From positions 1 through 36,083 of the forward strand of contig CAIPMU010000015.1 of NCBI GenBank assembly GCA_903866275.1: a DNA stretch of 36,083 nt. The letters run 5' to 3'. The stretch is from Vampirovibrio chlorellavorus. Its GTDB lineage: Bacteria; Cyanobacteriota; Vampirovibrionia; Vampirovibrionales; Vampirovibrionaceae. The number at the start of each line of letters is the position of its first letter. Positions within the stretch are counted from its first letter, which is position 1. The notes beneath the pieces were generated by a model. The model was given only the letters and a program-made list of their open reading frames with translations. It did no database searches and had not been told where the DNA came from. The position numbers and the translations under genes were made by a program. This document shows, one piece after another, positions 1 to 36,083 of this stretch.

Positions 1-123
1 CAAGTGGAGCGCGGTTTCGCTTGGCTAGACGGCTTTCGCAGACTGGTGACCCGTTGGGAATATTACCCTGAAATCTACCATGCGTTCCTCTCTGTCGCCA
101 TTATTTGCATCCTACTGCGCTAG
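1..123 (+). pseudogene. C-terminal end of an IS5/IS4-type transposase (cut by the window edge)
   Basis: Forty codons open from the first base and ending in TAG read QVERGFAWLDGFRRLV, then a WEYYPEIYHAFL stretch. This matches the end of the DDE domain of IS5-family transposases: the E-R-x-F-x-W-L block that carries the last catalytic Glu, followed by R-R-L-x-x-R-x-E and a hydrophobic tail. I see only the 3' end, so I cannot say whether the gene is intact upstream. The element would act as a DNA transposase. It lies next to an AT-rich orphan gene and a tRNA, which fits an insertion-prone spot. Confidence 0.8.
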
Positions 124-142
124 TTTTGCAAAGGGTTCTAGC
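123..142. mobile_element. Possible right terminal inverted repeat of the IS element
   Basis: Directly after the transposase stop the sequence reads gttttgcaaagggttctag. IS5-family elements commonly end within a few tens of bases of the transposase stop in a TTTTGCAAA-GGGTTC-like inverted repeat, and CTA/CTAG could be the duplicated target. The left end is outside the window, so the repeat cannot be paired here. Confidence 0.4.
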
Positions 143-244
143 AAAAATCATTAAACAGGAGTTACGCAGGGCAACACCTAAACCATGAAACAAGAAGCGA
201 CAAATAACACAAGTCCTAACATCAAATGGCACTTACAATTAAAT

Positions 245-1039
245 CTACTGCGAGCAGAGTACCGAATAAATCTTCTCCTCTTGACTTTGAGGTAAAATCG
301 GCTTGCCATCATACTCCCGTGATTTACAATTTATAACTCGCTGAACAGCCACCCCTACTTGCTTTCCTTGAGTATCAGAAGCTGCTATCCATACTTTATA
401 TCCTTGGGTTTGTCCATAACTGCCAACATTGCAGGTATTTCCATAAATTGAGCTACAGGCCTCAAGCGATTTGGTATCAAGCAAAATCAAAAAAGCATCA
501 TCAGCCAACTTGCTCACCACCTGCCACCTTGAAAAATCAACATATGTAGGGGTAGGCTCTGAGACTGGTGACTCAGTAGCTTGCTGTCTAATATCCCAAG
601 CCATACAAACAAATTTATGAACTCCTTCTCCAACACTTTCGGGCGTTGGTTGAATCATACCCGACCAAGATGAAGATCCGCTGGTTACAACATCATTTTT
701 AAGCCCATAATTTGTATATTGAGTCCATGTTTCAGAGGTTAAATTTGAATCACAGTTCTCAAAACTCAAACCCTTAGTATACCAAATATGCTTGCCTTTA
801 ACTTTAAAGGTTTCCCCTGATATTTGACGTTCATTTTTCCAAACCACTTTACTCCAATAGCCTATAGTCCCATCCGCTGCTTTGTATAAACTATCCATAT
901 CCACATAACGTATGCTGCCATTTGTATCTGTCGCGGCTGTCATCCATCGAGCGGCATAACAAGAGCCAGAAAAAATGAGCAAAGTAAATAACACGAACGA
1001 ATAAATGCAGATTTTGCTAATTAAATTTCTATCAGGCAT
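245..1039 (-). CDS. Secreted protein with two surface-adhesin-E-like halves
   Basis: Predicted 264-residue exported protein of unknown role. The start at 1039 has a GGAGG ribosome site about 8 bases upstream; a longer frame exists but would run through the tRNA-Arg gene. The N-terminus has a signal peptide (hydrophobic stretch around residues 8-25, cleavage likely after CYAA). The mature first half has the pattern W-x-x-x-x-x-x-NGSIRYVDMDS, a later Cys, and a closing P-ESVGEGVHKFVC. This resembles the surface-adhesin E (Adhesin_E-type) domain. A shorter second copy starts near SRWQVV and also has D-x-x-S and paired cysteines. Base composition is clearly AT-richer than the wbp genes to the right, and the gene stands alone between an IS end and a tRNA, so lateral acquisition is likely. 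Function in adhesion is inference only. Confidence 0.6.
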   Translation of the reverse strand: MPDRNLISKICIYSFVLFTLLIFSGSCYAARWMTAATDTNGSIRYVDMDSLYKAADGTIGYWSKVVWKNERQISGETFKVKGKHIWYTKGLSFENCDSNLTSETWTQYTNYGLKNDVVTSGSSSWSGMIQPTPESVGEGVHKFVCMAWDIRQQATESPVSEPTPTYVDFSRWQVVSKLADDAFLILLDTKSLEACSSIYGNTCNVGSYGQTQGYKVWIAASDTQGKQVGVAVQRVINCKSREYDGKPILPQSQEEKIYSVLCSQ

Positions 1040-1147
1040 TAGCCTTAACCTCCAGAGACCTTGCAAAAAGAATACCACCCCGGTTAATAACTTCTGAATC
1101 AGGAATAAATATACAGTTTCCCGTACAACGATATAATGAAGAGAAAA

Positions 1148-1224
1148 TGGCACCCCCGGAGCGACTCGAACGCCCGACACCTTCCTTAGGACGGAAGTGT
1201 TCTATCCAACTGAACTACGGGGGC
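1148..1224 (-). tRNA. tRNA-Arg (anticodon CCT)
   Basis: The minus strand folds as a full cloverleaf: acceptor GCCCCCG with CGGGGGT (one G-U pair), a D arm from GTTCAGTTGGATAGAAC, anticodon stem CTTCC/GGAAG with loop GTCCTAA (anticodon CCT), a T arm with GTTCGAG, discriminator G and an encoded CCA. It reads the AGG codon. Confidence 0.95.
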
Positions 1225-1355
1225 TTGTAGAACTGAAATTCAGCTCAGTTTAACATAAGGGGTCACGGCTCGCCAAGGCCGCCAGGCCATGCCCGCAGCC
1301 GCCCCACCGCCCGAATGTCAGCGCATCCGGACGGGGGAAGCGAGCGGGGCAATCA

Positions 1356-1382
1356 TTGACGTTTGCGCCGGGCTTCTATTAT
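1356..1382 (+). promoter_or_regulatory. Candidate promoter of the surface-sugar operon
   Basis: TTGACG at 1356-1361 and TATTAT at 1377-1382 are separated by 15 bases, slightly short for a sigma70-type promoter. Transcription would begin near 1389 and leave a leader of about 70 bases before the ATG at 1458. This argues against the in-frame TTG at 1356, which is part of the -35 box. Confidence 0.4.
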
Positions 1383-1457
1383 TCTGGTAGGAGTTTACCG
1401 GATCATGCGCCATACTGTTCAAGACGGGATCAACCACCAGTGGAACAAACGCCCTCA

Positions 1458-2798
1458 ATGACCACGCTCCCTCCCACCGCGACCACCAGCCGTCAGGCGC
1501 TGTTGGACAAAATTCAGGACCATAGCGCCCATATCGCCATCATTGGCATGGGCTATGTCGGCTTGCCATTGGCCGTTTGCGTGGCCAAAGTAGGCTACAC
1601 CGTCTCCGGCATCGACCTGAACCAGCCCCGCGTGGACATGCTCAATCAGGGCGACAGCTACATCGCGGATGTCAGCAACGAAGAGCTGGCCCCACTGGTG
1701 CAAAGTCAACAGATTCAAGCCACCAGCGATTTCAGCGTACTGGCCGACAGCGATGTGATTATCATCTGCGTGCCCACGCCGCTGACTAAAAACCGTGACC
1801 CGGACATCTCTTATATCCGCAAGGCGGGTGAGCAAATTGCCCGCTTTCTGCGCCCCGGCCAACTCATCACGCTGGAAAGCACCACCTACCCCGGTACCAC
1901 GGAAGAAGTGCTGCTCCCCCTGCTGCAACAAAGCGGCCTGACGGTGGGCGAAGACTTCTTCATTGCCCACTCCCCGGAGCGGGTGGATCCCGGCAATGCG
2001 CGCTACACCACGCACAACACCAACAAGGTGGTGGGCGGCTTCACCCCGGCCTGTCAGGAAGTGGCCGCGGCGTTCTACCGCAAGACCATTCTGGACATTA
2101 TTTCCGTCAGCTCTCCCGGTTGCGCCGAGATGGTGAAAGTGTTTGAGAACACATTCCGGGCGGTAAACATAGCCCTAGTCAACGAACTGGCCCTACTGTG
2201 CGACAAAATGGGCATCAGCGTGTGGGAAGTCATTGAAGCGGCCTCGACCAAGCCCTTTGGGATGCTCACCTTCTGGCCCGGCCCCGGCGTGGGTGGCCAC
2301 TGCATCCCCATTGACCCGTTCTACCTCACCTGGAAAGCGCGCGAGTACAACTTCCACACCCGCTTCATTGAGCTGGCCGGTGAGATCAACAACCACATGC
2401 CCATGTTCGTGCGCGAGAAGATCAGCCGCGCTTTAGGACGCCTCGGCAAGCCGCTGTATGGGTCTAAAATCCTGATTCTGGGCATGGCCTATAAAAAAGA
2501 TCTGGGCGATTGGCGACAATCCCCCGCGCTGGATTTGTTTAACCTGCTACTAGAAGACGACGTGCAGCTCAGCTACTGCGATCCCTATGTCCCGCAAATG
2601 GAAGACGTCAAAGGCGGAAAGCATCTGGCCGAACCCCTGACTGCCGAAACTCTCGCTCAGGCCGATTGTGTGGTCGTGCTCACCAACCACAGCGACTTTG
2701 ACTATCACTTCATCGTGGAACACAGCCCTGTGGTGGTAGATACCCGGAACGCCTGCGCGCAAGTGCTGGATCTGCGGGATAAGATCATTCTGCTATGA
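1458..2798 (+). CDS. wbpA: UDP-N-acetylglucosamine 6-dehydrogenase (WbpA type)
   Basis: NAD-dependent four-electron oxidation of UDP-GlcNAc to UDP-GlcNAcA, the first step towards UDP-ManNAc3NAcA-type sugars. The N-terminal Rossmann motif is IGMGYVGLP (about residues 29-37), CVPTPL follows near 104, and the catalytic cysteine lies in GVGGHCIPIDPFYL (Cys282). The H-C-I-P-I-D-P form is typical of the WbpA/WecC/Cap5-like branch rather than classic UDP-glucose dehydrogenase. I chose the ATG at 1458 (446 residues, close to the family's 430-440). A TTG at 1356 would add 34 residues that do not look conserved and overlap a likely promoter. The stop overlaps the next start (ATGA), so translation is probably coupled. 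Substrate choice between GlcNAc and ManNAc is inferred from the wbpB and wbpD neighbours. Confidence 0.9.
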   Translation: MTTLPPTATTSRQALLDKIQDHSAHIAIIGMGYVGLPLAVCVAKVGYTVSGIDLNQPRVDMLNQGDSYIADVSNEELAPLVQSQQIQATSDFSVLADSDVIIICVPTPLTKNRDPDISYIRKAGEQIARFLRPGQLITLESTTYPGTTEEVLLPLLQQSGLTVGEDFFIAHSPERVDPGNARYTTHNTNKVVGGFTPACQEVAAAFYRKTILDIISVSSPGCAEMVKVFENTFRAVNIALVNELALLCDKMGISVWEVIEAASTKPFGMLTFWPGPGVGGHCIPIDPFYLTWKAREYNFHTRFIELAGEINNHMPMFVREKISRALGRLGKPLYGSKILILGMAYKKDLGDWRQSPALDLFNLLLEDDVQLSYCDPYVPQMEDVKGGKHLAEPLTAETLAQADCVVVLTNHSDFDYHFIVEHSPVVVDTRNACAQVLDLRDKIILL

Positions 2799-3844
2799 GC
2801 ACTCTGCTGGTCGGATGCGGCTATTGGGGCGCCAATTGGGCCAAAGCGCTCTCCGGCATTGGACAGCTGGGGGCCATTTGTGACGCCCGGCCTCAAATTC
2901 AGGCCGATCTTAAAGCAAAATACCCCCAAGCAGCCCTCTATACCGAGCTGGCCGATGCGCTCCAGCATCCCGGCATAGAAGCCGTAATTGTGGCGACCCC
3001 GGTCATCACCCATTGCGAGGTTGCTCGGCTTTGCCTGCTGGCCGGTAAACATGTTTTGGTCGAGAAACCGCTCACACTCGACCCGGAAGAGTCCGAATTT
3101 CTGGTCAAACTGGCCGAAGGCGGCGGCTTGATTCTGGCAGTGGGGCACTTGCTGCTGTATCACCCGGCCTTAATTCATCTAAAAACGATGATGGACGCCG
3201 GTGCGCTGGGCGACATCCTCAGTGTGCAATCGACCCGCGTGAATTTAGGCAAGGTGCGCAACGAGGAAAACGTTTGGTGGAGCCTTGCCCCCCACGATTT
3301 ATCCATTGTCAGTATGCTCCTGGGCGAGCCCTTGCACTTGCAATCGGCCACGGGGATGACCCTCCTCAACCGGCCCGGACTGGAAGACACCGTACAAGTA
3401 AGCCTTGGCACCCCATCCGGGCGCTCGGCGAGTATTCAGGTGAGCTGGCTGGCCCCGGTCAAAAAGCACGAAACCGTGGTCATCGGCAGCTTGGGCATGG
3501 CCCTCTTTGAAGATACCCTCCCCGCGGGGCAAAAGCTGCAAGTGCTTGACTACAGCCTTGATCGCGCAGGCGATACCGTCAATGACGTGCAGCGGGGCGC
3601 CACCCAAGTAATCAATTACGCCCAGCCCCCGGCAGATTTGCTCACCATGCAGGCGCGGGCCTTTATCGCGGCCACCCGTGGACAACGGGCCAGCCTGCCC
3701 AACGATGGCCGAAACGGCTTGCAAGTGGTGCAACTGCTGGCCGAAGCACAGGCCCGCATCACGCAAGCCTCTGCGCTTCTGAACCAACCCGCGCTGGCAT
3801 CGCAACCCGGAAACCCCGCCCCTGGCGTCTTTGGTGTAAAATAA
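2795..3844 (+). CDS. wbpB: Gfo/Idh/MocA-family sugar oxidoreductase (WbpB-like)
   Basis: 349-residue NAD-dependent dehydrogenase. The Rossmann motif [11 protein letters not shown] sits at the extreme N-terminus and the family signature VLVEKPLTL, with its catalytic Lys, near residue 90. [10 protein letters not shown] stretch and an HDLSI-type segment (residues about 115-170) match the C-terminal substrate domain. In the WbpA-B-E-D-I pathway WbpB oxidises the 3-OH of UDP-GlcNAcA to a 3-keto sugar. The gene overlaps wbpA by 4 bases and is followed 29 bases later by the wbpD-like acetyltransferase, which supports this assignment. The aminotransferase (WbpE) that should act next is not in this window. 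The exact substrate is inferred from context; family membership is clear. Confidence 0.8.
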
Positions 3845-3873
3845 TCCCACTGTCTTGCAAGGGATTTACCGCC

Positions 3874-4485
3874 ATGTCCAATCCAGCGACTGATGCCGCC
3901 TCAAAGCCTTACTTTGTGCATGAATCTTCCTATGTGGATGAACCCAGCCAAATTGGCGAAGGCACGGCCATTTGGCACTTTTGCCACATTCTGGGCCAAA
4001 CCCAAATTGGGAAACAGTGCAAAATTGGCCAGAACGTGGTCATCGGCCCCCGCGTCGCCATTGGCAACGGCGTGAAAATTCAAAATAACGTGTCTATTTA
4101 TCCGGGCGTGACGCTGGAAGATGACGTATTTTGCGGGCCGAGCATGGTCTTTACCAATGTATTCAACCCGCGCAGCGCGATTGTACGCAACAGCGACGAA
4201 CATTTTAAAAAGACCTTAGTCAAGCAAGGGGCCTCCATTGGGGCCAACGCCACCATTGTTTGCGGCGTGACCATTGGCCGCTATGCCTTTGTGGGCGCAG
4301 GTTCGGTGGTGACTCGGGATGTCCCCGATTACGCGCTGGTCTATGGCAACCCGGCCCGCCAGCACGGCTGGGCCTGCTACTGCGGGGAATCGCTCAAAAA
4401 CAGCAAGGAACCCATTACTTGCCCAACCTGCCAACGCCAGTATCAACACACCAATAATGGCTTAATTGCCGTTGAAACCGTTTAA
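3874..4485 (+). CDS. wbpD: UDP-3-amino-sugar N-acetyltransferase (WbpD-like, left-handed beta-helix)
   Basis: 203-residue hexapeptide-repeat acetyltransferase, a trimer in this family. Repeats begin near residue 20 ([13 protein letters not shown]) and run to about 165. The segment [20 protein letters not shown] followed by [13 protein letters not shown] is characteristic of WbpD/WlbB enzymes, which acetylate the 3-amino group of UDP-GlcNAc3NA. The C-terminus carries CYCGESL and CPTC, a small probable zinc-ribbon tail seen in relatives. A GCAAGGGA ribosome site precedes the ATG. It sits in the same operon as wbpA- and wbpB-like genes, giving three of the five steps to UDP-ManNAc3NAcA. Confidence 0.85.
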
Positions 4486-4548
4486 CAGTGCCCTCCGAAA
4501 TTTATTTCTTTTTCATCCTATTCAATTAAAGCGAGTTAATCCATCCCC

Positions 4549-5793
4549 ATGAGCCGCATCGCGTTTTTGCTCAATAACGATTTCCAGTTTGATAGTCGCG
4601 TCCAGCGGGAAGCCTTGGCGTTGACGCAGGCAGGCCATACTGTGACGGTATTTTGCACCCGCGACAAGGCTAAACAACTTCCCTTAATCAGCGAAAAAGA
4701 GGGCGTACAAATTCGCCGGACCTTTCGTAAGGAAGTCCATTCCTTCAAGCCCCTGACCTTACGGCACGTCGCTGGACTAACGTCTATTCTTTTGAGCCAG
4801 GATATCAGGCAGGGTAGCCCATTTGATGTGGTGCATGCCCATGATGCCAACATGCTGCTGGTGGGCTGGGTCTTGGCGAGAGCCTGGGGTGCCCGTTTAA
4901 TTTATGATTCTCATGAATTATGGGATTCCATGTATCAGTTTGAGCAGGAGCAAACGGCCAGCCTGCCGATACCAGCAGGAAAAAAGCGCAAAACATTGGG
5001 AGAAATTGAGCGCACTCGTCAGGTGGAACGTTGGCTGCTGAAGCGCGCGCACGCCCTAATCTCCGTGAATGACAGCTTGTGCCGCATGCTGAACGATACC
5101 GCTCAACTGCCGCCGGAACGCTGTGTGAGTTTACGCAACACGGCGGAATATTTTGCCAGCCCGGAAAAACCCCTGCGCTTGCTGCACGAGCACTTTCAAC
5201 TCAATCCTGACACTCGGGTTATTTTATACCAGGGAGAAATTAAACCCGCCCGCGGCATTGAGCCCTTGCTAAGTGCACTGGAACTGTTGCCCAACGCCAA
5301 CCTCGCAGTGGTGATGATGGGCTCTATTCCGAGCGCCACTTACACCCAACAATTGAAAGATCGCATCGCAGCATCGGATCAGTTGCGAGGGCGAGTCTTG
5401 TTCAAGGAGCGAGTGACCCGGAGTGAACTGCTGGCCTGGACGGCTTCGGCGGATTTGGGTGTGGCGCCCATTTTAAATATTCGGGCCAATAATTATTACT
5501 GCTTGCCCAATAAATTATTTGAATACCTGCAAGCGGAAGTGCCTTGCGCTACATCCAACTTCCCGGAGCTGAAGGCGATTGTAGAAGGCTATGCGGTCGG
5601 TTTTACCTTCAACCCGGATGAACCGCAAACTTTAGCAGATGCACTTAGCGCCTTTTTTGCCGACCCCACACGGGCTGCACAATACCGTGAAAACGCCCGC
5701 AAGGCCAAGCACGAGCTCAGCTGGGAGCAGGAGCGCAATAAACTGATTGCGCTGTATCAAACGCTGGATCAAGCACTCGAGCCCGCTCATTAA
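4549..5793 (+). CDS. Glycosyltransferase, GT-B fold, family 4 type
   Basis: 414-residue enzyme with a GT4-like layout. The N-terminal acceptor domain opens with SRIAFLLNNDFQFDSRV and contains DVVHAHDANMLLVG and LIYDSHELWDS. The C-terminal donor-binding domain begins near ILYQGEIKPARGIE (about residue 225), and NKLFEYLQAEVP (about 325-336) fits the donor-binding region. It would add a sugar to a lipid-linked or surface polysaccharide in the cytoplasm. It lies 63 bases after the wbpD-like gene, so it may use the product of that pathway; donor and acceptor cannot be read from the sequence. No strong ribosome site is visible before the ATG. A strong hairpin follows the stop. Confidence 0.82.
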   Translation: MSRIAFLLNNDFQFDSRVQREALALTQAGHTVTVFCTRDKAKQLPLISEKEGVQIRRTFRKEVHSFKPLTLRHVAGLTSILLSQDIRQGSPFDVVHAHDANMLLVGWVLARAWGARLIYDSHELWDSMYQFEQEQTASLPIPAGKKRKTLGEIERTRQVERWLLKRAHALISVNDSLCRMLNDTAQLPPERCVSLRNTAEYFASPEKPLRLLHEHFQLNPDTRVILYQGEIKPARGIEPLLSALELLPNANLAVVMMGSIPSATYTQQLKDRIAASDQLRGRVLFKERVTRSELLAWTASADLGVAPILNIRANNYYCLPNKLFEYLQAEVPCATSNFPELKAIVEGYAVGFTFNPDEPQTLADALSAFFADPTRAAQYRENARKAKHELSWEQERNKLIALYQTLDQALEPAH

Positions 5794-5823
5794 CTTTTTA
5801 TTTTTGAAGTTATTTTCAAGTTA

Positions 5824-5864
5824 AAATCAGCTCCTGCTTCATTTTTATAAGCAGGAGCTGATTT
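5824..5864. terminator. Strong bidirectional terminator hairpin
   Basis: Perfect 15-base-pair inverted repeat AAATCAGCTCCTGCT / AGCAGGAGCTGATTT around an 11-base loop, flanked by T-runs on the right and A-runs on the left. It lies between the convergent glycosyltransferase gene (plus) and the 5880-6752 gene (minus) and can serve both. Confidence 0.88.
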
Positions 5865-5879
5865 CGTTTTAGGCCTGAA

Positions 5880-6752
5880 TTAAAGTGCTGTTTTACCGCT
5901 GTAAAATAACTTCTCCTGAAATAAATTGGAGCGATAGAGGCTTTCCACCGTGACCGTTTGAATGGGCGGGTGCTTGGGCAACTCACTGAGAATGACGTTT
6001 GATTTACGGCGGACAAAAATCTCTTCCAACGGAGACAGGCGCAGTTCACCGGGTTGAAACCCGGTATGAATAGCCGCCGCCACCGCAGCCGGATCGTAGT
6101 TATCCAAGTGGGCCGCCGCCAGATTAAACAGCAACCACTTATTGCAATTCAAACTGGTCACGCTGTCGTAAGGCGACAACAAATTGTAGGTTTTCACCGC
6201 GTTCAGCTTTTTATAATTCCCGTTTAAAATCGCCTCATAGACCCGCTGCTGGGTTTCAACATCGGGAATCAATAGCAGGGCCTCTTTATCATAACCCGTT
6301 TGGCCATAATAAAAATCCAGCGGGGCGGTGCGCCAAATACTTTCAGTGGCTGGGCCGGGCGAACTATCCGGCTTTTTGGTTTCCTGCACCAGATTATAAA
6401 TTAGCCAGGTTTGCGCGCGGGGATCGTACACGGCTAGCCCCGTGTGGGCCATGCCGGTTTTATCGTGCTTTTTAACGTCCTCGCCGCCTTTGCGGGCCAC
6501 CACCGCCACCAGCGCTTTTTTCTCTTGCAGCGTGGCCTGCATCCAGGTGGTCAGTTCTTTGGCCAGGGCTAGTTTTTTGGCATCAATCGTGGGCTTGGCG
6601 GTTTGAATCGCAGGCGGGGCAGCGGAGGGAGGCTCAGCCCCCGCCGGCTCCGCTGCAAATCCCATCTGTCCCAGTTGAGTCACCAACATCACCAGAGCAA
6701 ACGCCTGAGCGAGCCGCTGACGGGTAAACAAACGACGCTGATGGCTTTTCAT
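5880..6752 (-). CDS. Exported DUF2145-like protein
   Basis: 290 residues with a signal peptide (hydrophobic core LAQAFALVMLVTQ, cleavage near GFAAEP) and a Pro/Ala-rich linker. The domain contains GMAHTGLAVYDPRAQTWLIY and VTSLNCNKWLLFNLA. This spacing of an H-T-G strand and a later S-L-N-C/N-x-W segment resembles DUF2145 periplasmic proteins, whose fold has been likened to permuted NlpC/P60 hydrolases. That family link is from memory of the pattern and is moderate. The start codon overlaps the stop of the upstream 171-residue gene by one base (TAATG), so the two are almost certainly made together. No enzymatic role is claimed. Confidence 0.6.
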   Translation of the reverse strand: MKSHQRRLFTRQRLAQAFALVMLVTQLGQMGFAAEPAGAEPPSAAPPAIQTAKPTIDAKKLALAKELTTWMQATLQEKKALVAVVARKGGEDVKKHDKTGMAHTGLAVYDPRAQTWLIYNLVQETKKPDSSPGPATESIWRTAPLDFYYGQTGYDKEALLLIPDVETQQRVYEAILNGNYKKLNAVKTYNLLSPYDSVTSLNCNKWLLFNLAAAHLDNYDPAAVAAAIHTGFQPGELRLSPLEEIFVRRKSNVILSELPKHPPIQTVTVESLYRSNLFQEKLFYSGKTAL

Positions 6753-7267
6753 TACTGGGCCACCTTCTCATTCATTTCCACATACTGTTTACGCACCACC
6801 AGCGGAATGGTTTTGGTTTGCTGATGTATGCGAGCTTGCGCCGCAGGGGTTGTATCTTTGGGGTTCCAGTTTGAAAGATTGTCATAAACCTGCTCATTTA
6901 AGTCCGCTAATTTCTGACCAGAGGCATGGACAACTCGCACAATTTCTTGACCAGCGGAGCCCACTGCACGGCCCCCAGCAGTAACCGCCTGAATTGCACC
7001 GCCACCGATCTCACTAAGCCCCACTCCCACTGCCGATGGGGCAGCTGCCGCAGCAGCAAATCCATTTCCAATCATTTTACTATCACCAGTCACCGCTCCG
7101 GCACCAATAATCAACGGGGCGCTAATGGCAGACAAGGCACCGCCACCGATCGAGGCTGCCCCTTGACCGCTTTCATCCAAGGCTTCCCCGGCCCAGGCAG
7201 AGCCGGTGATATTCATCATACTGATTCCCATGCCCAGGGTTAATAAGGCCAATTTATAAGTTTTCAT
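6752..7267 (-). CDS. Small exported Gly/Ala-rich protein, partner of the DUF2145-like gene
   Basis: 171 residues. Residues 1-26 form a signal peptide ending SAWAG. The next ~90 residues are a low-polarity Gly/Ala/Ser/Ile region (GAASIGGGALSAISAPLIIG, AAAAAAPSAVG) that could insert into or cross a membrane. The C-terminal ~60 residues are polar and probably helical. A clean AAGGAG ribosome site lies 8 bases before the ATG. It is first in a two-gene unit with the 5880-6752 gene. I do not recognise a family. A Gly-rich amphipathic segment of this sort occurs in bacteriocin-like and pore-associated peptides as well as in glycine-zipper proteins, but nothing decides between them. Confidence 0.6.
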   Translation of the reverse strand: MKTYKLALLTLGMGISMMNITGSAWAGEALDESGQGAASIGGGALSAISAPLIIGAGAVTGDSKMIGNGFAAAAAAPSAVGVGLSEIGGGAIQAVTAGGRAVGSAGQEIVRVVHASGQKLADLNEQVYDNLSNWNPKDTTPAAQARIHQQTKTIPLVVRKQYVEMNEKVAQ

Positions 7268-7603
7268 GATTTTGCTCCTTCTTGACTGAATTAAATGAAT
7301 TTGTAATCGGGTTGATACTGTTACAATAAATTAAATTGCAGGCAAAATCGCATGGGCTAGCACAGTTCTTTCAAGTGTCACTCCGCGTCAAGGTAAAGCG
7401 AATCACCGCCTTAATCTATCTGGCCATGTCCTCTCGGTGAGCAAAAAAAGAGGGCTACAGCAATCGAACCGGGGCAACACCCTAATCAGCCAAAACGAGC
7501 CCTCTCATCCTGCTGCCAGTCAGTTGCTTGTGAGTGGCGGATTTGTTTGTTAGTCTGTCTGTAGAAAAATTCAAGCGTTTCAAATTGAGGGAGGCTTACG
7601 AGG
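7268..7603. other. Intergenic region between divergent genes
   Basis: 336 bases with no convincing protein gene. The left part is AT-rich and must hold the minus-strand promoter of the 6752-7267 gene; no clean -35/-10 pair stands out. The right end carries GAGGGAGG before the aldehyde dehydrogenase start. The middle holds the inverted repeat described at 7449-7505. Confidence 0.6.
7449..7505 (-). ncRNA. Structured element with T-tract: candidate small RNA end or terminator
   Basis: Arms AGAGGGCT and AGCCCTCT (8 perfect pairs) enclose 41 bases containing an inner GGG-TGTTG-CCC hairpin. Read on the minus strand, the closing arm is followed by seven T residues, as in an intrinsic terminator. 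No coding gene ends just upstream on that strand, so the transcript being stopped would be short and non-coding, or the element would be part of the leader of the 6752-7267 gene. It contains GGTTCGATT like a tRNA T-loop, but no cloverleaf forms. Confidence 0.35.
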
Positions 7604-9127
7604 ATGTCCACAGTGAAAGATTATCAACTCTGGATTAACGGTCAGTTTGTGCCCGCCGTGGCCGGGGAAACCTTTGAGAGCGTCAATCCGTTTACCGGCG
7701 AGCCTGTGGCCCGCGTGCCCCGTGGCAAAAAAGCGGACATTGATAAAGCCGTCGCCGCTGCCCGCCAAGCCTTTGATGAAGGCCGCTGGCCCCGCATGAG
7801 CGGCGAGGAACGCAGCCGCATTTTAAAAGACATTGGCGAGAAAATGGACGCCGCCTCAGCGCAATTGCTCAGCGTGATGATTGCGGAATCAGGCTCGACC
7901 GTGCGCAAGGCCAAAGGCGAAGTCTGGCTTAGTGCCAAAAATATGGGTTATTTTGCCAAGCTGGCCGCCCAATCACTGGAAAAACCCATTGAAGCGCTAT
8001 CTCGTCCGGGCGTGAGCAAAAACGTGCTGCGCCGCGAGCCGATTGGGGTGTGTGCGCAAATTATCCCCTGGAATTTCCCGCTGCAAATGGCCATCTGGAA
8101 GCTCGGCCCGGCGCTGGCCGCCGGTAACACGGTGGTGCTCAAGCCCGCTGAAGAAACCCCCGCCATGGCCCTGGAACTGGCCCAGATTCTGGCGGATAGC
8201 GAACTGCCCCCCGGCGTAGTAAATATCGTATCTGGCTACGGCGAAGAAGCGGGCGCGGCCCTGGCCGCTCACCCGGACGTGGACAAGATCGCCTTTACCG
8301 GCTCCACCGAAATTGGCAAAAAACTGATGGCCGAAGCGGCGCATGATCTCAAGCGCGTGACGCTGGAGTTGGGTGGCAAATCGGCCAACATTATCATGGA
8401 TGACGCCGATCTCTCCCAAGCCGTGGACGGCGCGCTGTATGCCGCCTTCTTTCATAGCGGACAATGCTGCACCGCAGGCACGCGACTCTTCTTGCAAGAC
8501 GGCATTTATGACGAGTTCCTGAAGCGCTTTACCGAGCGCGCCAAGCACATTCATCTGGGCAACCCGGCTGAAAAAAGTACCGATCTGGGGCCACTGGTTT
8601 CCAAGAAGCAACAGGAACGGGTGCTCCAGCACATCGCTGCCGGTAAAAAAGAAGGCGCGACCTGCCTACTGGGTGGTCAGGCCCCCACTGCCCCTGAACT
8701 GCAAGACGGCTACTTTGTGGAGCCCACCATTTTCGTGGATGTCACCAATGACATGGCCATTGCCCGCGAGGAAATCTTCGGGCCAGTGGTTTCGGTGCTG
8801 CGCTTTAAGACCGAAGCCGAAGCCGTGAAGCTGGCCAATGCCTCCCAATATGGGTTGGCCGGTGCCGTTTGGAGCCAGGACAGCGAAAAAGCTTTGCGGG
8901 TGGCACAGCAACTGCGGGCTGGCACCGTCTGGATTAACGAGTACCACCTGATCAATGAAAAAGCGCCCTTTGGCGGCTACAAGCAGTCCGGTCTGGGCCG
9001 CGAGCTGGGCGAGGATGCGCTGGATGAGTACACCGAAGTGAAACACATCCACATTGATGAAATTGGGGATCGCAGCAAGAAGTTTTGGTATGATGCTGTT
9101 TCAGCGCCGGCCCCACAACCGGCCTAG
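7604..9127 (+). CDS. NAD(P)-dependent aldehyde dehydrogenase
   Basis: 507 residues, usual length for the class 1/2-like ALDH superfamily. It oxidises an aldehyde to the acid in the cytoplasm. Visible landmarks are PWNFP (Asn157), LKPAEETP (Lys180), FTGSTEIGK, LELGGKS (Glu255), the catalytic SGQCCTAG (Cys289) and EEIFGPVVSVL. The ATG has an upstream GAGGGAGG/ACGAGG region. Substrate cannot be assigned from motifs; relatives act on betaine aldehyde, lactaldehyde, gamma-aminobutyraldehyde and others. It is followed 32 bases later by the lptC-like gene on the same strand, though a functional link is not evident. Confidence 0.92.
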   Translation: MSTVKDYQLWINGQFVPAVAGETFESVNPFTGEPVARVPRGKKADIDKAVAAARQAFDEGRWPRMSGEERSRILKDIGEKMDAASAQLLSVMIAESGSTVRKAKGEVWLSAKNMGYFAKLAAQSLEKPIEALSRPGVSKNVLRREPIGVCAQIIPWNFPLQMAIWKLGPALAAGNTVVLKPAEETPAMALELAQILADSELPPGVVNIVSGYGEEAGAALAAHPDVDKIAFTGSTEIGKKLMAEAAHDLKRVTLELGGKSANIIMDDADLSQAVDGALYAAFFHSGQCCTAGTRLFLQDGIYDEFLKRFTERAKHIHLGNPAEKSTDLGPLVSKKQQERVLQHIAAGKKEGATCLLGGQAPTAPELQDGYFVEPTIFVDVTNDMAIAREEIFGPVVSVLRFKTEAEAVKLANASQYGLAGAVWSQDSEKALRVAQQLRAGTVWINEYHLINEKAPFGGYKQSGLGRELGEDALDEYTEVKHIHIDEIGDRSKKFWYDAVSAPAPQPA

Positions 9128-9159
9128 CATTCCCAACCACTGGAAACATCATCTGTCCT

Positions 9160-9798
9160 ATGCAAAATTACCGGAATCTCTTATTAATCGCCCTGCTGCT
9201 GCTGATTTTCGGCGGCGGCTGGGCCATCTGGAACGCCGAACAAAAGGTAGCACCGCCCGCGGATACCTCTTCATCCACCACCCAAAGCGATGCCACCATG
9301 ATCGGACAGAACGTCTCCTTCACGGTGACGGAAGGTGCCGTGAAAAAATGGAAACTGGAAGCGGAAAAGGCGGTATATAACAAAACCCGCACATCTGCTC
9401 AACTCAGCAACGTGAAGGGTGAGTTTTACAACGAAAAAGGGGAGCCTGTCCTGCAGTTCACCGCGCCAGAAGGACAATACACCAACAAGAACAACGAGGT
9501 ATTGCTCAGTGGCGGTGTTGTAGCCCACTCCGCCCACGGCGTGATTCAGAATACGCAAGACACATCTTCCGGCCCGGAGCAGTTAGAGTCGGGCACCACG
9601 GCCAACGGCAACCCAGGCGGACAACTCACCGCCCCCTCCATGCGTTGGGGCGCCAAAACCAAAGGAGTTACTGCCACCGGAGGAGTCGAACTGACTTTTC
9701 CCGAGGGAAAATCCACCGCCCAGACGTGTCACTTTACGCTGGACTTCTCTAAAATAACTCTGGAAGGTGGCGTTGCCTCCAGTATCACAACCCCCTAA
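9160..9798 (+). CDS. lptC: LPS-export periplasmic protein LptC-like
   Basis: 212 residues. A single N-terminal membrane helix (residues about 6-24, LLLIALLLLIFGGGWAIW) anchors a periplasmic domain with the LptC/OstA repeat style: VSFTVTEGAVKKWKLEAEKA, TAPEGQYTNKNNEVLLSGGV and a closing MRWGAKTKGVTATGGVEL. LptC relays LPS from the LptBFG extractor to the LptA bridge. The central strands are somewhat extended by an Asn/Gly/Thr-rich insert (residues about 130-155). Presence fits the lpx genes elsewhere in the window. No other lpt gene is nearby, so the assignment rests on sequence pattern. Confidence 0.72.
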   Translation: MQNYRNLLLIALLLLIFGGGWAIWNAEQKVAPPADTSSSTTQSDATMIGQNVSFTVTEGAVKKWKLEAEKAVYNKTRTSAQLSNVKGEFYNEKGEPVLQFTAPEGQYTNKNNEVLLSGGVVAHSAHGVIQNTQDTSSGPEQLESGTTANGNPGGQLTAPSMRWGAKTKGVTATGGVELTFPEGKSTAQTCHFTLDFSKITLEGGVASSITTP

Positions 9799-9824
9799 GG
9801 GCCAACTGGCTCACGAGTGAAATC

Positions 9825-10811
9825 ATGTCGTTTGATCCCCATCAAACCGGTTTAATCGCCATTGCGGCAGGCCTGGGACTAGGCCTGCTGATTGTCGTGG
9901 GTCTGGTGGTTCGGGCGCAAGTTCTCAAGCAAACGCCCGAATGGCACTATAACAAGGCGCTGGATTGCCATCATCAGGGGCACACCGACAAGGCCATCAA
10001 ATTACTTCACAAAGCCACCAAGATGGATCCCGAATTTGCAGACGCCTTTTATAATCTGGGTGTTTTCTCCCTGCAAGGACAGGAAATCGAAAAGGCCAAG
10101 GACTGCTTTAACACCGTCCTTAGCCTGCGCCCCAACGATTTGGACGCACTCTATAACCTGGCCCTCATCGCCTATGAAGCTGAGGACTACGGCGAATGCA
10201 TCAATCTGTTGAAAAAAGCGGTGATTTTCCACCCGGACGACGCCGATTGCTATTACACCCTGGCGCTGGCCTATGAGGCCCTCGAGAGTAACGATGACGC
10301 TCTCAGCAACTATCAGAAAGCGGTCGAGCTGGATCCCAATAACGTCAATGCCTTCCTCTTTATGGGCAAACTACAGGATCACAGCCGGTTGCTGGATGAG
10401 GCCATCGCCTCGTTCAAACAAGTGCTGGAACTGGACCCCCATAATCTGGAGGCCAGCTACGACCTCTCCATTTCTTTGGCCAAGAAAGGCGACTGGGACG
10501 GCACCATCCACTATAGTGAACGGGCTATCGAGATTGATCCCAACTACGCCATGGCCTACAACCAGTTAGGGCTAGCCCATTATTGCAAAGAGCAGATGGA
10601 GCAGGCCATTGAAAACTACCAGCGGGCCATTGAGATTGACCCCAGTTACGCCAACGCCTATAACAACCTGGGATACGCCTACCAGAAAGCGGGCCAGTAC
10701 CCGGACGCCATCCGCATGTTTGAAGCTTACCTAAACAAGGATATTGAACTGGAAGAGGCAGAAGAGATTCGGGAGCACATCGAGCTGCTCAAGAAAAAGC
10801 TGCTCGAGTAA
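9825..10811 (+). CDS. Membrane-anchored tetratricopeptide-repeat protein
   Basis: 328 residues. A hydrophobic segment at residues about 8-29 is a likely inner-membrane anchor. About eight TPR units follow, with phrases such as AFYNLGVFSLQGQE, ALYNLALIAYEAED, CYYTLALAYEALES and AYNNLGYAYQKAGQYPDAI, ending in a Glu/Lys-rich helix. TPR arrays form a superhelical scaffold for protein-protein contacts. It starts 26 bases after the lptC-like stop and is probably cotranscribed with it, so a role as an envelope-assembly scaffold is plausible but inferred only. Confidence 0.85.
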   Translation: MSFDPHQTGLIAIAAGLGLGLLIVVGLVVRAQVLKQTPEWHYNKALDCHHQGHTDKAIKLLHKATKMDPEFADAFYNLGVFSLQGQEIEKAKDCFNTVLSLRPNDLDALYNLALIAYEAEDYGECINLLKKAVIFHPDDADCYYTLALAYEALESNDDALSNYQKAVELDPNNVNAFLFMGKLQDHSRLLDEAIASFKQVLELDPHNLEASYDLSISLAKKGDWDGTIHYSERAIEIDPNYAMAYNQLGLAHYCKEQMEQAIENYQRAIEIDPSYANAYNNLGYAYQKAGQYPDAIRMFEAYLNKDIELEEAEEIREHIELLKKKLLE

Positions 10812-10846
10812 GCCAACCGAGGCAATGATGTTCCGTTCAAACGCCT

Positions 10847-11113
10847 CTAGCGGGCGTTAAAGCCGGGTTCCAGCTGAACAGCCACCCCTGAGACTTCAGT
10901 ATCCAGAAAGGCGACCTTTTTCAGCGGACCCATACCTTGCTTCTCAATCAGCTTGGGAGCCTGAGGATTGGCAGCGCGCACAATCTGCTTGATTTCATCA
11001 TAGAGTGCGGTTGGATTTTCCGCATACAGGACCAGCGGGGTGGCCAGAGATTTTAAAAAGACCAGCACCGAAAGCTGCATGTTGGGCGGCAAAGCGGATG
11101 GATTGGAAACCAT
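10847..11113 (-). CDS. Small protein of unknown function
   Basis: 88 residues from the ATG at 11113; a GTG at 11128 would add five residues. No clear ribosome site precedes either. The protein is compact and globular-looking, with a hydrophobic start (MQLSVLVFLKSLATPLVLYA), a helix around TALYDEIKQIVRAAN, and a C-terminal VAFLDTEVSGVAVQLEPG. It converges on the TPR gene, and the stop lies in a small inverted repeat AACGCC/GGCGTT at 10840-10858 that could be a weak terminator. I do not recognise the family. Confidence 0.5.
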   Translation of the reverse strand: MVSNPSALPPNMQLSVLVFLKSLATPLVLYAENPTALYDEIKQIVRAANPQAPKLIEKQGMGPLKKVAFLDTEVSGVAVQLEPGFNAR

Positions 11114-11234
11114 AGGGTCTGCACACACTTTCTGGGGGAAGCCACGGTTGCACTGAGCAAAAGGGAGCGTCCAATGCTCTGAAGCAGGGAAGCCGTGGTC
11201 ATATCCAACTCAAACGAAACCAAAAAATAAAAAA

Positions 11235-11308
11235 TGGCATTGGCTGGAATCGAACCAGCGACACCGCGGGTATGAACCGCGTGCTCTAGCCAACTGAGCT
11301 ACAATGCC
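11235..11308 (-). tRNA. tRNA-Met, elongator type (anticodon CAT)
   Basis: Minus-strand cloverleaf: acceptor GGCATTG/CAATGCC, D arm GCTCAGTTGGCTAGAGC, anticodon stem CGCGG/CCGCG with loop TTCATAC, T arm GCTGGTTCGATTCCAGC, discriminator A. CCA is not encoded; the gene runs straight into TTTTTTATTTTTT, which can stop transcription. The loop is identical to that of the Bacillus elongator tRNA-Met, so Met is favoured over tRNA-Ile2, which also has CAT. Confidence 0.92.
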
Positions 11309-11318
11309 AAGGTGAAAC

Positions 11319-11348
11319 ATTATGGGTTGAATAGAGGGTGCTTGTCAA
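11319..11348 (-). promoter_or_regulatory. Promoter of tRNA-Met
   Basis: On the minus strand a perfect -35 TTGACA (11343-11348) is followed after 18 bases by -10 CATAAT (11319-11324). Transcription would begin about four bases before the mature tRNA 5' end at 11308. Confidence 0.7.
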
Positions 11349-11399
11349 CCGTGACTCTCGTTATAATGACTCCATGTTCATGCAAAGGTTACAGGCAGA

Positions 11400-11798
11400 A
11401 TGAGTCTCAAAGACGATCAACCCCCACCGGATCGCTCCAAACGCTGGTACGATGAGGACCCAGCATTACAACGCGCCCTCAAACAATTGCGGGATGCCTC
11501 GGATCAACATCAGGCTCAAATTGCGCTGAATATTATCAAGATTATCGTGGAGCACCAGATGGAAGAAAAAACCAGCCTGAAGCTGGAAGATCTCAACCCC
11601 GTCAATGCACCCCCAACAGCCTCGTGGGAGGCTCAACGACAACAGCGTCGCTGGTATGACGTGCATGAAACCCTTAGCTCAGCCATTCAACTGCTGGCCG
11701 ACTGTCCGGCGGACTTACAGGAACGCTTGATACCATCCATCATACAAATGATAGAAAACACCCTGGATCATCAGGAAGGCACCCCCGGGGAAGCCTAA
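11400..11798 (+). CDS. Small protein with an internal RWYD duplication, unknown function
   Basis: 132 residues built from two copies of a ~40-residue unit. Copy one (about residues 14-53) starts KRWYDEDPALQRALKQL and ends NIIKIIVEHQ. Copy two (about 83-123) starts RRWYDVHETLSSAIQLL and ends SIIQMIENTLDHQ. Each is predicted to be two helices. The two copies are joined by a Pro-rich linker. No signal peptide or membrane segment is present. TATAAT at 11362-11367 could be its -10 box, but no good -35 is spaced correctly. The family is not recognised; the repeat suggests a small helical adaptor. Confidence 0.6.
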   Translation: MSLKDDQPPPDRSKRWYDEDPALQRALKQLRDASDQHQAQIALNIIKIIVEHQMEEKTSLKLEDLNPVNAPPTASWEAQRQQRRWYDVHETLSSAIQLLADCPADLQERLIPSIIQMIENTLDHQEGTPGEA

Positions 11799-11858
11799 CT
11801 AGCTACGAATAAAGCAACAAAAGGTGCCCGATGCACCGAGGCTGGCGACTCAAGCGGT

Positions 11859-12554
11859 TCACTCGTGAAAAAAGCCACCACCGCAGATGATTTCCACCAC
11901 TTTCAGGAGAAAGCGTCTGGGGGCATCCGCCTGATGGAAATACACCTCTTCCCCGGCCAGATGCTTGATGCTCATCACCGCCGGCGCTGCGGGATCGGCA
12001 GGCACATAAAGGGAAGCCACTTCGTGCTGCAAGAGGTCCTGAAAATTCGCCGTTTGCAGGGGACTCCGGCTGTCCAGGAAATCGCCATTCAGGGCAATAA
12101 TGCGCCCCGTAAACAATGGCGGACGACCCGGGCGGTTGAGGGCCAGCGGCTTGGTATTGCCACGGGTGGTAAAGCTCATGGCATGCCAGAGAATGCGCAA
12201 AATCCCCACCGAGCGATCCGGATCGCCCTGGTACTGAATGCGAGGTGCATTCAGCGCATCCATTTCGCCATTTTCACCGGGGCTCAGCGCACGCTCCGTA
12301 AAAGCCGCCTCAAAACACTCCACAAAGTTTTCCAGGTCCTGCAACAGGTATTCAAACACCCGATGGGTATTTGCCATGGCCGCATCATGCTCTTTCATCT
12401 GCTTTTGCATATGCGCTGCCAGTAGATCGACCTTTTGCTGAATGGCACGCACGGCATTGGGCTCATAAAAGGCACTGCCCGGCCACTCGCTCTCGCGCCG
12501 ATTGGCCTTGATACCACCAGCTTGCATAAATTTCTTATCTTGCAGGTTCGCCAT
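11859..12554 (-). CDS. Cytoplasmic protein of unknown function, N-terminal coiled coil
   Basis: 231 residues, no signal peptide. Residues about 30-95 are strongly helical (VRAIQQKVDLLAAHMQKQMK, then VFEYLLQDLENFVECFEAAF). After about residue 105 a beta-rich domain follows (PLFTGRIIALNGDFLDSR, EEVYFHQADAPRRFLLKVVE) ending in GGGFFHE. The opposite-strand frame over the same bases is His/Gln-rich and lacks a domain look, so I take the minus strand. It lies downstream of the ugd-like gene with a gap of about 150 bases. I do not recognise a family. Confidence 0.6.
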   Translation of the reverse strand: MANLQDKKFMQAGGIKANRRESEWPGSAFYEPNAVRAIQQKVDLLAAHMQKQMKEHDAAMANTHRVFEYLLQDLENFVECFEAAFTERALSPGENGEMDALNAPRIQYQGDPDRSVGILRILWHAMSFTTRGNTKPLALNRPGRPPLFTGRIIALNGDFLDSRSPLQTANFQDLLQHEVASLYVPADPAAPAVMSIKHLAGEEVYFHQADAPRRFLLKVVEIICGGGFFHE

Positions 12555-12703
12555 CGAGATACAGCTCGCCTTCCTTCAGCAGTTGTGTGACCAATTGGTG
12601 TGAGGGGTAACGTCAGAGGATGCTGAGCTTTTCAGGCAGACACCATCGCATCTCAAACAAGCAGCTCTGCACCCATTCCCTGCCCGCTCTTTTGCGAATC
12701 AGG

Positions 12704-14035
12704 CTATTCGATATTGGCTTTTGTTTTATCGGGTACCACACTACGGCGACCGATACTGACGTAAGTATAGCCCAATTTTTTCATCCGCTCCAGCGTAAAC
12801 AGGTTCCGGCCATCCACAATCAGACGGCAATCACTTTCCTGACGCAGCTTGAGGAAGTTGATGTAGGCAAACTCATCCCACTCGGTGAGAATGGCGATGG
12901 CATCCGCCCCTTTGGCAGCAGCGTAAGCACTTTCACAATACACCACATCCGGCAGATGCTCCTTACATTGCTCCATAACCAGCGGATCATAAGCCCGAAT
13001 ATGCGCACCACGCTTTTCCAGGCCACGAATAATACTGATCGCCGGGGTATCCCGGAGGTCATCGGTATGTGGACGATAGGCCAAACCCAGGACGGCAATG
13101 GTTTTACCATTGAGATTTTTACCCAGGGCCTCATCAATTTTCTCAATGAAGCTGATCCGCTGATAGCGATTAATAACATCAACCTGCTTGAGCAGATCCA
13201 GGTTGATATGGTACTCATCGGCAATATTTACCAGCGAGTTAATATCCTTGGGGAAGAAAATCCCCCCATAACCGACACCTGCGTTGAGGTACTCCTGCCC
13301 AATCCGACGATCAAGACCCAGGCCACGGGCGACCACGGTAATATCAGCGCCGGTTTTTTCGCAAATCTGGCCGATGGAGTTAATAAATGAAATTTTAGTC
13401 GCCAAAAACGCATTGGTCGCGTGCTTGATCAACTCAGCGCTGTTAATATCGGTGATCAGAATGGGCGCGTTCAAGGTGCGATAAATATCCACAATCGTAT
13501 CAATGGCGCGTTTGCTTTCAGCGCCAATCACGATGCGATCCGGATGCATGAAATCCTGCACGGCATGACCTTCACGCAAGAACTGAGGAACCGCGGCAAT
13601 GTCGTATTCAATGCCGGCAGGAACCTGTGCCCGCAGGAGAGACTCCAGCCATTCCCCCGTTTTAATGGGCATAGTGCTCTTTTCAATGATTAACCGGTAA
13701 CCATCCATCCCCGCCGCGATACTTTTAACCGCAGCAGTCAAACTGTTGACATCCGCCTTACCGGACGGCAAAGACGGGGTCCCGACGCACAGGAACACCA
13801 CTTCAGAAACCCGAACTGCATGGGCAATATCGGCGGTAAATTCCAGCCGTCCCTCTTCACGGTTCCCGCGAATCATGGGAGCCAAAGCCTCTTCGTAAAA
13901 ATGGACTTTGCCTTCCTGCAAATTCTTCATGCGCCCTTCTTTTTCATCGGCGCAAACCACATGATGCCCCATTTCAGCCAAGCAAGTGCCAGTGACCGTT
14001 CCCACATAGCCCGATCCGATGACTGCAATTTTCAC
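12704..14035 (-). CDS. UDP-glucose 6-dehydrogenase homologue lacking the catalytic cysteine
   Basis: 443 residues, full length for UDP-glucose 6-dehydrogenase, which normally makes UDP-glucuronate with two NAD+. The Rossmann motif IGSGYVGTVTG, CVGTP (83-87), EKST (118-121), ELIKHATNAFLATKISF (Lys204, Asn208) and DRRIG are intact. The active-site loop normally reads GYGGSCFPKD but here is GYGGIFFPKD: Ser to Ile259 and the nucleophilic Cys to Phe260, while Asp264 remains. The usual NPEFLREG reads VPQFLREG, so the first Glu is Gln151. I checked the codons (ATT TTC TTC), so one base change does not explain it. The start is GTG with GAGGG about 8 bases upstream. The fold is clear, but true UDP-glucuronate synthesis is doubtful, so I withhold the symbol ugd. 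Confidence 0.9.
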   Translation of the reverse strand: MKIAVIGSGYVGTVTGTCLAEMGHHVVCADEKEGRMKNLQEGKVHFYEEALAPMIRGNREEGRLEFTADIAHAVRVSEVVFLCVGTPSLPSGKADVNSLTAAVKSIAAGMDGYRLIIEKSTMPIKTGEWLESLLRAQVPAGIEYDIAAVPQFLREGHAVQDFMHPDRIVIGAESKRAIDTIVDIYRTLNAPILITDINSAELIKHATNAFLATKISFINSIGQICEKTGADITVVARGLGLDRRIGQEYLNAGVGYGGIFFPKDINSLVNIADEYHINLDLLKQVDVINRYQRISFIEKIDEALGKNLNGKTIAVLGLAYRPHTDDLRDTPAISIIRGLEKRGAHIRAYDPLVMEQCKEHLPDVVYCESAYAAAKGADAIAILTEWDEFAYINFLKLRQESDCRLIVDGRNLFTLERMKKLGYTYVSIGRRSVVPDKTKANIE

Positions 14036-14350
14036 TGACGAACCCTCGCTTTCTTGCTCTCATATCCAATAATCGCTCTCATTACTTTAGCATAAACGAG
14101 CCATTTGCAAGGCGTTTACACGGGCTTAGGGTGGTGTATCGCTGACACCATCCCCAATTACCCCACTCAGCTCCTCCGGGGAGAGGACATTATCCCCCTT
14201 ACCCTTCAGTTTTTGGCACCACCGTCCGAATAAAAATTCAGAGCCGATTCAAACTCGATATTACCCCCCGATTTTTCAATCCGATTGCAAGCCAAAAACA
14301 AAAGCCCCCAAGGATAGGGCGGCACGGCACAAGTTAAGGAGAACTTGCCA
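14036..14350. other. Divergent regulatory region between the ugd-like gene and flagellin
   Basis: 315 bases with no gene. It must hold the ugd-like promoter (minus) and the flagellin promoter (plus). I see a small CTCC-TCCG-GGAG hairpin near 14171, C-rich motifs ATTATCCCCCTTACCC at 14189-14204 and TTACCCCCC at 14261-14269, and the flagellin AAGGAG ribosome site at 14336-14341. No sequence fits the sigma28 consensus (TAAA-N15-GCCGATAA) well. Confidence 0.6.
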
Positions 14351-15223
14351 ATGTCTATGGGCATTAATACCAACGTGACGTCTCTGATTGCACAGCGCAA
14401 GCTGAGCGCCAACCAGACCGCATTGCAAGCCAGCATGGAACGCCTGGCGTCAGGGTATCGCATCAATCACGCTTCGGATGACGCTGCCGGATTGACCATT
14501 TCTCAAAACCTGCTCAGCCAGATTCGTCGGATGCAACAGGCCGATCGCAACACCCAGGACGGCATCAGCGTTTTGCAGACGACCGAAGGCACCTTAAGTG
14601 CCATCAACGATAACCTGCAACGTGTCCGGGAACTCACCGTTCAAGCAGGTAACGACAGCAATGACACCAGCATGCGAAGCGCCATCAGCAATGAAATCCG
14701 CTCCTTGCTGAACGATGTGGATCGCATGTCAATTTCTGCCAACATCAACGGCATTAACCTGCTGGATGGCTCAGCCACCAGCGCCCCCATTCAGGTGGGC
14801 CCCAGCTCCAATGCCTCCAATAACAGCATTGACATTGCTTCTGTCCTCACTGATGCCAGTTCCGGCGGATTACAGCTAGTCGGTAGTACGGGACAAACCT
14901 TTGCAACGGTGGCCGCAATCGATCTCAATAGCAACGCATCGGCCAACGCCTTCCTGACAGACATCGATACAGCACTACACAACCTCAGCACCCAACGGGC
15001 CGGGATTGGCGCTTTTCAAAACCAGCTGGAAACCATCAGCAGCAACCTGAATGATGGCATTGTCAACTTTTCCGCCTCCAACTCCCGCATTCGGGATGTC
15101 GACATTGCCGCAGAAACAGCCACGATGACCCAAAGCCAGATTCTCACCCAAGCGGCCACCATGATTTTGACCCAAACCAACGATCTCCCCAAAAGCATCC
15201 TAAGCCTACTCCAGCAGCACTAA
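14351..15223 (+). CDS. fliC: Flagellin (first copy)
   Basis: 290-residue filament subunit. The N-terminal D0/D1 region (MSMGINTNVTSL, RLASGYRINHASDDAAGL) and NDNLQRVRELTVQAGNDSND are textbook flagellin; the C-terminal D0 region (SRIRDVDIAAETATMTQSQI, ending SILSLLQQH) is also present. The variable centre is short (about residues 140-215), so the filament lacks large outer domains. The ATG at 14351 has AAGGAG 9 bases upstream; a TTG two codons earlier is less likely. It would be exported by the flagellar type III apparatus. The second flagellin at 16497 is clearly a different sequence. Confidence 0.95.
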   Translation: MSMGINTNVTSLIAQRKLSANQTALQASMERLASGYRINHASDDAAGLTISQNLLSQIRRMQQADRNTQDGISVLQTTEGTLSAINDNLQRVRELTVQAGNDSNDTSMRSAISNEIRSLLNDVDRMSISANINGINLLDGSATSAPIQVGPSSNASNNSIDIASVLTDASSGGLQLVGSTGQTFATVAAIDLNSNASANAFLTDIDTALHNLSTQRAGIGAFQNQLETISSNLNDGIVNFSASNSRIRDVDIAAETATMTQSQILTQAATMILTQTNDLPKSILSLLQQH

Positions 15224-15408
15224 ACCCATTTACCATCCCCCTCAACCCAGAAAGGCCAACCCTATACCCAGAAAACGCCATACCACTTCCCCTATCAACG
15301 CGCCCTGACATTTTGTTGCCAATCGGTTTTACGCATGCACGATGTCCAGTTCTGGTCACGTCTCCGCCGGTGCGTTGTCCCATTCCCATCTCAAACAAGG
15401 AGAACCCT

Positions 15409-15594
15409 ATGCCCATAAGCCCTATGGTACTTAGCGATACTGCCATCCAGCAAATCAATAGCCTGGGAGGCCCTCCCCTACCCTTTGGCGTATCTCCCGA
15501 GCAACTACGCGTGGTCATGGAAAACGTGGCGGCTTCCCAGTCGCCGTTATCCAGTTGCCGCGTGGCCATTGCGATGGCAACCCGCTACTTGTAG
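15409..15594 (+). CDS. Small orphan protein in the flagellin locus
   Basis: 61 residues (MPISPMVLSDTAIQQINSLG at the start, MATRYL at the end). The ATG has AAGGAG 6 bases upstream, in the same AAGGAGA context as the neighbouring flagellin and the 16209 gene, and a strong terminator follows the stop. No signal peptide or membrane segment. Not recognised; being downstream of flagellin suggests a flagellar accessory or chaperone-like peptide, but this is inference. Confidence 0.55.
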   Translation: MPISPMVLSDTAIQQINSLGGPPLPFGVSPEQLRVVMENVAASQSPLSSCRVAIAMATRYL

Positions 15595-15626
15595 ACACAA
15601 CGGCCTGAAACCAAGTTCGTCTGATT

Positions 15627-15657
15627 AACCCCGTTCCCTGACCGGAACGGGGTTTTT
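15627..15657 (+). terminator. Intrinsic terminator after the flagellin/61-residue unit
   Basis: Eleven-pair stem AACCCCGTTCC / GGAACGGGGTT with a 6-base loop followed by TTTTT. It separates the first flagellin unit from the genes that lead to the second flagellin. Confidence 0.9.
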
Positions 15658-15770
15658 GCATTTCTTCACCCCACGATCATCAACCCCATACAGCCCGCAT
15701 TGATTTCAGCAAAAACACTTTCCCTAAAAGCTTTTCAGCGATCCTGACCAGTTGGCCTTAAGCCCTGAAA

Positions 15771-15998
15771 ATGAAGCAATGTAACAATACATCCCCCAAA
15801 CCCTTCAGTTTCTCTGATAGAAAACCGATATACAAATTGAACTCTCGAATCAGTGGATTTCATCAGGATAACACTCAATTGAAACAGATAGTTTCAGCCA
15901 TTTACCCTGACAAACAGGCGAATGGTAACGCATCGGCTACAGTGAACTATCCGCGACTGAATCAGGCTAATCGACGAGCTCCGGTTGAACAGGGATAA
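15771..15998 (+). CDS. Doubtful small protein, Asn/Gln-rich
   Basis: 75 residues starting MKQCNNTSPKPFSFSD and rich in Asn, Gln and Lys, without signal or membrane segment. There is no good ribosome site before the ATG, and its base composition is AT-richer than the flagellins. It is kept because it fills an otherwise empty stretch on the locus strand. It may be spurious. Confidence 0.3.
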   Translation: MKQCNNTSPKPFSFSDRKPIYKLNSRISGFHQDNTQLKQIVSAIYPDKQANGNASATVNYPRLNQANRRAPVEQG

Positions 15999-16208
15999 CC
16001 GGGTCACCGGATTATTTTAACGCTGAACAAGTTTGTTCTGTGCCGCTTTTGGCTGGGTTCGTAAAAGACCCCGTTTACCCCCTTACCCCTGACTCAACCG
16101 ACAACCAAGGTGATTACAGTCAGTTTTAGCGCAGCCCACCGGCCAGGGATTTCACCGGTACTGCACTGAACGCCAACCAACACAGCCAAGCATGTAAGGA
16201 GACAACCA

Positions 16209-16424
16209 ATGCAAGGCAATACCCCCCCTAGCACCCGAATGGCCTTTCTGCCACTCAGTAACACACCTAACCTTAATCCTCTCCCCTTCAACCCGGAGTA
16301 TGTCAAATTTCCCGCCCAGGCCCAGGATGCGGCCCTTGTTCGGCAGGAAAACAAATCAGCCGCCCAAAATAGCAGCCGAGCGGTGGATAACGCCACTGCG
16401 CTCCTGAAAAAGTTAGGACGTTAA
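16209..16424 (+). CDS. Small orphan protein directly before the second flagellin
   Basis: 71 residues with a Pro/Asn-rich first half (PLSNTPNLNPLPFNPEYVKF) and a helical second half (QENKSAAQNSSRAVDNATAL then LKKLGR). AAGGAG lies 7 bases before the ATG. It ends 72 bases before the second flagellin and is likely on the same transcript. A short disordered-plus-helix protein beside a flagellin could be a filament-associated factor; no family is recognised. Confidence 0.55.
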   Translation: MQGNTPPSTRMAFLPLSNTPNLNPLPFNPEYVKFPAQAQDAALVRQENKSAAQNSSRAVDNATALLKKLGR

Positions 16425-16496
16425 GGCAGTCAGCTTATTGGATAAAGAGCAATAACGGTTCAACGTACGGATACATCAGGAAAAGAGGGATCTAGC

Positions 16497-17333
16497 ATGA
16501 CACTGACTTTTAATACCAACACCAGTTCCATGGCCATCGGCAATATGCTGAACAAAAGTAGCAGCGAACTGCAAAAAAGCTTACAGCGCCTCGCCACTGG
16601 CCTCAAAGTCAACTCCGCCGCCGACGGAGCCGCGGAGATGGCAGTGGGCGTAACCATGGACAGCCAGGTGCGGGGCTATTCCGTAGCCGCATCTAATATT
16701 CAGCAGGGCTTGGGGATGCTAAATATTGCCGAAACGGGTCTGCAAGATATTGTCACCCACTTGCAAAACCTACGAGATATTGCAGTCGGGGCAAGCAGCT
16801 CGACCAATACCGCGACTCAATTCACTAACTATCAGGCCCAGGCAGCCGCTGAAATTGCCAGCATTACCAGTATCACCAGCAATACCAAGTACGATACCAA
16901 CGTGCTGCTGGATGGCAGCGTGTCTGGCGGTGCGGCCTTCAACATTCAGATTGGAGCCAACAGCGGGGATGCCATTAACATCAAGACGGCCTTCACCGAT
17001 AACACCGCCGCCACACTAACGGTAACCCAATCCACGATTGCCAGCACGGCTAACGCCACCACGCTGCTCGGCCAGGTGGATGCAGCTCTGAGCACCGTGA
17101 CGGGAAACCTCGCCACGATCGGCGCGTTTCAAAACCGGCTAACCGACAGCCTGGATGTGAATAGTACAGCCCAAACCAACATCTCGGCCTCGCTCGCCAG
17201 CATTCGCAACACAGATGTAGCCAAAGAAACCGCCAACGTGGCCCGCTTGCAAATCCTGCAATCGGCAGGCGCATATGCACTAGCCCAAGCCAACACTCAA
17301 CCTCAGCTTGCGCTTCAGCTACTGCCCCGGTAA
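16497..17333 (+). CDS. Flagellin (second, divergent copy)
   Basis: 278 residues with the flagellin layout: N-terminal NTNTSSMAIGNMLNKSSSEL, QRLATGLKVNSAADGAAEMA and ASNIQQGLGMLNIAETGLQD, and C-terminal IRNTDVAKETANVARLQIL with QANTQPQLALQLLPR. The last residues match the common QAN-x-x-P-x-x-x-L-x-LL end better than the first copy does. The middle is short and Thr/Ala-rich. It differs strongly from the 14351 flagellin, so the pair is an old duplication or of separate origin rather than a recent copy. A GAGG ribosome site precedes the ATG and a terminator follows. Confidence 0.92.
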   Translation: MTLTFNTNTSSMAIGNMLNKSSSELQKSLQRLATGLKVNSAADGAAEMAVGVTMDSQVRGYSVAASNIQQGLGMLNIAETGLQDIVTHLQNLRDIAVGASSSTNTATQFTNYQAQAAAEIASITSITSNTKYDTNVLLDGSVSGGAAFNIQIGANSGDAINIKTAFTDNTAATLTVTQSTIASTANATTLLGQVDAALSTVTGNLATIGAFQNRLTDSLDVNSTAQTNISASLASIRNTDVAKETANVARLQILQSAGAYALAQANTQPQLALQLLPR

Positions 17334-17358
17334 GAGCAAAGCCACACTGACACTCCTG

Positions 17359-17385
17359 AAAAGCGGCCCTCACGGGGCCGCTTTT
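17359..17385. terminator. Terminator after the second flagellin
   Basis: Eleven-pair stem AAAAGCGGCCC / GGGCCGCTTTT with a 5-base loop. A-runs and T-runs on the two sides allow use from both strands, so it also suits the convergent 17437-17829 gene. Confidence 0.88.
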
Positions 17386-17436
17386 CGCAATACAACGATC
17401 TCATCCAACCCCCTATCCGAATATCACCACAGCCTT

Positions 17437-17829
17437 TTACAAGTGGCCGTCATCCTGGACGTCCATTTCCTCAGGCACCAGAGGCAAATTTTGATAGGTC
17501 ACAATGGTAACCAGCGAATTTTCATCCACGGGCTGGCTGTAAGTCTCCGATAAAAACTGGATAATGGCCGCATGCGTCTGCAAAGACTGCTTCTGCATGA
17601 ACAGATCTGAGGGAGACAGCTCGCGAATGGCGCACTGCCGAAGCTCGCCCACCACTTTGCCCTTGCGAAGACAGCGATGATTCACGCGAATGTCCACCAC
17701 TTCATCGGGTACCCAGTATTGATTCTCATAGTAGAGCTTGCCCAACCGGAACGCACACCGCAGCTGCTCGGTGTCTTCAGCGATCACTTCGTCCCGGAAT
17801 TGCTGAGGCCAGTTGATTGCCTTTGCCAT
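17437..17829 (-). CDS. Conserved-looking protein, possible ASCH/PUA-like fold
   Basis: 130 residues from the ATG at 17829, which has AAGGG six bases upstream; a TTG at 17850 would add seven residues. The sequence starts MAKAINWPQQFRDEVIAEDT and continues CAFRLGKLYYENQYWVPDEV, VDIRVNHRCLRKGKVVGEL and VTIVTYQNLPLVPEE. I recall similar proteins in cyanobacteria. The alternating strand pattern with R-V-N-H and a C-terminal V-T-V-x-Y strand suggests a small beta-barrel of the PUA/ASCH kind, which often binds RNA. That fold guess is tentative. No operon partner is visible. Confidence 0.6.
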   Translation of the reverse strand: MAKAINWPQQFRDEVIAEDTEQLRCAFRLGKLYYENQYWVPDEVVDIRVNHRCLRKGKVVGELRQCAIRELSPSDLFMQKQSLQTHAAIIQFLSETYSQPVDENSLVTIVTYQNLPLVPEEMDVQDDGHL

Positions 17830-18146
17830 ACCCTTGATGTCCTCACCCAAACGCTATCTGGTGTTGTGTTAAGCACAGGTCCGCCCGCCCATTGGGGCCA
17901 GGCAGAACATGCCGCCTGAATGTAAGGCTTTGTTATTCATAATACTTGAAGAAAGTACAGAAAAGTTCAAAACGTAAAAATTAGATTTACCCCCCTTGAT
18001 CCGCCGAGTGCATCCCTCTTCCCGGTTCTGCTTGGATAGAGTGTAGTACAAGTTGCGCCTTGAGATCCGTTCCCCGGTTCTCTAAGCTGGAAACATAGTA
18101 TTTGTGGGCAAGAGAGACGCGACCAACGGTCTGCGATAGAGTAACC
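17830..18146. other. Intergenic region between divergent small genes
   Basis: About 317 bases without a convincing gene. The left part near 17878-17910 is C/G-rich; the middle is AT-rich and includes the motif TTTACCCCCCTTGAT at 17986-18000, similar to motifs upstream of the flagellins. No clean promoter boxes or terminators were found. Confidence 0.5.
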
Positions 18147-18389
18147 ATGCGAAAAAATCAAAAAATCAGACTCAAGAACAACCCGGTACCCTGCTTATTC
18201 CAGGCTGGCGACTGCCTAAGCCGCGAAAACGCACTCCGCCGCATTCGGGAAGCCCTTTCCGAAGCCACCCTCAGCCCGGATGCGCTCCGCCTAATTCAAC
18301 TCTTCAACATCGAACCCGAAGAACTTACCGAAGCAGGCCTCTCCTACGAATCCATCAAAGTCCTCGAAAGCGTCGCTTTATTTATTTGA
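18147..18389 (+). CDS. Small basic-start protein of unknown function
   Basis: 80 residues from the ATG at 18147; an in-frame ATG at 18102 would add 15 residues with no better ribosome site. The first nine residues are very basic (MRKNQKIRLK). The rest is helical and acidic (RENALRRIREALSEATLSPD, LFNIEPEELTEAGLSYESIK) and ends at a Phe-Ile tail. No signal peptide. The family is not recognised; the short helical composition is compatible with a regulatory or binding peptide. Confidence 0.5.
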   Translation: MRKNQKIRLKNNPVPCLFQAGDCLSRENALRRIREALSEATLSPDALRLIQLFNIEPEELTEAGLSYESIKVLESVALFI

Positions 18390-18648
18390 GAACCTCTCGC
18401 TAAAACTTCCTTTCAATCCTCACCCCAGTCCCAATCTCACTCAATTAATCTGAAGCCTCCCACTCACTCACACGATGTTATAAAAGAGCCAATTTCCCAC
18501 CACAAATCCCACGTTAAGAGTGACCTGTAAAAAGAGATTGAAGAGATTACTGCCTGTCTCATTGCGCTAATAACCTGTAAAAGGGGCTAAAGAAAAGTAA
18601 TCCACCGCACAAGAAGACCTCTCAAACACAAAACTCGCCCTCTTTCCC

Positions 18649-18669
18649 AAAAGAGGCTTTGCCTCTTTT
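18649..18669. terminator. Hairpin terminator, AAAAGAGGC/GCCTCTTTT
   Basis: Nine-pair perfect stem with a TTT loop, ending in TTTT on the plus strand and preceded by AAAA, so usable from either direction. It is the first good stop signal after the 18147-18389 gene. Confidence 0.7.
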
Positions 18670-18722
18670 CCTAAGCCAAAAGGTGCCACAGCCACGCATA
18701 AGAAAACAACACTTGGCAGGGT

Positions 18723-18773
18723 TTGGGGGGCGCCATTGCCCCCCAATGGGGGTTTTTAGGGGGCAAGCCCCCT
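18723..18773. repeat. Paired G-run/C-run hairpins downstream of the sugar ABC operon
   Basis: TTGGGGGGC / GCCCCCCAA (9 pairs, 18723-18746) is followed by TGGGGGTTTTT and a second inverted repeat AGGGGGC-AA-GCCCCCT (18758-18773). On the minus strand these lie just after the 18819 permease stop and probably end that operon. The repeated G5/C5 blocks could also pair with each other in alternative folds. Confidence 0.6.
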
Positions 18774-18818
18774 AATACCAATCAGCTATAACTGTATATA
18801 TTGCGATCCAAACAAAAA

Positions 18819-19694
18819 TTATTCTTTAGACCCCCCAGTCATCAACCCCTGCATAAACTGCTTCTGCCCCAGCAGGAAAACTCCCACTACGGGCAGAATC
18901 GATAACGTCGCGGCAGCCATCAGAATGGTCCAATCGGTGGTATCGCGGAAACTGCCTTTCAGGGTGGCAATACCCACTGGTAAAGTCCGCATGCTGTCGG
19001 AATTGGTGACGATCAGGGGCCACATAAAGCTATTCCAGGCCCCCAGAAACACAAAAATAGCCAGCGCCGCTAATGCCGGAGTCGCCAAGGGCAAGGCCAC
19101 CCGCCAGAAGATCTGCCAGGGGTTGCAGCCATCAATCCGCGCGGCGTCTTCCAGCTCTTTGGGGAGGCCGTTAAACCACTGACGCAGCATAAAGACCCCA
19201 AAGGCCCCAAACAGGCCGGGCACAATCAGGGCCGCATAGGTATCCAGCCAGTGAAAGGTTTTCATCAGGAAGAACAGGGGCACAATGTTCACCTGCGGCG
19301 GCACCATCAAGGTGACCAAGAACAGGAAGAAGATCTTGTTCTTGTGCGGGAAGTGCATGCGAGAAAAGGCATACCCCGCCATGGCCGAGCAGAGCACGTG
19401 GCCCACGGTGGTGACCACCGACACCAACACGCTGTTGAAAAAATAAACACCCATAGGAGCCAAGGCAAACAGACGCTGATAATTCTCCCAATGCCAGCCC
19501 TCGGGCCACAAGCGCGGGGGGACTTGAAAGACCGCTTCGGGCGTAACCAGGGAGGTCACCACCATCACCCAAAAGGGCAGGGCCATCAGCACAGCCCCGG
19601 CCAGCATCAGCAGCCACAGGGCCAGCCCTTGGAGCTGCGTGGCATTGAGTGCCACCTTGGCTGCTTTACGATTCAACAAAGGCTCGCCCTGCAT
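18819..19694 (-). CDS. Sugar ABC transporter permease (MalG/UgpE type)
   Basis: 291 residues with six predicted membrane helices, family length. The cytoplasmic EAA loop reads ELEDAARIDGCNPWQIFWRV, near residue 190, and contacts the ATPase. Typical phrases are NSVLVSVVTTVGHVLCSAMA and PPQVNIVPLFFLM. It forms the inner-membrane channel with the MalF-type permease. The ATG at 19694 overlaps the upstream stop as TGATG; a GTG immediately before it is also possible. Third gene of a three-gene operon. Confidence 0.92.
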   Translation of the reverse strand: MQGEPLLNRKAAKVALNATQLQGLALWLLMLAGAVLMALPFWVMVVTSLVTPEAVFQVPPRLWPEGWHWENYQRLFALAPMGVYFFNSVLVSVVTTVGHVLCSAMAGYAFSRMHFPHKNKIFFLFLVTLMVPPQVNIVPLFFLMKTFHWLDTYAALIVPGLFGAFGVFMLRQWFNGLPKELEDAARIDGCNPWQIFWRVALPLATPALAALAIFVFLGAWNSFMWPLIVTNSDSMRTLPVGIATLKGSFRDTTDWTILMAAATLSILPVVGVFLLGQKQFMQGLMTGGSKE

Positions 19695-20587
19695 CACGAC
19701 TCGTCCTCATAGAGTACCCAGCGCTTGCGCAGTTGCCACTGCATCAGGGTCAGCACCAGAATCACCACAAACAGAATATAGGCAATGGCCGAAGCCGGGC
19801 CAATCTTGTAGAATTCGAACGCGTTTTTGAACATCCAGTAGACCAAGAGCTCGGTGCTATGCTCCGGGCCGCCCTGGGTGAGCAGATATACCGAATCGAA
19901 GGCCTGAAATCCGTTGATGAGGGTCATCATGCCCACAAAAAACAGGGTGGGCGTAATCATGGGGAGCGTAATGCGCCAGAACATACGCCACGCTGAGGCG
20001 CCATCCAAATGGGCCGACTCGTATAAACTGAGCGGAACCGCCTGCAAGCCCGCCAGGAAAATCACCATGTTGTAACCAATGTCTTTCCACACCCGCAGAA
20101 TGATCACCGCCCACAGGGCCGTGTGGGGGTCATACAACCAGGGAATGGGCTTGCCAATGAGGTGGGCCTGCTGCAAGACCCAATTGATTAAGCCATAGGA
20201 GGGATCGTACAACCAGCCCCACACCAGCGCCACGCTCACCATCGGGGTGATGAAGGGCAAGAAGTAGGCCGTCCGGAAGAAGGTTTGCCCACGCACCGCC
20301 CGGTTCAGCCACACGGCCAGCATCAGGGACAGCACTAGTTCCAGCACACCGGAACCCAAGACAAACCAGCAAGTGGTGCCAAAGGACTTCCAGAACAAAG
20401 GGTCGCTGAGCACCGTGGTGTAATTCTCCAGCCCCACCCACCGGGGGGTGCCCAGCAGGTTCCAATAGGAAAAGCTCAACCCCAGCGAGGCCAGCACCGG
20501 CAAATAGGTGAAAACAATTAATCCCAGCAAACAGGGGGCCAGAAACAGCCAGGCCCATCGGGTTTCGCTGGCCGAATACTCCTTCAT
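19694..20587 (-). CDS. Sugar ABC transporter permease (MalF/UgpA type)
   Basis: 297 residues from the ATG at 20587, which has GGAGG 8 bases upstream and overlaps the binding-protein stop (ATGA). A longer in-frame start would intrude far into the binding-protein gene. Helices are evident from WAWLFLAPCLLGLIVFTYLP onward, and the EAA loop is SLYESAHLDGASAWRMFWRI. It pairs with the MalG-type permease to import a carbohydrate. Substrate cannot be read from the permeases. Confidence 0.93.
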   Translation of the reverse strand: MKEYSASETRWAWLFLAPCLLGLIVFTYLPVLASLGLSFSYWNLLGTPRWVGLENYTTVLSDPLFWKSFGTTCWFVLGSGVLELVLSLMLAVWLNRAVRGQTFFRTAYFLPFITPMVSVALVWGWLYDPSYGLINWVLQQAHLIGKPIPWLYDPHTALWAVIILRVWKDIGYNMVIFLAGLQAVPLSLYESAHLDGASAWRMFWRITLPMITPTLFFVGMMTLINGFQAFDSVYLLTQGGPEHSTELLVYWMFKNAFEFYKIGPASAIAYILFVVILVLTLMQWQLRKRWVLYEDES

Positions 20588-21993
20588 GGGCTGACCTCCA
20601 AGAGATGCTGGAGCTTGGGTTGCACCGCCGTGAGCGCGGCTCCCGCCTCTTGCTGACCATCCCAAACAGGTTCCAAGGCGAGTCCCAGTTCTTCCGAGAA
20701 CTCATTCCAGCGCGGCGAGGTGCGCGTGGGCACTCCGGTAGGAATCACGTCCAGAAAGACCCGCCCGTGGGCCGGTGCCTGACCGGGCGAGAGAAACAAC
20801 GCCGATTCGGCCACATCGGGCCGGGCCGGAACGATTAAACCGCTTTGACTAACGGCGGCAATGGCCTTGGCGCTCAGCAAAAAGCGAATCAACTCAAAGC
20901 AGGCCTGCGGATGCGGCGTGTGCGCAGAAATGGCATAGCCTGAGGCATCAATGCCCACCCGTGACTGCCCGCCCGGGCCCACCGGAAACGGCGCGACATC
21001 CCACTGGAACTTGGCCTGCTCGCGCAAAACCGGCACACTCCAGCGGCCACTGACTAGCATGGCCACTTTTTGCTGCAGGAAGAGCTGGCTCATGGTCACG
21101 CCGCCACTTTCCACCTTTTTAGGAGACACATGCCACTGATTGCGCAAATTGGCGTAAAATTGCAGGCCCTGAGCAGCCACCGGAGTATCCAGCGTGACTT
21201 TTCGCAGGTCGGGGCTGAAAAGATCCCCGCCCGCGCTCCACACAAAGGGCAGCCAGAACAACGGCGGCTTGCTGTAAAACGAAAACCCGAACTGCTCAGG
21301 ATCCCCATCGTTATTGGCATCCACGGTGAGGGCCTTGGCCGTTTCCAGAAACTGCGCCCAACTCCAGCCCGCTTGGGGCTCCGGGATACCCGCACGTTTA
21401 AATAGATCGCGGTTGTAAAAGATCACCACATCCGACACATCGCGAGGCAAGGCTCCGAGTATTTCGGAAGACTGTTTTGCAAGCTGAGACGATGTCGGGG
21501 ATTCCACTAAAGAAGACTGAGGAGCACTGGCGGGCTGCTGGGTTTTCCAGGTGAAAGCCTGCAAGGCTTGCGGATAAAACTGCTGGGTGGATAACGCATC
21601 GGGGCCAGTTTGTTGGGCAAGCAGCGGGCGTAAATCCATAAACACGCCTTGCGAAGCATACACCGGAAAACTAATGCTGTTGGTGAACATCACATCGGGG
21701 GCCAAGTCCCCAGCCACCAGCAATTGCAGCTTTTGGTAATAGTTATCGGGGATGTGCAACAAATCCACCCGCACTGTGGGATGCTTTGCCTCGAATGCTT
21801 CCAGCAAGGACTTGAGGACAGCCACCTCTTGGGTGCTTCCCCATGTCGATAACTGAATGTTTACCTTGCCATCAGAAGGCTTCCCGCAACCCCAGAGCCC
21901 GCTCAGCCCCACGCAGAGCAAAAGCCCAACCAGCCCAGCCCGCCAGCGCTTGAGGCTCCCACGCTTCTTGAATTTTTGTAACGTTTGCACCAT
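20584..21993 (-). CDS. Sugar ABC transporter substrate-binding lipoprotein
   Basis: 469 residues, first gene of the operon. The N-terminus is basic then hydrophobic (AGLVGLLLCVGLSGLWGC), with a lipobox LWGC and lipidated Cys36, so it is anchored in the periplasm or outer face of the inner membrane. The mature domain follows the extracellular solute-binding family 1 pattern: NIQLSTWGSTQEVAVLKSLL, FEAKHPTVRVDLLHI, APDVMFTNS, then DVVIFYNRDLFKRAGIPEP. There is an extra Gln/Ser-rich stretch around residues 135-175. It delivers a carbohydrate, perhaps an oligosaccharide or glycerol-phosphate-type solute, to the two permeases. No ATPase gene follows, so a shared MsiK/UgpC-like ATPase elsewhere is expected. 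Confidence 0.92.
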   Translation of the reverse strand: MVQTLQKFKKRGSLKRWRAGLVGLLLCVGLSGLWGCGKPSDGKVNIQLSTWGSTQEVAVLKSLLEAFEAKHPTVRVDLLHIPDNYYQKLQLLVAGDLAPDVMFTNSISFPVYASQGVFMDLRPLLAQQTGPDALSTQQFYPQALQAFTWKTQQPASAPQSSLVESPTSSQLAKQSSEILGALPRDVSDVVIFYNRDLFKRAGIPEPQAGWSWAQFLETAKALTVDANNDGDPEQFGFSFYSKPPLFWLPFVWSAGGDLFSPDLRKVTLDTPVAAQGLQFYANLRNQWHVSPKKVESGGVTMSQLFLQQKVAMLVSGRWSVPVLREQAKFQWDVAPFPVGPGGQSRVGIDASGYAISAHTPHPQACFELIRFLLSAKAIAAVSQSGLIVPARPDVAESALFLSPGQAPAHGRVFLDVIPTGVPTRTSPRWNEFSEELGLALEPVWDGQQEAGAALTAVQPKLQHLLEVSP

Positions 21994-22089
21994 GCAGCTC
22001 CGCTTGCGATCAATTCAACCCGAGGGGGCTTTTTATAAGTATAGTTGCTACTGAGCAGAGTCATTCAAAGGGATTTAAAAACGGAACGG

Positions 22090-22479
22090 ATGATGCCCCT
22101 GACCCCTTACCTTGAACAACTATTGACAACCTATGATCCGGAGAGACTTCTGGCCCTCTTGAGCTGGATAGAACCCGCTTTTGTTCTGGAAAATGCCCCT
22201 CATCTGACCCTCGTGCCAGCCAATCCAGCCCCAATGCCTGACGCCGTAGCACCTGTCGCAGCCCCTCTCCAAGATAAAGATCCCTCGACCATGACCATGA
22301 CCACTTTAGAACCTCCCGCCCTCGAAGCGTTTAGCGGCTCCGACGCATCCTTAAACGACCTGATTCTTTTCTCTATTTTAGATGAATTTGGCCCGGCTTT
22401 TATGAACAAAGCCTGCGTCAACTGGCTCAGCCAATGTGTGAGCGCACGGTTTAGCACGCAAAACCCGCAGATCGGTTAA
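22090..22479 (+). CDS. Small protein of unknown function
   Basis: 129 residues from the ATG at 22090 (a second ATG at 22093). No strong ribosome site. The first ~40 residues are helical (TPYLEQLLTTYDPERLLALL), a Pro/Ala/Thr-rich linker of ~45 residues follows, and the last ~45 are helical again (SLNDLILFSILDEFGPAFMN). No signal or membrane segment. It converges on glmU, with the weak inverted repeat AACCCGC/GCGGGTT between them. Family not recognised. Confidence 0.45.
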   Translation: MMPLTPYLEQLLTTYDPERLLALLSWIEPAFVLENAPHLTLVPANPAPMPDAVAPVAAPLQDKDPSTMTMTTLEPPALEAFSGSDASLNDLILFSILDEFGPAFMNKACVNWLSQCVSARFSTQNPQIG

Positions 22480-22500
22480 ACCCCATAAGGTACCAGCGGG

Positions 22501-23970
22501 TTAAACCGGCTCCGTGATGCCCTTGGTGCGTTTGACCCAATCGCTGACGGCCACCTGACGCCCACGCGCAATAGCCAAATCCCATGGGGAAACATCTTTC
22601 GTGATAACCGACCCGGCAGCCACGCTGGCATGTTGCCCCACCGTCACGGGGGCAACCAGCACGGAATTGCTACCCACCTTGGCTCCGTCTTCAATCAGGG
22701 TCTGGGATTTCACATCCCGGATGGGATCATAATTGGCAGTAATGGTGCCCGCACCAATGTTCACATCGGTACCCAAAGTCGCATCGCCCAGATAAGACAA
22801 ATGGGCGGCATTGGTATGGTGATCGATGCTGGCCTTTTTGACTTCCACAAAGTTGCCAATATTCACATGGTGGCTGAGCTCCACCCCATCCCGCAGTTGG
22901 GCAAAGGGGCCCACACTGCTAAAACTGCCAATCCGGGCGTCCCGCACCGAGGATTGCAGCACTTTCACGTCATCTTCAATGACCACTGTGCCGCTCATGG
23001 TGGTGTGCGGCCCAATGGTGCAGCGCTTGCCAATCGTCACGGAGCCTTGCAGGTAACAACCGGGTAATACCGTGGAATCCGTCCCAATGGAGACATCCGG
23101 GCCAATAAAGGTGGAGGCGGGGTGCAGAATAGTAACCCCATCAGCCATCAGGCGGTTGAGGGTGCGCCGGTTGAGCACATCGTGGCACAAGGCCAAATCC
23201 GCGCGAGAATTCACGCCCAGCATCTCTTCCGGGTCATCCAGATGCGCCAGACCCACCGAGTAACCGGCCTGCACCGCCAAGGCAATCACATCGGTGAGAT
23301 AAAACTCGCCTTGGGCATTCTGGTTGGACAATTGATCCAACAAGGGAGAAATCTTGGCCCAGTTCAGGCAGTAAATCCCAGTGTTGACTAGGGAAACCGC
23401 TTTTTCTGCCTCGGTGGCATCCTTTTGCTCGACAATGCGCGTAACAGAGACAGCGCTCGGGGGGCCATTCGGCGAAGGCTCGGTGATGACCCGGCCATAG
23501 CCAAAGGGATTGGGCAATGCGGCCGCCAGTAAGGTCAAATCCTGATGGGTTTCCCGATGCACCTGAAGCAAACGGGTCAAGGCATCGGCGGTCAGCAAGG
23601 GCACGTCGCCCGACAACACCAGCACATCGCCGGTGTACGCAGCCCAAGCGGAAAGCTTTTGGCGCACTTGCAGCAACGCATGACCAGTGCCCAATTGGGG
23701 CTCTTGGGTGATTGTGGTAATGACAGTTTCGGATGCGCCCTCAGGCTGAGCCGTCTTCGACTCGGCGTAGCAATCCAGCGCAGGCAGCACTTGTGCGCGA
23801 CCATGCCCCACAATCACGCAAGCTTCCGAGGCCTTCAGCGCGCCCAAGGTGTCGAGCACATGCATCAGGATGGGCTTGCCAAACAAGGGGTGCAGCACCT
23901 TGGGCAATTCGCTCTTCAAGCGCGTGCCTTTACCCGCCGCTAGAATGACCGCTTTCAGATCGCTGCTCAT
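22501..23970 (-). CDS. glmU: Bifunctional GlmU (GlcN-1-P acetyltransferase / GlcNAc-1-P uridyltransferase)
   Basis: 489 residues, slightly longer than the usual 450-460. The N-terminal pyrophosphorylase domain opens with VILAAGKGTRLKSELPKVLH and has VLSGDVPLLT and a NPFGYGRV block. The C-terminal left-handed beta-helix carries the acetyltransferase motif AHLSYLGDATLGTDVNIGAG and NYDPIRDVKSQTLIED. It makes UDP-GlcNAc from GlcN-1-P, the common precursor for peptidoglycan, lipid A and the wbp-type sugar made at 1458-4485. Extra residues lie in the N-terminal domain (around SKTAQPEGASETV). It begins about 95 bases after lpxA ends. Confidence 0.95.
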   Translation of the reverse strand: MSSDLKAVILAAGKGTRLKSELPKVLHPLFGKPILMHVLDTLGALKASEACVIVGHGRAQVLPALDCYAESKTAQPEGASETVITTITQEPQLGTGHALLQVRQKLSAWAAYTGDVLVLSGDVPLLTADALTRLLQVHRETHQDLTLLAAALPNPFGYGRVITEPSPNGPPSAVSVTRIVEQKDATEAEKAVSLVNTGIYCLNWAKISPLLDQLSNQNAQGEFYLTDVIALAVQAGYSVGLAHLDDPEEMLGVNSRADLALCHDVLNRRTLNRLMADGVTILHPASTFIGPDVSIGTDSTVLPGCYLQGSVTIGKRCTIGPHTTMSGTVVIEDDVKVLQSSVRDARIGSFSSVGPFAQLRDGVELSHHVNIGNFVEVKKASIDHHTNAAHLSYLGDATLGTDVNIGAGTITANYDPIRDVKSQTLIEDGAKVGSNSVLVAPVTVGQHASVAAGSVITKDVSPWDLAIARGRQVAVSDWVKRTKGITEPV

Positions 23971-24065
23971 GTTGCCTCCAGTTTGATATTGATTCAGTTC
24001 CCAGCCTTAGCAGCCGGTGAATATAATACTGACCTGTTGAACTCGGCGCTCAAGCCTTAACGGCT

Positions 24066-24926
24066 TTACGGCCGGATTTCCAGCATGGTATCGGAAAAGG
24101 GAGCCACATCGGGCAACTCGTCCATGTCTTCAATAGAGGCGCGCAAAATACGATTGGGACGATAAATGCCCCGGCTGGAGTTTTGCACAAAGGCCACCAA
24201 CTCATTCACCGCCTCATCGGGCTCCAGTTCAGCATGAATGGTCTCAATGGCCTGATTATAGTTCATTCCGGCAAAAAACAGCAGATGAAACGCTTTTTTT
24301 AGCCGGGTACGCGCCGCCAGATCAAAGCCACGACGCTTTAGGCCCACTTTGTTAATGCCGGCCACAATGGCGGGGCGACCATCTGCCATGGCAAAGGGCG
24401 GAATATCCTGACGTGAAGCACTAAAGCCACTCACGATCGCCATTTTCCCAATTTTCACAAACTGGTGAAATGCTCCCGTGCCGCCGAGGAAGGCGAAATC
24501 GCCCACTTCCACATGGCCGCCCAGTTGCACGTTATTGGCCAAAATCACTTCGTTGCCGAGGATACAGTTGTGAGCCACATGGGAATAGGCCATCAGCATG
24601 CAGCGTTCACCCACCAAGGTCTCGTTACCGGCACCGCTAGAGCGGTTAATGGTCACGCATTCCCGAATAATCGAACCATTCCCAATGCGCACAAAGGTTT
24701 GTTCGCCCTTGAACTTCATATCCTGAGGCTTGCCCCCCAAGACCGCGCCGGGAGACACTTCGCAATTTTCGCCCAGAATGACATTTTCCTGCAAAACAGC
24801 ATGGGGCAAGATTCTAGAGCCCGCGCCCACCCGGCAGTTGGGACCAATGTAGCTCAGCGCGCCAACTTCTACATCGTTTTCCAGCACGGCACTAGAATCA
24901 ATAATGGCGGTGGGGTGAATACTCAT
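24066..24926 (-). CDS. lpxA: UDP-GlcNAc acyltransferase LpxA
   Basis: 286 residues. First committed step of lipid A synthesis: transfers a 3-hydroxyacyl chain from ACP to UDP-GlcNAc. Hexapeptide repeats fill the first ~190 residues (MSIHPTAIIDSSAVLENDVE at the start). The catalytic His is His119 in SHVAHNCILGN, and NRSSGAGNETLVGE and FVKIGKMAIVSGFSA are characteristic. The C-terminal helical region (RRGFDLAARTRLKKAFHLLF) is present. AAGGA precedes the ATG. Last gene of the lpxD-lpxC-fabZ-lpxA run. Confidence 0.96.
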   Translation of the reverse strand: MSIHPTAIIDSSAVLENDVEVGALSYIGPNCRVGAGSRILPHAVLQENVILGENCEVSPGAVLGGKPQDMKFKGEQTFVRIGNGSIIRECVTINRSSGAGNETLVGERCMLMAYSHVAHNCILGNEVILANNVQLGGHVEVGDFAFLGGTGAFHQFVKIGKMAIVSGFSASRQDIPPFAMADGRPAIVAGINKVGLKRRGFDLAARTRLKKAFHLLFFAGMNYNQAIETIHAELEPDEAVNELVAFVQNSSRGIYRPNRILRASIEDMDELPDVAPFSDTMLEIRP

Positions 24927-25033
24927 CGATTAATTCCTTTTTGCTACATCCAGTTGCAAGGGGCTAAAGGGTCAGGGCAATGACGCCTCCTGGAAAAACT
25001 CAGTTTCAACGGCACACGCCGTTCAAGCGGTCT

Positions 25034-25561
25034 TTAGGCGTTGCGGTTCACCATCGAAAATACCATATCGGCTTCTACGGCCAGCTCGCCGTTCACGTAA
25101 GCGCAACACTTGGACTTCCCGATGGGGGCACGAAAGCGAACCAGTTCGGCTTCCATATCCAGACGATCGCCGGGAAGCACCATGCGACGGAAACGCACGT
25201 TGTCCATGCCCGCAAACACCATCAGCTTACCCTTGGCGGCAGCGGTGCTCATCATCAGGACGGCGCCCAACTGAGCCATGGCTTCCAGTTGCAACACGCC
25301 GGGCATAATGGGATCACCCGGAAAATGGCCCTGAAAGAATGGCTCGTTCATGGTGACATTTTTATAGCCTCTAATCCGCTTGCCTTGCACATGCTCGGTC
25401 ACCCGATCCACCAACAGAAAGGGATAGCGGTGCGGAATGAGATCCATAATTTCCCGAATACCCAGGGCGGGCAAATAGACCTCGTTGTCCGCAGCCTCTG
25501 TGGCGGCGTTCTCTAACTCTGAAGGGGTGTTGGGTTTTTCAGTCATGGTCAGGGTTTCCAT
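25034..25561 (-). CDS. fabZ: 3-hydroxyacyl-ACP dehydratase FabZ
   Basis: 175 residues, with an acidic N-terminal extension of about 30 residues before the hotdog fold. The catalytic His44 lies in IPHRYPFLLVDRV, and the general-acid/base region is MPGVLQLEAMAQLGA (Glu93). FFQGHFPGDPIMPG is the conserved loop. It dehydrates 3-hydroxyacyl-ACP in fatty-acid elongation, competing with LpxA and LpxD for the same acyl-ACPs, which explains the clustering. An in-frame ATG at 25546 is a possible alternative start. Confidence 0.95.
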   Translation of the reverse strand: METLTMTEKPNTPSELENAATEAADNEVYLPALGIREIMDLIPHRYPFLLVDRVTEHVQGKRIRGYKNVTMNEPFFQGHFPGDPIMPGVLQLEAMAQLGAVLMMSTAAAKGKLMVFAGMDNVRFRRMVLPGDRLDMEAELVRFRAPIGKSKCCAYVNGELAVEADMVFSMVNRNA

Positions 25562-25674
25562 TAGGGGTTCCAGCGCTCCTGCTTGCGGTCAATTTGAGCG
25601 CATTATAACCAAAGCAGGCCAAAATGAAAAATCTCGGCACTCCCAAGCAACAGAAGTGGCCGGGTACACCGCAC

Positions 25675-26514
25675 TTAACCCGAGGTCTTCACGGCCTTGA
25701 GCAAACGCTTGGCAAAGGGCACATGGCTGCTGTGGCCCGCATTGATGGCAAACACATGGGCTTTCAGCGACAAAGGATTGATGCCAGAAAGGCTAAGATC
25801 GCCAATCAAGTCCAGGGCTTTGTGATAGATGGGTTCATCGTCATGCCGGAGCGGACGGCTATAACCACCCGCTTCAATCAGCCCCAATGAATTTTCCAGA
25901 CTTGCGCCTAGCGCCAAGCCTCGCGATTGCAGGGCCGGCAGTTCACTCACATAGCCGAAGGTGCAGGCCGTGGTGATTAAAGCCGGGTTATCCAGCTGGC
26001 TATCCCAACGCACCCAGCGCCCATTGAGATCCGGGTGATCAAAATCCACACTGTAACTCAGTTTAAAATGGGTGTCGGGCAAGGCGTACAGCACAATGTC
26101 ATCGCTATGGCGGTAAAACACCGTCCCGGAAAGTGCCTGCGACGGCTTAGGGCGCTGTAATTCAAAATGCCGGGCAAACAGCTTCAGCCAATCTTGCGCG
26201 CTGCCGTCTAAAATGGGCATCTCCGGTGCGCCCGTGACGGAGACTTTCAAGTCACTCAAGCCCGCCATGGCCGCAGCGCACAAAAAATGCTCCACAATGG
26301 AAAGGGTTTTGCCTTCCCGGTTGGCCAAGGTCACGCCCCGGTCTAAATGGGCCACTGATGCCAGACGCGCTGGAATGGGTGATTTCCCGTCGATATAAAA
26401 CACAATGCCATGCCCCGGCTCGGCGGGCAAAATTTCCACGCCGACCGTTTGGCCGGTGATCACACCAATACCCGAGACCTGAATCGGCGCTGCCACGGCA
26501 GTTTGCACCCCCAT
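25675..26514 (-). CDS. lpxC: UDP-3-O-acyl-GlcNAc deacetylase LpxC
   Basis: 279 residues. Zinc-dependent deacetylase, the committed step of lipid A synthesis. Zinc ligands are His76 (LSIVEHFLCA), His231 and Asp235 (IYHKALDLIGDL), and the catalytic-region His261 sits in AINAGHSSHVPF. PEMPILDGSA matches the family. The N-terminal motif usually written GLHSG reads GVITG here. Start ATG at 26514 overlaps the lpxD stop by one base. It is the usual site of control in lipid A synthesis, but nothing in the sequence shows how this copy is regulated. Confidence 0.95.
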   Translation of the reverse strand: MGVQTAVAAPIQVSGIGVITGQTVGVEILPAEPGHGIVFYIDGKSPIPARLASVAHLDRGVTLANREGKTLSIVEHFLCAAAMAGLSDLKVSVTGAPEMPILDGSAQDWLKLFARHFELQRPKPSQALSGTVFYRHSDDIVLYALPDTHFKLSYSVDFDHPDLNGRWVRWDSQLDNPALITTACTFGYVSELPALQSRGLALGASLENSLGLIEAGGYSRPLRHDDEPIYHKALDLIGDLSLSGINPLSLKAHVFAINAGHSSHVPFAKRLLKAVKTSG

Positions 26515-27665
26515 TACAGACTACCCACCGGTTGACGTTCCGCTTCGAGCTCCGCCACCCGTTTTTTGAGGGCTTTAAAGTCCTGAAATAGCTCTCTGAG
26601 CTTACTGGTATGCATATAATTCTGGAATGCCTCACGTCGCGGGACAGCAGGATAACCCATCACCACGCCTTTGGGTTCTACATCTCGCATCAGACCACTT
26701 TTGGCCATCACAATCGCATCATCGCCAATCTTCAAGTGATCCGCCAGACCGGATTGCCCGGCTATCACCACGCGGTTGCCAATCTCACAACTGCCCGCAA
26801 TGCCCACCTGAGAGACGATCATGCAGTTTTCGCCCACCGTATTGTTGTGGGCAATCATCACCAGATTATCAATCTTGGTGCCCTTTTTAATCAGGGTGGC
26901 CCCCAGGTTGGCACGATCAATAGTGGTACACGCGCCGACTTCCACGTCATCTTCCAGCACCACGGTGCCAATGGAATTAATTTTGAAGATTTGAGCATTC
27001 TGCCCAGTGACTTTACCGCCACTGGCTTGCGCCGATTCCACACTGCCGGGTTCCGGGGTAACATAGCTGAAACCATCCGCGCCAATACTGGCATTGTGGT
27101 GAATCACCACCCGGTTGCCCAGCATCACCCGCTCGCCCAAACGCACGCCGGCGTGCAATACACAATCAGCAGCCATTTTCACGTCAGCACCCACGGTCAC
27201 ATGGGGCATAATCACGGTGTTGGCTCCAACCATCGCATTTTCGCCCACATAGGCAAATGCCCCGACCGAGGCCGTGGGATGTACTTGGGCCGAGGCCTCA
27301 ATAAAAGCCGTAGGATGAACTCCTGCCTTGGCGTGCAAGGGCTTTTCAAAAATCGCAAGCAGGGTAGCCAAGGCCAGCCGGGGGCGCACCACGGTAACAT
27401 AGCCTTCCAGCATGCCTTCAGGAACTTCAATGCCTTCTGCCACAATCGCGGCCTTCACCGGAAACGGACTGCGCGGGATCAAGCCGAGCGCCGGTGCTTC
27501 CAGAATCAGCACCATTTGATCAGGCCCGGTCACCATGCGGGGATGGGCCAGGTCGGACACCAGTAACTCCCCGTTACCGTGGAGCTTGGCCCCAGGGGTA
27601 CTCGCCGCAATCGCCGAAAGGCTGACCGGAGGCTTGGGCAAAGTTAAGGCTTGGGAATCAGACAT
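26514..27665 (-). CDS. lpxD: UDP-3-O-acyl-glucosamine N-acyltransferase LpxD
   Basis: 383 residues from the ATG at 27665, preceded by GGAG at a 9-base distance; in-frame GTG/ATG codons five and three codons earlier lie over the ribosome site. The N-terminal uridine-binding domain is about residues 10-100, and a long hexapeptide beta-helix follows. The catalytic His lies in [15 protein letters not shown], and [18 protein letters not shown] is diagnostic. It adds the second hydroxyacyl chain. First gene of the lpxD-lpxC-fabZ-lpxA run. lpxB, which often follows, is not in the window. Confidence 0.94.
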
Positions 27666-27720
27666 CTGGAACATCTCCACGTTTTGATATGAGAAAATTA
27701 CACCGGCAAAGAGCTTTTTG

Positions 27721-27728
27721 ATTATACT
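27721..27728. promoter_or_regulatory. Overlapping -10 boxes of lpxD (minus) and the BaiN-like gene (plus)
   Basis: Plus-strand TATACT (27723-27728) and minus-strand TATAAT (27721-27726) overlap by four bases. The plus start point would be about 27735, the A of the ATG; the minus start about 27714. No convincing -35 boxes were found for either. Confidence 0.45.
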
Positions 27729-27734
27729 GACACC

Positions 27735-29000
27735 ATGCCAACAATACCAGCCTCCCAGTCGGGCGGGTTACGGATTGCCGTCATTGGCGGCGGCGCTGCA
27801 GGCTTTTTTGCCGCCATCAACACCGCCGAAAAGAATCCCCACGCCCGCATCACCATTTACGAAGCCGCCCATCAGCCCTTGCAAAAAGTCCTGATTTCGG
27901 GGGGTGGCCGCTGCAATTTGACCCATGCCTGCTTTGACGCCCTCCGGCTCAGCGAGTTTTATCCCCGAGGGCAAAAAGAACTGCGCTCGCTATTCAGTCG
28001 ATTTCAGCCCAGAGACACCATGCGCTGGTTTGAAAACCACGGTTTGCCCCTCAAAGTGGAAACCGACAACCGGGTCTTTCCCCGCAGCGACAGTTCTCAG
28101 GATGTTATTGCGTTATTTCTGGATTTGGCCGAGAAATATCGAATTCAGATACGCACCCAAACCCGGGTGGAAGGTCTTGAGGCACAAGCCGATGGCCGCT
28201 TTTCCCTCACTGCCAAAGGCCAAGCCGAAATTTATGATGTCTGCATCCTGAGCACCGGCTTTAGCCCGCCGGGCTGGAAACTGGCACAGGCCTTGGGACA
28301 TACCGTTTTGCCGCCGGTGCCGTCCTTGTTTCCCTTTGTGGTCAAAGCGCCTGTGATTACAGGCTTGCAAGGCATCTCCATGCCCTTGGTGAATGGCAAA
28401 CTCATCACCAAGAGCGAAGACGGCAAAACGCACACCCAACAAGCCGAAGGTGCAATTCTCATCACTCACACCGGACTCTCGGGGCCTGTGATTTACCGAT
28501 TATCAGCGTGGGGTGCGCGTGAACTCGCCGCAGCCCGCTATCAAGCCAAACTGCAACTGGATTTAGTGCCTCACCTCAGCGAAGACGAACTGCGGCAAAT
28601 TTTGCAAGCTTTGCTCTACAAAAACGATGCCAAGAAAAAGCTGGAAAACACCAGCTTTGAAAGCATTCCCAACCGACTTTGGCTTGCCTTATTAGCCGAT
28701 GCTGGCGCCAAACTGGATGAGCGCGCCGAAACCACCAGCAAAAAAACATTCAATACCCTGATCGAGCGACTGAAGCGTCTGCAACTTTCAGTCAGCGGCA
28801 AAAGCCCCTCGAAGGAAGAATTTGTGAGCTGTGGCGGGGTGCTTTTAAAAGAAACCGATTTTAAGACCATGCAGAGCCGCAAAGTCCCCAGTCTCTTCTT
28901 TGGCGGGGAAATCATGAATATTGACGGCCTAACCGGTGGATTCAACTTTCAGGCCTGCTGGAGTGCAGGGTGGGCCATTTCGGAAGCATTGAAAGCATAA
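27735..29000 (+). CDS. FAD-dependent oxidoreductase, BaiN/HI0933 family
   Basis: 421 residues. The N-terminal dinucleotide-binding motif is [19 protein letters not shown] (residues about 14-32), followed by [14 protein letters not shown], the hallmark GRCN segment of this family. [28 protein letters not shown] and the closing [20 protein letters not shown] complete the two FAD-binding parts. It is soluble and cytoplasmic; family members reduce varied substrates, and the natural one is unknown. The ATG has no ribosome site and lies six bases after a -10-like TATACT, so the mRNA may be leaderless. It diverges from lpxD. Confidence 0.9.
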
Positions 29001-29204
29001 GCGCTCAATGAATCAAGAGATGAAAATCAGGCTGAGAAAGCTATAAAACGTTATTGATAAACGAAGTGTACACGCGGGAAGCAATTTTTACATATCAGAT
29101 GTTTTAATTACATTACAAGGCTTAAATTACATCGATTAACACTTTAAGCTGTTTTTAAAAGCACAAACAGAGCGAGAGAGGCGAAACGATAGAGGAGATT
29201 AATG

Positions 29205-29981
29205 ATGCCAGGTTTTTTCTCAATCAATCCTGCTATAGGTAGGCCCGAGACACTACAGTCAAAACCAGCTGCAACAAACGATAACCCGACCAGGAACACC
29301 ACAAACACAAACTTCAATTGGGGTGCAGGTATGGCTGCTTTGCAAACCATTAATGCTAACTATAGCACCTTAACCACTCTCAGCAGTGGAGACGATAAAA
29401 ACAAACTTATTAACCAAGCCGCTGTCGATGCAGGTAAATCCGGTGTTATCAAAGAAGTCGGTGGCACGCCAATGACGCTACAGGAAGCACTTCAAACCGT
29501 AGCGAACGATCCCGCACTGCAATCATTTCTTGAAACTCGAGATGGCGGAATCGTCAATAACCGATATGGCCAGGCAGAATTGAATGATTCCATTTCGCAA
29601 TTAAACATTATGGAAGGGTCATATAACGCAGCTCAACTGAATATTGGTGCTGGCAGCGATATTCAGTATGCCTCGGCACAGACGTCCGCAAATTCAGACA
29701 ACGGCAATTTTGCACTCACAACCTATGTAGAGCAATTGATTCAAAGACTGGGCGGTAATGGCGGACTCACAACGGATCAATTAAAAGCCGGGGGGAATGA
29801 GCAATTAGCAGTCCTCGACAAAACTGGCACGGGGGGCAATGGTGATGGCATTGTCAGCCAGGATGAACTCCAGGCAGCCCTATGGAAACTAGATGCCAAT
29901 CATGACGGCACCATTGATACCACTGAGCAACAGGTCCTTACCCAATTAAATAATGCCAATAATAATCATTGGATCACCTAA
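29205..29981 (+). CDS. Asn-rich protein with C-terminal EF-hand pair
   Basis: 258 residues from the ATG at 29205, seven bases after GGAG; the ATG at 29202 is only four bases from it. The first ~50 residues are Asn/Thr-rich and disordered. A helical central part follows (VGGTPMTLQEALQTVANDPA). The C-terminus holds two EF-hand-like calcium loops: a canonical DANHDGTIDTTE, and before it GGNGDGIVSQDE, which lacks the first Asp. No classic signal peptide. Codons are AT-richer than those of the flanking genes. Calcium binding is likely; secretion by another route is possible, as in dockerin-like or type I secreted proteins, but unproven. Confidence 0.7.
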   Translation: MPGFFSINPAIGRPETLQSKPAATNDNPTRNTTNTNFNWGAGMAALQTINANYSTLTTLSSGDDKNKLINQAAVDAGKSGVIKEVGGTPMTLQEALQTVANDPALQSFLETRDGGIVNNRYGQAELNDSISQLNIMEGSYNAAQLNIGAGSDIQYASAQTSANSDNGNFALTTYVEQLIQRLGGNGGLTTDQLKAGGNEQLAVLDKTGTGGNGDGIVSQDELQAALWKLDANHDGTIDTTEQQVLTQLNNANNNHWIT

Positions 29982-30014
29982 ATACTTCCGGCAATACATC
30001 AAATCAGATTACCC

Positions 30015-30048
30015 AAAGAGAGATCTGTGGTTACAGGTCTCTCTTTTT
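30015..30048. terminator. Bidirectional terminator between the EF-hand gene and the helicase
   Basis: Stem AAAGAGAGATCTG / CAGGTCTCTCTTT (13 pairs, one G-U) with a 6-base loop, followed by TT on the plus strand. It sits between convergent genes. Confidence 0.85.
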
Positions 30049-30071
30049 AACATTTTTCTTTTGATACATGA

Positions 30072-33000
30072 TCAATGAAACAGCCCAAAAATTTCCCGCA
30101 GATCCTGATTGGACATCTGGGTAATCCAACTCTCCCCATCAGAGACGGCTAAATCGGCCAGGGCTTTTTTAGCCTTGATCATCTCATCGATTTTTTCTTC
30201 AAAGGAACCCAGTGTAATTAAACGGTGTACCACAACGGTCTTGGCCTGCCCAATGCGATAGGCCCGATCGGTCGCCTGATTTTCCACCGCCGGGTTCCAC
30301 CAGAGATCATAATGAATCACGTTGGAAGCTTCGGTTAAATTCAAACCCGTACCACCGGCCTTCAGAGAGACAATCATCAGTTTTGAAGCCGCATCGGTCT
30401 GAAATTGCGCGACCATTTCGTCCCGTTTATTCCGGGTCAATCCACCATGAAAAAACAGGGCCTCTTCACCCAATTCACGCTGCATCATTTGCTGCAAAAG
30501 ATTACCCATCTCCCGATACTGGGTAAAGATCAGCGCTTTCTCGTTATTTTCCAGAATGGTCTGCAAAATCGAAAGTGCCTTGGCCGCCTTGCCAGACAAC
30601 TCCGATGCCACATTTCCCAGGTTGGCATAATGTGCCGGGTGATTACAAATTTGCTTCAGGGCGGTAATCAGCTTAAAAATCAGCCCCTTCCGCTGAATCC
30701 CTTCAGAGGATTCAATGTCACTCATAATGGTTTCCACCACATTCTGATAAACCGCCGCCTGCTCCTTGGTGAGGTAGCAGTATTCATCAAAGGTCACCTT
30801 TTCCGGCAAATCGGAAATAATCGTCTTGTCTGTTTTCAATCGTCTTAAAATAAACGGGGCAGTCACTTTTTTGAGCTGTACCACACTCTCCTGATCCTGC
30901 GCCTTTTCTATGGGATTGGCCAGACGGGTTTTAAATTGACTGATCGTGCCTAAATAACCGGGATTGATAAAGTCAAAAATATTCCACAGCTCTGTGAGCC
31001 GGTTTTCAACAGGGGTGCCCGTCATGGCAATCCGATATTTTGATTTTAAAGCTTTAATCACCTGTGTTTGGGCCGTCGTCGAATTTTTAATGTTCTGGGC
31101 TTCATCAATGATCAGAAACTCCCAGTCCCGATCGGAAAACTGCTGAAAATCTCGCCGAAAGGTCCCGTAGCTGGTAATCACCACATCGACCGCATCCACC
31201 ACCAACTGGCGTTCATTCCCGTGATAAATATTCAACCGCAAAGACGGAGCAAAACGCTGACACTCTTTTTCCCAGTTCCCGATTAAAGTGGTTGGGCATA
31301 CCACCAGGGAAGGCAACGTATTTTTCGCGTCCTGCCGGGCCTGCAACAACACCGTGAGCACCTGAATCGTCTTGCCAAGACCCATATCATCGGCAATACA
31401 GGATCCAAATCCCTTACGACTATTGGACCATAGCCAGCGAAATCCCCGTTCCTGATATGGACGTAAAACCGCATTCAAGGTGGAAGGAATCGCCACCTCA
31501 TCCACTTGCAGCATCTCGGCCACTACACGCTCCAAAGCCTCATCCGGCTGAAACGACAAACCATGCACCCGGCCCAATATTGCGGTATACAAGGCTTGCA
31601 TCGGCGAAGTGAACTTTGCAAACGGGGTACTCAACTTCTGCAAAAGCTGCTGAACATCTTCTGGTTTCAGCAAAATATACTGATCCTTGAATTTAACCAG
31701 CCCTTCACTTTGACGCACCAATTGATCAAACTCATCCGGAGATATGGTCTCATCCCCCAGCGCCACTTCATACGAAAACTCCAACATCCCTTCCAGAGAG
31801 AGATAACTGGCCCCCGTGTCCTGGGATTTATTCAATTTAGCCTTTACCTGTAAATCCGGATAGGCCAGCTTTTTAAGCTCCTTGGGCAGTATGAGTCCAA
31901 ACCCCAGAATATCCAGAATACCAGCAGTATTCAGCAAAAGTTGAGATAACTGCAGCAGGTTCACCACGGGCGCAATCTGCCCCCGACTGTCCACAATCTC
32001 GCGCAATTGATCCATATATTGAGCCGCGATCATCAGTTGCCGGGAAACATCCAACTGGACTGTCTGAGCCCACAATGCCTGCGTCGCAACATCGCTGTTT
32101 CCATCACTCGCGTCGGAGAACAATAATTGAGCGTCATCCATAAATAATTGGGCATAAGGCACCATTTGCTCCATCATGCGCTTGCGATGAATCACATCCA
32201 CATAAACCTGAAACTGATCCTCAAGCCCATCGTCAAACTGCTCAATGCGAATCTGTGGCGCCAGATCACGTTTACCGGCCTGCAAGCGTTCCAGCCAATG
32301 GGATAAACTTTTAATGCTGTTTTTTTCTGTAAACCGATTGGCTCGGTATAAATAATCCCGCGTAAAAGCAAGCATCAACTTATCACTGGTTGAGGATTCC
32401 ACAGATTTTAAAGCCTGATGCACCAGATAGGTCACAAAGCTGTTCAATGCTTCTGTTACCGCATCCCGAGGCAAAAACAACTCGCCATAATGACAACAAT
32501 CGGGAGGCATCATGGCCTGCAACTGCGTCAGGGCATTTTGCACCAAAGGCTCCTGCACATCCGCCCGATAACGCACCACAAAGGCCTGTTCCGCCTCCTG
32601 AATTAATTCCGGCAAAAACCAGCGCGCCTTCACCAAAGCCAGTGCCGTGGCTGCCACTGCAGACCAGAATGAAACACTGGTGGTATTCTGTGTCTGTGCC
32701 AACGGCAAGGGTGCTGACAAGAAATAATCAAACACCAGACTCACCGGTTCCACCGAAAACGCGGAACGCAACCGGGCTTCTGTTACACGCTCGGCATCAT
32801 CAATCCATAGGCGAGCCTGATCCTTGTGCAGCTTGGTTTGAGGCAAGGATGCCGCCTGCAACCGTGATTCCGGCTTGAGTCGTGCTTGCGTCAGCGCTGA
32901 TTCAATGCGCTCTTTTTCGGTCTTTTTGGAGGGATCAATCGTGATTTTCCACTGAAATAAATAGCGGGGATTGTACGCATCCTTAAAATATTCCAACTGA

Positions 33001-33800
33001 AACACGGCATTGCCCAAAGCATGGGATAGCTGGCGCTGCAGATAAAGCTGAACCACGGCGACGGGCACTGCCTTATACACTGTTTCCAGAACATGTTTAA
33101 AATTGCCTTCAGCATAAAAGGACGGATGGTCAGGCAATAAGGCCAGCAACGGCTGCACGTTACGCACGGGAAAATTTAAAAGATTGGGCAAAAATTCAGA
33201 CTTTTCCGGGGCCTGCGATAAAGACATCCCCTGGGACACTGGCAAAAACCCCGCCAGCAAATGCTCCCGATGCAAGACGGAGGGAACAGCACCCACCTGC
33301 CAGCCATCGCAGGAAATCCCTTTCAAGCTCAACAGAATCAATGGATCTTTATCAATCTCATTGGCCAATAAATAACAGACCGAGGCCAAATGCTTGCAGG
33401 GCATTTCAGCATCCGGACAGGTGCAGCGTATTTTCAGATCATCCCAGTGACGAGGCAGCAGATGAATATCCCGTTCCGCTAACAAGGTTAGCAGCGCCAC
33501 CGGCAGTTGCCCCATTGCCAGCTCAATCGGCATGGAGGCCTGTTCTGCAATCAAATCCTGAACAATCCGTTGATCCTCTGGCAACAGCAGCGCACTTTTA
33601 ATTTCCACTTTATAGGTATCGTGATAAGACCCCTTCACCTGTGCGTAAACTGTGTGCTCCTGCACGACCACATCCAGAACCCGGCTGGTGTTGGCCAAGG
33701 TTTTACCCCGACTCAACCGACCGGCGTCCATTTGCTCCAGCGCATGCACCCACGCCTGGCCCCACCAGGTATTGCCATAGGTTTTACGTTTGGTTTTCAT
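30072..33800 (-). CDS. SWIM zinc-finger SNF2-family helicase
   Basis: 1242 residues from the ATG at 33800; a TTG five codons earlier is less likely. A SWIM zinc finger lies at about residues 125-140 (IRCTCPDAEMPCKHLASVCY), a long family-specific middle region follows, and the SNF2 ATPase fills the last ~460 residues. Landmarks are DDMGLGKTIQVL (Walker A, about residue 803), IIDEAQNIKN (DEAQ box), AMTGTPVENRLTELW, FHGGLTRNKRDEM and the motif VI region TDRAYRIGQAKTVVVHRLI. Such proteins are ATP-driven DNA or nucleoprotein translocases; SWIM domains bind DNA or protein. No partner gene is adjacent. Some phage-defence systems use SNF2 proteins, but nothing nearby supports that here. Confidence 0.93.
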   Translation of the reverse strand: MKTKRKTYGNTWWGQAWVHALEQMDAGRLSRGKTLANTSRVLDVVVQEHTVYAQVKGSYHDTYKVEIKSALLLPEDQRIVQDLIAEQASMPIELAMGQLPVALLTLLAERDIHLLPRHWDDLKIRCTCPDAEMPCKHLASVCYLLANEIDKDPLILLSLKGISCDGWQVGAVPSVLHREHLLAGFLPVSQGMSLSQAPEKSEFLPNLLNFPVRNVQPLLALLPDHPSFYAEGNFKHVLETVYKAVPVAVVQLYLQRQLSHALGNAVFQLEYFKDAYNPRYLFQWKITIDPSKKTEKERIESALTQARLKPESRLQAASLPQTKLHKDQARLWIDDAERVTEARLRSAFSVEPVSLVFDYFLSAPLPLAQTQNTTSVSFWSAVAATALALVKARWFLPELIQEAEQAFVVRYRADVQEPLVQNALTQLQAMMPPDCCHYGELFLPRDAVTEALNSFVTYLVHQALKSVESSTSDKLMLAFTRDYLYRANRFTEKNSIKSLSHWLERLQAGKRDLAPQIRIEQFDDGLEDQFQVYVDVIHRKRMMEQMVPYAQLFMDDAQLLFSDASDGNSDVATQALWAQTVQLDVSRQLMIAAQYMDQLREIVDSRGQIAPVVNLLQLSQLLLNTAGILDILGFGLILPKELKKLAYPDLQVKAKLNKSQDTGASYLSLEGMLEFSYEVALGDETISPDEFDQLVRQSEGLVKFKDQYILLKPEDVQQLLQKLSTPFAKFTSPMQALYTAILGRVHGLSFQPDEALERVVAEMLQVDEVAIPSTLNAVLRPYQERGFRWLWSNSRKGFGSCIADDMGLGKTIQVLTVLLQARQDAKNTLPSLVVCPTTLIGNWEKECQRFAPSLRLNIYHGNERQLVVDAVDVVITSYGTFRRDFQQFSDRDWEFLIIDEAQNIKNSTTAQTQVIKALKSKYRIAMTGTPVENRLTELWNIFDFINPGYLGTISQFKTRLANPIEKAQDQESVVQLKKVTAPFILRRLKTDKTIISDLPEKVTFDEYCYLTKEQAAVYQNVVETIMSDIESSEGIQRKGLIFKLITALKQICNHPAHYANLGNVASELSGKAAKALSILQTILENNEKALIFTQYREMGNLLQQMMQRELGEEALFFHGGLTRNKRDEMVAQFQTDAASKLMIVSLKAGGTGLNLTEASNVIHYDLWWNPAVENQATDRAYRIGQAKTVVVHRLITLGSFEEKIDEMIKAKKALADLAVSDGESWITQMSNQDLREIFGLFH

Positions 33801-33975
33801 CGCTGTCAGACACAATCCAAAACAACTAACCCGAGCGCTGGCCTGAAATGCCCAGCTGCAATCGCCTTATTTTTTAATTCACAAGCCTGAGAATCCATTA
33901 CGAGGGAAAGAATACTCTATCACAGCCCAGCACGAGACAGAAAAAATAAAGCCTGCAAACATTTACCAGCACGCC

Positions 33976-35577
33976 TCATAGCGCCAACGCAGTCAAAATG
34001 CGCTGAGGCGTCAGCTGTCCGGTTTGAAACAGGAGCTTGAGCTGGGAGATGTTGTAATTCATCACCGCCGAATTGTACTCCTGACGGGCTTCTGCCAGAT
34101 CCTTGGCCGCCTGAATCACATCCAGATTCATGCCCATCCCGGACATCCGCCGATGGCGGGCAATCTTGAAAGAATCCGAAGCAGTCTCCACCTTTTGTTG
34201 GGTAATTTTCATCTGAGCCTGATACATGTTGCTGCTAAGATACGCCTCAGACAGCTCTTTCTGGATGTCGTACAACTGCTTCTCTTTTTGCAGCATGGCC
34301 TCTTTAATCCGTGCCCGCTCCTGCCCCATCTGGGAGATCACATCCAGTCCCATATATCGACCCGCATCATAGCTAATGGATGCGAACACCTCATGCGAAG
34401 GCTGTAACTGGTTCTCAGGCCCCACTTTCCGCTTAAACCCACTCACAGTAACGGTGGGAAAGAGCTGAGCCCGAGCAGAGGCAAATCGCGCCTTGGCTTC
34501 CTTGATGTTATCTACCATTGCCTTCACGTCCGGACGATTCTCAATGGCCATCTGAAACAGCTTCGGCAAAGGCAAGGCTGTGTCCACCAACTGCAAAGGG
34601 TTCAAGGTTTTGTCCTTGGGTTTGAGTTGCACGCCAATGGCCAGTTTCAGCATGGAAGCCAATCCATATTCACTGGCCAGCTTCTGATTTTCTACCCGAA
34701 CCAGATCACCCTGCCGCTCAGCCAGCAAACTTTTGGCCTGCGTGACATCCAGCTTGGTGGTAAACCCGGCGCGATAGCGGGATTCGCTTAACCGAACCTG
34801 AACTTCAGCCTGTCTGAGAGCTTCTTTTGCCACCTGTATGGCAGCAATGTCTCGCAAATAGACATTATATTGCGTCAACAGATCCAGAATGGCCTGCTTG
34901 TAACTTTGCTGAGCCATTTTTTTCATCCGGTTCATACCATGCCACGAGGCCTTAATATCAAACAGATCCTTCCCACCCAATTGAATGTTGTAATTCACCG
35001 AATATTTGGTTTGATAAGTGTCCCGGTTCACTTTAAAGGGATTTTGCCCGATAAAAATATCAGCCCCTCGATAGCGTTCATAATAGTTATACATCGAGCC
35101 CGAAGGCAATAAGCGGGAAGTGGATTCCACCAAACCCCACTTAGATTGATCGTAGCGATTTTTAGCAATTTGCAGATCAATACTGTTGCCTTCTGCCAGA
35201 TGCAACAGCGTGGGAATATCAATTTCAAAAACTGGTTCTAACGAAGTTTGATAGGTGATTTCGGCCAACGTAGTTCCAACAGAAGGCGACGTCGTAGTCT
35301 CGGCATCTTCTGGCGAAACAGACACCGGCTGGTTTAAGGGCGTCATTTTTTCAACAGACGCACCGGTTCCTCCCGACTTGATTGAAGAAACCGGCAGGGT
35401 CACAGGCTGCAACGTCACCGGTGCCAGACTGGCAGTCAACTCACCCGGACCCTGAGTGTGAACCTGGGCATGAGCAGCAGAGCCAAACAAAAGTAACAGC
35501 ATACCCAGGGCAAGCCCCAGTGATGCATAGCGGGCCTGTGCACTCATCAACCAAACCTGTTGTAACCATACACTCAT
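33976..35577 (-). CDS. TolC-family outer-membrane efflux channel
   Basis: 533 residues. A signal peptide ends near GSAAHAQ (about residue 38), followed by a Thr/Ser-rich linker of ~70 residues, then the outer-membrane efflux repeat (long helical coiled-coil hairpins) from about residue 115. LLHLAEGNSIDLQIAKNRYD, EAQVRLSESRYRAGF-type segments and a second similar set near IARHRRMSGMGMNLDVIQAA show the two-fold repeat of the family. It forms a trimeric tunnel through the outer membrane. The HlyD-like gene ends 33 bases upstream on the same strand, so the two form a type I secretion or efflux operon. Confidence 0.9.
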   Translation of the reverse strand: MSVWLQQVWLMSAQARYASLGLALGMLLLLFGSAAHAQVHTQGPGELTASLAPVTLQPVTLPVSSIKSGGTGASVEKMTPLNQPVSVSPEDAETTTSPSVGTTLAEITYQTSLEPVFEIDIPTLLHLAEGNSIDLQIAKNRYDQSKWGLVESTSRLLPSGSMYNYYERYRGADIFIGQNPFKVNRDTYQTKYSVNYNIQLGGKDLFDIKASWHGMNRMKKMAQQSYKQAILDLLTQYNVYLRDIAAIQVAKEALRQAEVQVRLSESRYRAGFTTKLDVTQAKSLLAERQGDLVRVENQKLASEYGLASMLKLAIGVQLKPKDKTLNPLQLVDTALPLPKLFQMAIENRPDVKAMVDNIKEAKARFASARAQLFPTVTVSGFKRKVGPENQLQPSHEVFASISYDAGRYMGLDVISQMGQERARIKEAMLQKEKQLYDIQKELSEAYLSSNMYQAQMKITQQKVETASDSFKIARHRRMSGMGMNLDVIQAAKDLAEARQEYNSAVMNYNISQLKLLFQTGQLTPQRILTALAL

Positions 35578-35610
35578 TGAAACAACAACCTTCCCTTCCA
35601 GCGGGCCTGT

Positions 35611-36083
35611 CTACCGACCACTCGGGTCGCGGAATGCCCGATCCAGATGGAGCTGAACCGGCTCGACAAAGAAACTTAAGATCGATTTATTCTGGGTAAT
35701 AATATCCGCCGAGACGGTCATACCAGAACGCAACGGATAAGCTTTTCCCTTGTATTTCATCACCGTGCGCTCAGGACGAACGCGCAAGATATAGAAGGGC
35801 TGTTCTCCGTGCCCAGATGGGGCTTCCATTTCCTGACTAGACGGGGACATGGTCAAAATTTTGCCATACAACTTACCGAAGTGCTGCGAGGGAAAGGCCT
35901 CCAAATGCAGTGAAATTCTCTGCCCCGGATAAACATAGGCTAGATCTTTGTTGGCAACCTTAATTTCGGCAATCAAATTACTATGCAAAGGCACCAGAGA
36001 AAGCAGCACTTGTCCAGATGCAATCATTTCACCCGGGCCATGCACGCTCTGCTGATTGACGTAGCCATCAATCGGCGCATACA
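35611..36083 (-). CDS. HlyD-family secretion adaptor, C-terminal part (runs off the window)
   Basis: About 156 residues are visible; the N-terminus lies beyond 36083. It reads YAPIDGYVNQQSVHGPGEMI (end of the lipoyl-like domain), LLSLVPLHSNLIAEIKVANK and VYPGQRISLHLEAFPSQHFG (beta-barrel). This is the C-terminal part of an HlyD/type I membrane-fusion protein that links an inner-membrane exporter to TolC, which is encoded directly downstream. The frame runs through the last bases without a stop, so the gene is partial only by the window cut. Confidence 0.88.
   Translation of the reverse strand, partial: YAPIDGYVNQQSVHGPGEMIASGQVLLSLVPLHSNLIAEIKVANKDLAYVYPGQRISLHLEAFPSQHFGKLYGKILTMSPSSQEMEAPSGHGEQPFYILRVRPERTVMKYKGKAYPLRSGMTVSADIITQNKSILSFFVEPVQLHLDRAFRDPSGR

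Follow-up and report, generated by a model that had tools for sequence, protein, structure and literature searches.

A UDP-glucose dehydrogenase homologue of Vampirovibrionales without the catalytic cysteine and its partner glutamate, possibly a UDP-sugar-binding protein

Vampirovibrionales, an order of predatory and non-photosynthetic relatives of the cyanobacteria, possesses a homologue of UDP-glucose dehydrogenase (UGDH) in which the catalytic cysteine and the glutamate linked to hydrolysis have both been replaced. The gene described here occupies positions 12704–14035 (minus strand) of a 36,083-nucleotide stretch of Vampirovibrio chlorellavorus DNA (from contig CAIPMU010000015.1), referred to as the window. 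Judged from its residues, the protein very probably does not form UDP-glucuronate as UGDH does. The explanation ranked first, to which we would give slightly less than an even chance, is a UGDH-derived UDP-sugar-binding protein of this order, devoid of UDP-glucuronate synthesis and possibly tied to flagellar function. It is placed ahead of the others because the UDP-sugar site is fixed, the cofactor side is drifting and the gene is linked to flagellin.

Fold, substitutions and retained residues

The open reading frame starts with GTG and encodes 443 amino acids with no internal stop. All three UDPG_MGDP_dh domains (PF03721, PF00984, PF03720) were matched in a Pfam search, and the score with TIGR03026 (414.1 bits against a cut-off of 189.8) places the protein in the NDP-sugar dehydrogenase family, so that automatic annotation with this model would label it a nucleotide sugar dehydrogenase. 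The TuaD model NF047673 is non-discriminating, as the homologue (489.2 bits) and the Cys-type paralogue of the same genome (534.9 bits) both lie under its 700-bit equivalog cut-off. The AlphaFold model has a mean pLDDT of 92.8, and its best matches among solved structures are ordinary UGDHs, the top one being BceC (2y0e, TM 0.94). With the UGDHs of the TIGR03026 family (BceC, UgdG 4a7p, human UGDH) the homologue thus has in common the three domains, the predicted fold and residues Lys204, Asn208, Arg244, Gly257, Asp264 and Arg410. It departs from them in having neither the catalytic Cys nor the Glu linked to hydrolysis, in the replacement of Lys320 by Arg and in an NAD side that drifts in part of the clade.

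The numbering of the homologue coincides with that of Streptococcus pyogenes UGDH at Lys204, Asn208, Cys260 and Asp264. Where the family norm is NPEFLREG and GYGGSCFPKD, the homologue reads AAVPQFLREG and GYGGIFFPKD. Both replacements proposed in the initial annotation are present in the translated frame: Phe260 (codon TTC, 13256–13258, minus strand) stands in place of the catalytic Cys260, and Gln151 (CAG, 13583–13585, minus strand) in place of an invariant Glu (Glu141 in S. pyogenes, Glu161 in human UGDH). Phe and Gln occur in 16/16 aligned orthologues, Cys and Glu in 18/18 comparison sequences. The accompanying statement that Lys204, Asn208 and Asp264 are kept holds as well. Two further changes had been overlooked. 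The invariant diphosphate-binding Lys320 has become Arg321 (CGT, 13073–13075, minus strand; Arg in 16/16, Lys in 18/18 comparison sequences), and the Asn of NPEF has become Val149 (13589–13591, minus strand; Val in 16/16, Asn in 18/18). Ser259 is replaced by Ile, which is fixed across the clade.

Among 229 family members, 18 residues have been described as invariant, including Cys260, Glu141 and Lys320 (PMC4794789); exactly these three are altered throughout the clade. In that work, Cys260 provides covalent catalysis in the second oxidation step, Lys320 coordinates the diphosphate, and Glu141 is given a loop-holding role (PMC4794789). The structure of the human Glu161Gln variant (3KHU) is entitled a complex with the thiohemiacetal intermediate. 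That title points to a part for this Glu in thioester turnover, in line with the earlier proposal that both losses affect one half-reaction. The exchange of Lys320 for Arg321 is conservative, and the diphosphate-coordinating role may persist. Substitutions of a comparable type have been engineered in the human enzyme (the Glu161Gln and Cys276 mutants); compared with them, the changes in the homologue are natural, combined, maintained across an order, and introduce Phe instead of Ser or Ala. A substitute active-site Cys was also considered and rejected: the clade-specific invariant residues are Val149, Gln151, Phe260, Arg290, Tyr291, Arg321, Cys403 and Arg404. The only Cys among these, Cys403, belongs to the C-terminal domain, and none has newly become invariant around residue 260.

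Much of the remaining site is preserved. The homologue retains the GSGYVG motif together with Lys204, Asn208, Asp264 and Tyr10, and these four residues are unvarying in the 16 aligned orthologues, as are Glu155, Arg244, Leu250, Gly253, Gly257 and Arg410. That the NAD+ motifs are intact, as first annotated, is true of the window protein (Gly7, Gly9, Gly12, Thr83, Ser117, Thr118) and of the listed NAD-contact residues in its genus, but not of the whole clade: Thr83 is lost in 6 of the 16 orthologues, Thr118 in 4, Gly12 and Asp30 in 3 each and Ser117 in 1. Of the sites that are invariant in 18 Cys-type proteins, 28/49 are altered within residues 1–195 compared with 15/52 in the remainder (Fisher p 0.005, a nominal value, since related sequences and sites are treated as independent); this bias towards the NAD-binding half was not seen in control comparisons among Cys-type groups (paralogue and sister). 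In family f3 (loci L023, L024 and L025) the Rossmann motif reads GxGxxA, with Gly12 changed to Ala and Asp30 to Gly. Such a combination would fit the fingerprint of NADP use, and these changes could reflect a switch from NAD to NADP instead of cofactor loss. With NAD-side residues missing from part of the clade, a dehydrogenase that does no more than form the aldehyde becomes less plausible, and either ligand binding or a different cofactor gains in likelihood.

Distribution, origin and Cys-type relatives

An orthologue is present in 17 of the 18 genomes of Vampirovibrionales, the one genome without it being 85% complete. Phe260 and Gln151 occur together in 17/17 orthologues from independent assemblies, among them the V. 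chlorellavorus isolate, and all of them read VPQF[LM]REG and GYGGIF[FL]. Since both changes recur in every independent assembly, neither chance nor assembly error explains them, and a mutation of one strain or a sequencing error was rejected on the same ground. In a whole-genome search, the window genome was placed in the genus of V. chlorellavorus NCIMB 11383, which also provides the nearest named relative of the locus (83% identity). V. chlorellavorus is flagellated and preys on Chlorella (PMC4451040).

The proteins with Phe260 form a single clade with 100/100 support in a tree built from 34 sequences, and one change is enough to account for it. Identity within the clade ranges from 52 to 85%, and dN/dS is about 0.05 (pairwise 0.02–0.12 where dS was computable). 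This is a single old loss event followed by purifying selection. The co-occurrence of the two losses in a distinct clade and their selective nature, as opposed to random decay, had both been anticipated in the initial annotation; close relatives with a normal Cys, which would have spoken against it, did not appear, every orthologue found in the order having Phe260.

When 386 genomes sampled evenly across the phylum were searched for G[YF]GGxF[FL] with a degenerate pattern at the DNA level, 2 matched, both in Vampirovibrionales; the reversed control gave 0 matches. A scan with six peptides of the window protein, including IFFPKDIN, over one genome per species (84,980 species) recovered relatives at four loci only, all with Phe and Gln, three of them recorded as Vampirovibrio and the fourth corresponding to the f1 genome G005; it detects close relatives only and leaves room for Cys-less clades in other bacteria. 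The exact motif was not found in viral contigs, and a tblastn search of plasmids returned 858 relatives, counted irrespective of residue 260 and every one below 60% identity. A literature search for a UGDH pseudoenzyme retrieved none among the papers covered.

Beyond the order, the proteins nearest to the homologue contain the Cys and come from other classes of the phylum (L041–L048, 47–51% identity). These KH-type UGDHs share the SAELIKHA core with the homologue, but retain NPEFL and GYGG[SAI]CFPKD, which the homologue does not. In two f14 genomes, a sugar-nucleotide epimerase/decarboxylase-like gene lies upstream of the Cys-type relative, whose neighbour, unlike that of the homologue, is not flagellin.

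Most genomes of the clade also carry a normal UGDH. In the window genome, a second, Cys-containing UGDH (43% identity to the homologue) is encoded at G000:C7:75311–76612 and is directly followed, at C7:76669–77586, by a gene resembling UDP-glucuronate decarboxylase (UXS-like) and homologous to the f14 neighbour gene; with an epimerase-like gene in front, the three span G000:C7:73099–77586. On the strength of this pair, the genome appears to have the ordinary UDP-glucuronate route at another site, and probably UDP-xylose formation too. The window itself contains another nucleotide-sugar cluster at 1356–5793 (plus strand), with a second NDP-sugar dehydrogenase whose Cys is intact (GVGGHCIPID), a GFO/IDH/MocA oxidoreductase, a hexapeptide acyltransferase and a glycosyltransferase.

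In 7/18 genomes, including all of f3, no strong UXS-like match was obtained, and UDP-xylose is therefore unlikely as a general ligand. In the three f3 genomes that carry the homologue (assemblies 81–94% complete), it is the only PF00984 gene found. Subject to assembly completeness, there is no normal UGDH encoded alongside it for it to pair with, so that a universal role as regulatory subunit of the normal enzyme is unlikely; one of these genomes comprises 3 contigs and is 93% complete.

Flagellin neighbourhood

An aspect overlooked in the initial annotation is the linkage to flagellin. In the window, a flagellin gene recognised by NCBIfam flagellin models (14351–15223, plus strand) lies head-to-head with the homologue across a divergent intergenic region (14036–14350). 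The same arrangement, with the flagellin read from the opposite strand and its start a few hundred bases upstream, was found in 13/14 f1/f2 genomes, while the other neighbours vary between genera; adjacency is absent in G012 and in family f3. This conserved synteny suggests a flagellar role of the homologue. Just before the flagellin start codon, the intergenic region contains the motif TTAAGGAGAAC, found also at L010–L014 and L021 (GTTAAGGAGAAC in most); with its GGA, it looks like a strong ribosome-binding site.

Flagellins occur in all 18 genomes of the order. The window contains two of the seven flagellin-domain matches of its genome (14351–15223 and 16497–17333, plus strand), compared with 2–11 matches in other genomes of the order. 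A PF01973 (MptE-like) protein is present in 13/18 genomes, a family to which the Maf flagellin glycosyltransferases belong.

On the other side of the homologue lies a conserved orphan gene (11859–12554, minus strand; 231 aa), found beside or near it in 10 compared regions, whose product could not be matched credibly to any Pfam family or to any fold in the PDB. Two further genes of the window, at 11400–11798 (plus strand) and 17437–17850 (minus strand), belong to protein families conserved in related genomes; the former had no NCBIfam match. An aldehyde dehydrogenase gene at 7604–9127 (plus strand) is found in only part of the related regions and is thus not considered linked to the homologue.

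Possible functions

As a UDP-sugar-binding protein, the homologue would keep the UGDH fold and bind its ligand with Phe260 occupying the space next to the sugar C6, a placement suggested by human UGDH, in which the C6 hydroxyl is reported to lie close to the Cys (PMC3184952). It would act mainly as a sensor, scaffold or regulatory protein for a UDP-sugar, most likely in connection with flagellin production or modification, and any leftover chemistry would amount to one two-electron step at most. Several observations argue against such a role. Lys204, Asn208, Asp264 and Tyr10 are redox machinery, needless for a pure binder and nevertheless invariant; the window genus keeps its NAD contacts, and the f3 changes could equally mark the NADP switch discussed above. 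The flagellar tie is likewise weakened by f3 and G012, and gene linkage by itself does not establish a function.

The main rival, clearly less probable than a binding role, is a two-electron oxidoreductase that would oxidise UDP-glucose or a related UDP-sugar to the 6-aldehyde only, or catalyse the reverse reduction. The invariance of these same four residues means that the parts for the first hydride transfer remain, the second oxidation is the step whose catalysis has been attributed to the missing Cys260 (PMC4794789), and the f3 Rossmann motif would suit a change to NADP. Such an enzyme fits less well, however, with the loss, in some of the orthologues, of the counterparts of Thr83 and Thr118 (contacts of NAD or of its water), with the crowding of C6 expected from Phe260, and with the compared regions, where no neighbour that would use a UDP-hexodialdose was recognised. 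Somewhat less likely again is a dehydrogenase re-specialised for a UDP-pentose or another nucleotide sugar, in which Phe260, Ile259 and Val149 would give the pocket another shape and the diphosphate would be held by Arg321. The new clade-invariant residues do suggest a gained function, most genomes have a UXS-like gene, and Phe would suit a sugar without C6, given that in human UGDH the C6 hydroxyl may come within bonding distance of the catalytic Cys (PMC3184952). Yet strong UXS-like matches are less widespread than the homologue, some members of the clade show drift in the NAD half, and no recognisable sugar cluster surrounds the gene in any compared region.

Synthesis of UDP-glucuronate by another route, such as direct hydration of the aldehyde, is very unlikely. 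The human C276A mutant is reported to oxidise added aldehyde, but it fails to complete the reaction starting from UDP-glucose (PMC3184952); and while no other PF00984 gene was found in f3 genomes, no strong UXS-like partner was found there either, most genomes keep a normal UGDH, and no orthologue retains the nucleophile or the Glu linked to hydrolysis. A decaying pseudogene, or the mutation of one strain, would account for two lost catalytic residues, but has a negligible probability and, for the clade at large, is refuted by the open frame and both changes in every orthologue, the single origin, the low dN/dS and the confident full-length fold.

Returning to the UDP-sugar-binding protein, a more specific version, in which a former UGDH has turned into a sensor of UDP-sugars and ties the expression or glycosylation of flagellin to the supply of nucleotide sugars in these predatory bacteria, is speculative and, as it stands, improbable. 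Although Cys, Glu and Lys were reported to be invariant in this family, an old, order-wide lineage of single origin has dropped the first two and swapped the third while still being under strong selection. For the debated mechanism of UGDH it offers a double mutant made by nature, and it is also a candidate for a nucleotide-sugar pseudoenzyme with a link to motility.
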